DNA of 55,363 bases from positions 1-55,363 of the forward strand of contig JAHIYH010000046.1 in assembly GCA_018814875.1 (NCBI GenBank). The letters are read 5' to 3'. The DNA is from Patescibacteria group bacterium. GTDB lineage: Bacteria; Patescibacteriota; Gracilibacteria; Peribacterales; Peribacteraceae. Position 1 is the stretch's first letter. Each line of letters starts with the position of its first letter. Both the position numbers and the translations under genes were made by a program. Under the pieces are notes generated by a model, which searched no databases, had not been told where the DNA came from, and was given only the letters and a program-made list of their open reading frames with translations. Below, piece after piece: positions 1-55,363 of the stretch.

Positions 1-2
1 TC

Positions 3-110
3 ACACCATTCACTGATTGTCGGAAACCGTTCAAGAAACTTAATGGCACTTATTCTTTGGAACACACGCGTCGAGGAAAGGTGAAATTGCCAAACTATTT
101 TCGGATATGA
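3..110 (+). CDS. Possible 3' end of a gene entering from the left
   Basis: The reading frame starting at base 3 stays open to a TGA at 108-110 and gives a basic tail that begins TPFTDCRKPF and ends in PNYFRI. Composition is protein-like, but only about 35 codons are visible and no family is recognised. A second forward frame is open to 84, so coding status is uncertain. Confidence 0.25.
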   Translation, partial: TPFTDCRKPFKKLNGTYSLEHTRRGKVKLPNYFRI

Positions 111-192
111 TTAAAAGGCGCCCGAAATGAAACGCTTACTTGCCATGAAGTTGCTGAAAAACACTCCACAGAGTGTTTTGAAGCGTACTTCG

Positions 193-267
193 TGGTAGCC
201 CGTAGGAGAATCGAACTCCTGTTACCAGGATGAGAACCTGGCGTCCTAACCATTAGACGAACGGGCC
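193..267 (-). tRNA. tRNA-Glu (anticodon CTC)
   Basis: Read on the minus strand, the acceptor GGCCCGT pairs with ACGGGCT (one G-U pair). The D arm carries the usual TAATGGTTAGGA. The anticodon stem CCAGG/CCTGG encloses the loop TTCTCAT, giving anticodon CTC. The T arm is AGGAG-TTCGATT-CTCCT and CCA is encoded. Its body is nearly identical to the tRNA-Glu(TTC) at 38604; the two would share the Glu codons GAA/GAG. Confidence 0.95.
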
Positions 268-321
268 ATGGTGGAAGTATAGGCAGAGAGTAAGCGTGTG
301 CAAAGTAGAAGAAGCTTTGTT

Positions 322-390
322 TAGCAATTAGCAATTATCATTTAGCTAAAAGCTAGAAGCTAAAAGCTAGAAGCTAGAAGCTTCTAAGTC
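322..390. repeat. Word-type tandem repeat spacer (AGCTAGAAGCTAAA family)
   Basis: Short words such as TTAGCAATTA and AAAAGCTAGAAGCT are repeated head to tail with small variations just before the PH-domain gene. AGCT is palindromic, so the array can fold on itself. Similar arrays built from different words fill most spacers as far as 36 kb. No gene is visible in the 268-437 interval. Confidence 0.8.
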
Positions 391-437
391 CAATATTCTC
401 TTCCTCAAACGCACCTTCTCCACTATCCTTACCAACC

Positions 438-998
438 ATGCGCATCTTCGCTCTGGAAACCAACGTAAACAAGATCAAAAAACGCTTCTGTCACGAAGGG
501 GAAGAGGAAATATTGCTCACGTATTACCACGGACTTTCGTTCTTGTTCGCTATCTTGCGTGAGATTCTTATTACTATTGGATTAGCTGCTTTGGGTGTGA
601 CCGGATGGTTCTACAATTGGCCTATCCTCTGGACGGTGGGAATTCTCTCGTTCTTGTGGATCGTTTTTGTTTTCTTCAATCTGGTCAAAGCATATATAGA
701 TTGGGCGTACGATTTTATTCTCATTACCACAGACAAAGTGATCCTTCTGGATCAGACCTCGTTCTTTAAAAGGGAGATCAAACCAATTCATATAGAGAAC
801 ATTGGCGGTGTAAGTACCGAGACACAATTCTGGGACATCTTCCCGTTTGGTACTCTTTGTATTCACCTTAAAGAAGGATTAGGAGGGCAGAGCATTACTA
901 AACATTACGTTCCTCGCGCGCGAAAAGTAGCAGGTATCCTTTCCGACATAATCACTAAATATCAGCGGAAGGTGCCGTCTGCGGCAGATAACAGTTAA
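438..998 (+). CDS. Bacterial PH-domain membrane protein
   Basis: This 186-residue protein has two hydrophobic segments at about residues 35-57 and 62-84. A bacterial PH-like domain (YdbS/bPH_2 style) follows, recognisable from YDFILITTDKVILLD, IHIENIGGV and a short C-terminal helix. The family is membrane anchored and its function is poorly known. A relative lies at 32828-33379 beside an MscS channel. The ATG at 438 has no Shine-Dalgarno sequence, which is the rule in this window. The tail (KVPSAADNS) runs into a GC-rich repeat, so the last residues may not be ancestral. Confidence 0.75.
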   Translation: MRIFALETNVNKIKKRFCHEGEEEILLTYYHGLSFLFAILREILITIGLAALGVTGWFYNWPILWTVGILSFLWIVFVFFNLVKAYIDWAYDFILITTDKVILLDQTSFFKREIKPIHIENIGGVSTETQFWDIFPFGTLCIHLKEGLGGQSITKHYVPRARKVAGILSDIITKYQRKVPSAADNS

Positions 999-1090
999 CC
1001 AGCCTTCGCCCAGCCGTCGCTAAAGCTATGGCCGGCGAGCAAGGCTACGGCTGGCAGGCAGTTAACAATTAACAATTAACAGTTGTCGGT
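999..1090. repeat. GC-rich palindromic repeat followed by GTTAACAATT words
   Basis: CCAGCCTTCGCC at 999 and GGCTACGGCTGGCAGG at about 1043-1058 form an imperfect hairpin. GTTAACAATTAACAATTAAC words follow. The stop codon of uvrC, on the opposite strand, lies inside these words. Related GC-rich repeat material occurs at 10790-10995 and inside uvrC at about 3225-3300. It may act as a shared terminator for the two convergent genes. Confidence 0.7.
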
Positions 1091-3481
1091 TAATGTTGCT
1101 TTTAGATTTGCGAATTGGGTGTTATCAAGGATGCAAAGAAGTTCCTCATCCGATGCCTCCCGAACCCCTTCCGCAGATCCAAACCTCTCCAGTAATTCTT
1201 TCTTAGTCTTCTCTCCAATTCCAGGAACATCATCAAGTGCAGAATGAATCGCCGATTTAGTGCCTTTCTTCTCTCTGAGTTTGTTTGCAAATCTGTGAGC
1301 TTCGTTCCTAAGTCGCATAAGTAGGAATTTGGCTTGGGAGTCCTTGGGGAAGGGCGTAGGGCGTTGGGCGTTGGGCGTAAATACCTCTTCTTCACGTTTA
1401 GCTAGTCCAATAACTGGAATATCAAGTTCGAGTTTCTTGAGGACTGAGGCTACAGTTGAGACTTGTCCTTTCCCGCCGTCGATTACGAGGAGGTCGGGTT
1501 TGGTGTTAAGGGATTTATCGTCACGATGCTCTTTAACTGAGTACATCATAATAATCCATCCTTTTGGGACTTTTCCAATCGATTTTGGACCATCGTGAAT
1601 GAATTGAAATCCAATTTCCCCGTAGTATTCTGCCAAGTTAGATCTGAGTAATGCATAAATCTTGCCGTTCTTCTCTCGGCTAAGAATCTTTCTGCAAAGT
1701 AACTGTCCCAGTTTTCTACCGCGATAATCTTTGTGAATCCACAGAGACATAAATTCTTTTGTACCGTCTTTATGTGGAAAAATTCGTGCGCAGCCGATGA
1801 TATGGTCTTCTAAGCGTGCAACAATGAAATCTTTTTCGTGAATATGTTCGAAGCTTAAATTATCATCATTTCTTATGATGTCGCGAATAATAGTTGTCTC
1901 CTTCTTACGCGCTCTTCCTAATTTGATTCCTTCATCTTTCCATTTCTTCTCTTCCTCCTTAATATTTTGCGTCAGGTACTTAAGGCGGCGGCTCAGAACT
2001 TCATTCAATGCTTTGTAATCATCCACTTCGCCATCTTTCAAAGTTCGAATTGTAAAGGAGCGATATTGATCGTTCGCGGCCTTGCCATTTTTGGCAACTA
2101 CCATACTTCCAACTGTCTCAGTTCCACCTAAATGTGAGATATCGTAGCATTCTATGCGCTTTGGTTTTTCGGCGAGTTGTAGCGTTTTTTCCAGCTCCTC
2201 TAGTGCCGTTTCTATATTCGCGGCTGCCGTTTCCCACTTGGTTTCCATTTGCTTCATCTTTTCTTGGGCATTCTTTTCTGCGAGTATGAGTAGTTTCGAT
2301 TTCTTGCCACGTTCAGGGATTCTGAGTTCTACTTTTTTCTTACGTTTATCTTCCAGCCACTTTTGCAGAAGCTTATGCTCCTCAAGTTCTTCACCTACAA
2401 CTATAACGTCAGGAATGTCTGGAGTAGTGGAATAATATTGAGGAATAAATTGTGATAAAGCTTGGGAAACATTTTCCGCTTCACCCGCGAGTGCCAGACT
2501 AAGTTCATCAATTAGTTTACCGCCACGCACTTTAAATAGGACAACCAGAGCTTTTCCATTTACAACTACCATCCCGAAGATGTCGGTATCTTCATCAGAC
2601 GTATCGGAGACTATCTGAAGCTCCATGCGCTCGATGGATTGTAGAGTATTCCGAAAACTTGCGGCTTTCTCGAATTTCTTGTCACTTGCCGCTTGTTGCA
2701 TCTTTTCTGTGAGTTTCTCGATTGCAGTTTTACGCTTGCCCTTAAGAAAATCAGAGATGTTTTCGATAATATTGTTATATTCTTTTTGGGAGAGTGTACC
2801 CTTGCACAAGCCGCAACATTCGCCGATCTGAAACTCCAAGCACGGCTGCGAATCTTTCGTGAAAACTTTAGTAGGATCTTCACCTTTTTTGATTGATCGA
2901 TTGAGAGCTTCCAGAGATTTCTTGCAAGTTTTGTACGGAAAAACAGTATGCAGCATATCCATTGTCTTCCTGATATTGTCTGTGCCAATAAAAGGTCCAA
3001 ATCCTGTCGTGTTTGGTGCGGTGCCTCTGCGTACAATGTCGATGATTGGATATGGTTCGCGAGAAATTTGAACGTACAAATAACTCTTATCGTCTTTCAT
3101 AAGCACGTTGTATTTTGGTTTATTTTCTTTGATGAGATTTGTTTCCAGAATCAGAGCTTCTAGTTCGGAATTCGTTATAGTCACATCAAAGTCCGCGAGT
3201 TGTTTGCGCATGGAGAGTCTCCACGGGCCCGTCTGCGCCATCTGGGCTTCGGCGGACAGGCCCATAGTCTTATCTTCTTTTTGAGTGCCCTCTTTCGCTG
3301 AATCTACGGGGGGCAAGTAGCTCTTCATCCGGCTCCTCAGATTTTTTGCCTTGCCGATGTATAGGATTGCTCCGTTTTTATCTAGCCATCGGTAGATTCC
3401 GGGGCTCTGCGGCGCTTTTGCTATACGCTTGCGAAGCTGAACAAGATGAGGATTTCCCGCTGATTTCTTTGTGGATGGCAT
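1076..3481 (-). CDS. uvrC: Excinuclease ABC subunit C with inserted GNAT domain
   Basis: This is the nuclease subunit of UvrABC nucleotide excision repair, making the 3' and 5' incisions around a lesion. Seen: a GIY-YIG domain (residues 26-58, PGIYRWLD and ILYIGKAKNLRSR), a UVR motif (about 255-290), the RNase H-like C-nuclease (YDISHLGG at 447-453, LLVIDGGKGQ at 664-673, NEAHRFA at 726-732) and a terminal HhH domain (DVPGIGEKTKK). At 801 residues it is about 200 longer than usual. Most of the excess is a GNAT acetyltransferase-like insert at about 525-650 (SLWIHKDYRGRKLGQLL, LAEYYGEIGF) inside the C-nuclease. A second insert at about 59-90 is encoded by a GC-rich genomic repeat, and a small one at 702-711 by word repeats. 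The reading frame stays intact. Start is ATG at 3481. Confidence 0.97.
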   Translation of the reverse strand: MPSTKKSAGNPHLVQLRKRIAKAPQSPGIYRWLDKNGAILYIGKAKNLRSRMKSYLPPVDSAKEGTQKEDKTMGLSAEAQMAQTGPWRLSMRKQLADFDVTITNSELEALILETNLIKENKPKYNVLMKDDKSYLYVQISREPYPIIDIVRRGTAPNTTGFGPFIGTDNIRKTMDMLHTVFPYKTCKKSLEALNRSIKKGEDPTKVFTKDSQPCLEFQIGECCGLCKGTLSQKEYNNIIENISDFLKGKRKTAIEKLTEKMQQAASDKKFEKAASFRNTLQSIERMELQIVSDTSDEDTDIFGMVVVNGKALVVLFKVRGGKLIDELSLALAGEAENVSQALSQFIPQYYSTTPDIPDVIVVGEELEEHKLLQKWLEDKRKKKVELRIPERGKKSKLLILAEKNAQEKMKQMETKWETAAANIETALEELEKTLQLAEKPKRIECYDISHLGGTETVGSMVVAKNGKAANDQYRSFTIRTLKDGEVDDYKALNEVLSRRLKYLTQNIKEEEKKWKDEGIKLGRARKKETTIIRDIIRNDDNLSFEHIHEKDFIVARLEDHIIGCARIFPHKDGTKEFMSLWIHKDYRGRKLGQLLCRKILSREKNGKIYALLRSNLAEYYGEIGFQFIHDGPKSIGKVPKGWIIMMYSVKEHRDDKSLNTKPDLLVIDGGKGQVSTVASVLKKLELDIPVIGLAKREEEVFTPNAQRPTPFPKDSQAKFLLMRLRNEAHRFANKLREKKGTKSAIHSALDDVPGIGEKTKKELLERFGSAEGVREASDEELLCILDNTQFANLKATLTDNC

Positions 3482-3494
3482 GGGATTATAATAG

Positions 3495-3570
3495 CAGACT
3501 AGCTGATTAGCTGATTAACTGATTAACTTCAAATCTAACCAGCCAATCAGCTAATCAGCTAATCAAATCA
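3495..3570. repeat. Inverted word-repeat array (AGCTGATTAACTG family)
   Basis: CTGATTAGCTGATTAACTG words on the left are mirrored by CAATCAGCTAATCAGCTAATC on the right, giving a long imperfect hairpin between the divergent uvrC and glycosyltransferase starts. It occupies the whole promoter space, so promoters must lie inside or beside it. Confidence 0.85.
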
Positions 3571-3574
3571 AGAT

Positions 3575-4417
3575 ATGGCATACTACACACTAGTGAAACC
3601 ACTAGTGTCCACCCTCATTCTGAACTACAGAACCCCGCTCGCGGCAGTGGAGTGTGTGAAGAATATGCAGGCGCAAACAATGGCAGGTCAGATGGAGATC
3701 ATTGTGATTGATAATCATTCTGATGATGATTCGATTGGCATATTAAGAAATCGATTGGAGCAATTTGAAAATGTACGTATCGCAGAAGTTCCTCGCAATC
3801 TTGGATTTGGAAAAGGGAATAACATCGGAGAACGATATGCAAGAGGGGAGTACATCGTCATCCTCAATCCTGATACCGAACCTGAGCCGGAAATGATCGA
3901 AAAATGTGTAGAAGTTCTTAGGAATGATGAATCGATTGGTATTATCGCTCCCAAGTTAGTCTTTCCCGATGGAGACGTGCGCGATTCATATCGTACATTT
4001 CCAACTATTGCCGATTTGGTAATCAAGCGCACATTCCTCAGGCACATTTTCCCTGGGCGGCTCAAACGGTATTTGCAACACGAACACGATCCACTTTATG
4101 TTCATGATACGGATTGGGTGGTTGGAGCTTGCATGGTAATGAGTAGAAGCTTGTTCGAAAAATTGCAGGGATTCGATCCGCGCTTTTTCCTCTTTTTTGA
4201 AGATACAGATCTTTGCAGGAGGTGTTGGAAAATGGGCAAGCGAGTGCTGTATTACCCTGAAGTAAGTGCAGGGGACAAAAAGCACAGGCTAAGTGGATCT
4301 AGTCTGTGGCCTCTTATGGTGAAAAAAGCAGGAAGATCTCACATTGTTAGTGCTATGAGGTACTTTGGGAAATGGAATTCCTTTAAATGGGAAACCAAGG
4401 AAACCAAGGAATCCTAA
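3575..4417 (+). CDS. Family 2 glycosyltransferase (rhamnosyltransferase-like)
   Basis: A GT-A fold enzyme expected to move a sugar from a nucleotide sugar to a cell-envelope glycan or lipid carrier at the inner membrane. Visible motifs are the N-terminal strand VSTLILNYRTP, the IVIDNHSDDDS motif, RNLGFGKGNN, the metal-binding YIVILNPDTEPE and the C-terminal WVVGACMVMSRSLFEKLQGFD plus FFEDTDLCRR, typical of WbbL/COG1216 enzymes. The start is ATG at 3575. The last residues (KWETKETKES) are coded by the flanking word repeat, so the original C-terminus was probably slightly different. Specific sugar unknown. Confidence 0.9.
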   Translation: MAYYTLVKPLVSTLILNYRTPLAAVECVKNMQAQTMAGQMEIIVIDNHSDDDSIGILRNRLEQFENVRIAEVPRNLGFGKGNNIGERYARGEYIVILNPDTEPEPEMIEKCVEVLRNDESIGIIAPKLVFPDGDVRDSYRTFPTIADLVIKRTFLRHIFPGRLKRYLQHEHDPLYVHDTDWVVGACMVMSRSLFEKLQGFDPRFFLFFEDTDLCRRCWKMGKRVLYYPEVSAGDKKHRLSGSSLWPLMVKKAGRSHIVSAMRYFGKWNSFKWETKETKES

Positions 4418-4470
4418 GGGGAACACCCCTTGGTTTCTTTGGTTTCTTAGGATTCCTTGGCTTCTTTTGG
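4384..4470. repeat. Inverted word repeat / putative terminator after the glycosyltransferase
   Basis: GGAAACCAAGGAAACCAAGG and AATCCTAAGGGG are mirrored by CCCCTTGGTTTCTTTGG and CTTAGGATTCCTTGG around the loop AACA. The left arm is still coding. It makes a very long hairpin followed by T-rich sequence, consistent with transcription termination. Confidence 0.8.
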
Positions 4471-4535
4471 GTTCTTTTTCTTGACCCATTAGATCAATTC
4501 TCGTAGCCTTCTTTGGCTTTTATAGCATTCAACTC

Positions 4536-5219
4536 ATGGATACAATCACTCTTACAGTAACGGCTCGCTTGCCGCAGCAGGTAGCAAAGAAACTCCGAAA
4601 GGAGGGGCAGGTACCGTGTGTGCTGTATGGCAATGATATCAAAAATACTTCTTTACAGTGTACACACAAGGAGGTTTTGAAAGTTTATATCGCAGCAGGC
4701 AAAAGCACATTGGTTGAATTAGATACAGGATCCAAAAAGGTTCCAGTGCTTTTCCACGACATAGCATTCCATCCAGTGTCCGATAAGATCATCCATGTTG
4801 ATTTCTTCGCAGTAGATATGAAGAGGGAGATCGAAGCGAAAGTGCCTATTATCCATCAAGGAGAGTCACCAGCTGTTAAAGATCTGGGTGGTATCCTTAT
4901 CACTCCGCACGATCATGTAACTGTGAAGTGTTTGCCAACTTTGTTGCCACACGAGATTATAGTTAATATCGATCAGCTCAAAGAGTTCGGTGCTACATTA
5001 ACAGTGGCTGATTTGGAGGTTGCCGAAGGTGTTGTTATTGCAGAAGAGCCAGAAACAGTAATTGCTACAGTCCAAGAGCCACGCAAGGAAGAAGTAAAAG
5101 AGGTTCCTGTAGAAGTAGCAGAAGGTGCCGTAGAAGGTGAAGCTGGTGGAGATAAGGCAGAAGGAGCAGTGGAGAAGGCAGAAGGTGGAGAAGGAGATAA
5201 GAAAAAAGAAGAAAAATAA
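4536..5219 (+). CDS. rplY: Large ribosomal subunit protein bL25 (CTC form)
   Basis: This is the 5S rRNA-binding ribosomal protein L25 in its long general-stress (CTC) form. The N-terminal L25 domain starts at ITLTVTARLP and includes GQVPCVLYGND and HIDFFAVDMK-type sequence (HVDFFAVDMKREIEAKVP). The C-terminal TL5 domain follows to about residue 185. The final 40 residues are a Glu/Lys/Gly-rich tail, common for the family. It lies 20 nt before the DUF3048 gene on the same strand and may be cotranscribed with it. Confidence 0.95.
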   Translation: MDTITLTVTARLPQQVAKKLRKEGQVPCVLYGNDIKNTSLQCTHKEVLKVYIAAGKSTLVELDTGSKKVPVLFHDIAFHPVSDKIIHVDFFAVDMKREIEAKVPIIHQGESPAVKDLGGILITPHDHVTVKCLPTLLPHEIIVNIDQLKEFGATLTVADLEVAEGVVIAEEPETVIATVQEPRKEEVKEVPVEVAEGAVEGEAGGDKAEGAVEKAEGGEGDKKKEEK

Positions 5220-5239
5220 TTTGTTCCTAAATTATATTA

Positions 5240-6286
5240 ATGGCTTTGTTTGAACGATTCCTCCTCCTCATTGTCCTCGTGCTCACATTAGGAGTAGGGC
5301 TCTTCCTTGCGAGTAATATTCCGCAAAGCTCACTTTTTACTGTGTTAGAGCCTTTGCCGGGTCCTTTTGATCTTTTGTCGCAAAGTGACAAACCTCTGGT
5401 TGCTCCTTTTTCTGAAATCATTGCCAAGCTCAGCATGATTCCGAATATGAAGAAAGAGATTCCACTTATAGCTGTTGTTATAGAAAATCACGAAGGTGCT
5501 CGACCTCATCAGAAGGGATTGGATGATGCGCTTATGATTCAAGAGCACATTGTGGAAGGGCTTATCTCACGTTTTGTTGTCTTATTTAATGCGCAGAAGC
5601 TTCCAAAAATAGTTGGTCCGGTTCGTTCGCTGCGTAACTACTTCATCGACGCTCTTCTGCCACATACAAACGTAATTATCCATGCGGGAGGTAGCCCAGA
5701 TGCATTGTATCGAACAGCAGGCGACGAAGGCATCTTTGCGATTAATGGTCTTTATTATGATCATTCTACGGACACAGACGAATTTATTCGTATCGATGGG
5801 ATTGCAGCTCCGCATAATCTTTTTACTGGCGAAGAATACATAAAGGATCTTCTTCCAAAGTGGATTAAGCCAACGCAGTGGCCTCCGTACGAAACAGGTA
5901 AAGTGCAGTCGGAAACTGGAGCAACTGCAATTAAAATCAACTTCTTTAATCCATCGCACAATGTGCAGTACAAATACTTCTCCGGATCACGAAGATATGA
6001 GCGTACAAATGGAGGAATCATCAGTGAGGCACATCCTCGCAATGTATTAATTCTAGAAGTTCCGGTGCTTGGCGAAAAGGAATACGGTCGTTTGGATATT
6101 GATATGCAAGGCAGAGGGAGGCTTGTGCTCTTCCAGTCCGGAAAAATAGTTGAAGGTCGATGGAGCAAAGAAGCACCTAAAAAAGCTCATGTGTTTACAA
6201 CTCTAGATGGTGATCCTCTCAATTTCGCGAGTGGTCAAACATGGATGACGGTATTGCCATCGATATCGAGGGTGGATTGGGAATAA
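5240..6286 (+). CDS. DUF3048 (YerB-like) exported protein
   Basis: A 348-residue protein with an N-terminal hydrophobic signal/anchor (about residues 5-25, LLLIVLVLTLGVGLFLAS) and the DUF3048 N- and C-terminal domains. Recognisable parts are AVVIENHEGARPHQKGL, IVEGLISRFVVLF and IVGPVRSLRNYF, then a C-terminal part around VLILEVPVLG. The family includes Bacillus YerB and is extracytoplasmic; its biochemical role is not established. No lipobox cysteine is seen, so it is probably membrane anchored rather than a lipoprotein. It follows rplY closely. Confidence 0.85.
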   Translation: MALFERFLLLIVLVLTLGVGLFLASNIPQSSLFTVLEPLPGPFDLLSQSDKPLVAPFSEIIAKLSMIPNMKKEIPLIAVVIENHEGARPHQKGLDDALMIQEHIVEGLISRFVVLFNAQKLPKIVGPVRSLRNYFIDALLPHTNVIIHAGGSPDALYRTAGDEGIFAINGLYYDHSTDTDEFIRIDGIAAPHNLFTGEEYIKDLLPKWIKPTQWPPYETGKVQSETGATAIKINFFNPSHNVQYKYFSGSRRYERTNGGIISEAHPRNVLILEVPVLGEKEYGRLDIDMQGRGRLVLFQSGKIVEGRWSKEAPKKAHVFTTLDGDPLNFASGQTWMTVLPSISRVDWE

Positions 6287-6301
6287 GATTAGTTAATTGG
6301 T

Positions 6302-6727
6302 TTATAGTTTTTTGTTTTTTGTTATAGGTTGAGGGTTCTTCAGAGTGCGTTTCTGTGTTTGATCGATTGATTGAAGATAATGGATTAGTTTTGCAATCAT
6401 ACTTCCTATTCTTTTCGAATTCCCTGAATGTTTTAAGAATTCCTCTTCTGTGATGTAATTATCGTCCAGTGCATCATAAAGATGTGAGCGAACTTCTCCT
6501 GCAGAGCGTTTTGCATAACCAAGGAACTGAATAAATTCTGGCACTGTCATTGACTCGAAGCCCTCGGCAATATTTGCACATATAGAACGAGATGATCTTG
6601 ATATTTGATCCACAAAGCTAAAATCCCTCTTTACGTGTGATTTCTTGCATATTTCACGTATCTCTTTGATAAGCTTACGACCCTCTCGCCATGCTTCGAT
6701 TTCTTCGAATGAGGTAAAAGTTGACAT
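6302..6727 (-). CDS. Four-helix-bundle protein (23S rRNA intervening-sequence family)
   Basis: A 141-residue protein of the TIGR02436/S23 family: FEEIEAWREGRKL at the N-terminus, then FSFVDQISRSSRSICANIAEGF and FIQFLGYAKRSAGEVRSHL. The family forms a four-helix bundle; members encoded in rRNA intervening sequences gave the name, but most, like this one, are free-standing and of unknown function. It is convergent with the DUF3048 gene (15 nt apart). The C-terminal tail (KNPQPITKNKKL) is encoded by AACCAAAAACC-type words. Confidence 0.88.
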   Translation of the reverse strand: MSTFTSFEEIEAWREGRKLIKEIREICKKSHVKRDFSFVDQISRSSRSICANIAEGFESMTVPEFIQFLGYAKRSAGEVRSHLYDALDDNYITEEEFLKHSGNSKRIGSMIAKLIHYLQSIDQTQKRTLKNPQPITKNKKL

Positions 6728-6798
6728 AGTATAGGAATATAACCAAAAACCAAAAACCAGTAAACCAAAAACTATTTGTTATATATTAGAGTGAAGGA

Positions 6799-9174
6799 TT
6801 ACCCCCTCAAAAAATCCGGTATCAGTAATGGCTGCTGCAAATCTGGGATTTGTTCAACTAGCTCCAAGTCTTCCAATGCGATTTTACCTACATACAGTCG
6901 TTTAAGATCTCCACCCTTTTCCAAGAAGCGTTCTATGGATCTAAGTCCGCGGAAGTACACCATGCCCTTGGTAAATCCTCCATTTTCGGATGTATCACTA
7001 AGTCCGCGCTTGATGGTGATAGCTTGTGTTATTGCTTTCCTATCCGAGTATCCGATTTCTTCTTCTAAATATGCACGCGTTTCTGCAAAGGAATGTGTTA
7101 GGCCAAATTCCAGACCCAAGATGTTACGTGGTGCGTTGTAGCGATGTTCGTGATATAGACTTAAGGCTTGGTTTTGGTTGTGAATGGCCAGACCCTCTTG
7201 GGTATCCAAGTAGTTGGCACATCCTCTGCGGAAAAGTGCGAAAGGTTGATGGTCACCATTCTCTGCAGTGAGTACATGCGTCTCGATTTCATGTGCGATC
7301 AGTGACTTAACATGTGACAGTTGAAAGAGTGCTCCTTCGCGAATATAAATATGTTTTCCTCCCACTGTACAATCTGCAACCAGTCGTTTGCGAATAGCCA
7401 CTTCCCATCCATCCAACACATAATGTTCCAATATTTCTTCAAACATTTCTTTGGCACGCTCTGCATTTAAAAGATTATTCTGTGGCGGTGGAAGATCGCA
7501 GGCAATGCGGTGATGCAATGCAGCTTCCGCTGCACGCAAGATAGAAGAGGAAGGTTGGCCGTAAAGATTTTTGGAAGCTTGTGTAAAGGCTTCTGCATTT
7601 CCACGTGCTTTAAGGAGTTCGATACGCATGAGAAGTTCCTTGCGTTTCTTTTCCAGCAATTGTCCAAGTGCGGAATCATCCTGAATAGGTTCCGTAAGTT
7701 TTTTTTGTACTTCTTCTAGACTTAGCTTGAGTTCAGGATAGTAGAAATTTGGGTTGTACTGGCGGTTTTCTTTTATTCGCTCGCGTTCTTCCTGCAGATT
7801 TACAGGTTTTAGGAATTTGATTAACAGAAGCTCCCGATCCATGGTCGCAAGAGTGTTATCTACTGCACGCAGGTCTACTTTTACAGACGATTTCTTAACC
7901 GGTTGCAATGATTCCTTAGATGGATCGATCAAAAAGTCAGCCAGATCACGACGACCAATGATTGCTTGTACATCTTTGGATGTAACTTCCTTTTTTGCCA
8001 CAAGTGTCTGGATTTTTTTGCCACCAAGTGTGAACTTAACGCGATATGTTTGTTCTGTTTTATCTTTTACTTCCGCCGCACCTTTCTCTATAAGTTTTTC
8101 GATAAGTTCAGGGGAGAAGATGGTACGTTCCTTTCCGGCAGCAATACGGCAGGGGACTTCTATGGTTGTTCCTGTACCGGTTACATAAAGAGTCTCGTTA
8201 GTTCCCAATACCGGACGATCATTCTTTGATTCTGATTCCGTCTTTTTTACCTTCTCTCCAAATAGGTCCTGACTCATACGCACCCCTTTTTCTGGTGAGC
8301 TGATTTTTAGACCTTGAACACGTTCCAGTCGTGAGTGTAACGGGGCAAGATTAGCCAGCTGTACCATCAGTCCTGCACGAGCATTCACTTCCAAAAGTGC
8401 AGGTCCCATTTGCTGATCAATAGTCATATCAACCGCCAAATAACCAATATTCGTTATTTTCTGAATGCGTGAACAAATGAGCAGAATCTCGTCCCAATAG
8501 GGGATTTTTATTCCCGATGGAGATCCGCCATGTGGAAGCTCTTTAATAAGAGAATGAAATTGTGCTGCATGAGTTGTCACGCCTTTTGCAATATCGATAC
8601 CAATACCGATACCTCCAAGGTGCACGTTACCTTTTCCTTCACTTATCTTTGTTGGAACCCTGAGCATCGCCATCACTGGGACCAGATTGAAAACGATTAC
8701 ACGAATATCGGGCAGACCTGCTGGGCGGAAGCGCGCGAAGCAATCATGCTGAATGAGAATCTGTTCGAAGAATGCAGTGTCTAGGCGGCCGCCAAGAGAA
8801 AATTTTCCGTCCAAAATATCTTCGATGTGTTCTTCTAATTCACGATTCGAGATTGGATATTTTCCCTGCTTAAGAAAATGTCCTTCTTTATTTCGCCCTT
8901 TTAGAACTATGATTCCTTCTCCTCCAAATCCGCAATTTGGTTTTAGTACACATTCATTGGGGAGCTGCTTGAAGTCGAAAGATCTAAGTTGCTGTCTTGT
9001 TTCAATACGTGCAAAAATTTTAGCTGCTGGGATTCCACGGGTTGCTAGGTATGCTTTAGTTTTAAGTTTGTCGTCGGCCAACGCTGTCGCCTTCTTTGGA
9101 TTAAATGGCTTCACATAGAGAAGATTGCGGGCGTTGATTCCGAGAATGCCTGAGTTAAGGAATTGTTTGAACAT
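6799..9174 (-). CDS. ATP-grasp ligase - RimB-like domain - DUF1704 metalloprotease fusion
   Basis: A 791-residue three-part protein. Residues 1-310 are an ATP-grasp domain of the alpha-L-glutamate-ligase-like/sugar-transfer group (ECVLKPNCGFGGEGIIVL, DIRVIVFNLVPVMAMLRVP, PALLEVNARAGL), expected to join a carboxylate to an amine. Residues about 330-425 resemble the retropepsin-like RimB/PF05618 domain (YRVKFTLGGKK, IIGRRDLADFLIDPSK), but the catalytic Asp-Thr-Gly is replaced (CRIAAGKER), so it is probably a binding domain. Residues about 470-780 are DUF1704, the MATCAP-type zincin family, with LIAHEIETHVLT (HExxxH) and TQEGLAI as the likely third ligand. The downstream minus-strand neighbour at 9237 is the 7TM partner typical of this ligase group. 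Substrate unknown. Confidence 0.85.
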   Translation of the reverse strand: MFKQFLNSGILGINARNLLYVKPFNPKKATALADDKLKTKAYLATRGIPAAKIFARIETRQQLRSFDFKQLPNECVLKPNCGFGGEGIIVLKGRNKEGHFLKQGKYPISNRELEEHIEDILDGKFSLGGRLDTAFFEQILIQHDCFARFRPAGLPDIRVIVFNLVPVMAMLRVPTKISEGKGNVHLGGIGIGIDIAKGVTTHAAQFHSLIKELPHGGSPSGIKIPYWDEILLICSRIQKITNIGYLAVDMTIDQQMGPALLEVNARAGLMVQLANLAPLHSRLERVQGLKISSPEKGVRMSQDLFGEKVKKTESESKNDRPVLGTNETLYVTGTGTTIEVPCRIAAGKERTIFSPELIEKLIEKGAAEVKDKTEQTYRVKFTLGGKKIQTLVAKKEVTSKDVQAIIGRRDLADFLIDPSKESLQPVKKSSVKVDLRAVDNTLATMDRELLLIKFLKPVNLQEERERIKENRQYNPNFYYPELKLSLEEVQKKLTEPIQDDSALGQLLEKKRKELLMRIELLKARGNAEAFTQASKNLYGQPSSSILRAAEAALHHRIACDLPPPQNNLLNAERAKEMFEEILEHYVLDGWEVAIRKRLVADCTVGGKHIYIREGALFQLSHVKSLIAHEIETHVLTAENGDHQPFALFRRGCANYLDTQEGLAIHNQNQALSLYHEHRYNAPRNILGLEFGLTHSFAETRAYLEEEIGYSDRKAITQAITIKRGLSDTSENGGFTKGMVYFRGLRSIERFLEKGGDLKRLYVGKIALEDLELVEQIPDLQQPLLIPDFLRG

Positions 9175-9175
9175 A

Positions 9176-9238
9176 GAAAGGGCTGGGGCTTGGGCTGGGG
9201 CTTGGGCATGAGCTAATCCTAGCCCTAGCCCGAATCCT
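9176..9238. repeat. GGGGCTTGGGCT / AGCCCTAGCCC inverted words
   Basis: GGGCTGGGGCTTGGGCTGGGG on one side and CCTAGCCCTAGCCCGAATCC on the other fold back as an imperfect hairpin between two minus-strand genes. The same word family reappears at 11342-11427 and inside the nuclease gene at about 17760-17797. Confidence 0.8.
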
Positions 9239-10730
9239 ATTCTTCCTGTAAGTGACTAAACACCTCACGGAATCTAAAGTATTCAACCAACCTTAATCCT
9301 GTCCATCTTCCCAATCCGATGTCTGCCAAGATAGTAAGGAGGATGATTTCGGGATACGCGAGGAGAACGGATTGCAGTGCTGCCCACGAAACTATGAAGA
9401 CACAAATAAGTGCAGCAAGAATAGTTTCTCCAATTCCAATTACAGCACTCCAGAGTCCTTCCTCAGTTTTTACTGCAAGGAAACTTTCGGACAGTGTGGA
9501 CATGATAAGTAGAATGAAGATCGTGTCACGTCCAAAAGTGATATCTAATGATGCGCCGATTCCAAGTAATAGCAGAAGTGTGATACTCACGACGGTTAAC
9601 ATGATTGCTACCTTTGGAATGTATAACAGTCGCCAACGGCGCAGCAGTGCACGTGTTGCATAGCTTGTGATCAAAATGAACAGTAAGAATGCCAGCCCCA
9701 ACGTCCATCCTAGTGACAAGAAGCTCAATGCCACCACAGAAGGGGTATAAAGTCCAAAAGTCGTCACACCAATCACTTGCTTAAGGAAGGCCAAAATCAT
9801 AGCAATGATCGGTAGAGTCAAAAGCAGTATAACAATCTGACTAGATACACCATGCGTCAGCATAAAGTTAACAAGAGAGGAGAGTAGATTCCACGGACGT
9901 GTCACGGTCGTCGATTCATCGACAACAATAAAATCAATATCGCGTTGTTCAATATCTGTAAGGAATGTTTCGGTATCTATTGCAGAAATCAGAGGGTTAA
10001 TAGCTTCTTTGCGTGTAATCACAATGCGATCAGGTTTGAGTACAGAAAAAGGTCCGCGCGCAGTCCGTGCGAGTGTGTTCAAACTACTATCTGTAATCAC
10101 CACAATATTTTGACTTTCGATTCCTGCCAGTCTTGTCGCGTCAGCTTCTGCAACTCGCATAAGTGCCTGAAGTCCGGTGATACCATCTGTCCACAAAATG
10201 ATTGTTTGTGAACCAGGGAGTGCGTTGCTCTGTTCCGATATTGTAGTGAAGAGTGCTTCTTCTGTGCTTACAGGAAGTGTGAGACCTCCGATGGGTTGAA
10301 CAATGCGCAAATACACGCCTTCGCTTGCAGCTGTTTGTTGGTGAATTTGAAGTTTCTCGCGTGAAACAGAACTATCGGCAACCAGTGCAATTTTGCGTTC
10401 ATACACTGTAATCATGCGTTGTGTTTCGGAATCATGTACCTCTCCATCGATCGTTGTTCGGATCGCTAGTCGTACAACAATCGCATCCACTGTCTCGGGT
10501 GTGTATACCACCTCTACTGTGCGGCTGATAGATTGAGAAATTCCCTCCACGTACCAGCGATACTCCGTGTCTTCCCCCAGTCCTTTACTGGATGAAGCAT
10601 CCAACACAAGTGTACGTCCGACCATTATTTCTTCGGGTCCGGAGATAATAGGGGCCAGAGGTTCGGTGCCCTGAGCGAGTGCTACTGTGGCGCTTGTAAG
10701 CAGTGCAATAGTGAAAGTTAGATAACGCAT
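9237..10730 (-). CDS. 7TM protein of the inactive-transglutaminase (UUP1-like) family
   Basis: Starting at the ATG at 10730, the protein begins with a clear signal peptide (MRYLTFTIALLTSATVALAQG). An Ig/PKD-like module (about 30-115) and an extracytoplasmic alpha/beta region (about 120-290) follow. The C-terminal seven-helix domain (about 305-480) contains VIGVTTFGLYTPSVVALSF, a hallmark of the 7TM_transglut family. Such proteins are known to sit next to ATP-grasp amidoligase-like genes, exactly as here, and may present or process the peptide made by the ligase at the membrane. The open frame could begin 24 codons earlier, but the signal peptide fixes the start. Confidence 0.8.
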   Translation of the reverse strand: MRYLTFTIALLTSATVALAQGTEPLAPIISGPEEIMVGRTLVLDASSSKGLGEDTEYRWYVEGISQSISRTVEVVYTPETVDAIVVRLAIRTTIDGEVHDSETQRMITVYERKIALVADSSVSREKLQIHQQTAASEGVYLRIVQPIGGLTLPVSTEEALFTTISEQSNALPGSQTIILWTDGITGLQALMRVAEADATRLAGIESQNIVVITDSSLNTLARTARGPFSVLKPDRIVITRKEAINPLISAIDTETFLTDIEQRDIDFIVVDESTTVTRPWNLLSSLVNFMLTHGVSSQIVILLLTLPIIAMILAFLKQVIGVTTFGLYTPSVVALSFLSLGWTLGLAFLLFILITSYATRALLRRWRLLYIPKVAIMLTVVSITLLLLLGIGASLDITFGRDTIFILLIMSTLSESFLAVKTEEGLWSAVIGIGETILAALICVFIVSWAALQSVLLAYPEIILLTILADIGLGRWTGLRLVEYFRFREVFSHLQEE

Positions 10731-10789
10731 ATTGGATGTAGTGTATACCATTTTCACTGTCTGAACTGCAGATTTTTGCCCCACCCCTA

Positions 10790-10995
10790 ACCACTCCCCC
10801 ACCCACCTTCGCCTCTGGGCTTCGGATGGGCAGGCAAGGGGAGGGGAACTCTGTTAAAGGAGAATAAGGATTTTTATTTCAATAACGAAGCTCCCCTTCC
10901 TCATGCCTGCCGCGCCGTAGCCTTGGCGAAGGCTGGTGGAGGAAGGGGTCGCCTGTCCACCGTAGCCAAAAGGCGTAGGCGGAGGGGATGGAGGT
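10790..10995. repeat. GC-rich palindromic repeat cluster
   Basis: The 277-bp gap between HPF and the 7TM gene holds no gene. It contains ACCTTCGCCTCTGGGCTTCGG, GGCAAGGGGAGGGGAAC and, further on, CTCCCCTTCCTCATGCCTGCC, GCGCCGTAGCCTTGGCGAAGG and CTGTCCACCGTAGCC. These pair with each other in inverted orientation and resemble the repeats at 999-1060 and inside uvrC. They look like a dispersed intergenic element of this genome. Confidence 0.7.
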
Positions 10996-11007
10996 TAAGA
11001 CAGCCAC

Positions 11008-11340
11008 CTAACTCACCACCGCTCGCTTTCGCTCCACATTCAGCTCCTTATATTCATTAATCTGTGGCCTGAGTTTTTCCAAACATCGATCAATGGCTAT
11101 CATTGGATCAGGACGGCGCGATTCAGCACGGAGTGTCTTTTTAGGGAGCTTTATTGTTACTGTCACCTTCATTTGATCCTGCCCCTTTTTGGTACTTCGA
11201 TTGTTGGCTTCTACTCTTATTGCAGAGCTCTCATCTTTGATTCTTTTGCAGTACGTTGCCAATTTTCCCAGTTTTTTAGCAATTTGTATAAGCTGGCGAT
11301 CGGAGAACTCGAAGCCTTTTTCGAAGTGTTGGATGTTCAT
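11008..11340 (-). CDS. HPF/RaiA-like ribosome hibernation factor
   Basis: A 110-residue protein matching the short HPF/sigma-54 modulation fold: an N-terminal strand MNIQHFEKGFEFSDRQLIQIAKKLGKL, an IRVEAN/KVTVTIKLP sheet and a helix MIAIDRCLEKLRPQINEYKE. Family members bind the 30S A/P sites and dimerise or silence ribosomes in stationary phase. No long C-terminal dimerisation domain is present. Start is ATG at 11340; a word-repeat array lies immediately upstream. Confidence 0.8.
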   Translation of the reverse strand: MNIQHFEKGFEFSDRQLIQIAKKLGKLATYCKRIKDESSAIRVEANNRSTKKGQDQMKVTVTIKLPKKTLRAESRRPDPMIAIDRCLEKLRPQINEYKELNVERKRAVVS

Positions 11341-11341
11341 A

Positions 11342-11427
11342 AGACTAGGGGTTAGGGGATAGGGCTGGGGATAGGGCTGGGGATAGGGCTGGGGCTAGGG
11401 CTGGGGCTGGGGCTGGGGCTCTGGGGT
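11342..11427. repeat. AGGGCTGGGG tandem word array
   Basis: About eight head-to-tail copies of a GGGCTGGGGATA/GGGCTGGGGCTA-type word lie between the divergent HPF gene and the four-gene operon. The copies differ at one or two bases, as expected from slippage followed by drift. It is strongly G-rich on the plus strand, so G-quadruplex formation is possible. Confidence 0.85.
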
Positions 11428-11459
11428 TAGATTAACACGAAAATGGGATGAGTAGGAGG

Positions 11460-11488
11460 TTGTTAAAATTGGGGGTTTTTGCTATAAT
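11460..11488 (+). promoter_or_regulatory. Sigma70-type promoter of the four-gene operon
   Basis: TTGTTA at 11460-11465 and a perfect TATAAT at 11483-11488 are separated by 17 bp. Transcription would start near 11495, about 20 nt before the ATG at 11515. No Shine-Dalgarno sequence is present in the short leader. Confidence 0.75.
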
Positions 11489-11514
11489 ATAAGAGAAATT
11501 ACACATAAACATAT

Positions 11515-11757
11515 ATGGATATTCCAAAGCTAATTAAGCGGGTGAAAGCTAGCCGTCTCCTATCGGAGAAAGAGCAGAAATATTGGCTAAATAAGATGGA
11601 AACGATGAATGATAAAGACCTTGTAGAGCTTGATGGCATTTTGGAATATGCAGAGAAGATTGACTGGGAAGAAGCAATTCCTAAGTACGAAAAAGCAGTG
11701 AAAGCAGCAGGTGAGGTCTATACGAACACGCTTACAAAACTTCAAGTCGCCACATAA
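11515..11757 (+). CDS. Small helical protein, first gene of unknown operon
   Basis: An 80-residue, charged, all-helical protein (KLIKRVKASRLLSEKEQKYW, KMETMNDKDLVELDGILEYAE) without signal or membrane segment. No family recognised. It directly follows the strong promoter at 11460 and is 15 nt ahead of the next gene on the same strand, so it probably leads a four-gene operon. Its pattern (two helix-loop-helix units) would suit an adaptor or regulatory subunit, but that is only inference. Confidence 0.75.
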   Translation: MDIPKLIKRVKASRLLSEKEQKYWLNKMETMNDKDLVELDGILEYAEKIDWEEAIPKYEKAVKAAGEVYTNTLTKLQVAT

Positions 11758-11772
11758 TTCTCCCAATTTATT

Positions 11773-12738
11773 ATGCCTACCAATCACATCGAATCCTTCG
11801 GCGACAAGAAGAAAAAGATTGTCGAGGAACTTAAAGGTTTAAAAAAAGAGATCGAAGACTATTCAACTGCGCAAGCTATGACTGATCCGGAGATCGCAGC
11901 ACTAACTGATGCTCAGAAGACAGAAAAAGTTAATAAGCTAAATGCTAAGGTCGCGGAACTTAAGGCCAAGCTTGAGCAGGATGTAGTTCGCTGGAAGGAA
12001 ACACTAGGTACAGATAATGCTCCTGCACTGGAAGCAATCGATACTTTCTGGCAAGAGATGCAAGAGAAGATTGATGGTATCAATAAAACAGAAATTGGAG
12101 GATTGCTTACCGGCTTAGAGGAATTAAGACAGAGAGTAGAAGCAGCAGAAACTAACACGGTCGCTCCAGATGAAGATACAACTGCAGAAGAAATTATGGA
12201 GGCTGACAAAGTACCAACAGTCAAAGACATTATTGTAGAAATGGAAGAAGAGGAGCAGACAGGATTTGCTGGAATGATCGCCAAGTTTTCCAAGATGGCA
12301 AAGCCTCTTATGAAAATACTATCTGGTCTGATGATTGAATTTAAAAAGATTAGTTTGAGCATGAATCCTTTTGGAAGTGAGGCTAGCAAGCAACAGGCTC
12401 GTGCAGAATTAGAAAAGATGCAGGAAGCATACGAAAGCAACTACGGAACGGATGACTTGCGTGATCTATTCACTGCACAAGCAAAGGAGCTTGGATTCGA
12501 GAAGCTGGTCTTTAAACCGGGTTTGTTTGATGGCAAAGCTGTGACAAGTTTTAACCAAAAATATCTCGCTTACAGAGATATAGATCCCAGTAAGACAAAA
12601 GAGCAATACATTAAGGAGCTTCTGACAGAGTATGTTAAAGATGATGCAGTCGTGACCGAGACTGCTTTGGCGGGGGAAGAACATTTTATTACGATGAAAG
12701 GATTTATGGAGGGTAAGAAGCCACAGGTTGTTGCATAA
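11773..12738 (+). CDS. Coiled-coil protein of unknown function
   Basis: This 321-residue acidic protein has a long N-terminal coiled coil (about residues 8-75, KKKIVEELKGLKKEIEDYS) and a second helical stretch at 85-125. An amphipathic/hydrophobic patch at about 170-200 (FAGMIAKFSKMAKPLMKILSG) may touch a membrane, followed by a folded C-terminal region. No known family recognised. It is the second gene of the operon; the ATG at 11773 has no Shine-Dalgarno sequence. It probably acts with the large membrane-associated protein encoded downstream. Confidence 0.8.
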   Translation: MPTNHIESFGDKKKKIVEELKGLKKEIEDYSTAQAMTDPEIAALTDAQKTEKVNKLNAKVAELKAKLEQDVVRWKETLGTDNAPALEAIDTFWQEMQEKIDGINKTEIGGLLTGLEELRQRVEAAETNTVAPDEDTTAEEIMEADKVPTVKDIIVEMEEEEQTGFAGMIAKFSKMAKPLMKILSGLMIEFKKISLSMNPFGSEASKQQARAELEKMQEAYESNYGTDDLRDLFTAQAKELGFEKLVFKPGLFDGKAVTSFNQKYLAYRDIDPSKTKEQYIKELLTEYVKDDAVVTETALAGEEHFITMKGFMEGKKPQVVA

Positions 12739-12759
12739 TTCATCTAATTTAAAACACAC

Positions 12760-13206
12760 ATGACAGACTCAATTCCTTCCAACGAACAACCCAGCGAAGT
12801 GATACAAGATGTGCCGCAAAGTTCAGATTTGTTGGATGGCAAGGTGCGTGAGTTTTTTGAATTGATGGAGAAAAGAAGTAATGCAAAGAAGGAAGATCGA
12901 AAAGCGGTAGAACAAGAGGCTGCAGAATTTGTTAGCACTCTTACTGATGATCAGAAGGAAAAAATCAGAGGTATTTATGAGGGTGTTGAGGAGCTACAAG
13001 CAATTGATGCACAACGATTAGTTGTACGTAGTCGCACAGGGCAAATTCTCAGTTTTATTCCTAACACAATTCACACAGTTTCTGATCCAATTGCCAGAAC
13101 ATCCAAGGAAACAATCGAGTTCGCTCTTAATTTACTTGGGCATACAGGTGCAGGATTATGGGGAGGACTAAAAAAGTTTGTAAATGCTTTCCGCCAAGCT
13201 GCATGA
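12760..13206 (+). CDS. Helical protein with C-terminal hydrophobic region, unknown
   Basis: A 148-residue protein with a charged helical first half (DLLDGKVREFFELMEKRSNAK, then EQEAAEFVSTLTDDQKEKIR) and a moderately hydrophobic second half ending TGAGLWGGLKKFVNAFRQAA. Its TGA overlaps the ATG of the next gene (ATGA at 13203), indicating translational coupling. No family recognised. Confidence 0.78.
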   Translation: MTDSIPSNEQPSEVIQDVPQSSDLLDGKVREFFELMEKRSNAKKEDRKAVEQEAAEFVSTLTDDQKEKIRGIYEGVEELQAIDAQRLVVRSRTGQILSFIPNTIHTVSDPIARTSKETIEFALNLLGHTGAGLWGGLKKFVNAFRQAA

Positions 13207-16200
13207 AACACTTAATTCCTTTTAATCATATGCAGTTCAAGTTTTCTTCTCGTGAGAGGCGCTTAGTCAATCGTGCTTACGAAGCCGAACGTCCTGCATA
13301 TATAATTGCAGAAAAAATTACTGAAGCTTCGCAGCAAGTTGAACTTGGTGATCAGGAGAAAGGTGCAGAGATTCTCGCGGAGGCAGAACCGTTTCTTGCA
13401 GAAAGTTTGGAAGCAGTGGAACGTGCACAAATCTACGAAAGTTTGAGCAATCTTGCTGTGGATGTGACCGAGGTGAAGCTCACAGCGCTCATTGAGAGTA
13501 TGCAGAAGAAGATGAAGCCGGAGGAAGTGGTTGATGTTGTGAAGCCTGTTGCTGCGAGTGTACCAGCAGAAGCTACCAAGGCTGTAGATAAATCAAAATG
13601 GGAACGTACAAAAGATTGGACTGGTAAAAAGATGGAACAAGTTGGAAACAATCTTGATCAGGCATGGGAGTGGTCTAAGGAGAATCCAGGAAAAACAGCT
13701 TTGATTGCTACTGCAACAATTGGCGCATTGAGTTTGCTGATGTGGCTAAGGCGTGGGTCAAAGAAAGAAAAGGCACAAAAGGGTAGTAAGTGGTCATGGC
13801 TTAAATGGGTACCCGTTGTTGGTGTATTGGGGTATGGGGTTTATAAGGGGCATCAGTATCTAAATAATAATTTTAAGACTTATGCGGATGCAATGGAAAA
13901 AGCAACACAAGCTATAGAAGATTTGAGTAGCGGTGGGAAAAAAGCAATAGACACGGCTGGAACAATTGCAGGTGGAGCCAAAAGCGGAGCTGAAAAAGTG
14001 ACACAAAATTTTAATGAATCTTTTGAAGGGGCAGGCAGCAATACAAGTGAAACTTTGGAACGCGAACGTAAAGGCGAATTTGAATCACCTGAGCAGTATT
14101 ATAGTTCACTCTTTGGATCGTTAATATTAGATGGATGTACAGTTGTGTTTTCGGATGGAATTTGTTACGTCACTAAGAGTGGAAAACAAATTCTTGCCAG
14201 TTCTTTGGAAGTAGGTTTAGGACTTGCCAGCGTTACAACGAATTTTTTGCAAGGGAATGAGACATATGAATATGGAGAAAATTTTAAACAATGTGTGAAG
14301 CTTTATGCAGAAACGGGAGTCATATATGCTGCGAGTTTTGCTGTTCTTGATTTTGCGTGGTTAAGTTCAGACGTTGGAATTAAAAAAGGGTTTGCAGAAG
14401 CATTGAAGCGCTCTGCTTTTTGGCCATATGAGGTGTACCGTAAAACTGGCTTGAAATTAGGAGTGGCTGCTCTGGATCCAGGGGCTGGTGGAGTAGTGGT
14501 GCGCACCGAAATTGAAACTACGCTTAGAAAGCCTAGGTACGCTGGACGTAGGATTAAATATGGCAAAATTGGCTCTCTTTTTGGTACGTGGGAAGAAGCA
14601 AATCTAGATTCACTCTTTAAGGAATGGCAAGCTTATGAGAGGCTTCTTCAAAATGTTGATAAAAAGAAAGGTACATCTTTGTTGCAACAAACACTGGATC
14701 ATCGTTGGAATCGTGTAGAGGCGAACTTAAAAAAAGGCATTAACTCATATTATAAGCGCACAGGAAAGCAACCTACCTTTTTACTGGAAATTGGTGATAG
14801 TAATCTCACTAGGCAGATTGACAGAGGGCATATTGATCCTAAGCATTTTCGTGATGTCTTGCAAAAAGGAAGTCTCCCTCCTGAGAAATTATCTACGAAA
14901 ACACTAGGAGATCTTCCCGAAAGTATGAATTCGGGTCTAGATTCACAATCTGTTGTTGTTGATAGTAGTGGTGTTCGTGTGGAAGAATCTGGCAATCAAG
15001 TTATTCATGCAGAAGCAGATGAGGTTGTAGGGAAAGCTGATGACGTTGTTCCAGATGAGGTTGCAGGGAAAGCAGATGACGTTGCTAAAGTGGATGATGC
15101 TTCGGAAGCTGTGGCAGGAAAAGTTGGAGACAAAGCAGCCAAAAAAGCTTCCGCTTTAGCACCCGATACCATTGATGAAGGAGGAACTGTACGTAAGCCT
15201 AGTCCGGTACCGAACGATGTACCTGCGACCAGACGGCCAGATCTTACAGTTTTTGATCCTGATAATAAGCTCGGTGCTGAAGTAGCAAGCAGTGTTGATG
15301 ATGCTGCAGATGCAACAAAGTCATCGGAACTCATCGATATTACAAAGGGTGATCGTGTTGGACAGTTGATGTCGAGAGCAGGAGTTTCGGATGAAGCTAT
15401 TGAAGTTCTCAAAGTTGGAAATTTTGATTTGAGCGATAATCTTGTTAGAGTGGTCAATGAATCACCTGAATTTGCCACTGCTCTTGCAAAACACATCGGC
15501 AACAGCGATAGCCCTGCTGATGCCGTTAAGCTGCTTAATGAAGCATTCACAGGAATTAATGATCCAAAACAGGTTACAAGGATGGCTCAGATTCTTGGTA
15601 GCGAGAAAAAAATTGCTAAAGCACTATCTGTAGCTGAGAAAGGTGGAGATGTTGCGAAATCATTTTCGAAAATGGCGAAGATCGGAAAAGCACTTAATAC
15701 TCTTGGAGTTGTAGGAGATACAGTTGCCATCTGGGCTGCTGTTAATGAAATGAGAGTGACAAATGATCTAATAGAAAAATCAGATAATGAAGAAATGAAA
15801 AGATTGTATTATCAGAGGTATGGTTATCAAACTGCCGAGATAGGTGTATCAGGAGCAGGTTTGGTTACATTTGGTATGGCAACAGCAGGAGTAGGAGGCG
15901 CTGTTGCAACTCCGGTTGCAATCGCAACCGTACCTATATCTGTTGTGCTGTATGGAGCTTACGAAGGTCATAAATGGAAGGAAGATAAGACACGAACTGT
16001 TGATGATTGGGTTAAAGAAAGAGATGTTGTTGAGCTGATAACAGATTTACGTAGCTATGATGTTGGTGAACGAGTTGGTCATGGATGGGATGCATCTACG
16101 GGGCAAGGCAATTGGATCAATAACATGGTCCCAGGTCTTCAGATGTATAATGCCTTCTCTGGTAATTGGAAAAATGATGTAAAAAGAGTGATGGCAGATT

Positions 16201-17255
16201 TAAACATAGTAAACAGAGATAAAATTAGAGCAATTGTCGCACATACAACAAGCGTATCCATTCCAGAAGCTGTTATGGATACAGATGGGTCTGAAAGAAA
16301 TCTAACTCCAGAAGAAGCACAGCATTACAAAGATGTGTTATATAAATATGTAGAAAATAGAACAACGTACATAATGAGTAAGAAAGAAGATCTGGAACAT
16401 GCAATTGGCTCAGGAGCAAATGTAAGAGAGCTGATGGAAAATTCAGAATATTACGCATTACGAATGCAAGATGAGGATAATCTCGAAGAGGATCTTAAAA
16501 ATGCCAGAGAATCTGGAGATCAAAAAACTGCTACAGAAATAGAGCAGATTCTTGATCAGAATGCAAAACCAGAAGATGTTGCAAAAAGATACAAAACGTA
16601 TAAACGAAAAAAAGACATCAATAATCTATACGCTCATGCTATTACGTTAAGTATTTATAAAGAATCGGATGTGGAGCAAATTTTACAGCAGTCTGTTGCT
16701 CAAGAAATACAAAAACGTGCAGATCCCATATTGGTTGATTTCCGAGTTAATTGCGCAGAAGAGAACTTTGTTGATTGGCAAATAGATGGGAGTGAATCTC
16801 AACAATTACTTGCATATTTAACTGCTGGGTATCAAAAAATACTGGCAGACGAAAGCATGAGAATCACAAAAATAATGCTTGAAAAACTGGATGCAGCACA
16901 GCAAGGCAAAAACATTGATCGTGATGCTAATGATGAATTGACTAGCGAATTTAATGCCGTGGAGCGCAATTTAGAAAGGCATTTCCTAATAGGTTCGCCA
17001 AGAAATAAGTTTGATGAATTAAAAGCAAATAAGGCTCAGTATGAGCGTGTGCAAGAAGTAATTAAAAAGCAGGCAGATCTTCAAAGGGAGAGTGAACTTA
17101 TAGAGAGCTTAAATAAGAAGTTGGTTCCCTCTACACATGTGGATTACAACAAGCAGAATCAGAAAATGTGGCGTAATATGAAGAGATTAAATATGCGAGA
17201 TCGTAATGTTCTTGAAGAGTGGTTGCGAAGGAATCCATTGTTGTTGGAGTCGTAG
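13203..17255 (+). CDS. Very large membrane-associated protein, unknown
   Basis: About 1,350 residues from the ATG that overlaps the previous stop; an alternative ATG lies at 13230. Visible layout: a helical N-terminus (1-150); two hydrophobic segments at about 165-182 and 200-214 with a Lys-rich linker; a globular middle part with further hydrophobic stretches (about 300-440); a low-complexity acidic linker at about 605-650 with repeated GKADDV/DEV units; a Gly/Ala-rich hydrophobic hairpin at about 880-925 (GVSGAGLVTFGMATAGVGG then TPVAIATVPISVVLYGAYEG) resembling membrane-inserting regions of pore formers; and a long charged helical C-terminus. No enzyme motif was found. With its three partners it may form a cell-surface or envelope complex; the role is unknown. 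Confidence 0.85.
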   Translation: MKHLIPFNHMQFKFSSRERRLVNRAYEAERPAYIIAEKITEASQQVELGDQEKGAEILAEAEPFLAESLEAVERAQIYESLSNLAVDVTEVKLTALIESMQKKMKPEEVVDVVKPVAASVPAEATKAVDKSKWERTKDWTGKKMEQVGNNLDQAWEWSKENPGKTALIATATIGALSLLMWLRRGSKKEKAQKGSKWSWLKWVPVVGVLGYGVYKGHQYLNNNFKTYADAMEKATQAIEDLSSGGKKAIDTAGTIAGGAKSGAEKVTQNFNESFEGAGSNTSETLERERKGEFESPEQYYSSLFGSLILDGCTVVFSDGICYVTKSGKQILASSLEVGLGLASVTTNFLQGNETYEYGENFKQCVKLYAETGVIYAASFAVLDFAWLSSDVGIKKGFAEALKRSAFWPYEVYRKTGLKLGVAALDPGAGGVVVRTEIETTLRKPRYAGRRIKYGKIGSLFGTWEEANLDSLFKEWQAYERLLQNVDKKKGTSLLQQTLDHRWNRVEANLKKGINSYYKRTGKQPTFLLEIGDSNLTRQIDRGHIDPKHFRDVLQKGSLPPEKLSTKTLGDLPESMNSGLDSQSVVVDSSGVRVEESGNQVIHAEADEVVGKADDVVPDEVAGKADDVAKVDDASEAVAGKVGDKAAKKASALAPDTIDEGGTVRKPSPVPNDVPATRRPDLTVFDPDNKLGAEVASSVDDAADATKSSELIDITKGDRVGQLMSRAGVSDEAIEVLKVGNFDLSDNLVRVVNESPEFATALAKHIGNSDSPADAVKLLNEAFTGINDPKQVTRMAQILGSEKKIAKALSVAEKGGDVAKSFSKMAKIGKALNTLGVVGDTVAIWAAVNEMRVTNDLIEKSDNEEMKRLYYQRYGYQTAEIGVSGAGLVTFGMATAGVGGAVATPVAIATVPISVVLYGAYEGHKWKEDKTRTVDDWVKERDVVELITDLRSYDVGERVGHGWDASTGQGNWINNMVPGLQMYNAFSGNWKNDVKRVMADLNIVNRDKIRAIVAHTTSVSIPEAVMDTDGSERNLTPEEAQHYKDVLYKYVENRTTYIMSKKEDLEHAIGSGANVRELMENSEYYALRMQDEDNLEEDLKNARESGDQKTATEIEQILDQNAKPEDVAKRYKTYKRKKDINNLYAHAITLSIYKESDVEQILQQSVAQEIQKRADPILVDFRVNCAEENFVDWQIDGSESQQLLAYLTAGYQKILADESMRITKIMLEKLDAAQQGKNIDRDANDELTSEFNAVERNLERHFLIGSPRNKFDELKANKAQYERVQEVIKKQADLQRESELIESLNKKLVPSTHVDYNKQNQKMWRNMKRLNMRDRNVLEEWLRRNPLLLES

Positions 17256-17280
17256 TAGTTGTAAGAGGTACACTATCCCC

Positions 17281-18111
17281 GTGCCCCTCTCCTATTCCCA
17301 ACTCTCTACCTATCGCCGTTGCCCGCGTCAGTTTGAGTATGCAAACGTAAAGAAAATCCCAAGAGGTATTTCTGAAGCGGAGAGTTTCGGATCGAGTGTG
17401 CATAATGCTCTTAAAAAGTGGGGGGAGTTGGAGATGGAGATAGGGCGTAGGGCGTTGGGCGTAGGAGATGATCAGATGACTCTTTTTAAGGGGGGTATGC
17501 ATGAAGATAATGAAGATTCCCACACCCTACGCCCCACACCCAACACCCTAATCGAGTTATGGCATCAATCTTTCATCATCAATACCTATTCTTCACGAGT
17601 AGAAGCAGACTTTGCTCGGAGCAGAGGCGAAGAGCTCATGGTGAAGTTTTTTGAGTGGTGGAGAAAAGAGAAGAGAGAAGTAGTTGCGGTCGAGAAAAGT
17701 TTTGCAATCGACGTTAATGGATCTGTTTTAAAAGGTCGCTTCGATCGTACAGAAGAGATTAGGGCTGGGGCTGGGGCTAGGGCTGGGGCTGGGATAAGGG
17801 TGATAGATTTCAAAACATCTCCTCCGCGTTCGCAGGAAGAAGTAGATGCGGATCTTCAGCTTTCTATTTACGCACTTGCAGCAGAGGAAGTATTCAAAAA
17901 GCCATGCTCCGAGTTACTCTTTTTGTTCTTGAGTGATGATGGAGTAGTCGAGTGTAGTACCACTCGTAACGAGAGTCAGATAAAGGATGCGCGAAAGCAA
18001 ATTCAAACGATTGAAGTAAGCATGGATAGTAAAGATTTTCATCCAACTCCCTCCGCGAATGTTTGCAGATGTTGTCCTTATAAAGGGGTTTGTGATGTGG
18101 CCGCCGTCTAG
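17281..18111 (+). CDS. RecB/Cas4-like PD-(D/E)XK exonuclease with Fe-S cysteines
   Basis: Most likely start is GTG at 17281 (VPLSYSQLSTYRRCPRQFEY), because this is the standard N-terminus of the PDDEXK_1 family. It carries GRFDRTEE and VIDFKTSPP as the nuclease active-site motifs, a QLSIYALAAEEVF helix, and one N-terminal Cys plus a C-terminal CRCCPYKGVC cluster. Together these would hold a [4Fe-4S] cluster, as in Cas4 and AddB. At 276 residues it is a stand-alone DNA end-processing nuclease. Two word repeats lie in frame: GGGCGTAGGGCGTTGGGCG with its mirror (17437-17553) and GGGGCTGGGGCTAGGGCT (about 17760), the latter producing AGAGARAGAG next to the active site. Confidence 0.85.
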   Translation: MPLSYSQLSTYRRCPRQFEYANVKKIPRGISEAESFGSSVHNALKKWGELEMEIGRRALGVGDDQMTLFKGGMHEDNEDSHTLRPTPNTLIELWHQSFIINTYSSRVEADFARSRGEELMVKFFEWWRKEKREVVAVEKSFAIDVNGSVLKGRFDRTEEIRAGAGARAGAGIRVIDFKTSPPRSQEEVDADLQLSIYALAAEEVFKKPCSELLFLFLSDDGVVECSTTRNESQIKDARKQIQTIEVSMDSKDFHPTPSANVCRCCPYKGVCDVAAV

Positions 18112-18205
18112 TAAAGAGATAAAGGAGGAAAAAGAATAAAAGGAGATAAAAGATAATTATTTCTTTTACTCTTTTTATCTTTTAACTCCTTTTACTCCTT
18201 TGCTC
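18112..18205. repeat. AAAGGAG / CTCCTTT inverted word spacer
   Basis: AAAGAGATAAAGGAGG and AAAAGGAGATAAAAG words on the left are mirrored by CTTTTACTC, CTTTTTATC and CTCCTTTTACTCC on the right, a long purine/pyrimidine hairpin after the nuclease gene and likely terminator. Confidence 0.85.
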
Positions 18206-18226
18206 CTATTCTGTTACACTTTACCC

Positions 18227-18649
18227 ATGTCCTTACTTCAAGAGCTTCTAAGAACATATCTCTTCTTAATACCGCTTGTTGTTCTTATACTTAGCGAAGT
18301 TGCGAAGTTGGCGATTGATCGTTTTAATAGTGGCAATTGGAAACGCACATTGTTTCAGCATGGAGGTTTTCCAAGTACACACTCGGCGTTTGTTACCTCC
18401 TTATTAATAGTAGTGGGAAGAAAGACGGGGCTTGATTCTGTGGAGTTTGCGATTGCCGCCGTTTTTGCAGCCTTTGTCTGGTACGACGCGGTAGCTATTC
18501 GTAGTGAGATTGATGAGCAGGCCAAAGCACTAAATTTTTTGCAGCATGTCTACAAATTCTCGGAGGAAGTAGGTCATTCTTTAGCAGAAGTGTTGGCGGG
18601 GATTGGCTTTGGGGCGATTGTTACGTTGATTGGAATTTGGATCTCTTAG
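18227..18649 (+). CDS. Divergent PAP2 family (DUF212) membrane protein
   Basis: A 140-residue membrane protein related to acid phosphatase/vanadium haloperoxidase. It has a hydrophobic N-terminus (TYLFLIPLVVLILSEVAKL), the signature GGFPSTHSAFVTSLLIVVG, the segment VWYDAVAIRSEIDEQA and a final hydrophobic helix. The family (Bacillus YuiD-like) probably acts on lipid phosphates at the membrane. Start chosen at ATG 18227, where the family's usual N-terminus begins. Confidence 0.88.
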   Translation: MSLLQELLRTYLFLIPLVVLILSEVAKLAIDRFNSGNWKRTLFQHGGFPSTHSAFVTSLLIVVGRKTGLDSVEFAIAAVFAAFVWYDAVAIRSEIDEQAKALNFLQHVYKFSEEVGHSLAEVLAGIGFGAIVTLIGIWIS

Positions 18650-18800
18650 AAATAGACTAAGGGATCTAAAAGAGTAAAAAGAGTTAAAGGAGTAAAAAGA
18701 GAAATGTCCTTGTGACATATTTATCTTTTACATCCCTTACCTACCTTACCTACCTTACCTTCTTTACCTTCTTTACCTCTTTTATACCCCCTTTGCTTCC
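18650..18800. repeat. AAAAGAGTT / ACCTTACCTACC word spacer
   Basis: AAAAGAGTAAAAAGAGTTAAAGG words are followed by CCTTACCTACCTTACC and TTCTTTACCTTC words, again a purine array facing a pyrimidine array. It spans nearly the full gap before proS and holds no gene. Confidence 0.85.
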
Positions 18801-18835
18801 TTCCGCACACAGTTATTGCTAGAGTTCCTTTTGAT

Positions 18836-20224
18836 ATGTCTCGCTTAGCCGATCAAAAGAAGGATTTTCCTCAGTGGTATCTCGATGTAATCGAGCAAGC
18901 CCAACTTTCCGAGAATTCGGAGGTGAGGGGATGTATTGTATTCAAGCCTTACGGATATGCGATTTGGGAGCGTATACAGCAGGATATGGATCGACGGATT
19001 AAGGAGCTTGGTGTAGATAATGTGTATTTTCCAATGTTAATTCCAGAATCAATTATGGCGAAGGAGGAAGCGCACGTTGAAGGATTCGCTCCAGAGTGTG
19101 CAGTGGTTACGTATGGAGGAGGCAAGGAGCTGGCCGAAAAGCTCTATATTCGTCCCACAAGCGAGACGATTATATATGCAACGTTTGCAAAGTGGATTCA
19201 TTCGCATCGTGATCTTCCGCTCAAGATTAATCAGTGGGCGAATATTGTTCGATGGGAGATGCGAACTCGACCTTTCCTTCGCACAATGGAATTCCTATGG
19301 CAAGAGGGTCACACTGCACATGCTAATAAGGAGGGTGCAGATGAGATGGCTCAGGCAGCTCTTAAAATGTATGTAGATTTCGATCGAGAAACTCTCGCTA
19401 TTCCTGTGATGGCGGGGATAAAGCCGGATCACGAGAAGTTTGCAGGCGCTCTTTATACACTTTCTACAGAAGCACTCGCTAAAGATGGTAAGGCAATACA
19501 AGCAGGTACGTCTCATAATTTAGGTTCAGGATTCTCCGAAGCCTACGATGTTTCCTTCTTAGACGAAGAGGGCAAAGCTCAACGTCCATGGATGACTAGC
19601 TGGGGCGTTTCTACCAGACTGATTGGCACGTTGATTGTTGTGCATGGCGACGAGAAAGGATTGCGCATTCCTCCCAAGCTTGCACCAATTCAGGTTGTGA
19701 TTGTTCCAATTTACAAATCAGATGAGGAGAAGGAAAAAGTTCTGAAGGCATGTTCAGATTTGGTAAAGTCCTTTAATGGTATTCGTGTGAAACTCGATGA
19801 TCGTAGTGAGAAGTCTCCTGGTTTTAAGTTCAACGAATGGGAAGTAAAAGGAGTACCACTTCGTATTGAGTTAGGTCCTAAGGATTTAGAAAAGAATGAG
19901 GTGACAGTTGTTCGTCGTGATACTGGTGAAAAGGTATCTATGAAGATGGCAGATTGCTCATCAAAATCTGTAAACGCGATACTCGATCAGGTGCAGGCAG
20001 GACTTTATGATCAAGCCAAGAAGTTCATGGAAGACAATACGCGCACGGTAGACTCTGTGGAAGAAATGGTCAAAATTCTAGAGAAAGATGGAGGCTTTGT
20101 ATGGGCACCATGGGATGGAGATATCAAGAGTGCAGACCAAATCCAGAAGAAAACAAAGGCAACCATTCGCTTGCTTGGCGAAGGAGATAAAGAGGGGATG
20201 GCATTATTTGCTAAAGCTTATTAG
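18836..20224 (+). CDS. proS: Prolyl-tRNA synthetase, archaeal/eukaryotic type
   Basis: Class II synthetase charging tRNA-Pro. The 462-residue length, the lack of the bacterial editing insertion and the C-terminal extension ending in Tyr place it in the archaeal/eukaryotic-type (ProS type 3) group. Motif 2 is seen as VRWEMRTRPFLRTMEFLWQEGHTAH and motif 3 as TRLIGTLIVVHGDEKGLRIPP; the anticodon-binding domain starts at IQVVIVPIY. The tail contains FVWAPWDGD and ends MALFAKAY. Cysteines normally binding zinc in the C-terminal domain appear absent. Confidence 0.96.
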   Translation: MSRLADQKKDFPQWYLDVIEQAQLSENSEVRGCIVFKPYGYAIWERIQQDMDRRIKELGVDNVYFPMLIPESIMAKEEAHVEGFAPECAVVTYGGGKELAEKLYIRPTSETIIYATFAKWIHSHRDLPLKINQWANIVRWEMRTRPFLRTMEFLWQEGHTAHANKEGADEMAQAALKMYVDFDRETLAIPVMAGIKPDHEKFAGALYTLSTEALAKDGKAIQAGTSHNLGSGFSEAYDVSFLDEEGKAQRPWMTSWGVSTRLIGTLIVVHGDEKGLRIPPKLAPIQVVIVPIYKSDEEKEKVLKACSDLVKSFNGIRVKLDDRSEKSPGFKFNEWEVKGVPLRIELGPKDLEKNEVTVVRRDTGEKVSMKMADCSSKSVNAILDQVQAGLYDQAKKFMEDNTRTVDSVEEMVKILEKDGGFVWAPWDGDIKSADQIQKKTKATIRLLGEGDKEGMALFAKAY

Positions 20225-20285
20225 CAATTAGCTTGTTGGTAGTTAGCTAATAGCTAATAAGCCAAAAAGCTAATAAGCCTTCAAG
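20225..20285. repeat. TTAGCTAATAGC word spacer
   Basis: Words of the AGCTAATAAGCC / TTAGCTTGTTGG family lie directly after the proS stop, with partial mirror symmetry; a likely terminator region. Confidence 0.7.
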
Positions 20286-20353
20286 GCAACTGTTACTACT
20301 CGCATTTAATTGCGCGATTTTGTATACTTACAGTCTCCTTTCCCCAAGACGTT

Positions 20354-20770
20354 ATGAAGAAAATTTCTCTTCTAGTTGGCGCACTCGGAGGTGCAACTGC
20401 AGGGTATCTCCTCAGTAACAAAAAACTGCGTGATGATTTGATCAATGCCAAGGATCCGGAAACTGTCGCTAAGTTGCTTGGTAAGCATTTGCAACGTGAC
20501 GGAAAGAAATTTGCGAAACATGTACAAGAATTTGTAGAGAGTGAAGATGTACAGAAGAATGTAAAGAAAGCAAAAGAATTTACTAAAAAGAAAGTGGAGG
20601 AGGCAAAGAAAGAAATTAGCGAGTTGGTATGCGAAGGAAAGACGAAAGCAAAAAAAGCTGCAAAGAAGGGGGCTACCAAAGCAAAGAAAGTTGTAAAGAA
20701 GAATGTAACAAAAGCTAAGAAGGCGGTAAAAAAGACGACGAAAAAAATAACTCGAAAGTCGAAGAATTAA
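20354..20770 (+). CDS. YtxH-like protein with histone H1-like Lys/Ala tail
   Basis: A 138-residue protein. Residues 1-20 (KKISLLVGALGGATAGYLLS) form a Gly-rich hydrophobic segment as in YtxH proteins; residues 21-75 are helical. The C-terminal half is a run of KAKKA/KKVVKK units very like histone H1 or bacterial HctA-type tails. It could anchor nucleic acid to the membrane or act as a nucleoid protein; the sequence cannot distinguish these. The ATG at 20354 follows a CCCCAAGACGTT stretch without a Shine-Dalgarno sequence. Confidence 0.75.
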   Translation: MKKISLLVGALGGATAGYLLSNKKLRDDLINAKDPETVAKLLGKHLQRDGKKFAKHVQEFVESEDVQKNVKKAKEFTKKKVEEAKKEISELVCEGKTKAKKAAKKGATKAKKVVKKNVTKAKKAVKKTTKKITRKSKN

Positions 20771-20802
20771 GATTGCTAAGAAGAAGCGACAGTTCCCTCT
20801 TA

Positions 20803-20917
20803 TTGTCTGAACCATGGATTAAAAAGATTACACTGATTGCACGGATTAATTTTTTCAGTTGCAATGTTTCATCTGTGAAATCCGTGCAATCTGCGTAATC
20901 TGTGGTTAAGACAATGT
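20803..20917. repeat. Long imperfect inverted repeat
   Basis: TTGTCTGAACCATGGATTAA, AGATTACACTGATTGCACGG and ATT on the left are mirrored by AATCCGTGCAATCTGCG and TAATCTGTGGTTAAGACAA on the right. Arms are about 36-45 bases with a roughly 30-base loop. Similar dispersed hairpins are common in environmental genomes. Probably a terminator or a non-autonomous repeat. Confidence 0.8.
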
Positions 20918-20939
20918 ACAATCACAAATAAAAACCATA

Positions 20940-21135
20940 AATTAATTAACTGATAACTGGATTCAGTTGACTTATCCACAATAAACGTCTTGAAGAGATT
21001 CACATTTTATGCGAAGGGATAGCGATAGATTGGCTATCGGCTCAAAATATTATGTAGTTGTACACATTGTGTGTTCGAATATAGAGAACATGTATTGCGC
21101 TTTAAGCGATAGAGACATATCCTTATAAGCCTCTT
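20940..21135. other. AT-rich gap with one DnaA box and a small stem-loop
   Basis: A perfect DnaA-box word TTATCCACA lies at 20972-20980. A stem-loop CGATAG-ATTGG-CTATCG lies at 21023-21039, and GTACAC/TGTGT words near 21060. No gene is visible. A single box without a cluster does not make an origin; it may simply be chance or a DnaA-controlled promoter for the secreted protein that follows. Confidence 0.4.
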
Positions 21136-21165
21136 TTGTTTTTAGTTACCTTCTTTCTATATCTC

Positions 21166-21699
21166 ATGAATAAAATACTAGTTTCATCAGTCTCTGTTGT
21201 CCTGACTCTAGGAGTAGTTGCTCCAGCATTTGCATATGTTCCTAATCTTGATTTCGAACGTACTTCCCATCGTTTAGAAGTTGAAACTATAAAATCAACG
21301 CGTGATGTTCGTAATCTCAACAAGCCATCTCGTAGGTCTGTTCAAAAAGCTGGTCTTAATAGTTCTGTGCTCCAGCAAAGAAAAACAAGTTTAGAGAAAA
21401 GTGTAGTTACAGAACAGACTAAAGATACACACCTTGATCGTACGCGACGTATACGTGAGTTGAGAAATTCTAACAGACAGCCAAAGCCAGGATCAGATCG
21501 TTACCGTGCTATTAGGCCCAACACGCGTTCCTTGCGTCTTGAATCAGAGAGATCGTACTTGCCACCAATGATTGTGCAGACAGGTAGTAGTACATATGAC
21601 CGACCAACACGCAGAGACATTCGTGAAAATGGATACTTCAATGGAGTCTTTGATCGTGATCGAGATATTCTCAAGGAGATGGAAGAGAATTCGAGATAG
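21166..21699 (+). CDS. Secreted basic protein, unknown
   Basis: The ATG at 21166 gives a textbook signal peptide (MNKILVSSVSVVLTLGVVAPAFAYV) with an AFA cleavage site. The mature part of about 153 residues is Arg-rich and low in hydrophobics (SRRSVQKAG, RTRRIRELRNSNRQ, YDRPTRRDIRENGYF), probably largely disordered. No cysteines and no known family. It is followed by a good intrinsic terminator, so it is a single-gene unit. Confidence 0.75.
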   Translation: MNKILVSSVSVVLTLGVVAPAFAYVPNLDFERTSHRLEVETIKSTRDVRNLNKPSRRSVQKAGLNSSVLQQRKTSLEKSVVTEQTKDTHLDRTRRIRELRNSNRQPKPGSDRYRAIRPNTRSLRLESERSYLPPMIVQTGSSTYDRPTRRDIRENGYFNGVFDRDRDILKEMEENSR

Positions 21700-21718
21700 G
21701 ATCTCTAATGTGTTCTTT

Positions 21719-21748
21719 AAAAGCCGTTCTATAAATGGGCGGCTTTTT
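21719..21748 (+). terminator. Intrinsic terminator
   Basis: AAAAGCCG and CGGCTTTTT flank a loop of about 13 bases, with a T-run of five. It directly follows the secreted-protein gene. Confidence 0.8.
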
Positions 21749-21753
21749 AGGTT

Positions 21754-21859
21754 CTAGGGAACCTCTGATTAATACATAAAACGTAGCGCGGATTAGGCTA
21801 TCCGCGCATATCTTGCAGGTAATCGAACCTGCACTACGTGTTTTTCAGAGGTTCCCTAG
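21754..21859. mobile_element. MITE-like element, copy 1 (98 bp between CTAG duplications)
   Basis: Ends GGAACCTCTGATTAATA and TCAGAGGTTCC are inverted repeats. Inner parts (CGTAGCGCGGAT, ATCCGCGCA, GCAGGT, ACCTGCACTACG) also pair. The element at 21758-21855 is flanked on both sides by CTAG, fitting the YTAR target duplication of IS5-group elements. A second copy in opposite orientation lies at 29518-29625. Too short to code for a transposase, so non-autonomous. Confidence 0.8.
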
Positions 21860-21879
21860 GGTCCAGGCAGTTAGGGACT

Positions 21880-21965
21880 AGATTAAATAGAGATATAGTT
21901 CATTACTACTAGTCTCTAGTTGCCTAATACTAGTCACTAGTCCCTAGCCCCTAGTGCCTAGTTCG
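21880..21965. repeat. ACTAGTCCCTAGCCCCTAG word array
   Basis: Words CTAGTCTCTAGTTGCC, CTAGTCACTAGTCCCTAG and CCCCTAGTGCCTAG follow the MITE. The same word family occurs after the 25-bp motif copies at 29644, 30352 and 35747. Confidence 0.75.
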
Positions 21966-22011
21966 AGTACAATTTACCAGAACTTACTAATCCATTTCCT
22001 TACCTTTCATT

Positions 22012-24135
22012 ATGGACTTCATCGAATCACTCTCTGTTTCTGATCTCTTCCCGTTCGAGCATGCATTTTCTAATGCACTTATAGTAGTGATGCTTTGTGC
22101 AGTACTTTCTCTGTTGGTTGCGACAATCTTCAGAATAATTATAGGAATGTGCGGGACAGGAACCGAAAAAATGCAGAACATTTCCCGACAAGTGCGTAGT
22201 GGAGCGATGGCATTCTTGCGTCGTGAGTACAGCGTGATCCTTCTTTTTGTAATTGTGGTCGGTGGGCTCCTTTATGTATTTATTGATACCGGTTGGGACT
22301 CAGCAAAGTTTGGTATCTGGGAATCTCCATACACAGCTGGTAGCTTTGCATTCGGTGCATTTTGCTCTGTTCTTGCAGGTTTCATTGGAATGCGAACTGC
22401 AACTGCTGCAAATGTTAGAACCACACAAGCAGCACGTACAAGTTTGTCTGCTGCGTTGCGCATCGCCTTCCTAAGTGGTGCAACTATGGGCCTCTCTGTA
22501 GTTGGACTCGGTTTGATCGGGCTTATTGGAACCATGCTTTATCTAACTGAATACGCAGGTATTCCATTGCCCGATACACTTCAAATTCTGGCAGGATTCA
22601 GCTTTGGAGCTTCTACTGTTGCACTATTTGCACGTGTTGGTGGAGGTATCTACACCAAGGCTGCAGATGTAGGAGCGGACCTGGTTGGAAAAGTGGAAGC
22701 AGGAATCCCAGAAGATGATCCACGTAATCCAGCAGTGATTGCAGATAACGTTGGAGATAATGTTGGAGATGTTGCTGGAATGGGTGCGGACCTATTCGAA
22801 AGTTACGTTGGTTCACTAGTTGCAGCGATGCTTATTGGTCTTACAGTGTCCTTTGAGTGGGGTGAGTCTGCAGAAGCGGCAATCCTTTTCCCACTATTCA
22901 TCGCTGGGTTTGGAATTCTAGCAAGTATCATCGCTACGTTTTTTGTTAGAGCGAAGAAGGGGAGCACAAATGTGCATGGAGCACTCAATAATGGAATTTA
23001 TGTTGGATCTGCATTAGTGATAATCGGATCCTTCTTTTTAAGTCAGCAGATTCTTCCAGCAGATCAGTCTCTGGGCGTCTTCTTCGCACTTGTTTCCGGA
23101 TTGGTTGTAGGAGTAGTTATTGGAATGCTAACTGAGTACTACACATCTGATCATTACAAGCCGGTCAGAGAGTTGGCGGATGCAGCCAAAACCGGAGCAG
23201 CCACTACTATTATCAATGGTCTTGCTCTTGGATACGTTTCTACATTCCTGCCGGTCTTATTCATTGCGATAGCAATTGCAGTGGCCTTCTTCTCCGCAGG
23301 ACTTTACGGGATTGCAATATCTGCAGTTGGAATGCTCTCTACACTTGGAATCACTTTGGCAGTAGATGCCTACGGCCCTGTAGCCGATAATGCAGGTGGA
23401 CTAGCAGAAATGGCTGGGCTTCCTAAGCAAGTGCGTGTGCGTACAGATGCGTTGGATAGTGCAGGCAATACAACTGCAGCAATCGGAAAGGGATTTGCAA
23501 TTGGATCTGCAGCTCTTACTTCGTTGGCATTATTTGCAGCATTCTCCGAAGCTGCATTACTAGAATCTATTAACTTGATGAATCCGCTCACACTCATCGG
23601 CCTCTTACTTGGAGGAACATTGCCATTCCTATTCTCAGCCATGACTATGAAGGCGGTAGGTCGTGCAGCGTTTGCAATGATCGAAGAAGTACGTCGTCAA
23701 TTTAAAGAAATCAAAGGTTTGATGGAGGGTGAAGCAGAAGCAGATTCAGCCAAATGCGTAAGTATTGCTACAGGTGCAGCTATCAAAGAGATGATGGTTC
23801 CTGGTTTGATGGCGGTAGCAGCTCCAGTGGTTGTTGGTTTGGTTTTGGGTACAGAGGCGTTAGGCGGAATGCTTGCTGGTGCTTTGGTTACAGGAGTTCT
23901 TTTGGCAATTTCTATGGCTAACTCAGGAGGTGCTTGGGATAACGCCAAGAAGTACATAGAAGCTGGAAACCTAGGTGGAAAGGGGAGTGAGACGCACAAG
24001 GCAGCAGTGGTTGGCGATACAGTTGGTGATCCTTTCAAAGATACATCCGGTCCTTCCATCAATATTCTTGTTAAGTTGATGACGATTGTTTCAGTTCTGA
24101 CGGTGGGGCTTTATTCAGCTAATGGGCTGTTCTAA
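22012..24135 (+). CDS. hppA: Membrane-bound K+-dependent ion-translocating pyrophosphatase
   Basis: This 707-residue pump couples pyrophosphate hydrolysis to H+ or Na+ export. Catalytic motifs are intact: [53 protein letters not shown] and [14 protein letters not shown] with [16 protein letters not shown]. About 15-16 hydrophobic helices are visible. The position that is Lys in K+-independent enzymes is Ala here ([20 protein letters not shown]), so it belongs to the K+-dependent class, which includes most Na+-pumping members. In a cell with little energy metabolism it would recycle biosynthetic pyrophosphate into an ion gradient. Confidence 0.97.
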
Positions 24136-24184
24136 AAAGAGATAGAAGAAATAGAGGCAATAAAAGAAAACAGAAGAAATATAG

Positions 24185-24210
24185 GAAACCGAGGGGACTC
24201 GGTTTCTTTT
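24185..24210. terminator. Bidirectional intrinsic terminator between hppA and ppnN
   Basis: GAAACCGAG-GGGA-CTCGGTTTC is a perfect 9-bp stem with tetraloop, followed by TTTT on the plus strand. The two flanking genes converge on it. Confidence 0.9.
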
Positions 24211-24213
24211 GTG

Positions 24214-25665
24214 TTAAGTATTTTTTGTCTTACTCCTTCTAGCTCTTTTTGATTTTAACTTGTAACAGGGCTCGTATTTTCCTTTCAGCTTCATGCGTCC
24301 TTCAGAAGAGAATTTTCCTAGCATACGATCTAGTGCTTCCATGATGTCGCGTTCGCCAGATATTTCAAATGGGCCATGTTCACGGATCATTTGGATGCCC
24401 TTGTCGGTGACATTACCATATACAACTGCCGAGAAAAGTTTTCTCAGTTGGGCGGCAAGCTCATAAGGTGGTTGATTGCGATTTATTTCCAGATTAGAAA
24501 CTTCCTCATGTGTAGGACAGAATGATTCCTGAACACTTTCCGGAACATGGAGGCTGCCATGCCAGTCGATAGTATCTTCATCAAGTGCGGCACGTAGCCT
24601 TGATGCACCTTCGCACCTTTCGGCTAGCTTAAGTGCTACTTCTTCGGGATTGCTATTGATTATTTCATACATCGGCTGTGTACGACCATTGAGCTGATCT
24701 CCGAAGACTATCTTCAAAAAATTATCAATATCTTTAAAGTATGATGCAGATTTTTCTGGTGCGGTGAATATAAGTGGACATCGAGCCTTATCGTTTTTTG
24801 GGTGAAGTAGAATTGATAGCATTGTGAGTATTTCTTCTGCAGTACCTGCCCCACCAGGGAAAACAACTCCTCCTAATGATCCACGAATAAACGCTTCAAG
24901 ACGTTTTTCAATATCTGGCAAAATCACCAGAGAGTTCACCATATTGTTTGGAGGTTCTGATGTGATAATACTTGGGCAGTTAAATCCAAACCTTTGAGCA
25001 TTGTGTACTTCTTCTGCTTCGTATCCAGCTAATGCGCCACTCAATGTTCCGCGCATAACTCCAGGACCTCCGCCTGTAATAATTTCGAAGAGTTGATAAG
25101 CCAGTTGTCGGCCGACTTCTTTGGTATATGCGTATTCTTCATTATCAATGGCGTGTCCTCCCCATGCAAAAAGTCTGCGTCGGTCTAATCTTTCTCCTGC
25201 GCGCTCCATAACATTTTCAAAGAATCCAGCATTGCTGAGAATATAAAAAACTGCATCCGTTGCCTCTTGTCCGGGATGTTGCTTTTCTCCAATAGTCATT
25301 GTTGCAAAAAGCAAATCACGAGTAGCTGCAGATAGATGCTGGCGAATATTTTCCCTGCATTCCAGTGAGCTGTTTCTCATGGTGAAGCATGAGCGTGGTA
25401 TATCCTTCAAAACGAAGCTGATTCCCTGTCGGACACGCCTGATTTCCACTTCAAAACCTGGTAACTGATGGAATAGTTCTTCAGTGTTATCTGTGGATTG
25501 TCCTGTATGAGCAATACCAAGCGCACACCTGCGGAAGTCGTCACTTGCAGCACTTGTTAAGTGATCAATCTCTTTTATGCGAAGTCGTTGCAGATATTGT
25601 GCAGCTGGGACCTCTACTTCGTGCACAACTCGGGGGGCCGGCGTTGACTTAATCACTTCAGGCAT
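24214..25665 (-). CDS. ppnN: PpnN-like nucleotide 5'-monophosphate nucleosidase (LOG family)
   Basis: The 483-residue length and three-part organisation match E. coli PpnN (YgdH): an N-terminal DUF4478-like domain (1-150), a central Rossmann LOG domain with ITGGGPGVMRGTLSGALAG and GGVVFPGGAGTAEEILTML, and a C-terminal DUF3412-like region (about 385-470). The enzyme splits purine and pyrimidine monophosphates into base and ribose-5-phosphate and in E. coli is activated by (p)ppGpp. It is divergent from pyrG, so nucleotide turnover genes cluster here. The C-terminus ends in a basic tail (KSKRARRSKTKNT). Confidence 0.85.
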   Translation of the reverse strand: MPEVIKSTPAPRVVHEVEVPAAQYLQRLRIKEIDHLTSAASDDFRRCALGIAHTGQSTDNTEELFHQLPGFEVEIRRVRQGISFVLKDIPRSCFTMRNSSLECRENIRQHLSAATRDLLFATMTIGEKQHPGQEATDAVFYILSNAGFFENVMERAGERLDRRRLFAWGGHAIDNEEYAYTKEVGRQLAYQLFEIITGGGPGVMRGTLSGALAGYEAEEVHNAQRFGFNCPSIITSEPPNNMVNSLVILPDIEKRLEAFIRGSLGGVVFPGGAGTAEEILTMLSILLHPKNDKARCPLIFTAPEKSASYFKDIDNFLKIVFGDQLNGRTQPMYEIINSNPEEVALKLAERCEGASRLRAALDEDTIDWHGSLHVPESVQESFCPTHEEVSNLEINRNQPPYELAAQLRKLFSAVVYGNVTDKGIQMIREHGPFEISGERDIMEALDRMLGKFSSEGRMKLKGKYEPCYKLKSKRARRSKTKNT

Positions 25666-25709
25666 AAAAGGTGTAAGAATCTAACATTTTAGCCGTTTCT
25701 GTCAATTAC

Positions 25710-25737
25710 TTGCACTTCTTTATTATTTCGGTAAAAT
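25710..25737 (+). promoter_or_regulatory. Promoter of pyrG
   Basis: TTGCAC at 25710-25715 and TAAAAT at 25732-25737 are 16 bp apart. The predicted start falls at or near the GGGCG at 25745-25749. Confidence 0.65.
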
Positions 25738-27552
<1,815 letters not shown>

Positions 27553-27672
27553 CTATTCGTATCTCGTATCTCGTATCTCGTATTTCGTATCTAGTATATG
27601 AATCAGATTGTTATCTGAAATATGAAATACGAAATACTAGATACTAAATACTAAATACGAGATACTAGTCTT
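27553..27672. repeat. TATCTCGTATCTCG / CGAAATACTAGATAC inverted word array
   Basis: Four or five TCGTATCTCGTATC words lead from the pyrG stop and are mirrored by GAAATACGAAATACTAG and TACTAAATACGAG words before pyrD. The arms are about 45-55 bases each, one of the clearest hairpins of this kind in the window. Confidence 0.9.
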
Positions 27673-27673
27673 G

Positions 27674-28609
27674 ATGAACCTCTCCCAAACCATCCTCGGA
27701 GTAACCTTCAAAAATCCAACAGTTCTAGCTTCTGGAATTTGGGGAATCACTTCCAGCAGTTGGAAGCAAGTTGCGGCGAATGGAGCAGGTGCAGTCACTA
27801 CAAAGTCACTGTGGCTTAAGGAACACAAGGGTCATCCAAATCCCACGGTAATTTCCAACGAACATTGGACACTTAATGCAGTGGGAGTTCCGGATGCAGG
27901 AGTAGAGAAGGCACGGGAGGAAATTGCGATTTATAATAAGGATAAGCCCGTTCCTCTAATCGCGAACGTCATAGCAGACACGGTTGAAAATTTTGCTAAG
28001 ACAGCACGAGCAATTGGTGAGCTGGATCCAGACTTTATAGAAATAAATATTAGTTGTCCGAATGTGGAACATGAGTTTGGCAAGCCATTTGCATGTTCTG
28101 CACCCGATGCAGCTGCAGTTACAAAAGAAGTTAAGACAGTCTGCGGAAAAATCCCTGTCTTTATCAAGCTTTCGCCGAATGCAGAGGACATAAAGGCTGT
28201 TGCAATTGCATGCGCAGAAGCAGGAGCTGATGGATTCACAGTAATCAACACCGTAGGTCCTGGAATGGCGATTGATCTGCGTAGCCGCATGCCGATACTT
28301 GCTAATAAAGTTGGAGGCCTCTCTGGTCCTGGACTTAAGCCTATTGCGGTTAGATGTATTGCAGATGTTTACAGCGCAACAGACGGTAAACTCCCGATTA
28401 TTGGAACTGGCGGAGTACATACTGGCGAAGATGCGATTGAATTCTTACTCGCAGGAGCAAGTTTAATCGGAATTGGCACCGCGATTGGCACACGTGGGCA
28501 GGATGTATTCAAGAAAGTATGTGCAGAGATGTCTGCTTGGTGCGAGGCTGAGGGTGTCTCGGAGTTATCTGAGTTAATTGGGGGAATGCACAGAAAAATG
28601 AAAAATTAA
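27674..28609 (+). CDS. pyrD: Dihydroorotate dehydrogenase, catalytic subunit (class 1B)
   Basis: This FMN enzyme oxidises dihydroorotate to orotate in pyrimidine synthesis. Motifs: VTFKNPTVLASGIWG, IEINISCPNVEHEFGKPFACS, PVFIKLSPNAEDIK, GFTVINTVGP, VGGLSGPGLKPIAVR, and GTGGVHTGEDAIEFLLAGAS for phosphate binding. The active-site Cys typical of class 1B is likely within NISCPNV/GKPFACS. The ATG at 27674 is used; a TTG precedes it. Partner pyrK follows about 90 nt downstream. Confidence 0.95.
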   Translation: MNLSQTILGVTFKNPTVLASGIWGITSSSWKQVAANGAGAVTTKSLWLKEHKGHPNPTVISNEHWTLNAVGVPDAGVEKAREEIAIYNKDKPVPLIANVIADTVENFAKTARAIGELDPDFIEINISCPNVEHEFGKPFACSAPDAAAVTKEVKTVCGKIPVFIKLSPNAEDIKAVAIACAEAGADGFTVINTVGPGMAIDLRSRMPILANKVGGLSGPGLKPIAVRCIADVYSATDGKLPIIGTGGVHTGEDAIEFLLAGASLIGIGTAIGTRGQDVFKKVCAEMSAWCEAEGVSELSELIGGMHRKMKN

Positions 28610-28690
28610 AAGTTAAAAATGAAAAATGGATGTGGTCAGCGAATCAGAGCATAATTTTTCATTATTCATTTTTCATTTTTCATTTACAAT
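28600..28690. repeat. AAAAATGAAAAATTAAAAG / CATTTTTCATTTTTCA inverted words
   Basis: AAAAATGAAAAATTAAAAG words at the pyrD 3' end (partly coding KMKN) are mirrored by TTCATTATTCATTTTTC words before pyrK. Likely hairpin between the two genes. Confidence 0.85.
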
Positions 28691-28698
28691 AGAGTTGT

Positions 28699-29514
28699 AT
28701 GAACACGCAGTCTCAGAGTCGGCTTCCGACAACGCACAGGATTGTTGATATCAAACAAGAAACCGACCATGTTCAAACTTTTACGTTTAACACTTCACTT
28801 GGGGCAAAGCCGGGACAGTTTGCAATGGTGTGGTTACCCGGAGTGGACGAAGTTCCAATGAGCATTGCTTATGATGATGGTAAGCAAATCAGGATTACCT
28901 TCTTTGCAGTTGGTGATATGACAAAGAAGCTTGCAAAGTCAGCCGTTGGAGATTTAGTTGGGTTGCGCGGAGCATTTGGATCAAATTATGAGTGGGAGAA
29001 GGGGCAAAAGCTTGCACTACTTGCTGGTGGTTACGGTGCAGCGCCTATGTACTTTGCAGCACACGAAGCGATTAAGGATGGATGTGATGTACATGTGTTT
29101 GTTGGTGCACGCAGTAAAGAGCACTTGTTGTATCTTGATGAACTTTCTTCACTTAAAAACGTAACATTGCATGTTGCTACAGATGATGGATCGCAAGGCT
29201 TCAAGGGTTTTAACGTTCAAGATATAAATAAAGTGATCAAGGGAGGGGAGAAGTTTGATCAGCTCTTTGCGTGTGGTCCTGAACGAATGTTGGTTGCAGT
29301 TTCTCAGCTTAGTTGCGACCATCAAGTGCCATCACAGCTCTCGTTAGAGCGATACATGAAGTGTGGATACGGGCTATGTGGAAATTGTGTAGTGGATCCA
29401 CTTGGAATCAGGCTTTGTATAGATGGTCCGGTGGTACATAATGATGTGTGTGTGAAGATTACCGAGTTTGGTAAATATCATCGGGATGGAGTTGGAAGGA
29501 AAATTGCTTTTTAG
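28699..29514 (+). CDS. pyrK: Dihydroorotate dehydrogenase electron-transfer subunit
   Basis: A 271-residue flavin/iron-sulfur protein passing electrons from PyrD to NAD+. An FAD domain (GQFAMVWLPGVDEVPMSIA), an NAD domain (LALLAGGYGAAPMYFAA, QLFACGPERML) and a [2Fe-2S] site (ERYMKCGYGLCGNCVVDP then IRLCIDGPV) are all present. Gene order pyrD-pyrK supports a class 1B dehydrogenase. The stop lies 3 bp before the CTAG of a MITE copy whose hairpin may serve as the terminator. Confidence 0.93.
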   Translation: MNTQSQSRLPTTHRIVDIKQETDHVQTFTFNTSLGAKPGQFAMVWLPGVDEVPMSIAYDDGKQIRITFFAVGDMTKKLAKSAVGDLVGLRGAFGSNYEWEKGQKLALLAGGYGAAPMYFAAHEAIKDGCDVHVFVGARSKEHLLYLDELSSLKNVTLHVATDDGSQGFKGFNVQDINKVIKGGEKFDQLFACGPERMLVAVSQLSCDHQVPSQLSLERYMKCGYGLCGNCVVDPLGIRLCIDGPVVHNDVCVKITEFGKYHRDGVGRKIAF

Positions 29515-29517
29515 CTT

Positions 29518-29625
29518 CTAGGGAACCTCTGAAAAACACGTAGTGCAGGTTCGGTTACCTGCACGATCTGCGCGGATAACTTAAATCCTACGCTACGTTT
29601 TATCTATTAATCAGAGGTTCCCTAG
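29518..29625. mobile_element. MITE-like element, copy 2 (100 bp between CTAG duplications)
   Basis: It carries the same ends as the copy at 21754-21859 but in the opposite orientation: GGAACCTCTGAAAAACACG on the left, TTAATCAGAGGTTCC on the right, CTAG on both sides. Internal segments (CGTAGTGCAGGT, ACCTGCACGA, TGCGCGGAT, CGCTACG) are shared with copy 1 but partly rearranged, showing divergence since insertion. Confidence 0.8.
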
Positions 29626-29643
29626 CTTCTAGTTTTTAGAAGA

Positions 29644-29668
29644 ATCATAGCTCTCTGTTTGTTCAAGC
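29644..29668. repeat. 25-bp intergenic motif, copy 1
   Basis: ATCATAGCTCTCTGTTTGTT plus CAAGC, followed by GCCCCTAG words. Further copies at 30352-30376 (identical) and 35747-35767 (one mismatch, truncated). Each lies just after a gene end and before CTAG words. Confidence 0.75.
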
Positions 29669-29697
29669 TGGCCCCTAGCCCCTAGTTTGTGTAATAC

Positions 29698-29725
29698 TTG
29701 CATCACAATTTGTAAGGGGTAAAAT
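29698..29725 (+). promoter_or_regulatory. Promoter of the 29752 gene
   Basis: TTGCAT at 29698-29703, 16-bp spacer, TAAAAT at 29720-29725. The ATG at 29752 is about 20 nt after the expected start site. Confidence 0.65.
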
Positions 29726-29751
29726 CCGTTTCCTGTTTACCAAATCACAAT

Positions 29752-30345
29752 ATGACTGAACAAGAAAAAGATCCAGAAGTAGCTGATGCAATCCCTTCGC
29801 CAGAAGAGCAAGCAGCTCTGGTTCGCATTGATCAGATTCGTACTGAGATTGCGCAATGCACCAGAGATCTTGATTTGCTAACAGTCGAAACTGAGAGTGT
29901 AGATACAGGAAGGACCGGGTTGCACGATATACGAGACGATTGTCATATCAATCCTTTCACTGGGAAGTCATGGGCTTCAGCTCCGAGTGAAACTTATATT
30001 ACGGAATCGCCTGTATTTGCAGATGAAAAAGTATCTATTCCTGAGAATGTGAAGAAAGTTGCAGCGGCAAAAAGTAGGATTGAAGCATTAAACACAGAGT
30101 TATGCTATATGGCAGATAATCATTCTTCAAAACAAGTTCGACTAGAGGCATCTGACTTACTGGGTAAACGTCGCGAAGATATTATAATGGGTGAATTATA
30201 TAGGGGTGCAATGACGAGAGGCGAGTTAGATGAAATAACTGCGATTCGTATAAGAGAACGAGATAGAAAAAGGTGTTTGGCTGATCAAAGTAGAGTGCGA
30301 ACTTGGTTGGGTCAGCACCCGAGTATTGCCGGCATGTTTAGGTGA
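29752..30345 (+). CDS. Hypothetical helical protein
   Basis: A 197-residue, highly charged soluble protein with an acidic N-terminus, two predicted helical regions (EEQAALVRIDQIRTEIAQC; VKKVAAAKSRIEALNTEL) and an Arg-rich C-terminal third (ITAIRIRERDRKRCLADQ). No family recognised. It has its own promoter and is a single-gene unit. In the gap to TspO lies a second copy of the 25-bp motif. Confidence 0.65.
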   Translation: MTEQEKDPEVADAIPSPEEQAALVRIDQIRTEIAQCTRDLDLLTVETESVDTGRTGLHDIRDDCHINPFTGKSWASAPSETYITESPVFADEKVSIPENVKKVAAAKSRIEALNTELCYMADNHSSKQVRLEASDLLGKRREDIIMGELYRGAMTRGELDEITAIRIRERDRKRCLADQSRVRTWLGQHPSIAGMFR

Positions 30346-30351
30346 AATGCA

Positions 30352-30376
30352 ATCATAGCTCTCTGTTTGTTCAAGC
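30352..30376. repeat. 25-bp intergenic motif, copy 2
   Basis: Identical over 25 bases to 29644-29668 and likewise followed by words of the CTAGTCCCTA type. Confidence 0.75.
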
Positions 30377-30450
30377 CAGTCCTTAGCCGCCTAGTCCCTA
30401 TTGCATTAACTATCACGGACGGTGGCCCGTACGCAAGTGCGTGGTTTTTT

Positions 30451-30855
30451 CTATTTATTCAGCCAGGTAATACTTATTTGTAGCACTGAAGCAAAGCTTA
30501 CCCATATTAAGTACGGCACCTGCGCCCATCCTACCCACGGTGCAAGCGGCCACACTGCACGCATCATCCAGATGATTGTACTAAGAACTACAAGGATATC
30601 GATGAGAGCTAGAAAATTATTCTTCAATCCGAACTGTAGGGGAGTGAAGCCGATATTAGCAGCCAAGTTTATTATAAAAGGCAGTGCAATTTTGGCGGGC
30701 CACTTGTGATTAATAGTATTAAGAAAAACGTATCCAAAAGAAATGAGTATAATAATGTACAGGACGCTCCAAACGGGTCCAAATATCCATGAAGGTGGGG
30801 CAAAGGGAGGTTTCTGGAGCAATGCGTACCACGATTGTGTATCATCTGGGGTCAT
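30451..30855 (-). CDS. TspO/MBR family protein
   Basis: A 134-residue protein with five hydrophobic helices and the family's aromatic signatures: WYALLQKPPFAPPSWIFGPVW, LAANIGFTPLQFGLKN and PYLIWVSFASVLQ. TspO proteins bind porphyrins and are linked to stress responses and tetrapyrrole degradation. At 134 residues it is slightly short compared with the usual 155-160, mainly at the N-terminus. The expected WPxxFxxxN and PY..W patterns are partly kept. Confidence 0.88.
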   Translation of the reverse strand: MTPDDTQSWYALLQKPPFAPPSWIFGPVWSVLYIIILISFGYVFLNTINHKWPAKIALPFIINLAANIGFTPLQFGLKNNFLALIDILVVLSTIIWMMRAVWPLAPWVGWAQVPYLIWVSFASVLQISITWLNK

Positions 30856-30876
30856 AATGGGGGGGGGTAAAAAATA

Positions 30877-31218
30877 TCAATCAGCGTTCTTCATTTGTTT
30901 GAGTGTATCTTCTGCCCACTTCTTACCAGGATCTCCGCCCCACAACATCCAAGCGATAAATCCATTGCTTGGCTTTTCAGGATTGCCGAAGTTCTTGCCT
31001 CGTTTATCTACTTCGTGTCGAGCAAAGAAGCTGACCATGCGTTTGATGGTCGATGGACTCAGGTTTCTGCGATTCTTTAAGTCGCGCGCGCGAGCAATAC
31101 CAATAGATGTTCCGCCACGCTTAAATATGCGTCTTAGCCGAAGTCCTTCGTTGGCATATCCGGCTACTTCCATAGTTGGTTTAAAATCGATGGCAGAAAA
31201 CTTCTTGGAGATGGTCAC
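30877..31218 (-). CDS. Conserved protein with phage-type AWxLWGGDxG motif
   Basis: A 113-residue basic protein. The central part (GIARARDLKNRRNLSPSTIKRMVSF) and the C-terminal part (NGFIAWMLWGGDPGKKWAEDTL) match, from memory, a small domain frequently met in prophage and plasmid proteins. Function unknown. It precedes TspO on the same strand with a short G-rich gap (GGGGGGGG at about 30858). No other phage gene is nearby. Confidence 0.65.
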   Translation of the reverse strand: MTISKKFSAIDFKPTMEVAGYANEGLRLRRIFKRGGTSIGIARARDLKNRRNLSPSTIKRMVSFFARHEVDKRGKNFGNPEKPSNGFIAWMLWGGDPGKKWAEDTLKQMKNAD

Positions 31219-31425
31219 CTTGATAGTATATCACTCCTATTAAATTTTTAGTTTTACAAGCTCGGATATCAGATGTCCAAGAGAAGCTTCTTAGATTGAA
31301 TGGGCGGATTGATTGAGTTTGGTCGACACGTGTAGTTACTGTAATGAATTGTATTAGATATTCACGTCGCAATATCTTTCGAACAAGACTCCCGCTCCTT
31401 TATTTAGCAGTGAATAGCATTTTAG

Positions 31426-32838
31426 CTACTTTTCTTCTCCCTTCTTGTAATACCTTACCGTCTTGTACGCGAGCTCCACGTCTTCTTCCGCATCAAAGCG
31501 CTCCATGATCTTTTCTGAGAGAGCCGTGATCACGGGCCACTTTGCACCGAGTGGTACCGAAAAGCGCAGCAGGAATTCTATGCCATCAGCTGCGATGTCT
31601 GTGTATACGCGCGGACCAATTGCTTGGCGGACGATGTACATCATGCGCGTTCTACGTATCTGCTGTGATTTCTCCCTTTCAGAATTCTGACTCGTTTCTT
31701 TGTTGACTACTTCTTCCAGAATTTGTTTTGCCTTCTTCCAGTTGCTCTCGAAGGTCACGGTGATGCGCATTTCTGCATTCACGAAATCAGATGTGGTGCT
31801 GTGATTGGTGATTGGTTGCGTGAGTATTGCTGCATTCGGTATGGAGAGCACTTTCCCCGTATGTTCCAGAACTCCAGCAGGAGGAATGCCGACTTCTAGC
31901 AACATGGTCCTAAGTACATGGATATCAATCACTTCACCAGTCGATCCGCCGATCGTGATGCGGTCACCTGTGGAGTAGAGCCGGTTTTGGAAGATAACGA
32001 TCCATCCAACGATGTCTTTTACAATATCTTGTAGCGCAATGGCAAGACCGGCGCCAACTATTGCAAGGGAAGCCAGCACACCCGGGTTCTTGGCAAAGAT
32101 TGTGCCGATAAGCACGCTAAAAGTTACGATGTATATGATTGAAGAAAACGTTTTAGTTACAGAGTAGCGCCGATCAGATTGTTTGATTCGTATAAGTACG
32201 TGCAAGCGAATGGTTCGTTCGATAAACCAGATGGCCAGAAGTATCAAAAGATATTTTCCGATCGTAATCAGTATGCCAAACTGCAGGAGTCGCTGTTCGT
32301 ATTCAAGTTTATTAAGCCTCGCGTCCTGTTGGAATAGGAACACATCGAGTACCGAAATGCGTTCTTCCAATATCACCTTTTTTGCCAGCAGACCTTCGTG
32401 AGATTTGGTTATACGAAATTTATCTGCTTCGGACACTGTTCCCGTGGCGGTCTGCGGCTGAAGATAAAATCGCTTCTCTTCTGCAACTAGAAGATCCAAA
32501 TCCACTTTTCGCTCACGTGAGCGATCTTGCAATGCTGCGATCACACCCTTTTGTCTGTCGAGTGCTTTTGTGATCTCCGATGGATCGATCTCTGCTTCCT
32601 CAGGCGGCGGTGTCACTATTTTCTGGAGTTCTTCTTCGATGATATCTCTGATTGATGCCCGTTCATCTTCGATACGCCTTAAAATGAATTCATTGGCAGG
32701 GTCCTTCAGGTACTGCACATACAGTTCTTTCAAAATGGTTTCATCAACGGTCTTAACAGGCTCCTGTGCGAATAGCGCTCCTGGAATAGTGAGTGCAGCA
32801 GAGATGATCAGGCCAGTGAGTATCAGTTTATGTTTCAT
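31426..32838 (-). CDS. MscS-family mechanosensitive channel
   Basis: Start chosen at the ATG at 32838, which gives a signal peptide (MKHKLILTGLIISAALTIPGALFAQEP). A periplasmic coiled-coil region follows (about 30-165), then TM helices (about 170-275) and the MscS beta domain (GWIVIFQNRLYSTGDRITIGGSTGEVIDI, SIPNAAILTQPITNHS), then the cytoplasmic vestibule domain. The pore helix GVLASLAIVGAGLAIALQDI is well kept. It relieves turgor on hypo-osmotic shock. It overlaps the upstream PH-domain gene by 11 nt, so the two are translationally coupled. Confidence 0.92.
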   Translation of the reverse strand: MKHKLILTGLIISAALTIPGALFAQEPVKTVDETILKELYVQYLKDPANEFILRRIEDERASIRDIIEEELQKIVTPPPEEAEIDPSEITKALDRQKGVIAALQDRSRERKVDLDLLVAEEKRFYLQPQTATGTVSEADKFRITKSHEGLLAKKVILEERISVLDVFLFQQDARLNKLEYEQRLLQFGILITIGKYLLILLAIWFIERTIRLHVLIRIKQSDRRYSVTKTFSSIIYIVTFSVLIGTIFAKNPGVLASLAIVGAGLAIALQDIVKDIVGWIVIFQNRLYSTGDRITIGGSTGEVIDIHVLRTMLLEVGIPPAGVLEHTGKVLSIPNAAILTQPITNHSTTSDFVNAEMRITVTFESNWKKAKQILEEVVNKETSQNSEREKSQQIRRTRMMYIVRQAIGPRVYTDIAADGIEFLLRFSVPLGAKWPVITALSEKIMERFDAEEDVELAYKTVRYYKKGEEK

Positions 32839-33379
32839 TCGATACAAGTGTACGCTCGGTTGAACGTTCCAGGAAAGAACGTTGGTATCTTTCTTTCACT
32901 ACCTTTGCGATAATTTCCGACACTTTGTCGGGATGTGGTACGTTTGGGACCGATCTATTTATATCTTGTACACCACCGCCGGTATCAAACCAAATTATGC
33001 CGTAGTCCAAGATGTTCTGTAGTAAGCCATGTTGATTAACTTCTACTGCTGCTACTTTTTCCAGCGGAATTTCGTGTTCGTCATCACATAAGCAAAGATT
33101 ATCGTCAAAGTAGATTACGCGGTCTGTAGTTACAAAAATATCCAACATCGCTTCGCTCATAATTTTGTGGAAAAGGCGGTGATGCGCAAAGAGTATGAGA
33201 ATGGTACCGACAAAAAAGGTGATTAACGCGACGATCTGTATCGATGCAATCGCAGCTGCGATAAGCAAAAGGATCCCAAGCATAGCAAAGAGATTGTTAA
33301 AGAAAATGCTCGAGAGGTACTTCACCCAGTGTGTTGAGGTTGAAAAAATGAGCCGTTCATTATTAGACATAGAATTCAT
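32828..33379 (-). CDS. Bacterial PH-domain membrane protein
   Basis: A 183-residue relative of the protein at 438-998: two adjacent hydrophobic helices (about 28-50 and 53-68) followed by a PH-like domain (LDIFVTTDRVIYFDDNLCLC, IPLEKVAAVEVNQ, YGIIWFDTG). Sandwiched with overlaps between a small membrane protein and the MscS channel, it is likely a partner of the channel or a membrane-surface sensor. The beginning overlaps the stop of the preceding gene. Confidence 0.8.
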   Translation of the reverse strand: MNSMSNNERLIFSTSTHWVKYLSSIFFNNLFAMLGILLLIAAAIASIQIVALITFFVGTILILFAHHRLFHKIMSEAMLDIFVTTDRVIYFDDNLCLCDDEHEIPLEKVAAVEVNQHGLLQNILDYGIIWFDTGGGVQDINRSVPNVPHPDKVSEIIAKVVKERYQRSFLERSTERTLVSNET

Positions 33380-33615
33380 TATCGAAAAAGCCAGAAGGAA
33401 TAGAGAAACAATCCAAGAGACCAGATGATGCTGGAGGCGATATATGTTGTCATAAGCGTATGTTTAAATCGGCGCACAGCTCTACCAGTTCCGCCCAAAG
33501 CCGCTATTAGTTCTCTGCGCTTTCGGGTAACTTTCAAAAATTCGAGCAGCAATATGGCTGTAAATAGTAGAGAAATCACAGAGATTACGCCTGTGGTGAT
33601 ATAAATCCAGAACAT
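33379..33615 (-). CDS. Small two-helix membrane protein
   Basis: A 78-residue protein with TM helices at about 5-27 and 55-75 and a basic loop between (KVTRKRRELIAALGG, AVRRFKH). No family recognised. First gene of a three-gene minus-strand operon with the PH-domain and MscS genes; its stop overlaps the start of the PH gene. Confidence 0.7.
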   Translation of the reverse strand: MFWIYITTGVISVISLLFTAILLLEFLKVTRKRRELIAALGGTGRAVRRFKHTLMTTYIASSIIWSLGLFLYSFWLFR

Positions 33616-33712
33616 GTCGTGCTTAAGTCCGGTTATTGTATATTAAGAGAGCATTTATAGAGATAAAAACCCCTTTCTTTATGGTTTTATGTGATTCATC
33701 ATACATATTGCT

Positions 33713-34789
33713 ATGAAGACAATGCGTATACCTTCCTTTCTTAAAACTGCTTCCAAAGTAGGGGTGGCACCAGGAACACTCACACATATTGGTAAGAAGA
33801 AGGTAGAAAAGCCGCACATTACAATGTGGACATACAATGATGAGATTTATGAAGAAAACAAACTAACAACAGTTGATGATTGTGCGAAGCTTTTTAAAAA
33901 CGATCGTGTCAATTGGGTGAATGTTGATGGTATTCACGAATCTAAGGTAATTGCATCACTAGGTAAGCAATTCAATTTACATGTTCTGCTTCTTGAAGAT
34001 ATTTTGAACACTTCTCATCGTCCAAAACTAGAAGAGTTTGATGATTGTTTTTTTGTTGTGGTTAAAATGCTTAATTATATTAAGGAGGAGAGACGAGTTA
34101 ATGTTGAACAGATTAGTATTGTCCTTAAAGACAAACTCATTCTTTCTTTCCAGTAGCAGCCACAAGATGTTTTCGATCCTATGCGTGAACGTTTGCGTGC
34201 AGGGAAAGGAAAGTTGCGCTCCTCTGGGGCTGATTATCTGATGTATAGATTACTAGATGCAATAGTTGATGGGTATTTCGAGATTCTTGTAGCTCTAGGA
34301 GATCAGATTGAAGAGCTGGAGAAGCAACTACTCAGTGAACCTGACGATACAACTCTTGCGGCGATCCACCACTTGCAACGCGAGCTCGTTTTTGTGCGAA
34401 AAGCGATTCTACCTTTGCGTGAAGTGCTTTCGCAACTACAACATGAGGAAGGAGACCTTATCACATCCAAAACAGCTCCCTATTTTCGCGATGTGCACGA
34501 TCACATCATTCAGGTCATGGATTCGGTGGATACATACCGCGACATGGCATCGAACATGTTAAGCAATTACCTCTCTATTGTATCCAATCGCATGAATGAA
34601 GTGATGAAGGTGCTAACTGTAATTGCCACCATCTTCATCCCGCTAACATTCATTGCTGGTGTTTATGGAATGAACTTCCAGTACATGCCCGAACTTGGAT
34701 GGGAATGGGGATATCCGATGGTTTGGGTGGTGATGATCGGGGTTGTTGTTGGAATGTTGACGTACTTTAAGAGGAAGGGGTGGTGGTGA
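33713..34789 (+). pseudogene. corA: CorA-type Mg2+ transporter interrupted by in-frame TAG
   Basis: Two halves of one CorA gene lie in the same frame. The first encodes 147 residues ending KLILSFQ and stops at TAG (34154-34156). The reading frame then continues without shift (QPQDVFDPMRERLRAGKGK) to 34789. The C-terminus has the two CorA helices and the YGMNF selectivity motif. Full length would be 358 codons, typical of the family. The site reads CAG-TAG-CAG, so a single C-to-T change in a Gln codon explains it. It could be a true pseudogene, a strain polymorphism, an assembly error, or a read-through codon; a restart at ATG 34181 would lack the N-terminal domain. Confidence 0.85.
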
Positions 34790-35165
34790 ACTGGGATCAT
34801 GTCCAAAATGTGTGGAGAATATTTGTTAGCTTGATAAATTATAAACTAGCTTATGCATATATTCATATGTGTTCTTTTTTCCCGATGGAAAAAAGAACCA
34901 AAAAAGATCAAGGCAAACGCAGCTCGCTCGTCGCGCTATGCTATTTCCTAAGATTGGCTCGCAGAGATGAGTCGAGTCCTTCGTCTGCTCAGGACTCGCT
35001 CACCATCTGCTCGCGCAATTGAGCAACAAACATTGGCTCCTCGCTCGAGTGCGTTTGCCCTCCCACCCACGCATGCCAAGAACCCACAAATTAATCTTTT
35101 AATTTTCATTTTTTCCACACATATTGGCGTTGATCCATATTAGATTCTAATCTCTCGTTAGAGGC
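34790..35165. other. Gene-free interval with a strong hairpin
   Basis: About 400 bases without a convincing gene. GTTCTTTTTTCC-CGAT-GGAAAAAAGAAC style arms at 34871-34898 form a perfect 12-bp stem with tetraloop, followed by an A-rich stretch and a GCTCGCTCGTCGCG segment reading as a dispersed repeat. Likely terminator or remnant mobile repeat. Confidence 0.6.
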
Positions 35166-35175
35166 CCTTGCATAG

Positions 35176-35201
35176 GTGATACACTTGTGATACACTATAA
35201 T
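35176..35201 (+). promoter_or_regulatory. Toxin-antitoxin promoter/operator
   Basis: Two direct copies of GTGATACACT (35176-35185 and 35187-35196) are 11 bp apart and run into TATAAT at 35196-35201, 19 nt before the antitoxin ATG. Helical-phase direct repeats over the promoter fit autoregulation by the antitoxin-toxin complex. Confidence 0.6.
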
Positions 35202-35219
35202 TATACTTCCTATTATTCC

Positions 35220-35441
35220 ATGCCTACTTCCAAGAAGCGTATCAACATAAGTCTCCCTGAAGACATAGAAAATATTATCGAAATGTTATCGAATCGTGAT
35301 GATGTGCCACAGGCAACAAAAGCACTGCATCTTATTCAATTGGCTATTGAGATTGATGAGGATGAAGTATGGAACGCAATGGCGGAAAAACGTGATACAA
35401 AAAATGCGTCCTTCATCTCTCATAAAAAGGTATGGGAATAA
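35220..35441 (+). CDS. RelB/CopG-like antitoxin
   Basis: A 73-residue protein starting MPTSKKRINISLPEDIENII, the ribbon-helix-helix DNA-binding pattern, with an acidic C-terminal part (LAIEIDEDEVWNAMAEKR) to wrap around the toxin. It overlaps the toxin gene by 10 nt. The ATG at 35220 is chosen because the RHH strand begins right after it. Confidence 0.85.
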   Translation: MPTSKKRINISLPEDIENIIEMLSNRDDVPQATKALHLIQLAIEIDEDEVWNAMAEKRDTKNASFISHKKVWE

Positions 35442-35713
35442 ACTATGCAATTTTATATCACAAGGATGTCTTGCGAGAGGATACCCCTCGGTTATCTAAG
35501 AAAGACAGAGTACGTGTTAAAAAAGCAATTGAAGAAAAATTGGAGACAGCACCGGAAACATTCGGGAAGCCACTTCGTAGATCGCTAAAGGGATACAGAA
35601 AACTGCGCAGCGGTGATTATCGGATTATCTTTAGAATTGAAAAAAGAAGTGTAAAAATATTCGTTATTCAACATCGGTCAGTTGTATATAAACAGTCGGT
35701 GCGTCGAATTTAG
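35432..35713 (+). CDS. RelE/ParE-family toxin
   Basis: A 93-residue protein with the RelE fold pattern: YAILYHKDVLREDTPRL, a middle helix DRVRVKKAIEEKL, and the signature GKPLRRSLKGYRKLRSGDYRIIFRIE with KIFVIQHRSVVY. The basic RSGDYRI section is typical of ribosome-dependent mRNA interferases. It overlaps the antitoxin gene, an arrangement usual for type II modules. Confidence 0.9.
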   Translation: MGINYAILYHKDVLREDTPRLSKKDRVRVKKAIEEKLETAPETFGKPLRRSLKGYRKLRSGDYRIIFRIEKRSVKIFVIQHRSVVYKQSVRRI

Positions 35714-35800
35714 GTGCTAGGCGGCTAGGCACTAAACACTAGAAGAATCTTAGCTCTCTGTTTGTTTTATCTAGTCCCTAACCCCTAGCCCCTAGTCCCT
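35714..35800. repeat. CTAGGCACTAAACACTAG words with third copy of the 25-bp motif
   Basis: TAGGTGCTAGGCGGCTAGGC words, then AATCTTAGCTCTCTGTTTGTT (35746-35766, the motif of 29644), then CTAGTCCCTAACCCCTAGC words up to the mntP stop. Likely shared terminator of two convergent genes. Confidence 0.75.
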
Positions 35801-36359
35801 AGTAAAGGGTGTGTTCCAACAAAATCTTTAGTCCGATAAATATCAGTATCAATCCGCCCATGAGCGTTACTTTCTTTTCGGCGTAGATTCCTGCTACACC
35901 TCCTATTAGCACTCCGGCGAATGACACAAGCAAAGTAACACCACCAATAACCAGTGCCGTAGTGATTATATTAATTTGCAAGAACGCCAGACCGATTCCA
36001 ACTGCCAATGCATCTATACTTGTTGCTAGCCCTAGGCAGAGCAGTGTAGTAACTCGGAAATTTCTCTTTTTATGAACGTTCTCGTTTGTTTGCCTGCTAT
36101 CTGAAATCATTTTTAATCCAATAAGCATTAGAATTATAAAGGCGACCCAGTGGTCTACTCCTTCTATCACTTGTCGTAGCTGAGTACCTGCTAGCCAGCC
36201 AATAAGTGGCATGATCATCTGCATAAGTCCAAAGCACAATCCACAACGCAAGGCGTTTATCAATCTGTGTTTCTGAGGCATAACGCCATACGCGATTGCT
36301 ATAGCCAGAGAATCCATCGACAAGCCAAGTGCTATCAAGAATGTTTCAAAGATGTTCAT
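35799..36359 (-). CDS. mntP: Manganese efflux pump MntP
   Basis: A 186-residue, six-helix membrane protein of the DUF204/MntP family: FLIALGLSMDSLAIAIAYGV with the conserved Asp, GLMQMIMPLIGWLAGT, and the second half-repeat LGLATSIDALAVGIGLAFL. It exports Mn2+ from the cytoplasm. It directly follows the ABC exporter on the same strand (about 10 nt), suggesting cotranscription. No manganese riboswitch is visible upstream. Confidence 0.93.
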   Translation of the reverse strand: MNIFETFLIALGLSMDSLAIAIAYGVMPQKHRLINALRCGLCFGLMQMIMPLIGWLAGTQLRQVIEGVDHWVAFIILMLIGLKMISDSRQTNENVHKKRNFRVTTLLCLGLATSIDALAVGIGLAFLQINIITTALVIGGVTLLVSFAGVLIGGVAGIYAEKKVTLMGGLILIFIGLKILLEHTLY

Positions 36360-36370
36360 AAGATAGTTAA

Positions 36371-38182
36371 TTATTGCTCATTTTGTGATTCTTCCTCAAT
36401 CAAGAATCCTCTGGATTGATGCGACCACAGATCTGAATATACTCCTCCCTTTTCCAGAAGCTGAGTATGCGATCCATCCTCCACGATACTACCTTCTTCC
36501 AGAACAATTATGCGATCCATTTCCATAATGGTAGAGATTCGGTGAGCGATAGCCAAAGTTGTACGATCCTGCATCAGGATATGCAGCTGTTCCTGAATAT
36601 ATTTCTCACTTACCGAGTCTAGCGAACTGGTCGCTTCATCTAGCAATAAAATAGGAGCATCTTTTAGTATGACGCGTGCGATTGCAATGCGCTGACGTTC
36701 TCCACCAGATAGCTTTATTCCTCTTTCTCCTACAAGAGTCTCGTATCCATCAGGCAGTCTGGAAATAAAGTCGTGTGCATGCGCTTTTTTTGCTGCTTCT
36801 ATCACATCTTTTTCAGATGCGCCTGCTTGTGCATATGCAATGTTTTCAAATAGAGTGCGATGGAATAGGACAGGCTCCTGTGGAACATAACTGATGAACT
36901 TTCGCAGATCATCCTGCTTAATACTGCGTATGTCTTGGTTATCTATCAAGATGCTTCCGTTATTTACATCAGCAAAGCGCAGAATTAATTTGAAGAGCGT
37001 AGATTTACCTACTCCGGAATGCCCAACTATTCCAACGCGTTGGCCTGCTGGTATCTTAAGTACAAAATCATGAAATACCTCTCGTCCTTCTTTGTATTGG
37101 AAGGAAATCGTATTCAGATCCAGAGCTCCATTCACGATCTGAGGTATCTCAGGCTCTGTAAGATCCTGAACTTCTTGCGGAGTTTCTAGTATTGCGACCA
37201 TTTCTTCTGCTTCCGAGAGTGCGCGGAACACATTTCTAATTGCATGACCAATTCCCCATATTTTGCCAATAATCATGGCGAAGTAGGCTTGTACAAGTAC
37301 TACCGTTCCGACGGTAATTGATCCGTCTAACCAAAGATGTAGCGTGATATACATACCGACGATTTCCAGAATCGCAACTGCAACTCCTTGTATCGCATGG
37401 AACGAATTTCCTATGTACCATGCAGTCGATCTGGCTCGATACTGAGCATGTGTTGCTTTTCCATAGCGTTTCATTTCACGACTGCTGGATGTGAACATTT
37501 TCAAGTTAAGAATGTTCGTAATGATGTCGGCTAATTGTCCTGTTACTTTGGAATCTTCTGTTGCTGCTCTCAAATCGAACTTAATATTAAAGCGCGCAAA
37601 TCCATAACTTAAAGATAGATAGAAGATGCACCAAACCAAAAAGAACATTGCTAACTTTGGCATGATTGTTGTTAGTACAACTAATACTCCAACTAGTTGA
37701 ATACCTGTGAACCAGAAATCGAAAACCACTCGGTCATGAATATGTTCGAAGCCATGGGTAAAGCGCTTTGCTTTTGCCACTAAACTTCCTGTAAAGCTAC
37801 CAACAAAGAAGCTATAAGAGTGCTTATGCAACTTATCCAATGCGTAGTTTTGTATTTCACGTATTGTATTAGATTGTGCATAAACCATTATAAAGTCTGC
37901 TATGCGGAAGATGACATTGTAAATAAAGACCAAAATGATTAGACCGATAAAGATATGCAGCACTTCGGGCCAAACCTCTGTTTTAGATACAGGATTAGAG
38001 ATTAAATCGAAGATGTTTCTGTAGTAGAGTTTGGTTACAATGTCACTCAAAATAATTCCTGCTCCATATAAGATGAATATTAGGATATGGCTGAGTGCGT
38101 ATTGTTTTGCAATCTTCAGATATGTTCCAAGAATTGTACTCATGGGAACGTGGAGCCTTTTTTGGTGAGTATCGGAAGTCAT
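36371..38182 (-). CDS. ABC-type exporter, fused permease and ATPase
   Basis: Half-transporter of about 603 residues from the ATG at 38182; an ATG at 38143 is an equally good start. The N-terminal part has six TM helices (ABC type I exporter fold). The ATPase domain shows Walker A GIVGHSGVGKSTLFK, Q-loop YVPQEPVLF, signature LSGGERQRIAIARV, Walker B PILLLDEATSSLD and H-loop LAIAHRIS. It probably works as a homodimer exporting lipid or peptide; the substrate cannot be told from sequence. The upstream extension to 38362 lacks conserved sequence. Confidence 0.9.
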   Translation of the reverse strand: MTSDTHQKRLHVPMSTILGTYLKIAKQYALSHILIFILYGAGIILSDIVTKLYYRNIFDLISNPVSKTEVWPEVLHIFIGLIILVFIYNVIFRIADFIMVYAQSNTIREIQNYALDKLHKHSYSFFVGSFTGSLVAKAKRFTHGFEHIHDRVVFDFWFTGIQLVGVLVVLTTIMPKLAMFFLVWCIFYLSLSYGFARFNIKFDLRAATEDSKVTGQLADIITNILNLKMFTSSSREMKRYGKATHAQYRARSTAWYIGNSFHAIQGVAVAILEIVGMYITLHLWLDGSITVGTVVLVQAYFAMIIGKIWGIGHAIRNVFRALSEAEEMVAILETPQEVQDLTEPEIPQIVNGALDLNTISFQYKEGREVFHDFVLKIPAGQRVGIVGHSGVGKSTLFKLILRFADVNNGSILIDNQDIRSIKQDDLRKFISYVPQEPVLFHRTLFENIAYAQAGASEKDVIEAAKKAHAHDFISRLPDGYETLVGERGIKLSGGERQRIAIARVILKDAPILLLDEATSSLDSVSEKYIQEQLHILMQDRTTLAIAHRISTIMEMDRIIVLEEGSIVEDGSHTQLLEKGGVYSDLWSHQSRGFLIEEESQNEQ

Positions 38183-38603
38183 TAAAGGACAAGTATGTGT
38201 ATAATTGTAAAAACGTCCAGAAAGTGCTGCTGTTACATATTTAGTGGTTTTATTGGAGCCCTTTTGGTTTGTATCAGAGCAAGTATGGGGGATTATAAAT
38301 AATAGAAAATATACAGTCTCAATTTGCTCCATAACCCCCAAATTTGGCTCTAAAAAGGCCATTGAAAAATAGGGTCAAGTTTGCTATACTATTAGTGTCA
38401 TTGGTTTTATAGAGCTTGCTCTATATTTCTTCTGATCAAAACAAACACCGTCTCTCGATTCACTTCGTCTGGCGGTTTTGTTTAATATAGGCATTTGTAG
38501 GTTTCAGATCTAAACACTCTTTTTCTTTGCACATATTACATTTTAAATCATATACTAGCCGACGTAGGTAATTTATAAGTGCCTCTGATCTTTTGCTCAT
38601 CGT
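38183..38603. other. Gene-free interval with palindrome and terminator-like hairpin
   Basis: A perfect palindrome TATAGAGC-TT-GCTCTATA lies at 38408-38425. AAAACAAACACCG at about 38439 pairs with CGGTTTTGTTT at about 38473-38483, a large terminator-like hairpin. The sequence marks the end of the core region and the start of the island. Confidence 0.6.
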
Positions 38604-38678
38604 GGCCCCATCGTCTAATGGTTAGGACGCCAGGTTTTCATCCTGGTAACAGGAGTTCGATTCTCCTTGGGGCTACCA
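38604..38678 (+). tRNA. tRNA-Glu (anticodon TTC)
   Basis: Acceptor GGCCCCA pairs with TGGGGCT; D arm with TAATGGTTAGGA; anticodon stem CCAGG/CCTGG with loop TTTTCAT giving anticodon TTC; T arm AGGAG-TTCGATT-CTCCT; encoded CCA at 38676-38678. It lies at the left edge of the accessory island. Confidence 0.95.
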
Positions 38679-38681
38679 TTA

Positions 38682-38753
38682 CGGGCACCCGACCGTGGTG
38701 GTTCCAGAATACAAATCCTGAAGTGAGGCTAGGTTCGATTCCCCGGGGGTTTC
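38682..38753 (+). pseudogene. Degenerate tRNA-like fragment
   Basis: Four bases after the tRNA-Glu, a tRNA-sized segment contains AGGTTCGATTCCCCGGGGGT, a T-arm/acceptor-like 3' end, and is followed by CATTACG just as the real tRNA is followed by CATTACG. The anticodon stem does not form properly. It looks like a partial, decayed tRNA copy, as often left at integration sites. Confidence 0.45.
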
Positions 38754-38839
38754 ATTACGATTCCGTAGTGCCTACATGCTATCAACTCCACTTATTATCC
38801 AGGAACCGCACCTGCCCGACATAGGCGCATGTAAAGCGT

Positions 38840-38861
38840 CTCCTTAGGGTATCTTAAGGAG
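38840..38861 (+). promoter_or_regulatory. Stem-loop upstream of the methyltransferase gene
   Basis: CTCCTTA and TAAGGAG pair around an 8-base loop, 45 nt before the methyltransferase ATG. It could be an operator or a translational control hairpin of the restriction-modification cassette. Confidence 0.4.
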
Positions 38862-38905
38862 AAGGTGTGTATCTCAAGGGTTCTCAGGTAGAATGTGGCT
38901 CGATT

Positions 38906-39979
38906 ATGTCAATGAAAAAACTAAAGGCAGTCGACTTCTTCTGCTCAGGCGGGGGTATGACGTGTGGTTTAAGACAGGCGGGTATTGATGTGATTGCCGG
39001 TATTGATAATGACCCATCTTGCAAGGATACGTATGAAGGCAATAATCCAGGCTCTGAGTTTCTTCACGAGGACGTTTTTGATCTGAAAGAACAAGATCTC
39101 GAAAAGAGGCTCGATTTGAAAAAAAATGATGACAACCTTATTTTGATTGGATGTAGCCCATGTCAGTATTGGTCGATCATTAGGACTAATAAGTCGAAAT
39201 CTACAAAATCCAAGAATCTACTTATCGAATTTAATAGATTTGTTGATTATTTCAATCCTGGCTATGTCCTTGTGGAAAATGTCCCCGGCATACTTACTCG
39301 TAAAGATAAGAGTGGTCTTGATAACTTTATTGCATCTTTAGGGCAAAAAGGATTTAAGGTGCATTTTGGCACTGTGAATATGAACCAGTATGGAGTGCCT
39401 CAATCGAGGCGGCGCTTTTCATTGCTTGCGACCCGCTTACATAGCGAATCGATATTTCCAACTCCGAATCTTGCTTACCTGCCGACAGTCAGAGATGTTT
39501 TAGGTGCGAAAAATGGTTTTAAAAAGGTACACCCAGGCCATCGAGATATGACTGCTTTCTACCATTCAACCGCGAATATTACTGAAAAGAATGTTCTTCG
39601 TTTAAAAAAGACACCCAAAAGTGGAGGGTCATGGAAAGACTGGGCTAACGATAAGAAGTTAAAACGTCTTAGCTATTCAGGAAATGGCTTCCCTGATAAT
39701 TACGGCAGGATGAGTTGGGACAAGCCTGCTCCTACGATAACCACAAAATTTGTCAGTATCTCAAATGGAAGATTTGCTCATCCAGAGGAAGACAGAGGGC
39801 TCTCAATTCGAGAAGGAGCCACTCTGCAAACCTTCCCCAAAGAATATATTTTCCCAAGCGAGAGCATCGGTTTGGCTGCAAAAATCATCGGTAATGCGGT
39901 TCCACCTTTATTCGCCAAAAGTCTGGGAGAAACGATAATGAATGCCCATTCCAATAAAAAGCATGGCAGACGAACTTAA
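38906..39979 (+). CDS. C5-cytosine DNA methyltransferase
   Basis: Transfers methyl groups from SAM to cytosine C5. Motif I is VDFFCSGGGMTCGLRQAG, motif IV GCSPCQYWS (catalytic Cys in PCQ), motif VI VLVENVPGIL, motif VIII QYGVPQSRRR and motif X IGNAVPPLFAKSLGE. The target-recognition region between VIII and X is about 100 residues, short but adequate for one specificity. About 357 residues from the ATG at 38906 (ATG 38912 also possible). It overlaps the next gene by 38 nt or less, so it is coupled to the GHKL ATPase, and is presumably the self-marking enzyme of this cassette. Confidence 0.93.
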   Translation: MSMKKLKAVDFFCSGGGMTCGLRQAGIDVIAGIDNDPSCKDTYEGNNPGSEFLHEDVFDLKEQDLEKRLDLKKNDDNLILIGCSPCQYWSIIRTNKSKSTKSKNLLIEFNRFVDYFNPGYVLVENVPGILTRKDKSGLDNFIASLGQKGFKVHFGTVNMNQYGVPQSRRRFSLLATRLHSESIFPTPNLAYLPTVRDVLGAKNGFKKVHPGHRDMTAFYHSTANITEKNVLRLKKTPKSGGSWKDWANDKKLKRLSYSGNGFPDNYGRMSWDKPAPTITTKFVSISNGRFAHPEEDRGLSIREGATLQTFPKEYIFPSESIGLAAKIIGNAVPPLFAKSLGETIMNAHSNKKHGRRT

Positions 39980-41594
39980 AATGACTTTTGATCCAAAGAC
40001 GATAGAGCACTTAGGCGTGCGCATGTATTCCACGCTACCTCCAGTTTTATCCGAGTTAATAGCAAATTCATACGATGCGAATGGAAGTGAAGTCCATATT
40101 TTACTAAACGATTCGGAGAAAGATGCTAAGGAAATCATTGTTGAAGATAATGGGATCGGGATGTCATTGACTGATATAAATGAAAAATTTTTGAGGATAG
40201 GTAGAAATCGTCGAGTGGAAGAAGGAACTCAAGAAACTGCTGATGGTAGAAAGGTAATTGGGAAAAAGGGGTTAGGAAAATTATCATTCTTTGGAATTGC
40301 CCAAGAGATTGAAGTTGCAACATGCAAAGACGGTAAGGAGAATATTTTTCTACTGCGGTGGGAGGACATAATGAAGGAAGACCATGAGTACAAGCCCCAA
40401 ATAATAAAGAAGGACGAACCTCATAGTCCCAAAGAACACGGAACACGCATTACACTGCGCGGAATAAAGCGAGAGAGCGATTTTTCAGCCGAAGACCTTG
40501 CAGTGAGCCTATCGCGCATTTTTATCATCGACCCGAAATTTAGAATTTTCATTCGGCACAATACAGACCATGAGATCCTTGTAGAAAACGATAAAAAATA
40601 TGCAGGTCTTGATAAGGAAGTACAGTGGAATGTTCCGACTGATGTTCTGTTACAGAGTGAGTATGAAAAAAAGACTGAGGTAAAGGGTTATTTGATGACA
40701 TCAAAAAAACCAATACCCCCTCAAACGAACATGCGAGGAGTGACGCTATTTTCTCGCGGGAAGTTGGTAAACTTGCCTGAATATTTTTCAGATAGCACAT
40801 CAAGCCACTTCTTTTCTTATCTTACAGGATCACTTGAGGTTAATTTCATTGATGACATCAGGGAGGATGTAATCGCAACTGACAGGCAATCATTGAATTG
40901 GGGCCATCCAGATATGTACAAGCTTCGAGAGTATTTGCGAAGTATGATGAATTGGCTTGAGCGTGATTGGCGCAAAAAAAGAGAGGAAGCGAGAGAAAAA
41001 GAATTGGATCAAAAGACAGGAATCAACGTGAAGGATTGGCTTAGCAAGCTTCCAACTGATATGCAAAATCTTGCAGGACCGATTCTTCAGGCCTTGGCTA
41101 AAGAATCAGAATTACCCGCAGAAACTACAAGTGCGGTTGTAAGATCATTGCATGAAATTGTTCCTGAATATCCAAGATATCATTGGAGACATCTGCATCC
41201 TGAAATTCAGAATATTGCGAAGGATGACTATATTAATGAAAAATACTTCGATGCTGCGGAGAAAGCCTCAAGACTATATATACAGCGAGTGAAAGAGAGG
41301 GCGAGTATCGATTCTGGAAATGATAGTGGGGACATGGATACTGCGTTCAATCTTGGCGATGGAAAGCTAATGGTGACTGCCTGTGACGATACAACCAAGC
41401 GAAATATACAAGGTGGCCAACATTTACTTTCAAAAGGGATTGTCATCGGATGCAGAAACCCCCTAACACATAATCCAGAATATACAAAAAAACTGGTCGA
41501 AACAGGCCTTTATACTGAAAAGGACTGTCTAGACATGCTGAGTATGATATCCCACTTATTCGCAAGATTAGATAAAGCGCAGCTACGATCTTAA
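39942..41594 (+). CDS. GHKL (MORC/MutL-like) ATPase with C-terminal Ymh/HEPN domain
   Basis: The N-terminal Bergerat ATPase fold is clear: N box SELIANSYDA (residues 37-46), G1 VEDNGIG (67-73), G2 GKKGLGKLS (107-115), plus a transducer-like region with RGVTLFSRGKLVNLPEYF. A helical connector (about 330-400) leads to a C-terminal domain of the TIGR02391/Ymh type (HPEIQNIAKDDYINEKYFDAA, GCRNPLTHNPEY). The latter contains R505-x4-H510, the HEPN RNase signature. GHKL ATPases are known in predicted restriction systems as ancestors of eukaryotic MORCs. ATG at 39963 is an alternative start. Expected role: ATP-gated DNA clamp or sensor, with the HEPN part as an RNA-cleaving effector; this is inference. 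Confidence 0.85.
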   Translation: MPIPIKSMADELKMTFDPKTIEHLGVRMYSTLPPVLSELIANSYDANGSEVHILLNDSEKDAKEIIVEDNGIGMSLTDINEKFLRIGRNRRVEEGTQETADGRKVIGKKGLGKLSFFGIAQEIEVATCKDGKENIFLLRWEDIMKEDHEYKPQIIKKDEPHSPKEHGTRITLRGIKRESDFSAEDLAVSLSRIFIIDPKFRIFIRHNTDHEILVENDKKYAGLDKEVQWNVPTDVLLQSEYEKKTEVKGYLMTSKKPIPPQTNMRGVTLFSRGKLVNLPEYFSDSTSSHFFSYLTGSLEVNFIDDIREDVIATDRQSLNWGHPDMYKLREYLRSMMNWLERDWRKKREEAREKELDQKTGINVKDWLSKLPTDMQNLAGPILQALAKESELPAETTSAVVRSLHEIVPEYPRYHWRHLHPEIQNIAKDDYINEKYFDAAEKASRLYIQRVKERASIDSGNDSGDMDTAFNLGDGKLMVTACDDTTKRNIQGGQHLLSKGIVIGCRNPLTHNPEYTKKLVETGLYTEKDCLDMLSMISHLFARLDKAQLRS

Positions 41595-41609
41595 TTTATT
41601 CAAAATCAA

Positions 41610-43394
41610 ATGCAGGATCTTGTAAATGAAATTATCGGGATGAAAAATCGGGGAGCCTTTACAAAATACATAGACTACATTCGTTTTCCTCGCTATCGAA
41701 ATCTCGAACCAGATTCCAGAATCGATTTCTCGTTTCCTCTCACTGCTCTTGTTGGTCAAAATGGATTTGGCAAGAGTTCTACTCTGCAAGCTTTATGGGG
41801 TACGCCCGAAGGAAAAAGTGTTGGCAATTATTGGTTTTCAACTGAAGTTGACCCTATTAAAAATCTTGAAAACGGAAAACGGAACTGCATGATATATGCT
41901 TATAAAAAACCATCTGGAGAACAAGTTGAGGTTCTTAAAATTCGCATAAAGAAAAGGAAAGATCCTGACTACTGGGAGACAAGCAGACCGTTAAAAAGTT
42001 TTGGGATGGAGACGATGGGTGGAAGCAGGAGCTTACCCATAGATATGAAGGTTGATTACATTGATTTTCGCTCAATTCTAAGTGCATTTGATAAATATTT
42101 CTATTTTAATAAGCCTGCGGCGCATTTGCGATCAAAAACAAAGCAGGAATACTTGCGCAAAAAATCCAAAAACCTTCGAAATGTTCTAGAAAATAACTTA
42201 ATTCAAAAGAGCGCAAATACTGCTCAAAACAACCTTCCTGAGCAATTGTCAGTTGAGGAACTTGAACAAATATCGGAAATTTTAGGAAAGAATTATGTAA
42301 GCGGAATAGTGATCGAACATAAGTTCTTCAAAGAATGGGGAACTTCCGTAATTTACAAAACAGACAGTTTAAATTATTCAGAGGCTTTTGCTGGTAGTGG
42401 AGAAATTGCAGTTGTTGAGTTGGTTCACAGAATACATAAAGCTGACAATAATACATTGATTCTTTTGGATGAGCCCGATGTTTCATTACATCCTGGGGCA
42501 CAAGAAAGGCTTAAAATATTTCTATTGAAGAAAATTAAAGGAAAAAAGATTCAAGTTGTTATTTCCACACATTCTCCATCTCTAATCTCTGGGCTGCCGC
42601 CTTCGGCAATTAAAGTATTTAGTAATGGTGTAAATGGGAGAGTCCGAGTGATTGCTGATCGTAAGCCAGAAGAGGCCTTTTTCGTTGTTGGCCACCCAAA
42701 TGAATCTCTGAAGACCATTATTGTAGAAGACGGTCTGGCACAAAATTTGATAGAAGCTGTACTCAAAGATATGCCAGAAGAAGTCGCATCACAGTTTGAG
42801 GTTCAATACTACCCAGGTGGTGCTGAAAATATTTGCCAAGATGTCACGTTGTATAGCAGAAGATTGCCATCAAAATTCTTTGTTTTGTTTGATGGAGACA
42901 AGAAACCTGTAAATGATTTAATTGATGTCGATACCCTTACCGAAAGAGATAAAAAGGCATCCGTATTAGCCGATAAAATAAGAAATCAGGTAGGGTGCCA
43001 AATCCCATTTCATGTGGACGGTGGGGCATCTGGCTCGGATGAACGCCAGAAGGTTACTCTCATGCTGGATTATCTGCGTTTTTGGAATGGAAATGTCTAT
43101 TTTCTTCCTGAAGAAACTCCAGAAAAAATCCTCTGGGATGAAGAACACGCAAGATCTCAATTCAAGTTGCATGGCTTAGACGATGCCGATATCGGTGGAT
43201 ATATGAATGAACTTCAGCCAATATCAGACAAAGATAAGTTTGTTTTATTTGCAAAATATTTTTACGGAGACTCGGATCCTAAGCATATAAAACAGGCGCA
43301 TGACCTATTTTTGGCCTACTGGAGAAAACAGAAAGGTTCTTCTCACTATATTAAGATAACAGAAATTCTTGAAACCATGAGAGGGATCAACTGA
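41610..43394 (+). CDS. OLD-type AAA ATPase with TOPRIM nuclease domain
   Basis: A 594-residue ABC-like ATPase: Walker A GQNGFGKSS (49-57), signature GSGE (262-265), Walker B LILLDEPDVSLHP (283-295), H-loop STHSPS (319-324). The C-terminal third resembles a TOPRIM nuclease: IVEDG (Glu 373) and LFDGDKK (Asp 428/430), with YPGGAENI between. This is the layout of OLD nucleases, including GajA of the Gabija system. The gene starts 15 nt after the GHKL gene; no UvrD-like GajB partner is present. It is likely the DNA-cutting arm of the methyltransferase/GHKL cassette. Confidence 0.85.
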   Translation: MQDLVNEIIGMKNRGAFTKYIDYIRFPRYRNLEPDSRIDFSFPLTALVGQNGFGKSSTLQALWGTPEGKSVGNYWFSTEVDPIKNLENGKRNCMIYAYKKPSGEQVEVLKIRIKKRKDPDYWETSRPLKSFGMETMGGSRSLPIDMKVDYIDFRSILSAFDKYFYFNKPAAHLRSKTKQEYLRKKSKNLRNVLENNLIQKSANTAQNNLPEQLSVEELEQISEILGKNYVSGIVIEHKFFKEWGTSVIYKTDSLNYSEAFAGSGEIAVVELVHRIHKADNNTLILLDEPDVSLHPGAQERLKIFLLKKIKGKKIQVVISTHSPSLISGLPPSAIKVFSNGVNGRVRVIADRKPEEAFFVVGHPNESLKTIIVEDGLAQNLIEAVLKDMPEEVASQFEVQYYPGGAENICQDVTLYSRRLPSKFFVLFDGDKKPVNDLIDVDTLTERDKKASVLADKIRNQVGCQIPFHVDGGASGSDERQKVTLMLDYLRFWNGNVYFLPEETPEKILWDEEHARSQFKLHGLDDADIGGYMNELQPISDKDKFVLFAKYFYGDSDPKHIKQAHDLFLAYWRKQKGSSHYIKITEILETMRGIN

Positions 43395-43396
43395 AT

Positions 43397-43640
43397 CTAT
43401 GCCATCGCATAAACACTGTTTTTACGATCCATGTAACTGTCAAAGATGTGCATGTACACCGCCTCCGTCTTCTCCGCACAGTCCTGTTCTGTGTAGGTCG
43501 GTCCAGGAAGCTTGCTAAAAAGGAAGCTCTGGATAGTGACTTTTACATCTGCCCGTGTGTCTTGCTTCTTGCGCCAATCAAGACTCAGACTTATGCAGTA
43601 GTTCCTGAGAAGCCTTTTTAACATTTTGCGTATCACATTA
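43397..43640 (-). pseudogene. C-terminal remnant of a type I restriction R subunit
   Basis: About 80 codons on the minus strand resemble the HsdR C-terminus: LSLDWRKKQDTRADVKVTIQ, then LPGPTYTEQDCAEKTEAVYMHIFDSY. The rest of the roughly 1,000-residue protein and the HsdM/HsdS genes are absent. It ends 3 bp from the stop of the OLD-type gene and is cut off upstream by the start region of the SNF2 gene. It marks the junction between two defence cassettes. Confidence 0.65.
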
Positions 43641-43753
43641 CCAATTCCTTGTTTAATACGGTAAATATGAAGTCGATGTGTTTTCTTATGTCCACGTGGC
43701 ATATCCAATGCTTTTACTTATCACTAATTCATTGCATACGTTATACTCCAAAC

Positions 43754-46699
43754 GTGAATATAACTGAATATCATGCAAAGTATTTCGCGTATGAGCTTAC
43801 CAAGAGAAGCTCATCTAATAGCTTGGAAAAGCTAACTTCTACGCTATCCAATGCACAAGTTGACCTTAACCCTCATCAGATTGAGGCGGCCCTCTTCGCT
43901 TTTCGCTCCCCCCTGTCTAAAGGGGCAATCCTCGCGGATGAAGTCGGATTGGGTAAAACGATTGAGGCTGGATTGGTGATATCTCAGAAGTGGGCTGAGC
44001 GAAAAAGGAAAATACTACTTATTGTTCCCTCGAACTTACGAAAGCAGTGGAGTGTTGAATTACAGGAAAAGTTTTTTATTCGATCAAGTCTTTTAGAGGC
44101 TAAATCTTTCAACCAACTCATCAAAGATGGAAATCTAAATCCATTTGATCAAGAGGATACTATTGTTATTTGCTCCTACCACTTTGCACGAAATAAGTCT
44201 CCATACGTAAAACAAACGCCGTGGGATCTTGTTGTAATAGATGAGGCTCACCGATTACGAAATGTATATAAGCCAAGTAATAAGATTGCAAAAGAGATTA
44301 AAGCATCACTTGAGGGTATCCCTAAAATATTACTCACTGCCACTCCTCTACAAAACTCCCTTCTTGAACTTTATGGACTGGTAAGCATTATTGATGACCA
44401 TGTTTTCGGAGATTTAAAGAGTTTTAAATCTAATTACTCCCGTGTACCACAAGTACAGGATATTAATGAAAATGAGTTGGGACTCGTAGAACCAAAACAG
44501 GAGATGTTTGCTGATCTACGTAATAGACTTAAAACTGTTTGTACACGCACTTTGAGACGTCAGGTACTCGAATACATTAAATACACCAAGCGCATACCGC
44601 TAACACAGGATTACATACCTTCTGACGATGAAATAGAGCTATACAACGAAATGACCGATTATCTGCAACGTCCGAAGCTCTACGCATTACCTGCAAGCCA
44701 AAGGCATCTTATGTCCCTTATTCTTCGTAAGCTTCTTGCATCATCATCCTTTGCTATTGCCAGTACGCTTGATGGATTGGCTACAAAACTTGAAATTCTG
44801 ATTAAAGAAGCAAAAAAGAAAAATGTTCAACAGGAACTAGGGATTCCCAATATCCAAGAAGATTTCGACACTTACGATGAGCTTTCTGAAGAATGGATTG
44901 ATGAAGAGGAGGATGTCGATGATGAAGAACAAAAAAATGAAGTTAAAGTATTTACAGAGGAAGATATTGAAGCGATGAAGGAGGAAAGAAAAGATCTACA
45001 AAGATATCGTGATATTGCCAAAAGGATATGGAAGAACTCAAAAGGAGATGCCCTGCTTATTGGGCTGGAGAAAGGATTTCAAATGACAGAGAATCTGGGT
45101 GCCCAGAAGAAAGCGATTATCTTTACTGAATCAAGAATTACTCAAAACTATCTGCTAGATCTTCTGTCAGATAATGGATACGCAGATAAAGTTGTCTTCT
45201 TTAACGGCTCCAATAACGACCCCAAATCTAAAGAAATATATGCCGATTGGCTTAAGAAACATAAAGACACGGACAAAATAACTGGATCAAAAACTGCAGA
45301 TATGAGGGCTGCAATCGTGGATTATTTTAAGAACGAAGCAGAAATTATGATTGCTACCGAAGCTGGAGCTGAAGGTATCAACCTCCAATTCTGTTCTTTG
45401 GTTATTAACTATGATCTTCCATGGAATCCACAGCGTATTGAACAGAGAATCGGACGCTGCCACCGCTACGGCCAGAAGTATGATGTTGTTGTTATCAACT
45501 TCGTGAATAGGAAAAATGCTGCAGATCAACGTGTTTACGAATTACTTGATCAGAAATTTAATCTCTTCAAGGGGGTCTTTGGTGCGAGTGATGAAGTGCT
45601 GGGAAGCATTGAATCTGGAGTTGATTTTGAAAAACGAATCGCATCCATCTATCAGTCATGTAGATCGGAAGACGAAATTAATACGGCGTTTGACGCGCTC
45701 CAGCAGGAAATGGACGAAAGCATTCAAGAAAATATGGGTGATGCAAAACAAAAGCTTCTGGAAAACTTTGATTCAGAGGTACATGAAAAATTACGTTTCA
45801 ATCTTAGCGAAAGCCAACAATATCTGGATAGGCATGAGCGTTGGCTATGGGACACAACAAAATACTTCCTCAAAGATGGTGCCGAGTACAACGACAAGGA
45901 ATATTCGTTCATTCTTAAAAAGAATCCGTTTAAAGGAGAGGAAATTCCACCCGGTCCTTACAAGATTGGAAAGAATGTAGAAGATTCTCATATCTATCGT
46001 CCTGGGCATCCTTTAGCGCAACGCATTTTAGAGAATGTAAAAGCGACAGATCTACAGGCAACGGAAATAACATTCGATTACACGAATAACCCCGTCAAAA
46101 TTTCTGTACTGGAACCTTTTGTCGGAAAAAGCGGCGTGATGCGTGTTGCCTGTTATACGGTTCAGGCCTTTGAAAGCGAAGACCATATTCTTACTATTGC
46201 TCTCGATGCAAGTCACAAGGTGTTAGATCCTGATGTGTCGAAGAAAATTTTTGCATTATCAGGAAGCACTAAGCAGTGTGAAGATCTGACAGCAGATGAC
46301 ATTGCACAGCTACAGCAGGCTGAAGATCAAACGGTCACTCTTATCTCAGGCCAAATTGCCGAACGCAACAGTGACTTCTTCGATACAGAAGTGGATAAGT
46401 TGGATAAATGGGCGGAAGATGTTAAGAAAGCCTTGGAACTTGATTTAAAGAAGCTCGACATTGACATCAAGACTGCAAAAACTGCATCGAAGAAGATCCT
46501 AAATCTCGATGAAAAATTGAAAGTACAGAAGTCGATTAAAGATATGGAAAAGAAGAGGAATGAGATGCGAAAGAAGCTCTTTGAGTCTCAGGATGAGGTC
46601 GAAGAGAAGAAGGAGGGGCTGATTGAACGAGTAGAGGCACAACTCAAACAAAATGCTACACTGGAACAACTATTTACCATCCGCTGGAATGTTATTTGA
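43754..46699 (+). CDS. SNF2-family DNA helicase/translocase of a restriction system
   Basis: GTG at 43754 is the preferred start (VNITEYHAKYFAYELTKR matches the usual N-terminus of this group); the frame is open 35 codons further upstream without conserved sequence. Motifs: I LADEVGLGKTIEAG, II VIDEAHRLRN, III LTATPLQNSLLELYGL, V IATEAGAEGINLQ, VI RIEQRIGRCHRYGQ. The last 150 residues are a charged coiled coil. About 981 residues. Its stop is 8 nt before the ATG of the Mod methyltransferase. SNF2-type helicases next to Mod/Res occur in other genomes (from memory) and may remodel or track DNA for the nuclease. Confidence 0.9.
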   Translation: MNITEYHAKYFAYELTKRSSSNSLEKLTSTLSNAQVDLNPHQIEAALFAFRSPLSKGAILADEVGLGKTIEAGLVISQKWAERKRKILLIVPSNLRKQWSVELQEKFFIRSSLLEAKSFNQLIKDGNLNPFDQEDTIVICSYHFARNKSPYVKQTPWDLVVIDEAHRLRNVYKPSNKIAKEIKASLEGIPKILLTATPLQNSLLELYGLVSIIDDHVFGDLKSFKSNYSRVPQVQDINENELGLVEPKQEMFADLRNRLKTVCTRTLRRQVLEYIKYTKRIPLTQDYIPSDDEIELYNEMTDYLQRPKLYALPASQRHLMSLILRKLLASSSFAIASTLDGLATKLEILIKEAKKKNVQQELGIPNIQEDFDTYDELSEEWIDEEEDVDDEEQKNEVKVFTEEDIEAMKEERKDLQRYRDIAKRIWKNSKGDALLIGLEKGFQMTENLGAQKKAIIFTESRITQNYLLDLLSDNGYADKVVFFNGSNNDPKSKEIYADWLKKHKDTDKITGSKTADMRAAIVDYFKNEAEIMIATEAGAEGINLQFCSLVINYDLPWNPQRIEQRIGRCHRYGQKYDVVVINFVNRKNAADQRVYELLDQKFNLFKGVFGASDEVLGSIESGVDFEKRIASIYQSCRSEDEINTAFDALQQEMDESIQENMGDAKQKLLENFDSEVHEKLRFNLSESQQYLDRHERWLWDTTKYFLKDGAEYNDKEYSFILKKNPFKGEEIPPGPYKIGKNVEDSHIYRPGHPLAQRILENVKATDLQATEITFDYTNNPVKISVLEPFVGKSGVMRVACYTVQAFESEDHILTIALDASHKVLDPDVSKKIFALSGSTKQCEDLTADDIAQLQQAEDQTVTLISGQIAERNSDFFDTEVDKLDKWAEDVKKALELDLKKLDIDIKTAKTASKKILNLDEKLKVQKSIKDMEKKRNEMRKKLFESQDEVEEKKEGLIERVEAQLKQNATLEQLFTIRWNVI

Positions 46700-46707
46700 A
46701 AATAATT

Positions 46708-48345
46708 ATGTCATATTCAACTGCACCAACCAATAACGGCAAAGGAAAGCCAAAGAAGCAGCGCCTTGAGCTCACATGGATAGGCAAAGACGAAGAAATA
46801 AAACTTGAGCCAAGAATACTGATTGAAGACCCGGAGAAGTCCTATGGTGATCCAAACACAGAAAACATGCTCATTCACGGGGATAACCTGTTAGCACTCA
46901 AGGCCTTGGAGCAGGATTATGCGGGAAAAGTGAAGTGTATTTACATTGATCCTCCGTACAATACCGGTAGCGCCTTTGAACATTATGATGATGGAATTGA
47001 ACATTCTTTATGGCTTAATTTGATGAAACCTAGGATAGAAATTTTAAGGAATTTACTTAATCAGAATGGTTCGCTTTGGATTTCCATTGACGATAATGAA
47101 GCTCACTACTTGAAGGTTTTGTGTGATGAAATCTTCAGAAGAAGTAATTTTGTTGCGAACGTAGTCTGGCAGAAAAGAACATCGCCTGATATGAGAGCTA
47201 CTATAGGTGCAGGGCATGATCATATTTTAGTTTATGCTAAAGATATTTTGTCCTTTAAAAAAATAATAAAACCTCTTCCTAAAACAGAAAAGCAAAAGGC
47301 TACATATAAGAATCCTGATAATGACCCAAGAGGACCTTGGGCTTCTTCCGATTTTACCGCACAAGGATTTAGGCCTAATCAAATGTATTCGATTACGACG
47401 CCTGGAGGCGTTGTATATGAACCACCAGAGGGTAGATGTTGGAAAAATATTGAATCTGTTTTTTTAAATTCTGTTGGGGAAGGGAGAATATGGTTCGGCA
47501 AAGATGGTAAAGGTGTTCCTAGGAGAAAAACCTACTTGTCTGAATCGGAAGGGCAAAATGCATGGACATGGTGGCCAAATACAGAAGTAGGACATAATCA
47601 AGAGGCCAAAAAAGAAATAAACACTCTTTTTGGGCCTGCCAATGCATTTGACACACCTAAACCAGAAAGATTAATTAAGAGAATTGTTGAATTAACTACA
47701 ATAGAAGGTGACTTGGTTTTAGATAGCTTTCTTGGATCAGGCACTACATCAGCTGTAGCACATAAAATGGATAGGAAACACATTGGAATAGAATTAGGTG
47801 AACATGCGAACACACACTGTATACCAAGGCTTAAAAAAGTTGTGGATGGAACGGATGGTCTGCCTCTTTCTGAATCACTTGGATGGAGAGGTGGAGGAGG
47901 ATTCAAGTTTTATAACTTAGCACCCAGCCTCCTTCGTAAAGACAAATACGACAACTGGATCATTGACGAGAAATACAACGCCAACATGCTAGCAGCTGCC
48001 ATGTGTAAGCATGAAGGTTTCCGATTTTCACCTCATGAAGAGTTATACTGGAAACAGGGCAAATCAACGGAAACAGACTATATTTTTGTAACCACAGCAT
48101 TTGTAACTGTTGAGCAGTTGGACAAAATCCACGAAGAAATGAGCAGTGAAGAAAGTCTGCTAATTTGCGCCAAGTCATTTGCTCCGGAATGTGAAGATCG
48201 TTACACCAATATCACCATCAAGAAGATCCCACAGATGATTTTGGGCAAGTGTGAATATGGACAGGATAACTACGACCTAAATATCATCGAATCAACGGAG
48301 AAAATTGCTGAAGATCAAGACATTACCGATGAAGACAATGAATAG
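46708..48345 (+). CDS. Type III-like DNA adenine/cytosine-N methyltransferase (Mod)
   Basis: Beta-class amino-methyltransferase of about 545 residues. The catalytic motif IV is IYIDPPYNTGSAF and the SAM-binding motif I, after the specificity region, is VLDSFLGSGTTSAVAHKM. The target recognition part lies between (SDFTAQGFRPNQMYSITTPG). N6-adenine modification is most likely. The gene is flanked by SNF2 and Res genes with short gaps or overlap; modification protects host sites from Res. The central stretch (47,100-47,750) appears more AT-rich than the rest, which is common where specificity domains are exchanged. Confidence 0.92.
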   Translation: MSYSTAPTNNGKGKPKKQRLELTWIGKDEEIKLEPRILIEDPEKSYGDPNTENMLIHGDNLLALKALEQDYAGKVKCIYIDPPYNTGSAFEHYDDGIEHSLWLNLMKPRIEILRNLLNQNGSLWISIDDNEAHYLKVLCDEIFRRSNFVANVVWQKRTSPDMRATIGAGHDHILVYAKDILSFKKIIKPLPKTEKQKATYKNPDNDPRGPWASSDFTAQGFRPNQMYSITTPGGVVYEPPEGRCWKNIESVFLNSVGEGRIWFGKDGKGVPRRKTYLSESEGQNAWTWWPNTEVGHNQEAKKEINTLFGPANAFDTPKPERLIKRIVELTTIEGDLVLDSFLGSGTTSAVAHKMDRKHIGIELGEHANTHCIPRLKKVVDGTDGLPLSESLGWRGGGGFKFYNLAPSLLRKDKYDNWIIDEKYNANMLAAAMCKHEGFRFSPHEELYWKQGKSTETDYIFVTTAFVTVEQLDKIHEEMSSEESLLICAKSFAPECEDRYTNITIKKIPQMILGKCEYGQDNYDLNIIESTEKIAEDQDITDEDNE

Positions 48346-51001
48346 GACTGCACAAACCATCACGAATCGGCTCAGTCTGCGTCCGCCTCAGACAGAAAGC
48401 TTGAAAATCCTCTCTAAGCTTGCAGATGAACTCGAACTTCGAAACGGCTTAGATCTTACTGCTGCGCTAAAGAAAGTGCATGAGTTGTACCCAACGTGCA
48501 GTGATTTTGAGCGCGACTTTCCTTCCGTTACCTTTGCCCTTGCTACAGGAGTCGGAAAAACCCGTCTGATGGGAGCTTTTATAGCGTATCTGTATATAGA
48601 AAAGGGAATCAGGAACTTCTTCGTCTTGGCACCGGGTACGACAATCTACAACAAGTTGGTGGAGGATTTTTCTGATCCCAACAATGCAAAGTACGTATTT
48701 AACGGCATTAGCGAGTTTGCACAGAATCCTCCTCGTATCATCACAAGTGACAATTACTCGGAGGCACGACAGGCAACGCTTTTTAGTGAGTCAGTAAAGA
48801 TCAATGTCTTCAATATCCAACGCATCAGCTCAGAAATGCGTGGAGGAAAAGAGCCACGCATAAAGAGGCTTTCTGAATACCTTGGCGAATCGTACTTCAG
48901 TTATCTTTCGGAGTTAGATGATCTAGTGGTTCTTATGGATGAATCACACCACTATCGTGCCGATGCTGGCATGAAAGCCATTAATGAACTGAAAGCAGTT
49001 TTAGGTTTAGAACTAACAGCGACTCCGATTGATACAAGTGGTACCAAGTTTAAAAATGTCGTATACGAGTATTCTTTAGCGAATGCATTGAAAGACGGGT
49101 ACCTAAAGGAGCCTGCTGTTGCCACCCGTAGAGACTTTAATCCAGATCAATACAGGAATGACCCTAAAGAACTGGATCTGATCAAACTCGAGGATGGTGT
49201 TCGAATTCATGAAGATACCAAGGTCGCTTTGGATATCTATTCTCGTGATACTGGCAATAAGTTAGTGAAACCGTTTGTTCTTGTTGTAGCTAAAGATACG
49301 ACTCATGCACAGGAGCTTAAAGAAATGATTGAATCGAATAAGTTTTTTGATGGGAGATATAAAGACAAGGTTATGGAAATTCACTCCAATCAACGAGGGG
49401 GTGAAAAGGAAGAAAACGTGAAGCGTCTGATGGATTTAGAAAAGCCAGAAAACACGACTGAGATTGTTATCCACGTTAATATGCTGAAGGAAGGATGGGA
49501 TGTCACAAATCTGTATACAATTATTCCGCTTAGGGCAGCAAATTCACAAATTCTCACAGAGCAGACTCTGGGACGTGGCCTCCGACTGCCTTTTGGAAAA
49601 CGTACCGGAGAAAAGAAGGCAGATACGCTTACTATCATTGCTCATGATCGATTCCAGAAGATAGTTGAAGCGGCTAATGATCCGAATTCCATTATTAGGA
49701 AGGAGAATATCATTGAAATAGACCCTAATTTTCTGCCGGAAGCGCAATCTATTATCACTTCATCTTCTACATATGCAGAAGCTCTTGAAGAGCAGAAAAC
49801 TGCTGCTGATGCACTACAAGATCCTGTAAAGAGACAGGAGGCAAATATTAATGTGCAGGCCAAACAAGTATTGTTCGAAACCGTTTCTAATCTTGGGGAT
49901 TCAGTAACGAACATAAATGACCTTAACTCTTCGGAAGTGAAGAAGGTTGTTTTTGAAAAACTCATAGAACGCGTTGAAAGTGCTCCTCAGCAGAATTTGT
50001 TTAAGCATGAGATTATAGAAGCTGCAAAAAAGGAATATGAGGAAGTAGTGCAGGAAGTGATCCAGAAAGTTATCCCTATTCCTCGTATTCTCATTCAGCA
50101 AAGTAATGAAGTCACTGCAGGGTTCCATGATTTTGATTTGGATGTGTCGAATCTGAACTATCAACCTGTTTCTGAAGAAATACTACGTACCACACTGAGA
50201 ACCCATGAGTTTGATATTCTTCAAAGTGAAGGAAGTGGAGTCGTACGCGATACCCCTGTCAATATTCTGGTTAATGAGCTCGTCAACTACCCAGACATCG
50301 ATTATGACCAAGTAAATGATCTCCTATACAAACTTGCTGCGCAGGCTGTTGGCAAGTTGGGTTCAGGGCGAGGTGATGAAGAACTACGTAATATCGTGCT
50401 CTACCACAAGCGCGAGATTGCCAAATTCATCTATGTTCAACTGAAGAATCATTTCTATTTGGAACAAGCTGGTTTTGAAGAGCCAGTTATTCATGCATTC
50501 ACAAAGATCGAGCCTCATAACTTTTCGAAGTATACGAAAGATAAGGTTCATCACTATTCAGAAACAATCCAGCCTACCAATACAATCCCATCCAAAGTGT
50601 TTGGCGGCTTCAAAAAAGCCTGCCACAACCTATATAAATTTGACTCAAAATCTGAAAAAGACTTAGCGGCAACTTTGGAATCAGATACCGATGTTCTGCG
50701 CTGGCTTAGGCCTGCTCAAGCACAATTCCGTATCTACTGGAAACATAATTCAAGCCGATACGTTCCGGACTTTATTGTAGAAACAAGTGACTGTATTTAC
50801 ATGATTGAAGTCAAAGCCGAAAAGGATATCGATGAGAAAGATGTTTTGGAAAAAGCAGAAGCCGCCAAGGAATTCTGTAATGCGGCATCTGAATATAATT
50901 CTGCTCACAAAGGAAAGCCATGGATCTACATATTGATCCCGCATACGACTATTAGGGCAAATATGAGCTTGAATGGGCTGCTTCAACTTAATGCTGCTTA
51001 A
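48329..51001 (+). CDS. Type III-like restriction helicase-endonuclease (Res)
   Basis: DEAD/DEAH superfamily 2 helicase with C-terminal nuclease, about 890 residues. Motif I FALATGVGKTRLMGAF, motif II LMDESHHYR, motif III LELTATPID, motif VI NSQILTEQTLGRGLRLPFG. The nuclease domain near the C-terminus has VPDFIVETSDCIYMIEVKAEKD, a PD-(D/E)XK site. Start ATG 48329 overlaps the Mod stop by 17 nt (ATG 48338 is an alternative), indicating translational coupling. Cuts unmodified DNA after ATP-driven translocation. Confidence 0.92.
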   Translation: MKTMNRTAQTITNRLSLRPPQTESLKILSKLADELELRNGLDLTAALKKVHELYPTCSDFERDFPSVTFALATGVGKTRLMGAFIAYLYIEKGIRNFFVLAPGTTIYNKLVEDFSDPNNAKYVFNGISEFAQNPPRIITSDNYSEARQATLFSESVKINVFNIQRISSEMRGGKEPRIKRLSEYLGESYFSYLSELDDLVVLMDESHHYRADAGMKAINELKAVLGLELTATPIDTSGTKFKNVVYEYSLANALKDGYLKEPAVATRRDFNPDQYRNDPKELDLIKLEDGVRIHEDTKVALDIYSRDTGNKLVKPFVLVVAKDTTHAQELKEMIESNKFFDGRYKDKVMEIHSNQRGGEKEENVKRLMDLEKPENTTEIVIHVNMLKEGWDVTNLYTIIPLRAANSQILTEQTLGRGLRLPFGKRTGEKKADTLTIIAHDRFQKIVEAANDPNSIIRKENIIEIDPNFLPEAQSIITSSSTYAEALEEQKTAADALQDPVKRQEANINVQAKQVLFETVSNLGDSVTNINDLNSSEVKKVVFEKLIERVESAPQQNLFKHEIIEAAKKEYEEVVQEVIQKVIPIPRILIQQSNEVTAGFHDFDLDVSNLNYQPVSEEILRTTLRTHEFDILQSEGSGVVRDTPVNILVNELVNYPDIDYDQVNDLLYKLAAQAVGKLGSGRGDEELRNIVLYHKREIAKFIYVQLKNHFYLEQAGFEEPVIHAFTKIEPHNFSKYTKDKVHHYSETIQPTNTIPSKVFGGFKKACHNLYKFDSKSEKDLAATLESDTDVLRWLRPAQAQFRIYWKHNSSRYVPDFIVETSDCIYMIEVKAEKDIDEKDVLEKAEAAKEFCNAASEYNSAHKGKPWIYILIPHTTIRANMSLNGLLQLNAA

Positions 51002-51030
51002 GCGGCGTGGTCGTGAACTGTATTGAAGAT

Positions 51031-51657
51031 CTAATTATACGAATAGATGCTCCTAACCACCCCCTCGATACGAAAATCCTCATCGGCTACAAATGGTTCA
51101 TATTCAGAATTTAAAGAAACAAGAATTGGGTTTTCTGCTTTGCGCACTTGCTTAATTAAAGCCTCTCCATTGTTTACACAAACAACAATACTACCGTTAT
51201 CGGCATCTGGTGACTTTCTAGCAATAACCAAATCCCCGTCACTAATTCTAGGCTCCATAGAGTCTCCCTTTGCTTTTACCATGAAAGCTTCCTCAGAAGG
51301 AAAACCGAGTAATTTAGTTGCTACAGGAACACGATCAATTGGATCGCCGTCAAGAATAGATCCATGAGGACCGCAGTGTGCCAATCCATAAAGATTAATG
51401 TATGCCACAGGTTTATCTGGCTCGTCTCCTAAAACTTGGTAGTCCTTTGGGTTTGAGGGGTTGCGACGTAGGTATCCTTTGTTCTCTAGTTGTTTAATAT
51501 GATGATGAATAACACTTGGAGAAGAGATGTTCAAAGCATCTTGAAGTTCACGAATAGTCAGAGGGTCATCAATATTGTTCTTTAATAACTCTAACAACCG
51601 CTTCTGAGTGGAATGAAGGTCGTTTCTTTTGCGGATAACCATGCGCACATCATGCAC
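51031..51657 (-). CDS. LexA/UmuD-type S24 self-cleaving repressor
   Basis: An N-terminal winged-helix domain (residues 15-65, KRLLELLKNNIDDPLTIRE with SSPSVIHHHIKQLENKGYL) is joined to a C-terminal S24 peptidase. The catalytic Ser133 is in GDSMEPRISDGD and Lys169 in EALIKQVRK. The predicted cleavage bond is Cys95-Gly96 (GLAHCGPHG), as in UmuD rather than the Ala-Gly of LexA. The 208-residue length is typical. It starts with GTG (ATG five codons later is an alternative) and is divergent from three small genes, with repeat operators in between, so it probably controls them and itself in response to DNA damage. Confidence 0.9.
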   Translation of the reverse strand: MHDVRMVIRKRNDLHSTQKRLLELLKNNIDDPLTIRELQDALNISSPSVIHHHIKQLENKGYLRRNPSNPKDYQVLGDEPDKPVAYINLYGLAHCGPHGSILDGDPIDRVPVATKLLGFPSEEAFMVKAKGDSMEPRISDGDLVIARKSPDADNGSIVVCVNNGEALIKQVRKAENPILVSLNSEYEPFVADEDFRIEGVVRSIYSYN

Positions 51658-51676
51658 GTATATGAAAATAAAAACA

Positions 51677-51729
51677 AGAACTATTGACTTTGTTCTATGT
51701 TTTGTTCTACAGTGGAGAGGATTTATAAT
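51677..51729. promoter_or_regulatory. Operator-promoter region of the LexA-like repressor
   Basis: An inverted repeat AGAAC-N10-GTTCT at 51677-51696 and two direct TTGTTCTA words (51690-51697, 51702-51709; 12 bp apart) lie over the promoter. For the rightward gene, TTGTTC at 51702 and TATAAT at 51724-51729 (16-bp spacer) place the start about 10 nt before the ATG at 51747. TTGACT at 51684 is an alternative -35. Confidence 0.65.
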
Positions 51730-51746
51730 TTACCATCCTATAAACA

Positions 51747-51956
51747 ATGGAAAAGAAACCAAAGAACGCAGGAAAGACATGGGCAGCCGCAGATGAAAAT
51801 CAGCTACAGAAGCTAATTAAAGAAAATACTCCTACAAGAATTATTGCACTGAAAATGCAGCGCACTCCAGAGTCAATCTACAGCCATGCTTCTGAACAAG
51901 GTAAGTCACTGAAACCAGTAAACCAGCGACCATACAATCGTCGCAAAAAGAAGTAA
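51747..51956 (+). CDS. Small Myb/SANT-like DNA-binding protein
   Basis: A 69-residue basic protein: TWAAADENQLQKLIKENTPT, then RIIALKMQRTPESIYSHASE and SLKPVNQRPYNRRKKK. This is a conserved small helix-turn-helix protein found widely in bacteria (SANT/GcrA-like trihelical pattern, recalled from memory). It is the first gene to the right of the operator, nearly leaderless, and so is likely under control of the S24 repressor. Confidence 0.75.
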   Translation: MEKKPKNAGKTWAAADENQLQKLIKENTPTRIIALKMQRTPESIYSHASEQGKSLKPVNQRPYNRRKKK

Positions 51957-51974
51957 TATTTCCCCCTCACCATC

Positions 51975-52280
51975 ATGACCTCATATCGTATTGTATGCAC
52001 AACACAAGACCCTCCAGGTGAATCCCACCATCATGCTCATATCGTTGCAGTTGGCATCGACGATGATGGAGACGGCAATGCTGACCAAAAGATGTCCCTT
52101 GGGGAAGTTTTAAGAAAGCTAGACAACAATGATTCGTTTTACACAATTGGCGAGCACAGCAAGAAAAAAGTTTTTGTGCATGACACATACTGTTGTGGTA
52201 AGCGCTATATCAAAACAAACCCTGACGATTATTTGGATAATAACCTCGATGAAATCCGAAAATGTAACTGGAAGCAATAA
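51975..52280 (+). CDS. DUF3892-family protein
   Basis: A 101-residue protein: YRIVCTTQDPPGESHHHAHI at the N-terminus, WAVxxA-like region replaced by MSLGEVLRKLDNND, and VFVHDTYCCGKRYIKTNPDD at the C-terminus, matching DUF3892. Function unknown; members often lie in mobile islands and small-gene clusters. It lies 18 nt after the SANT-like gene and is probably cotranscribed. Confidence 0.75.
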   Translation: MTSYRIVCTTQDPPGESHHHAHIVAVGIDDDGDGNADQKMSLGEVLRKLDNNDSFYTIGEHSKKKVFVHDTYCCGKRYIKTNPDDYLDNNLDEIRKCNWKQ

Positions 52281-52299
52281 TTCTTACCCCACTCTCTAT

Positions 52300-52473
52300 A
52301 TGGCACACTTCCACATTAAAGGATTAGACAAAGTAAAAAGCAATCTACTACGTATCGAACGGAATGCGAGACTTATCAATGAAAAGAAATTCAAAGTGCG
52401 TACCGATCAAAATCCTAACAAGATTGCAAAAGAAGTTATTGAGCGGGAACTGTTCAGAGGACTGGAACGATAA
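52300..52473 (+). CDS. Small basic protein, unknown
   Basis: A 57-residue protein from the ATG at 52300 (MAHFHIKGLDKVKSNLLRIE), Lys/Arg-rich, ending ELFRGLER. It follows the DUF3892 gene by about 20 nt. The frame is open upstream to 52129, but that part overlaps the DUF3892 gene. No family recognised. Confidence 0.5.
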   Translation: MAHFHIKGLDKVKSNLLRIERNARLINEKKFKVRTDQNPNKIAKEVIERELFRGLER

Positions 52474-52492
52474 CGCTTATATTCTAGGTATT

Positions 52493-53869
52493 TCATTTTT
52501 GTAACAGCTCTCCATTTCTAAGCAATAGTTTACTTCTTAAATTTTCCAACAATGCCCTCTTCTCACCCATTGTCCCTTTCCTCAGAAGATACTCAACATA
52601 CTTCCGCTGACTAATCTTTTTCGCTTTCTTCTGATTGCTGATTCCAAGTACATCCGATGCAAACCGTGAGAACCGTTCGAACTCATCATCTATTTTTCTC
52701 TTCACCGCTGTAGCATTAAGATCCAATCCATCCAGTAGCTCTATAAGCTGTTCGATCAGATCTTCTTCTCGTACTGGCGGTGCCTTGCAATCACGGCCAC
52801 GCGTTTTTGTACAGCGATAGTAAACGTAGCGTCTCTGCTCACCATTCTTGAGGGTTTTACGCTTCTCATCAGCTGTCACACCAGATCCGCAGTGTCCGCA
52901 TGTCATAAGGCGCGTAAAGGCGAACTCCTTCGACCCCCAGTCTTTCGTTTGACCGTCTGATAGACATCGCTGCACTTCGTCAAAAAGTTGTTGGCTTACA
53001 AGTGGCTCATGATCTCCTTGGTACCATTTACCACTTCCAATCGGATACTCGAATCTGGAAGTGTAGTACGCATTATGGAGCACCTTATAGACCATACTGA
53101 GCGTAAGCATTTTCCCTGCTCTTGTACGAAACCCAGCATCGCAGATCCGCTTGTGAAGATCGCGTCCACTCATCTTTTCATACGCAACTTTTTCGTACAT
53201 CTCTTTAATAAAAGGAGCACGTACAGGATCAACAGTTACACGACTTCTGTTTTCACCGGGTTTGCGCTCCGTGAGATACCCGAGTCCGGGCATACATGGG
53301 CGATAGCCCATCTCTGCTCGTGCTTTCATGCCACGTTTCACATTGATTCCTCGATTGTCGTTCTCTAGCTTCGCCTGTGAGCATAGGATCATAAGGAGAA
53401 ACTTCTCATTTGGGTTATTCGTAAACCGCTGACTATGGCAGCGTATTTCTTTGAGCTGGCCTCGGTCCATAAGATCAACCAGTGTTCCCAAATCGCCAGC
53501 GTTTCTGCTCAGACGATCAGGAGCCCATGTGAGGATGCCACCGAATAGTCCTTTCTGAATATCCTCTAATAGCGTGTTGTATACAGGTCGATGTCCTGAT
53601 GCTTTTGCAGAGTGACTCTCGCGTCTGACTTCCGTTATCTTCAGCCCTTCACGCTTTGCGATTGTCATCATCTCCGCAATCTGTGAATCAATGGACATTG
53701 CCTGACGCTCATCATCTTCCGAGGATTTTCTCGCATACAAGCAGTACTTCACCTTCTCTGTTTCTGTATGTCCGTCTTGGGTTGGCGGATCTGTCCGCTC
53801 TGCCTGTGCCGATGGTGGTTTGGTTAGAGTTGCTGTAGTCATAGATGGTGTGGAAATTTCTACACACAT
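52493..53869 (-). CDS. Large serine recombinase
   Basis: A site-specific recombinase of about 458 residues. Catalytic domain: YCLYARKSSEDDERQAMSID with the nucleophilic Ser, then GGILTWAPDRLSRN. The Recombinase domain follows (GLGYLTERKPGENRSRVTV, GRDLHKRICDAGFRTRAGK). A zinc ribbon with MTCGHCGSG and YYRCTKTRGRDCKAP comes next, then a C-terminal coiled coil. Start either ATG 53869 or ATG 53839; the first 35 residues are not conserved. It is the probable integrase/excisionase of the island or a part of it. It is convergent with the small-gene cluster. Confidence 0.92.
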   Translation of the reverse strand: MCVEISTPSMTTATLTKPPSAQAERTDPPTQDGHTETEKVKYCLYARKSSEDDERQAMSIDSQIAEMMTIAKREGLKITEVRRESHSAKASGHRPVYNTLLEDIQKGLFGGILTWAPDRLSRNAGDLGTLVDLMDRGQLKEIRCHSQRFTNNPNEKFLLMILCSQAKLENDNRGINVKRGMKARAEMGYRPCMPGLGYLTERKPGENRSRVTVDPVRAPFIKEMYEKVAYEKMSGRDLHKRICDAGFRTRAGKMLTLSMVYKVLHNAYYTSRFEYPIGSGKWYQGDHEPLVSQQLFDEVQRCLSDGQTKDWGSKEFAFTRLMTCGHCGSGVTADEKRKTLKNGEQRRYVYYRCTKTRGRDCKAPPVREEDLIEQLIELLDGLDLNATAVKRKIDDEFERFSRFASDVLGISNQKKAKKISQRKYVEYLLRKGTMGEKRALLENLRSKLLLRNGELLQK

Positions 53870-53937
53870 CAATGACGCTGACCGTCTTGGGTATCCAGTC
53901 AGTTCCGTGCCAGAACACCGATGAAGTCCAGGCCAAT

Positions 53938-54174
53938 TTACTTCTCGAAAAGGTCTAGGGGATTGATATCCAGCCCCTTTGCTATTTTCTCGATTGTACT
54001 CAGATGCATATCCTCCTGCGAGCTACCCTCGTAGCGCTGATACTGCTTGTATTCCATACCACATAGATCCGCTACATCCTCTTGAGTAAGGCCTCGGTCT
54101 TGTCTGAGACGCTTGAGGTTCTTCGCCACTATTGATGTGAGTCTTCGCACAGAAATAGTATCTGTTTTGTGCAC
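53938..54174 (-). CDS. XRE-family transcriptional regulator
   Basis: A 78-residue, single-domain Cro/CI-type helix-turn-helix protein: VAKNLKRLRQDRGLTQEDVA, DLCGMEYKQYQRYEGSSQ, HLSTIEKIAKGLDINPLDLF. Begins with GTG. It lies just upstream of the recombinase gene on the same strand (about 65 nt), which makes control of the recombinase likely. Such small regulators often act as controller proteins for restriction systems. Confidence 0.9.
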   Translation of the reverse strand: MHKTDTISVRRLTSIVAKNLKRLRQDRGLTQEDVADLCGMEYKQYQRYEGSSQEDMHLSTIEKIAKGLDINPLDLFEK

Positions 54175-54343
54175 GATTGTTTACACCAACTTTACAGTTG
54201 GTGTTCAAAGAGTAATATTTAGGTCATTGCAATATATAAGCTGCAAGGCGACATAATTGGTAATCCGCCAGATGAAGCTCAGAAAGTCGCTTCGCAGCTC
54301 CATATAAGCCTGCTAGAAGGGTACGCATTTCCCATTAAACCTT

Positions 54344-55288
54344 ATGACACTCATCATTTCACAGAACGGCAAAGACGCGAAACGTATTGCTCGCACCAGC
54401 TTCGGCAACGAGGCGGAGTTGCAACAGTACATCCATGAAAACCCTGAAGTGATCCCGCTCAACGATATCGATGAAGACATTCGCCTTCTTATTCTCGCCC
54501 GCGAATTCTATACAGAGAGCGGTCCCATTGATGCCGTGGGAGTCGATGCTACGGGTCAGTTATATCTGATTGAAACCAAGCTCTACAAAAATCTGGATAA
54601 GCGTTATGTCGTTGCTCAAGTGCTCGACTACGGCGCTTCACTCTGGCGACACTACAATGACTTTGATTCCTTCCGTGCCGCACTTGATGGAAAGGTGCAG
54701 GAAAAGTGGAAGATGTCATTGGAGGAAAAATTAATTGAATTCTTTGATCTCTCTCCGGAAGAAATACCCGATCTGCTCAGTTCCATGCGCAACAACCTCG
54801 ACGAAGGATTATTTAAGTTCGTAGTACTTATGGACCAGCTACACGATCGTCTCAAGGATCTGTTACGGTTCATAAATCGATACAGCCGTTTTGGCTTCTA
54901 CGCAGTCGAGGTGGAATACTACAAACACGACAGCTATGAAATCATGATTCCAAGACTGTTTGGAGCCGAGGTTAAAAAAGACACAGATGTTAGTCATTCA
55001 AGAGAACGTCGTACCTATACGGCAGATTGGCATTTCCAAGGAAAGGCAGAAAGCCTTCGCCCGATTTATGATCTACTTGAAGAAGAATTGGTCAAGGCTA
55101 GTTCTGACATCGCCGTTGTTCCAGTTAAATATTATATAAGCGTTAAGTCGGGATCACACAAGTTGTTTAGTATATGGATTACTTCTTCACTTGGACTCTA
55201 TTTTTCCAAATGTAAACGTGAGGAATCAATAACTACCGGTAGAACCGGTAGTTTGGGGAAGCCCCCTATAAGGGGGCAGCTAAAGTGA
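54344..55288 (+). CDS. DUF91/NucS-like PD-(D/E)XK nuclease-fold protein
   Basis: A 314-residue protein. N-terminal part: SFGNEAELQQYIHENPEVIP and GPIDAVGVDATGQLYLIETK, an endonuclease NucS/DUF91-type core with D-(E)xK active-site pattern, then DLLRFINRYSRFGFYAVEVE, a hallmark of this uncharacterised group. The C-terminal part (residues about 200-290) is alpha/beta. The last 17-20 residues (TTGRTGSLGKPPIRGQLK) are encoded by a REP-like double hairpin, so the natural end may have been replaced by repeat insertion. Probably a DNA-damage or defence nuclease. Confidence 0.7.
   Translation: MTLIISQNGKDAKRIARTSFGNEAELQQYIHENPEVIPLNDIDEDIRLLILAREFYTESGPIDAVGVDATGQLYLIETKLYKNLDKRYVVAQVLDYGASLWRHYNDFDSFRAALDGKVQEKWKMSLEEKLIEFFDLSPEEIPDLLSSMRNNLDEGLFKFVVLMDQLHDRLKDLLRFINRYSRFGFYAVEVEYYKHDSYEIMIPRLFGAEVKKDTDVSHSRERRTYTADWHFQGKAESLRPIYDLLEEELVKASSDIAVVPVKYYISVKSGSHKLFSIWITSSLGLYFSKCKREESITTGRTGSLGKPPIRGQLK
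55232..55277. repeat. REP-like double hairpin
   Basis: First stem: ACTACCGGT and its exact complement around loop AGA (55232-55252). Then TTGGGGAA, and a second stem GCCCCCT-ATA-AGGGGGC (55261-55277). This paired-hairpin form resembles REP elements moved by IS200-type (Y1) transposases. It overlaps the 3' end of the DUF91-like gene and may act as its terminator. Confidence 0.7.
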
Positions 55289-55296
55289 CTCAGGGA

Positions 55297-55363
55297 TTAA
55301 TTCCAGTTGAAATCCATTTGGGGATTGTCGTCCTGGTGTTTATCTTCTTCATATTGTCTGCGA
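55297..55363 (-). CDS. Possible C-terminus of a minus-strand gene leaving the window
   Basis: A minus-strand frame ending at TAA (55297-55299) reads RRQYEEDKHQDDNPQMDF then NWN, an acidic, hydrophilic tail. Only 21 codons are visible; another frame is also open. Tentative. Confidence 0.3.
   Translation of the reverse strand, partial: RRQYEEDKHQDDNPQMDFNWN

Follow-up and report, generated by a model that had tools for sequence, protein, structure and literature searches.

Eukaryotic tubulin tyrosine ligase (TTL) is an ATP-grasp-fold ligase, and amidoligase systems that combine ATP-grasp, RimB and 7TM proteins were reportedly predicted by Iyer et al. in 2009. RimK makes polyglutamate by adding glutamates onto a C-terminal carboxylate, and RimB both cuts polyglutamate and stimulates RimK through direct binding; ligase-retropepsin hybrids (RimBK) also exist, with an N-terminal, active retropepsin (PMC11957791). 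In Pseudomonas aeruginosa, the products of the RloABC operon act in one pathway: RloC is an ATP-grasp ligase, RloB a 7TM membrane protein and RloA a retropepsin of the RimB/RloA family (PMC12239564). RloA, which bears a signal peptide, cleaves polyglutamate in vitro, and the defect caused by losing the RloA proteases is cured when RloB or RloC is removed as well (PMC12239564). This suggests that RloB and RloC jointly produce or supply a substance in need of trimming by RloA. A different protease family, the MATCAP enzymes, takes C-terminal tyrosine and glutamate off tubulin tails and deglutamylates (PMC10499314). The literature searched contained no function assigned to bacterial MATCAP/DUF1704 proteins.

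Here, we analyzed a window of 55,363 nucleotides (the whole stretch of contig JAHIYH010000046.1, positions 1 to 55,363) from a Peribacter-like Patescibacterium (Patescibacteria group bacterium, GCA_018814875.1); among named organisms, Candidatus Peribacter and other Peribacteria/Peregrinibacteria stand closest to it. The host genome (1.42 Mb, 98.8% complete) encodes a single MATCAP protein. This protein is a fusion, and its gene sits directly downstream of a 7TM_transglut gene (Table 1). Both genes lie where the initial annotation had placed them, and its proposal that an ATP-grasp domain, an inactivated RimB-like retropepsin and a MATCAP/DUF1704 domain share one chain was borne out by PF14397, by hhalign against unfused relatives and by PF08014, respectively. 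A promoter scan returned no more sites than did shuffled sequences.

Table 1. Features of the fusion gene and of its membrane partner (residue numbers refer to the respective protein; positions are those of the window)
Feature	Residues	Positions	Strand	Evidence
Fusion protein, ATP-grasp + degenerate retropepsin + MATCAP, 791 aa		6799..9174	-	ORF, Pfam/NCBIfam profiles, alignment, AlphaFold model
ATP-grasp domain	9-291	8302..9150	-	PF14397 E 5e-59, TIGR02291 E 5e-74, fold matches
Degenerate RimB/RloA-type retropepsin domain	318-423	7906..8223	-	hhalign to unfused relatives
AAGK in place of catalytic DTGA	A345-A346-G347-K348	8131..8142	-	Alignment with relatives
MATCAP/DUF1704 metallocarboxypeptidase domain	445-790	6805..7842	-	PF08014 E 2e-51, TIGR02421 E 9e-59, fold match
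HExxxH metal-binding motif, HEIETH	628-633	7276..7293	-	Alignment; corresponds to human HEIGTH
EGLA motif (QEGLA), presumed third metal ligand E660		7186..7197	-	Alignment; EEGLA in human MATCAP
Membrane partner, 497 aa from ATG: signal peptide, PKD-like, alpha/beta exported domain, 7TM region		9237..10730	-	PF14402 E 3e-24, model, neighbourhood
PKD-like domain of partner	22-112	10395..10667	-	ColG PKD 4aqo Z 12.3; family profile
Exported alpha/beta domain of partner	114-290	9861..10391	-	Model secondary structure
7TM_transglut membrane region of partner	297-496	9243..9842	-	PF14402 on aa 286-490

Profile searches and an AlphaFold model of the fusion (mean pLDDT 86.6) agree that its ATP-grasp part is of the RimK/RloC type. 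The Pfam/NCBIfam match to sugar-transfer-associated/RimK-related ATP-grasp proteins spans residues 16-287, and the ligase part of the model resembles ArgX (3vpb, Z 18.3) and RimK (5zct, Z 17.5). D249, E262 and N264, the presumed metal site of the ATP-grasp domain, are invariant in an alignment of 24 fusions, a first conservation set at 28-72% identity to the window's protein. Against TIGR02291 (RloC-type ligases), the fusion scores 249 bits versus a curated cut-off of 314.2, and hence is related but below the family limit. The MATCAP domain lies well above the curated cut-off of PF08014 (175.6 versus 27 bits), with a match over residues 468-776. TIGR02421 (QEGLA proteins) matches residues 439-789 at 199.5 bits versus a curated cut-off of 338.65, indicating a relative and not an equivalog. 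Human MATCAP (7z5g) superimposes on the model with a Z score of 25.6 and an rmsd of 2.6 over 280 residues. H628, E629, H633 and E660 are invariant among the 24 fusions, and a second survey, of named genomes and overlapping the first, found HExxxH in each of its 65 fusion ORFs; the HExxxH motif that the initial annotation had pointed out is therefore conserved. Because the full-model pTM is only 0.52, the mutual placement of the fusion's domains is uninformative.

The middle domain found no family match when searched alone, and match lists from fold searches with the full fusion model were filled by the ATP-grasp and MATCAP domains and contained no retropepsin structure. Unfused relatives from the same phylum have an equivalent two-domain N-terminal part, that is, an ATP-grasp domain and about 120-170 further residues. 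The second part of these relatives matches PF05618 (the RimB/RloA family), several exceeding its cut-off, and a profile built mostly from them matches the crystallised RloA proteases 9g58/9g59 (E about 5e-6) as well as Legionella 2pma and DDI1. When the window's middle domain was aligned to the unfused middle domains by hhalign, the probability was 99.1% and AAGK fell at the position of DTGA. Judged by these profiles, the fusion's middle domain shares descent with RimB/RloA retropepsins at a level far beyond chance, and in this sense of descent we uphold the inactivated RimB-like retropepsin that had been proposed.

The loss of the DTG motif, also recognized in the initial annotation, is general among the fusions: DTGA occurs in none of the 65 from the named-genome survey and in none of the 16 from a 75-locus survey that covered 16 fused and 59 unfused proteins. 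In the latter survey, D(T/S)G is kept in 57 of the 59 unfused two-domain relatives; the two exceptions (L047 and L048) read NTG, and in both the next gene encodes MATCAP. Decay of the retropepsin is graded, since some deeper fusions retain the aspartate in altered contexts (DTGK, DSGK, DTSR). A flap segment, S..G...RP, is found in most unfused relatives and is missing from the aligned fusions. By contrast with RimBK (PMC11957791), which likewise pairs a ligase with a retropepsin, the retropepsin here has no DTG and is placed C-terminally of the ligase, and the fusion carries a metallocarboxypeptidase behind it in addition to having a 7TM partner. It also differs from RloABC in that the retropepsin follows the ligase in one chain, is degenerate and has no signal peptide, and a MATCAP domain has been added. 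Moreover, a separate secreted RloA is missing from the host: no PF05618 match was found in its 98.8% complete genome.

The membrane partner had been described as a 7TM protein of the inactive-transglutaminase type. The 7TM part of this description stands, but no transglutaminase was detected either as a family match or in the model, which instead contains a signal helix, a PKD-like domain, an alpha/beta domain and membrane helices. A profile of the partner family matches collagenase PKD domains, and a fold search with the alpha/beta domain gave no convincing match. Against NF052267 (RloB), the partner scores 48.9 bits versus a curated cut-off of 900, and the match covers the 7TM part only. The partner is thus unlike the RloB of RloABC, for which an inactive transglutaminase domain ahead of the 7TM region is characteristic, in having PKD and alpha/beta domains and no detectable transglutaminase. 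Because the curated cut-offs for RloC, RloB and QEGLA proteins were all missed, we class the fusion and its partner as a variant and do not count them as RloABC.

The fusion was found in Peribacteria/Gracilibacteria and in some other Patescibacteria; nearly all of the best 80 named loci carry Patescibacteria names where named. An apparent occurrence in Nitrospirae (L139) was set aside as a labelling or binning problem, being a 3.5 kb contig with the first two domains only from a 0.8 Mb genome. The pairing with a 7TM protein, claimed beforehand for this locus, recurs across the neighbourhoods surveyed: a 7TM gene is the same-strand neighbour at 71 of 75 loci, and it lies within 300 bases upstream of the fusion in 51 of 65 cases from named genomes. 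In many Patescibacteria the gene order is 7TM, then ATP-grasp-retropepsin. A 160-aa gene that lies upstream of some fusions lacking a detected 7TM gene was rejected as unrelated, being LeuD-like by eye.

We propose, with a probability of about 0.5, that the fusion acts in the cytoplasm as the write-and-erase enzyme of an RloABC/RimBK-like amidoligase system, where the aspartic protease gave way to a metallocarboxypeptidase and the retropepsin remnant has a regulatory or scaffolding role. The ATP-grasp domain would probably spend ATP on attaching amino acids (glutamate or other acidic residues being the most likely) to the C-terminal carboxylate of a peptide, a protein tail or a homopolymer, and the MATCAP domain would probably strip C-terminal residues from the same chain and so set its length. 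In the ancestor, the retropepsin behind the ligase in the same chain would still have been active. In lineages with the fusion, trimming would have passed to the metallocarboxypeptidase and the retropepsin lost its catalytic motif and flap segment; its remnant would have been kept to scaffold or regulate the ligase, comparable to the stimulation of RimK by RimB. The 7TM partner, as with RloB, probably anchors the enzyme at the membrane or conveys the product outside, and would expose its PKD and alpha/beta domains there. Ribosomal protein S6 was rejected as a candidate substrate, because that of the host does not carry a glutamate tail. A make-and-trim cycle, already suggested in the initial annotation, fits the comparative evidence, namely MATCAP beside ligase-retropepsin genes, the fusion itself and the pattern of retropepsin decay.

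The MATCAP domain could nevertheless process the product of the ligase once rather than reverse the ligation. The ATP-grasp domain would then build a small peptide or modify a scaffold, and MATCAP would remove a tail or leader in a single maturation step, as in multi-ligase peptide pathways. Loci of relatives with one to three additional RimK-like ATP-grasp ligases beside the pair speak for such maturation, as does an FGase gene that adjoins MATCAP in L045. So does a Rhizobiales operon comprising an FGase, a QEGLA protein (MATCAP family) and a glutathione-synthase-like ATP-grasp protein; this independent pairing of ligase and MATCAP, like the FGase gene of L045, counts in favour of the write-and-erase reading as well. 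It differs from the fusion in consisting of separate genes, and the neighbourhood displayed included neither a 7TM nor a retropepsin gene. On the other hand, no further ligase gene lies in the neighbourhood of the pair in the window's genome, which contains only one weak RimK match elsewhere, and no precursor peptide gene was seen adjoining the fusion and 7TM genes. On balance, we consider one-off maturation unlikely, yet a serious competitor.

The arrangement of MATCAP genes bears on whether ligase and protease belong together at all. In L045, L046, L047, L048 and L060, the 7TM protein, the ATP-grasp-retropepsin and a separate MATCAP are encoded by consecutive genes. Because the separate MATCAP directly follows the ligase-retropepsin gene in these five loci, they provide Rosetta-stone evidence for joint function. 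Replacement of the protease is not automatic, since at four sampled loci (L045, L046, L049 and L060) the retropepsin motif is still intact with MATCAP adjacent. On the ligase tree, two changes account for the fused label, and three are needed for the DTG label; a single origin of the fusion is compatible with the data (p-AU 0.10). Among the sampled loci, no decay of the retropepsin was seen unless MATCAP was fused to it or encoded directly alongside, which is suggestive of a link between the two, at three decay lineages and short of statistical proof.

Another explanation is that the protein is a divergent RloC with extra domains, in which the fused MATCAP is proteolytically unrelated to the ligase and co-translation amounts to mere co-expression. 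Loci such as L050, L171 and L172 would agree with this, as MATCAP is encoded there on the other strand, at a distance of several kilobases, and the ligase and 7TM genes are still together. However, the fusion is maintained across a broad range of lineages, and retropepsin decay is confined to fused or directly adjacent arrangements, and so we regard an unrelated MATCAP as rather improbable. That the MATCAP domain is a non-catalytic binding module, for instance for a C-terminal tail, is highly improbable given that H628, E629, H633 and E660 are invariant in the 24 fusions and that its fold matches that of active human MATCAP. The retropepsin in the same chain illustrates that catalytic domains may decay here, which is no direct support for this idea.

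The proposed write-and-erase enzyme has a functional analogy, and nothing closer, in eukaryotes, where TTL and MATCAP/TMCP (PMC10499314; 7z5g, 7z6s) act oppositely on one C-terminal tail. The metallocarboxypeptidase family is the same, but the fusion is bacterial, has both predicted activities in one chain, involves no tubulin and carries an ATP-grasp domain of the RimK/RloC and not of the TTL type. Ligase-retropepsin pairing, a 7TM partner and ligase-retropepsin hybrids are of kinds already known. No description of a single chain that unites ligase, decayed retropepsin and MATCAP and has a 7TM partner bearing a PKD domain was found in the literature searched, the scope of which did not extend to Iyer et al. 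2009.

The conserved fusion of MATCAP and ligase links the bacterial MATCAP/DUF1704 family to RloABC-type systems. If the write-and-erase reading is true, it would be an example of one protease class replacing another in a pathway, with the old domain retained as a pseudoenzyme. More tentatively, and as a possibility that we would not favor over its negation, a single-chain writer-eraser of amino-acid tails may have arisen within Patescibacteria through a protease swap, in which MATCAP was fused to a RimK-type ligase and the displaced aspartic protease became a pseudoprotease. Such a swap would give a bacterial, one-molecule counterpart to the cycle that TTL and MATCAP run on tubulin, and it would hint at a bacterial source for the pairing of these ligase and MATCAP families. 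We also noted that the ORF of the 7TM partner, counted here from its ATG, stays open as far as a GTG at position 10802.

Downstream of the pair formed by the 7TM gene and the ATP-grasp-retropepsin gene, five related Patescibacterial loci (L063, L062, L057, L066 and L044) carry one to three additional ATP-grasp ligases of RimK-like or similar type, suggesting that a peptide is assembled in several steps. At another related locus, L045, a 612-aa protein with an N-formylglutamate amidohydrolase (FGase) domain directly follows a separate MATCAP gene, an order resembling the FGase-QEGLA-ligase operon of Rhizobiales. We also noted that in one close relative (L192, G106:C4) the fusion occupies two ORFs, a 578-aa ligase-retropepsin and a MATCAP in a different frame; this state reflects either an assembly frameshift or a genuine split.

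The 7TM gene and the fusion are each directly flanked by a gene on the same strand, a short one in the case of the 7TM gene (table below). Several Peribacteria loci share the upstream order, hibernation factor then 7TM gene: 5 of the 42 that were scored, as well as L033 and L034. Elsewhere in the window, a GNAT acetyltransferase domain (aa about 533–628) is inserted in the RNase H-like endonuclease domain of UvrC, with UvrC-type matches on both of its sides.

Coordinates of the neighboring and related features
Feature	Position	Strand	Placement
UvrC with GNAT insertion	window 1076-3481	-	
23S rRNA-intervening-sequence protein (PF05635)	window 6302-6727	-	directly after the fusion
S30AE/HPF-like ribosome hibernation factor	window 11008-11340	-	directly upstream of the 7TM gene
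FGase-domain protein	L045:10604-12442
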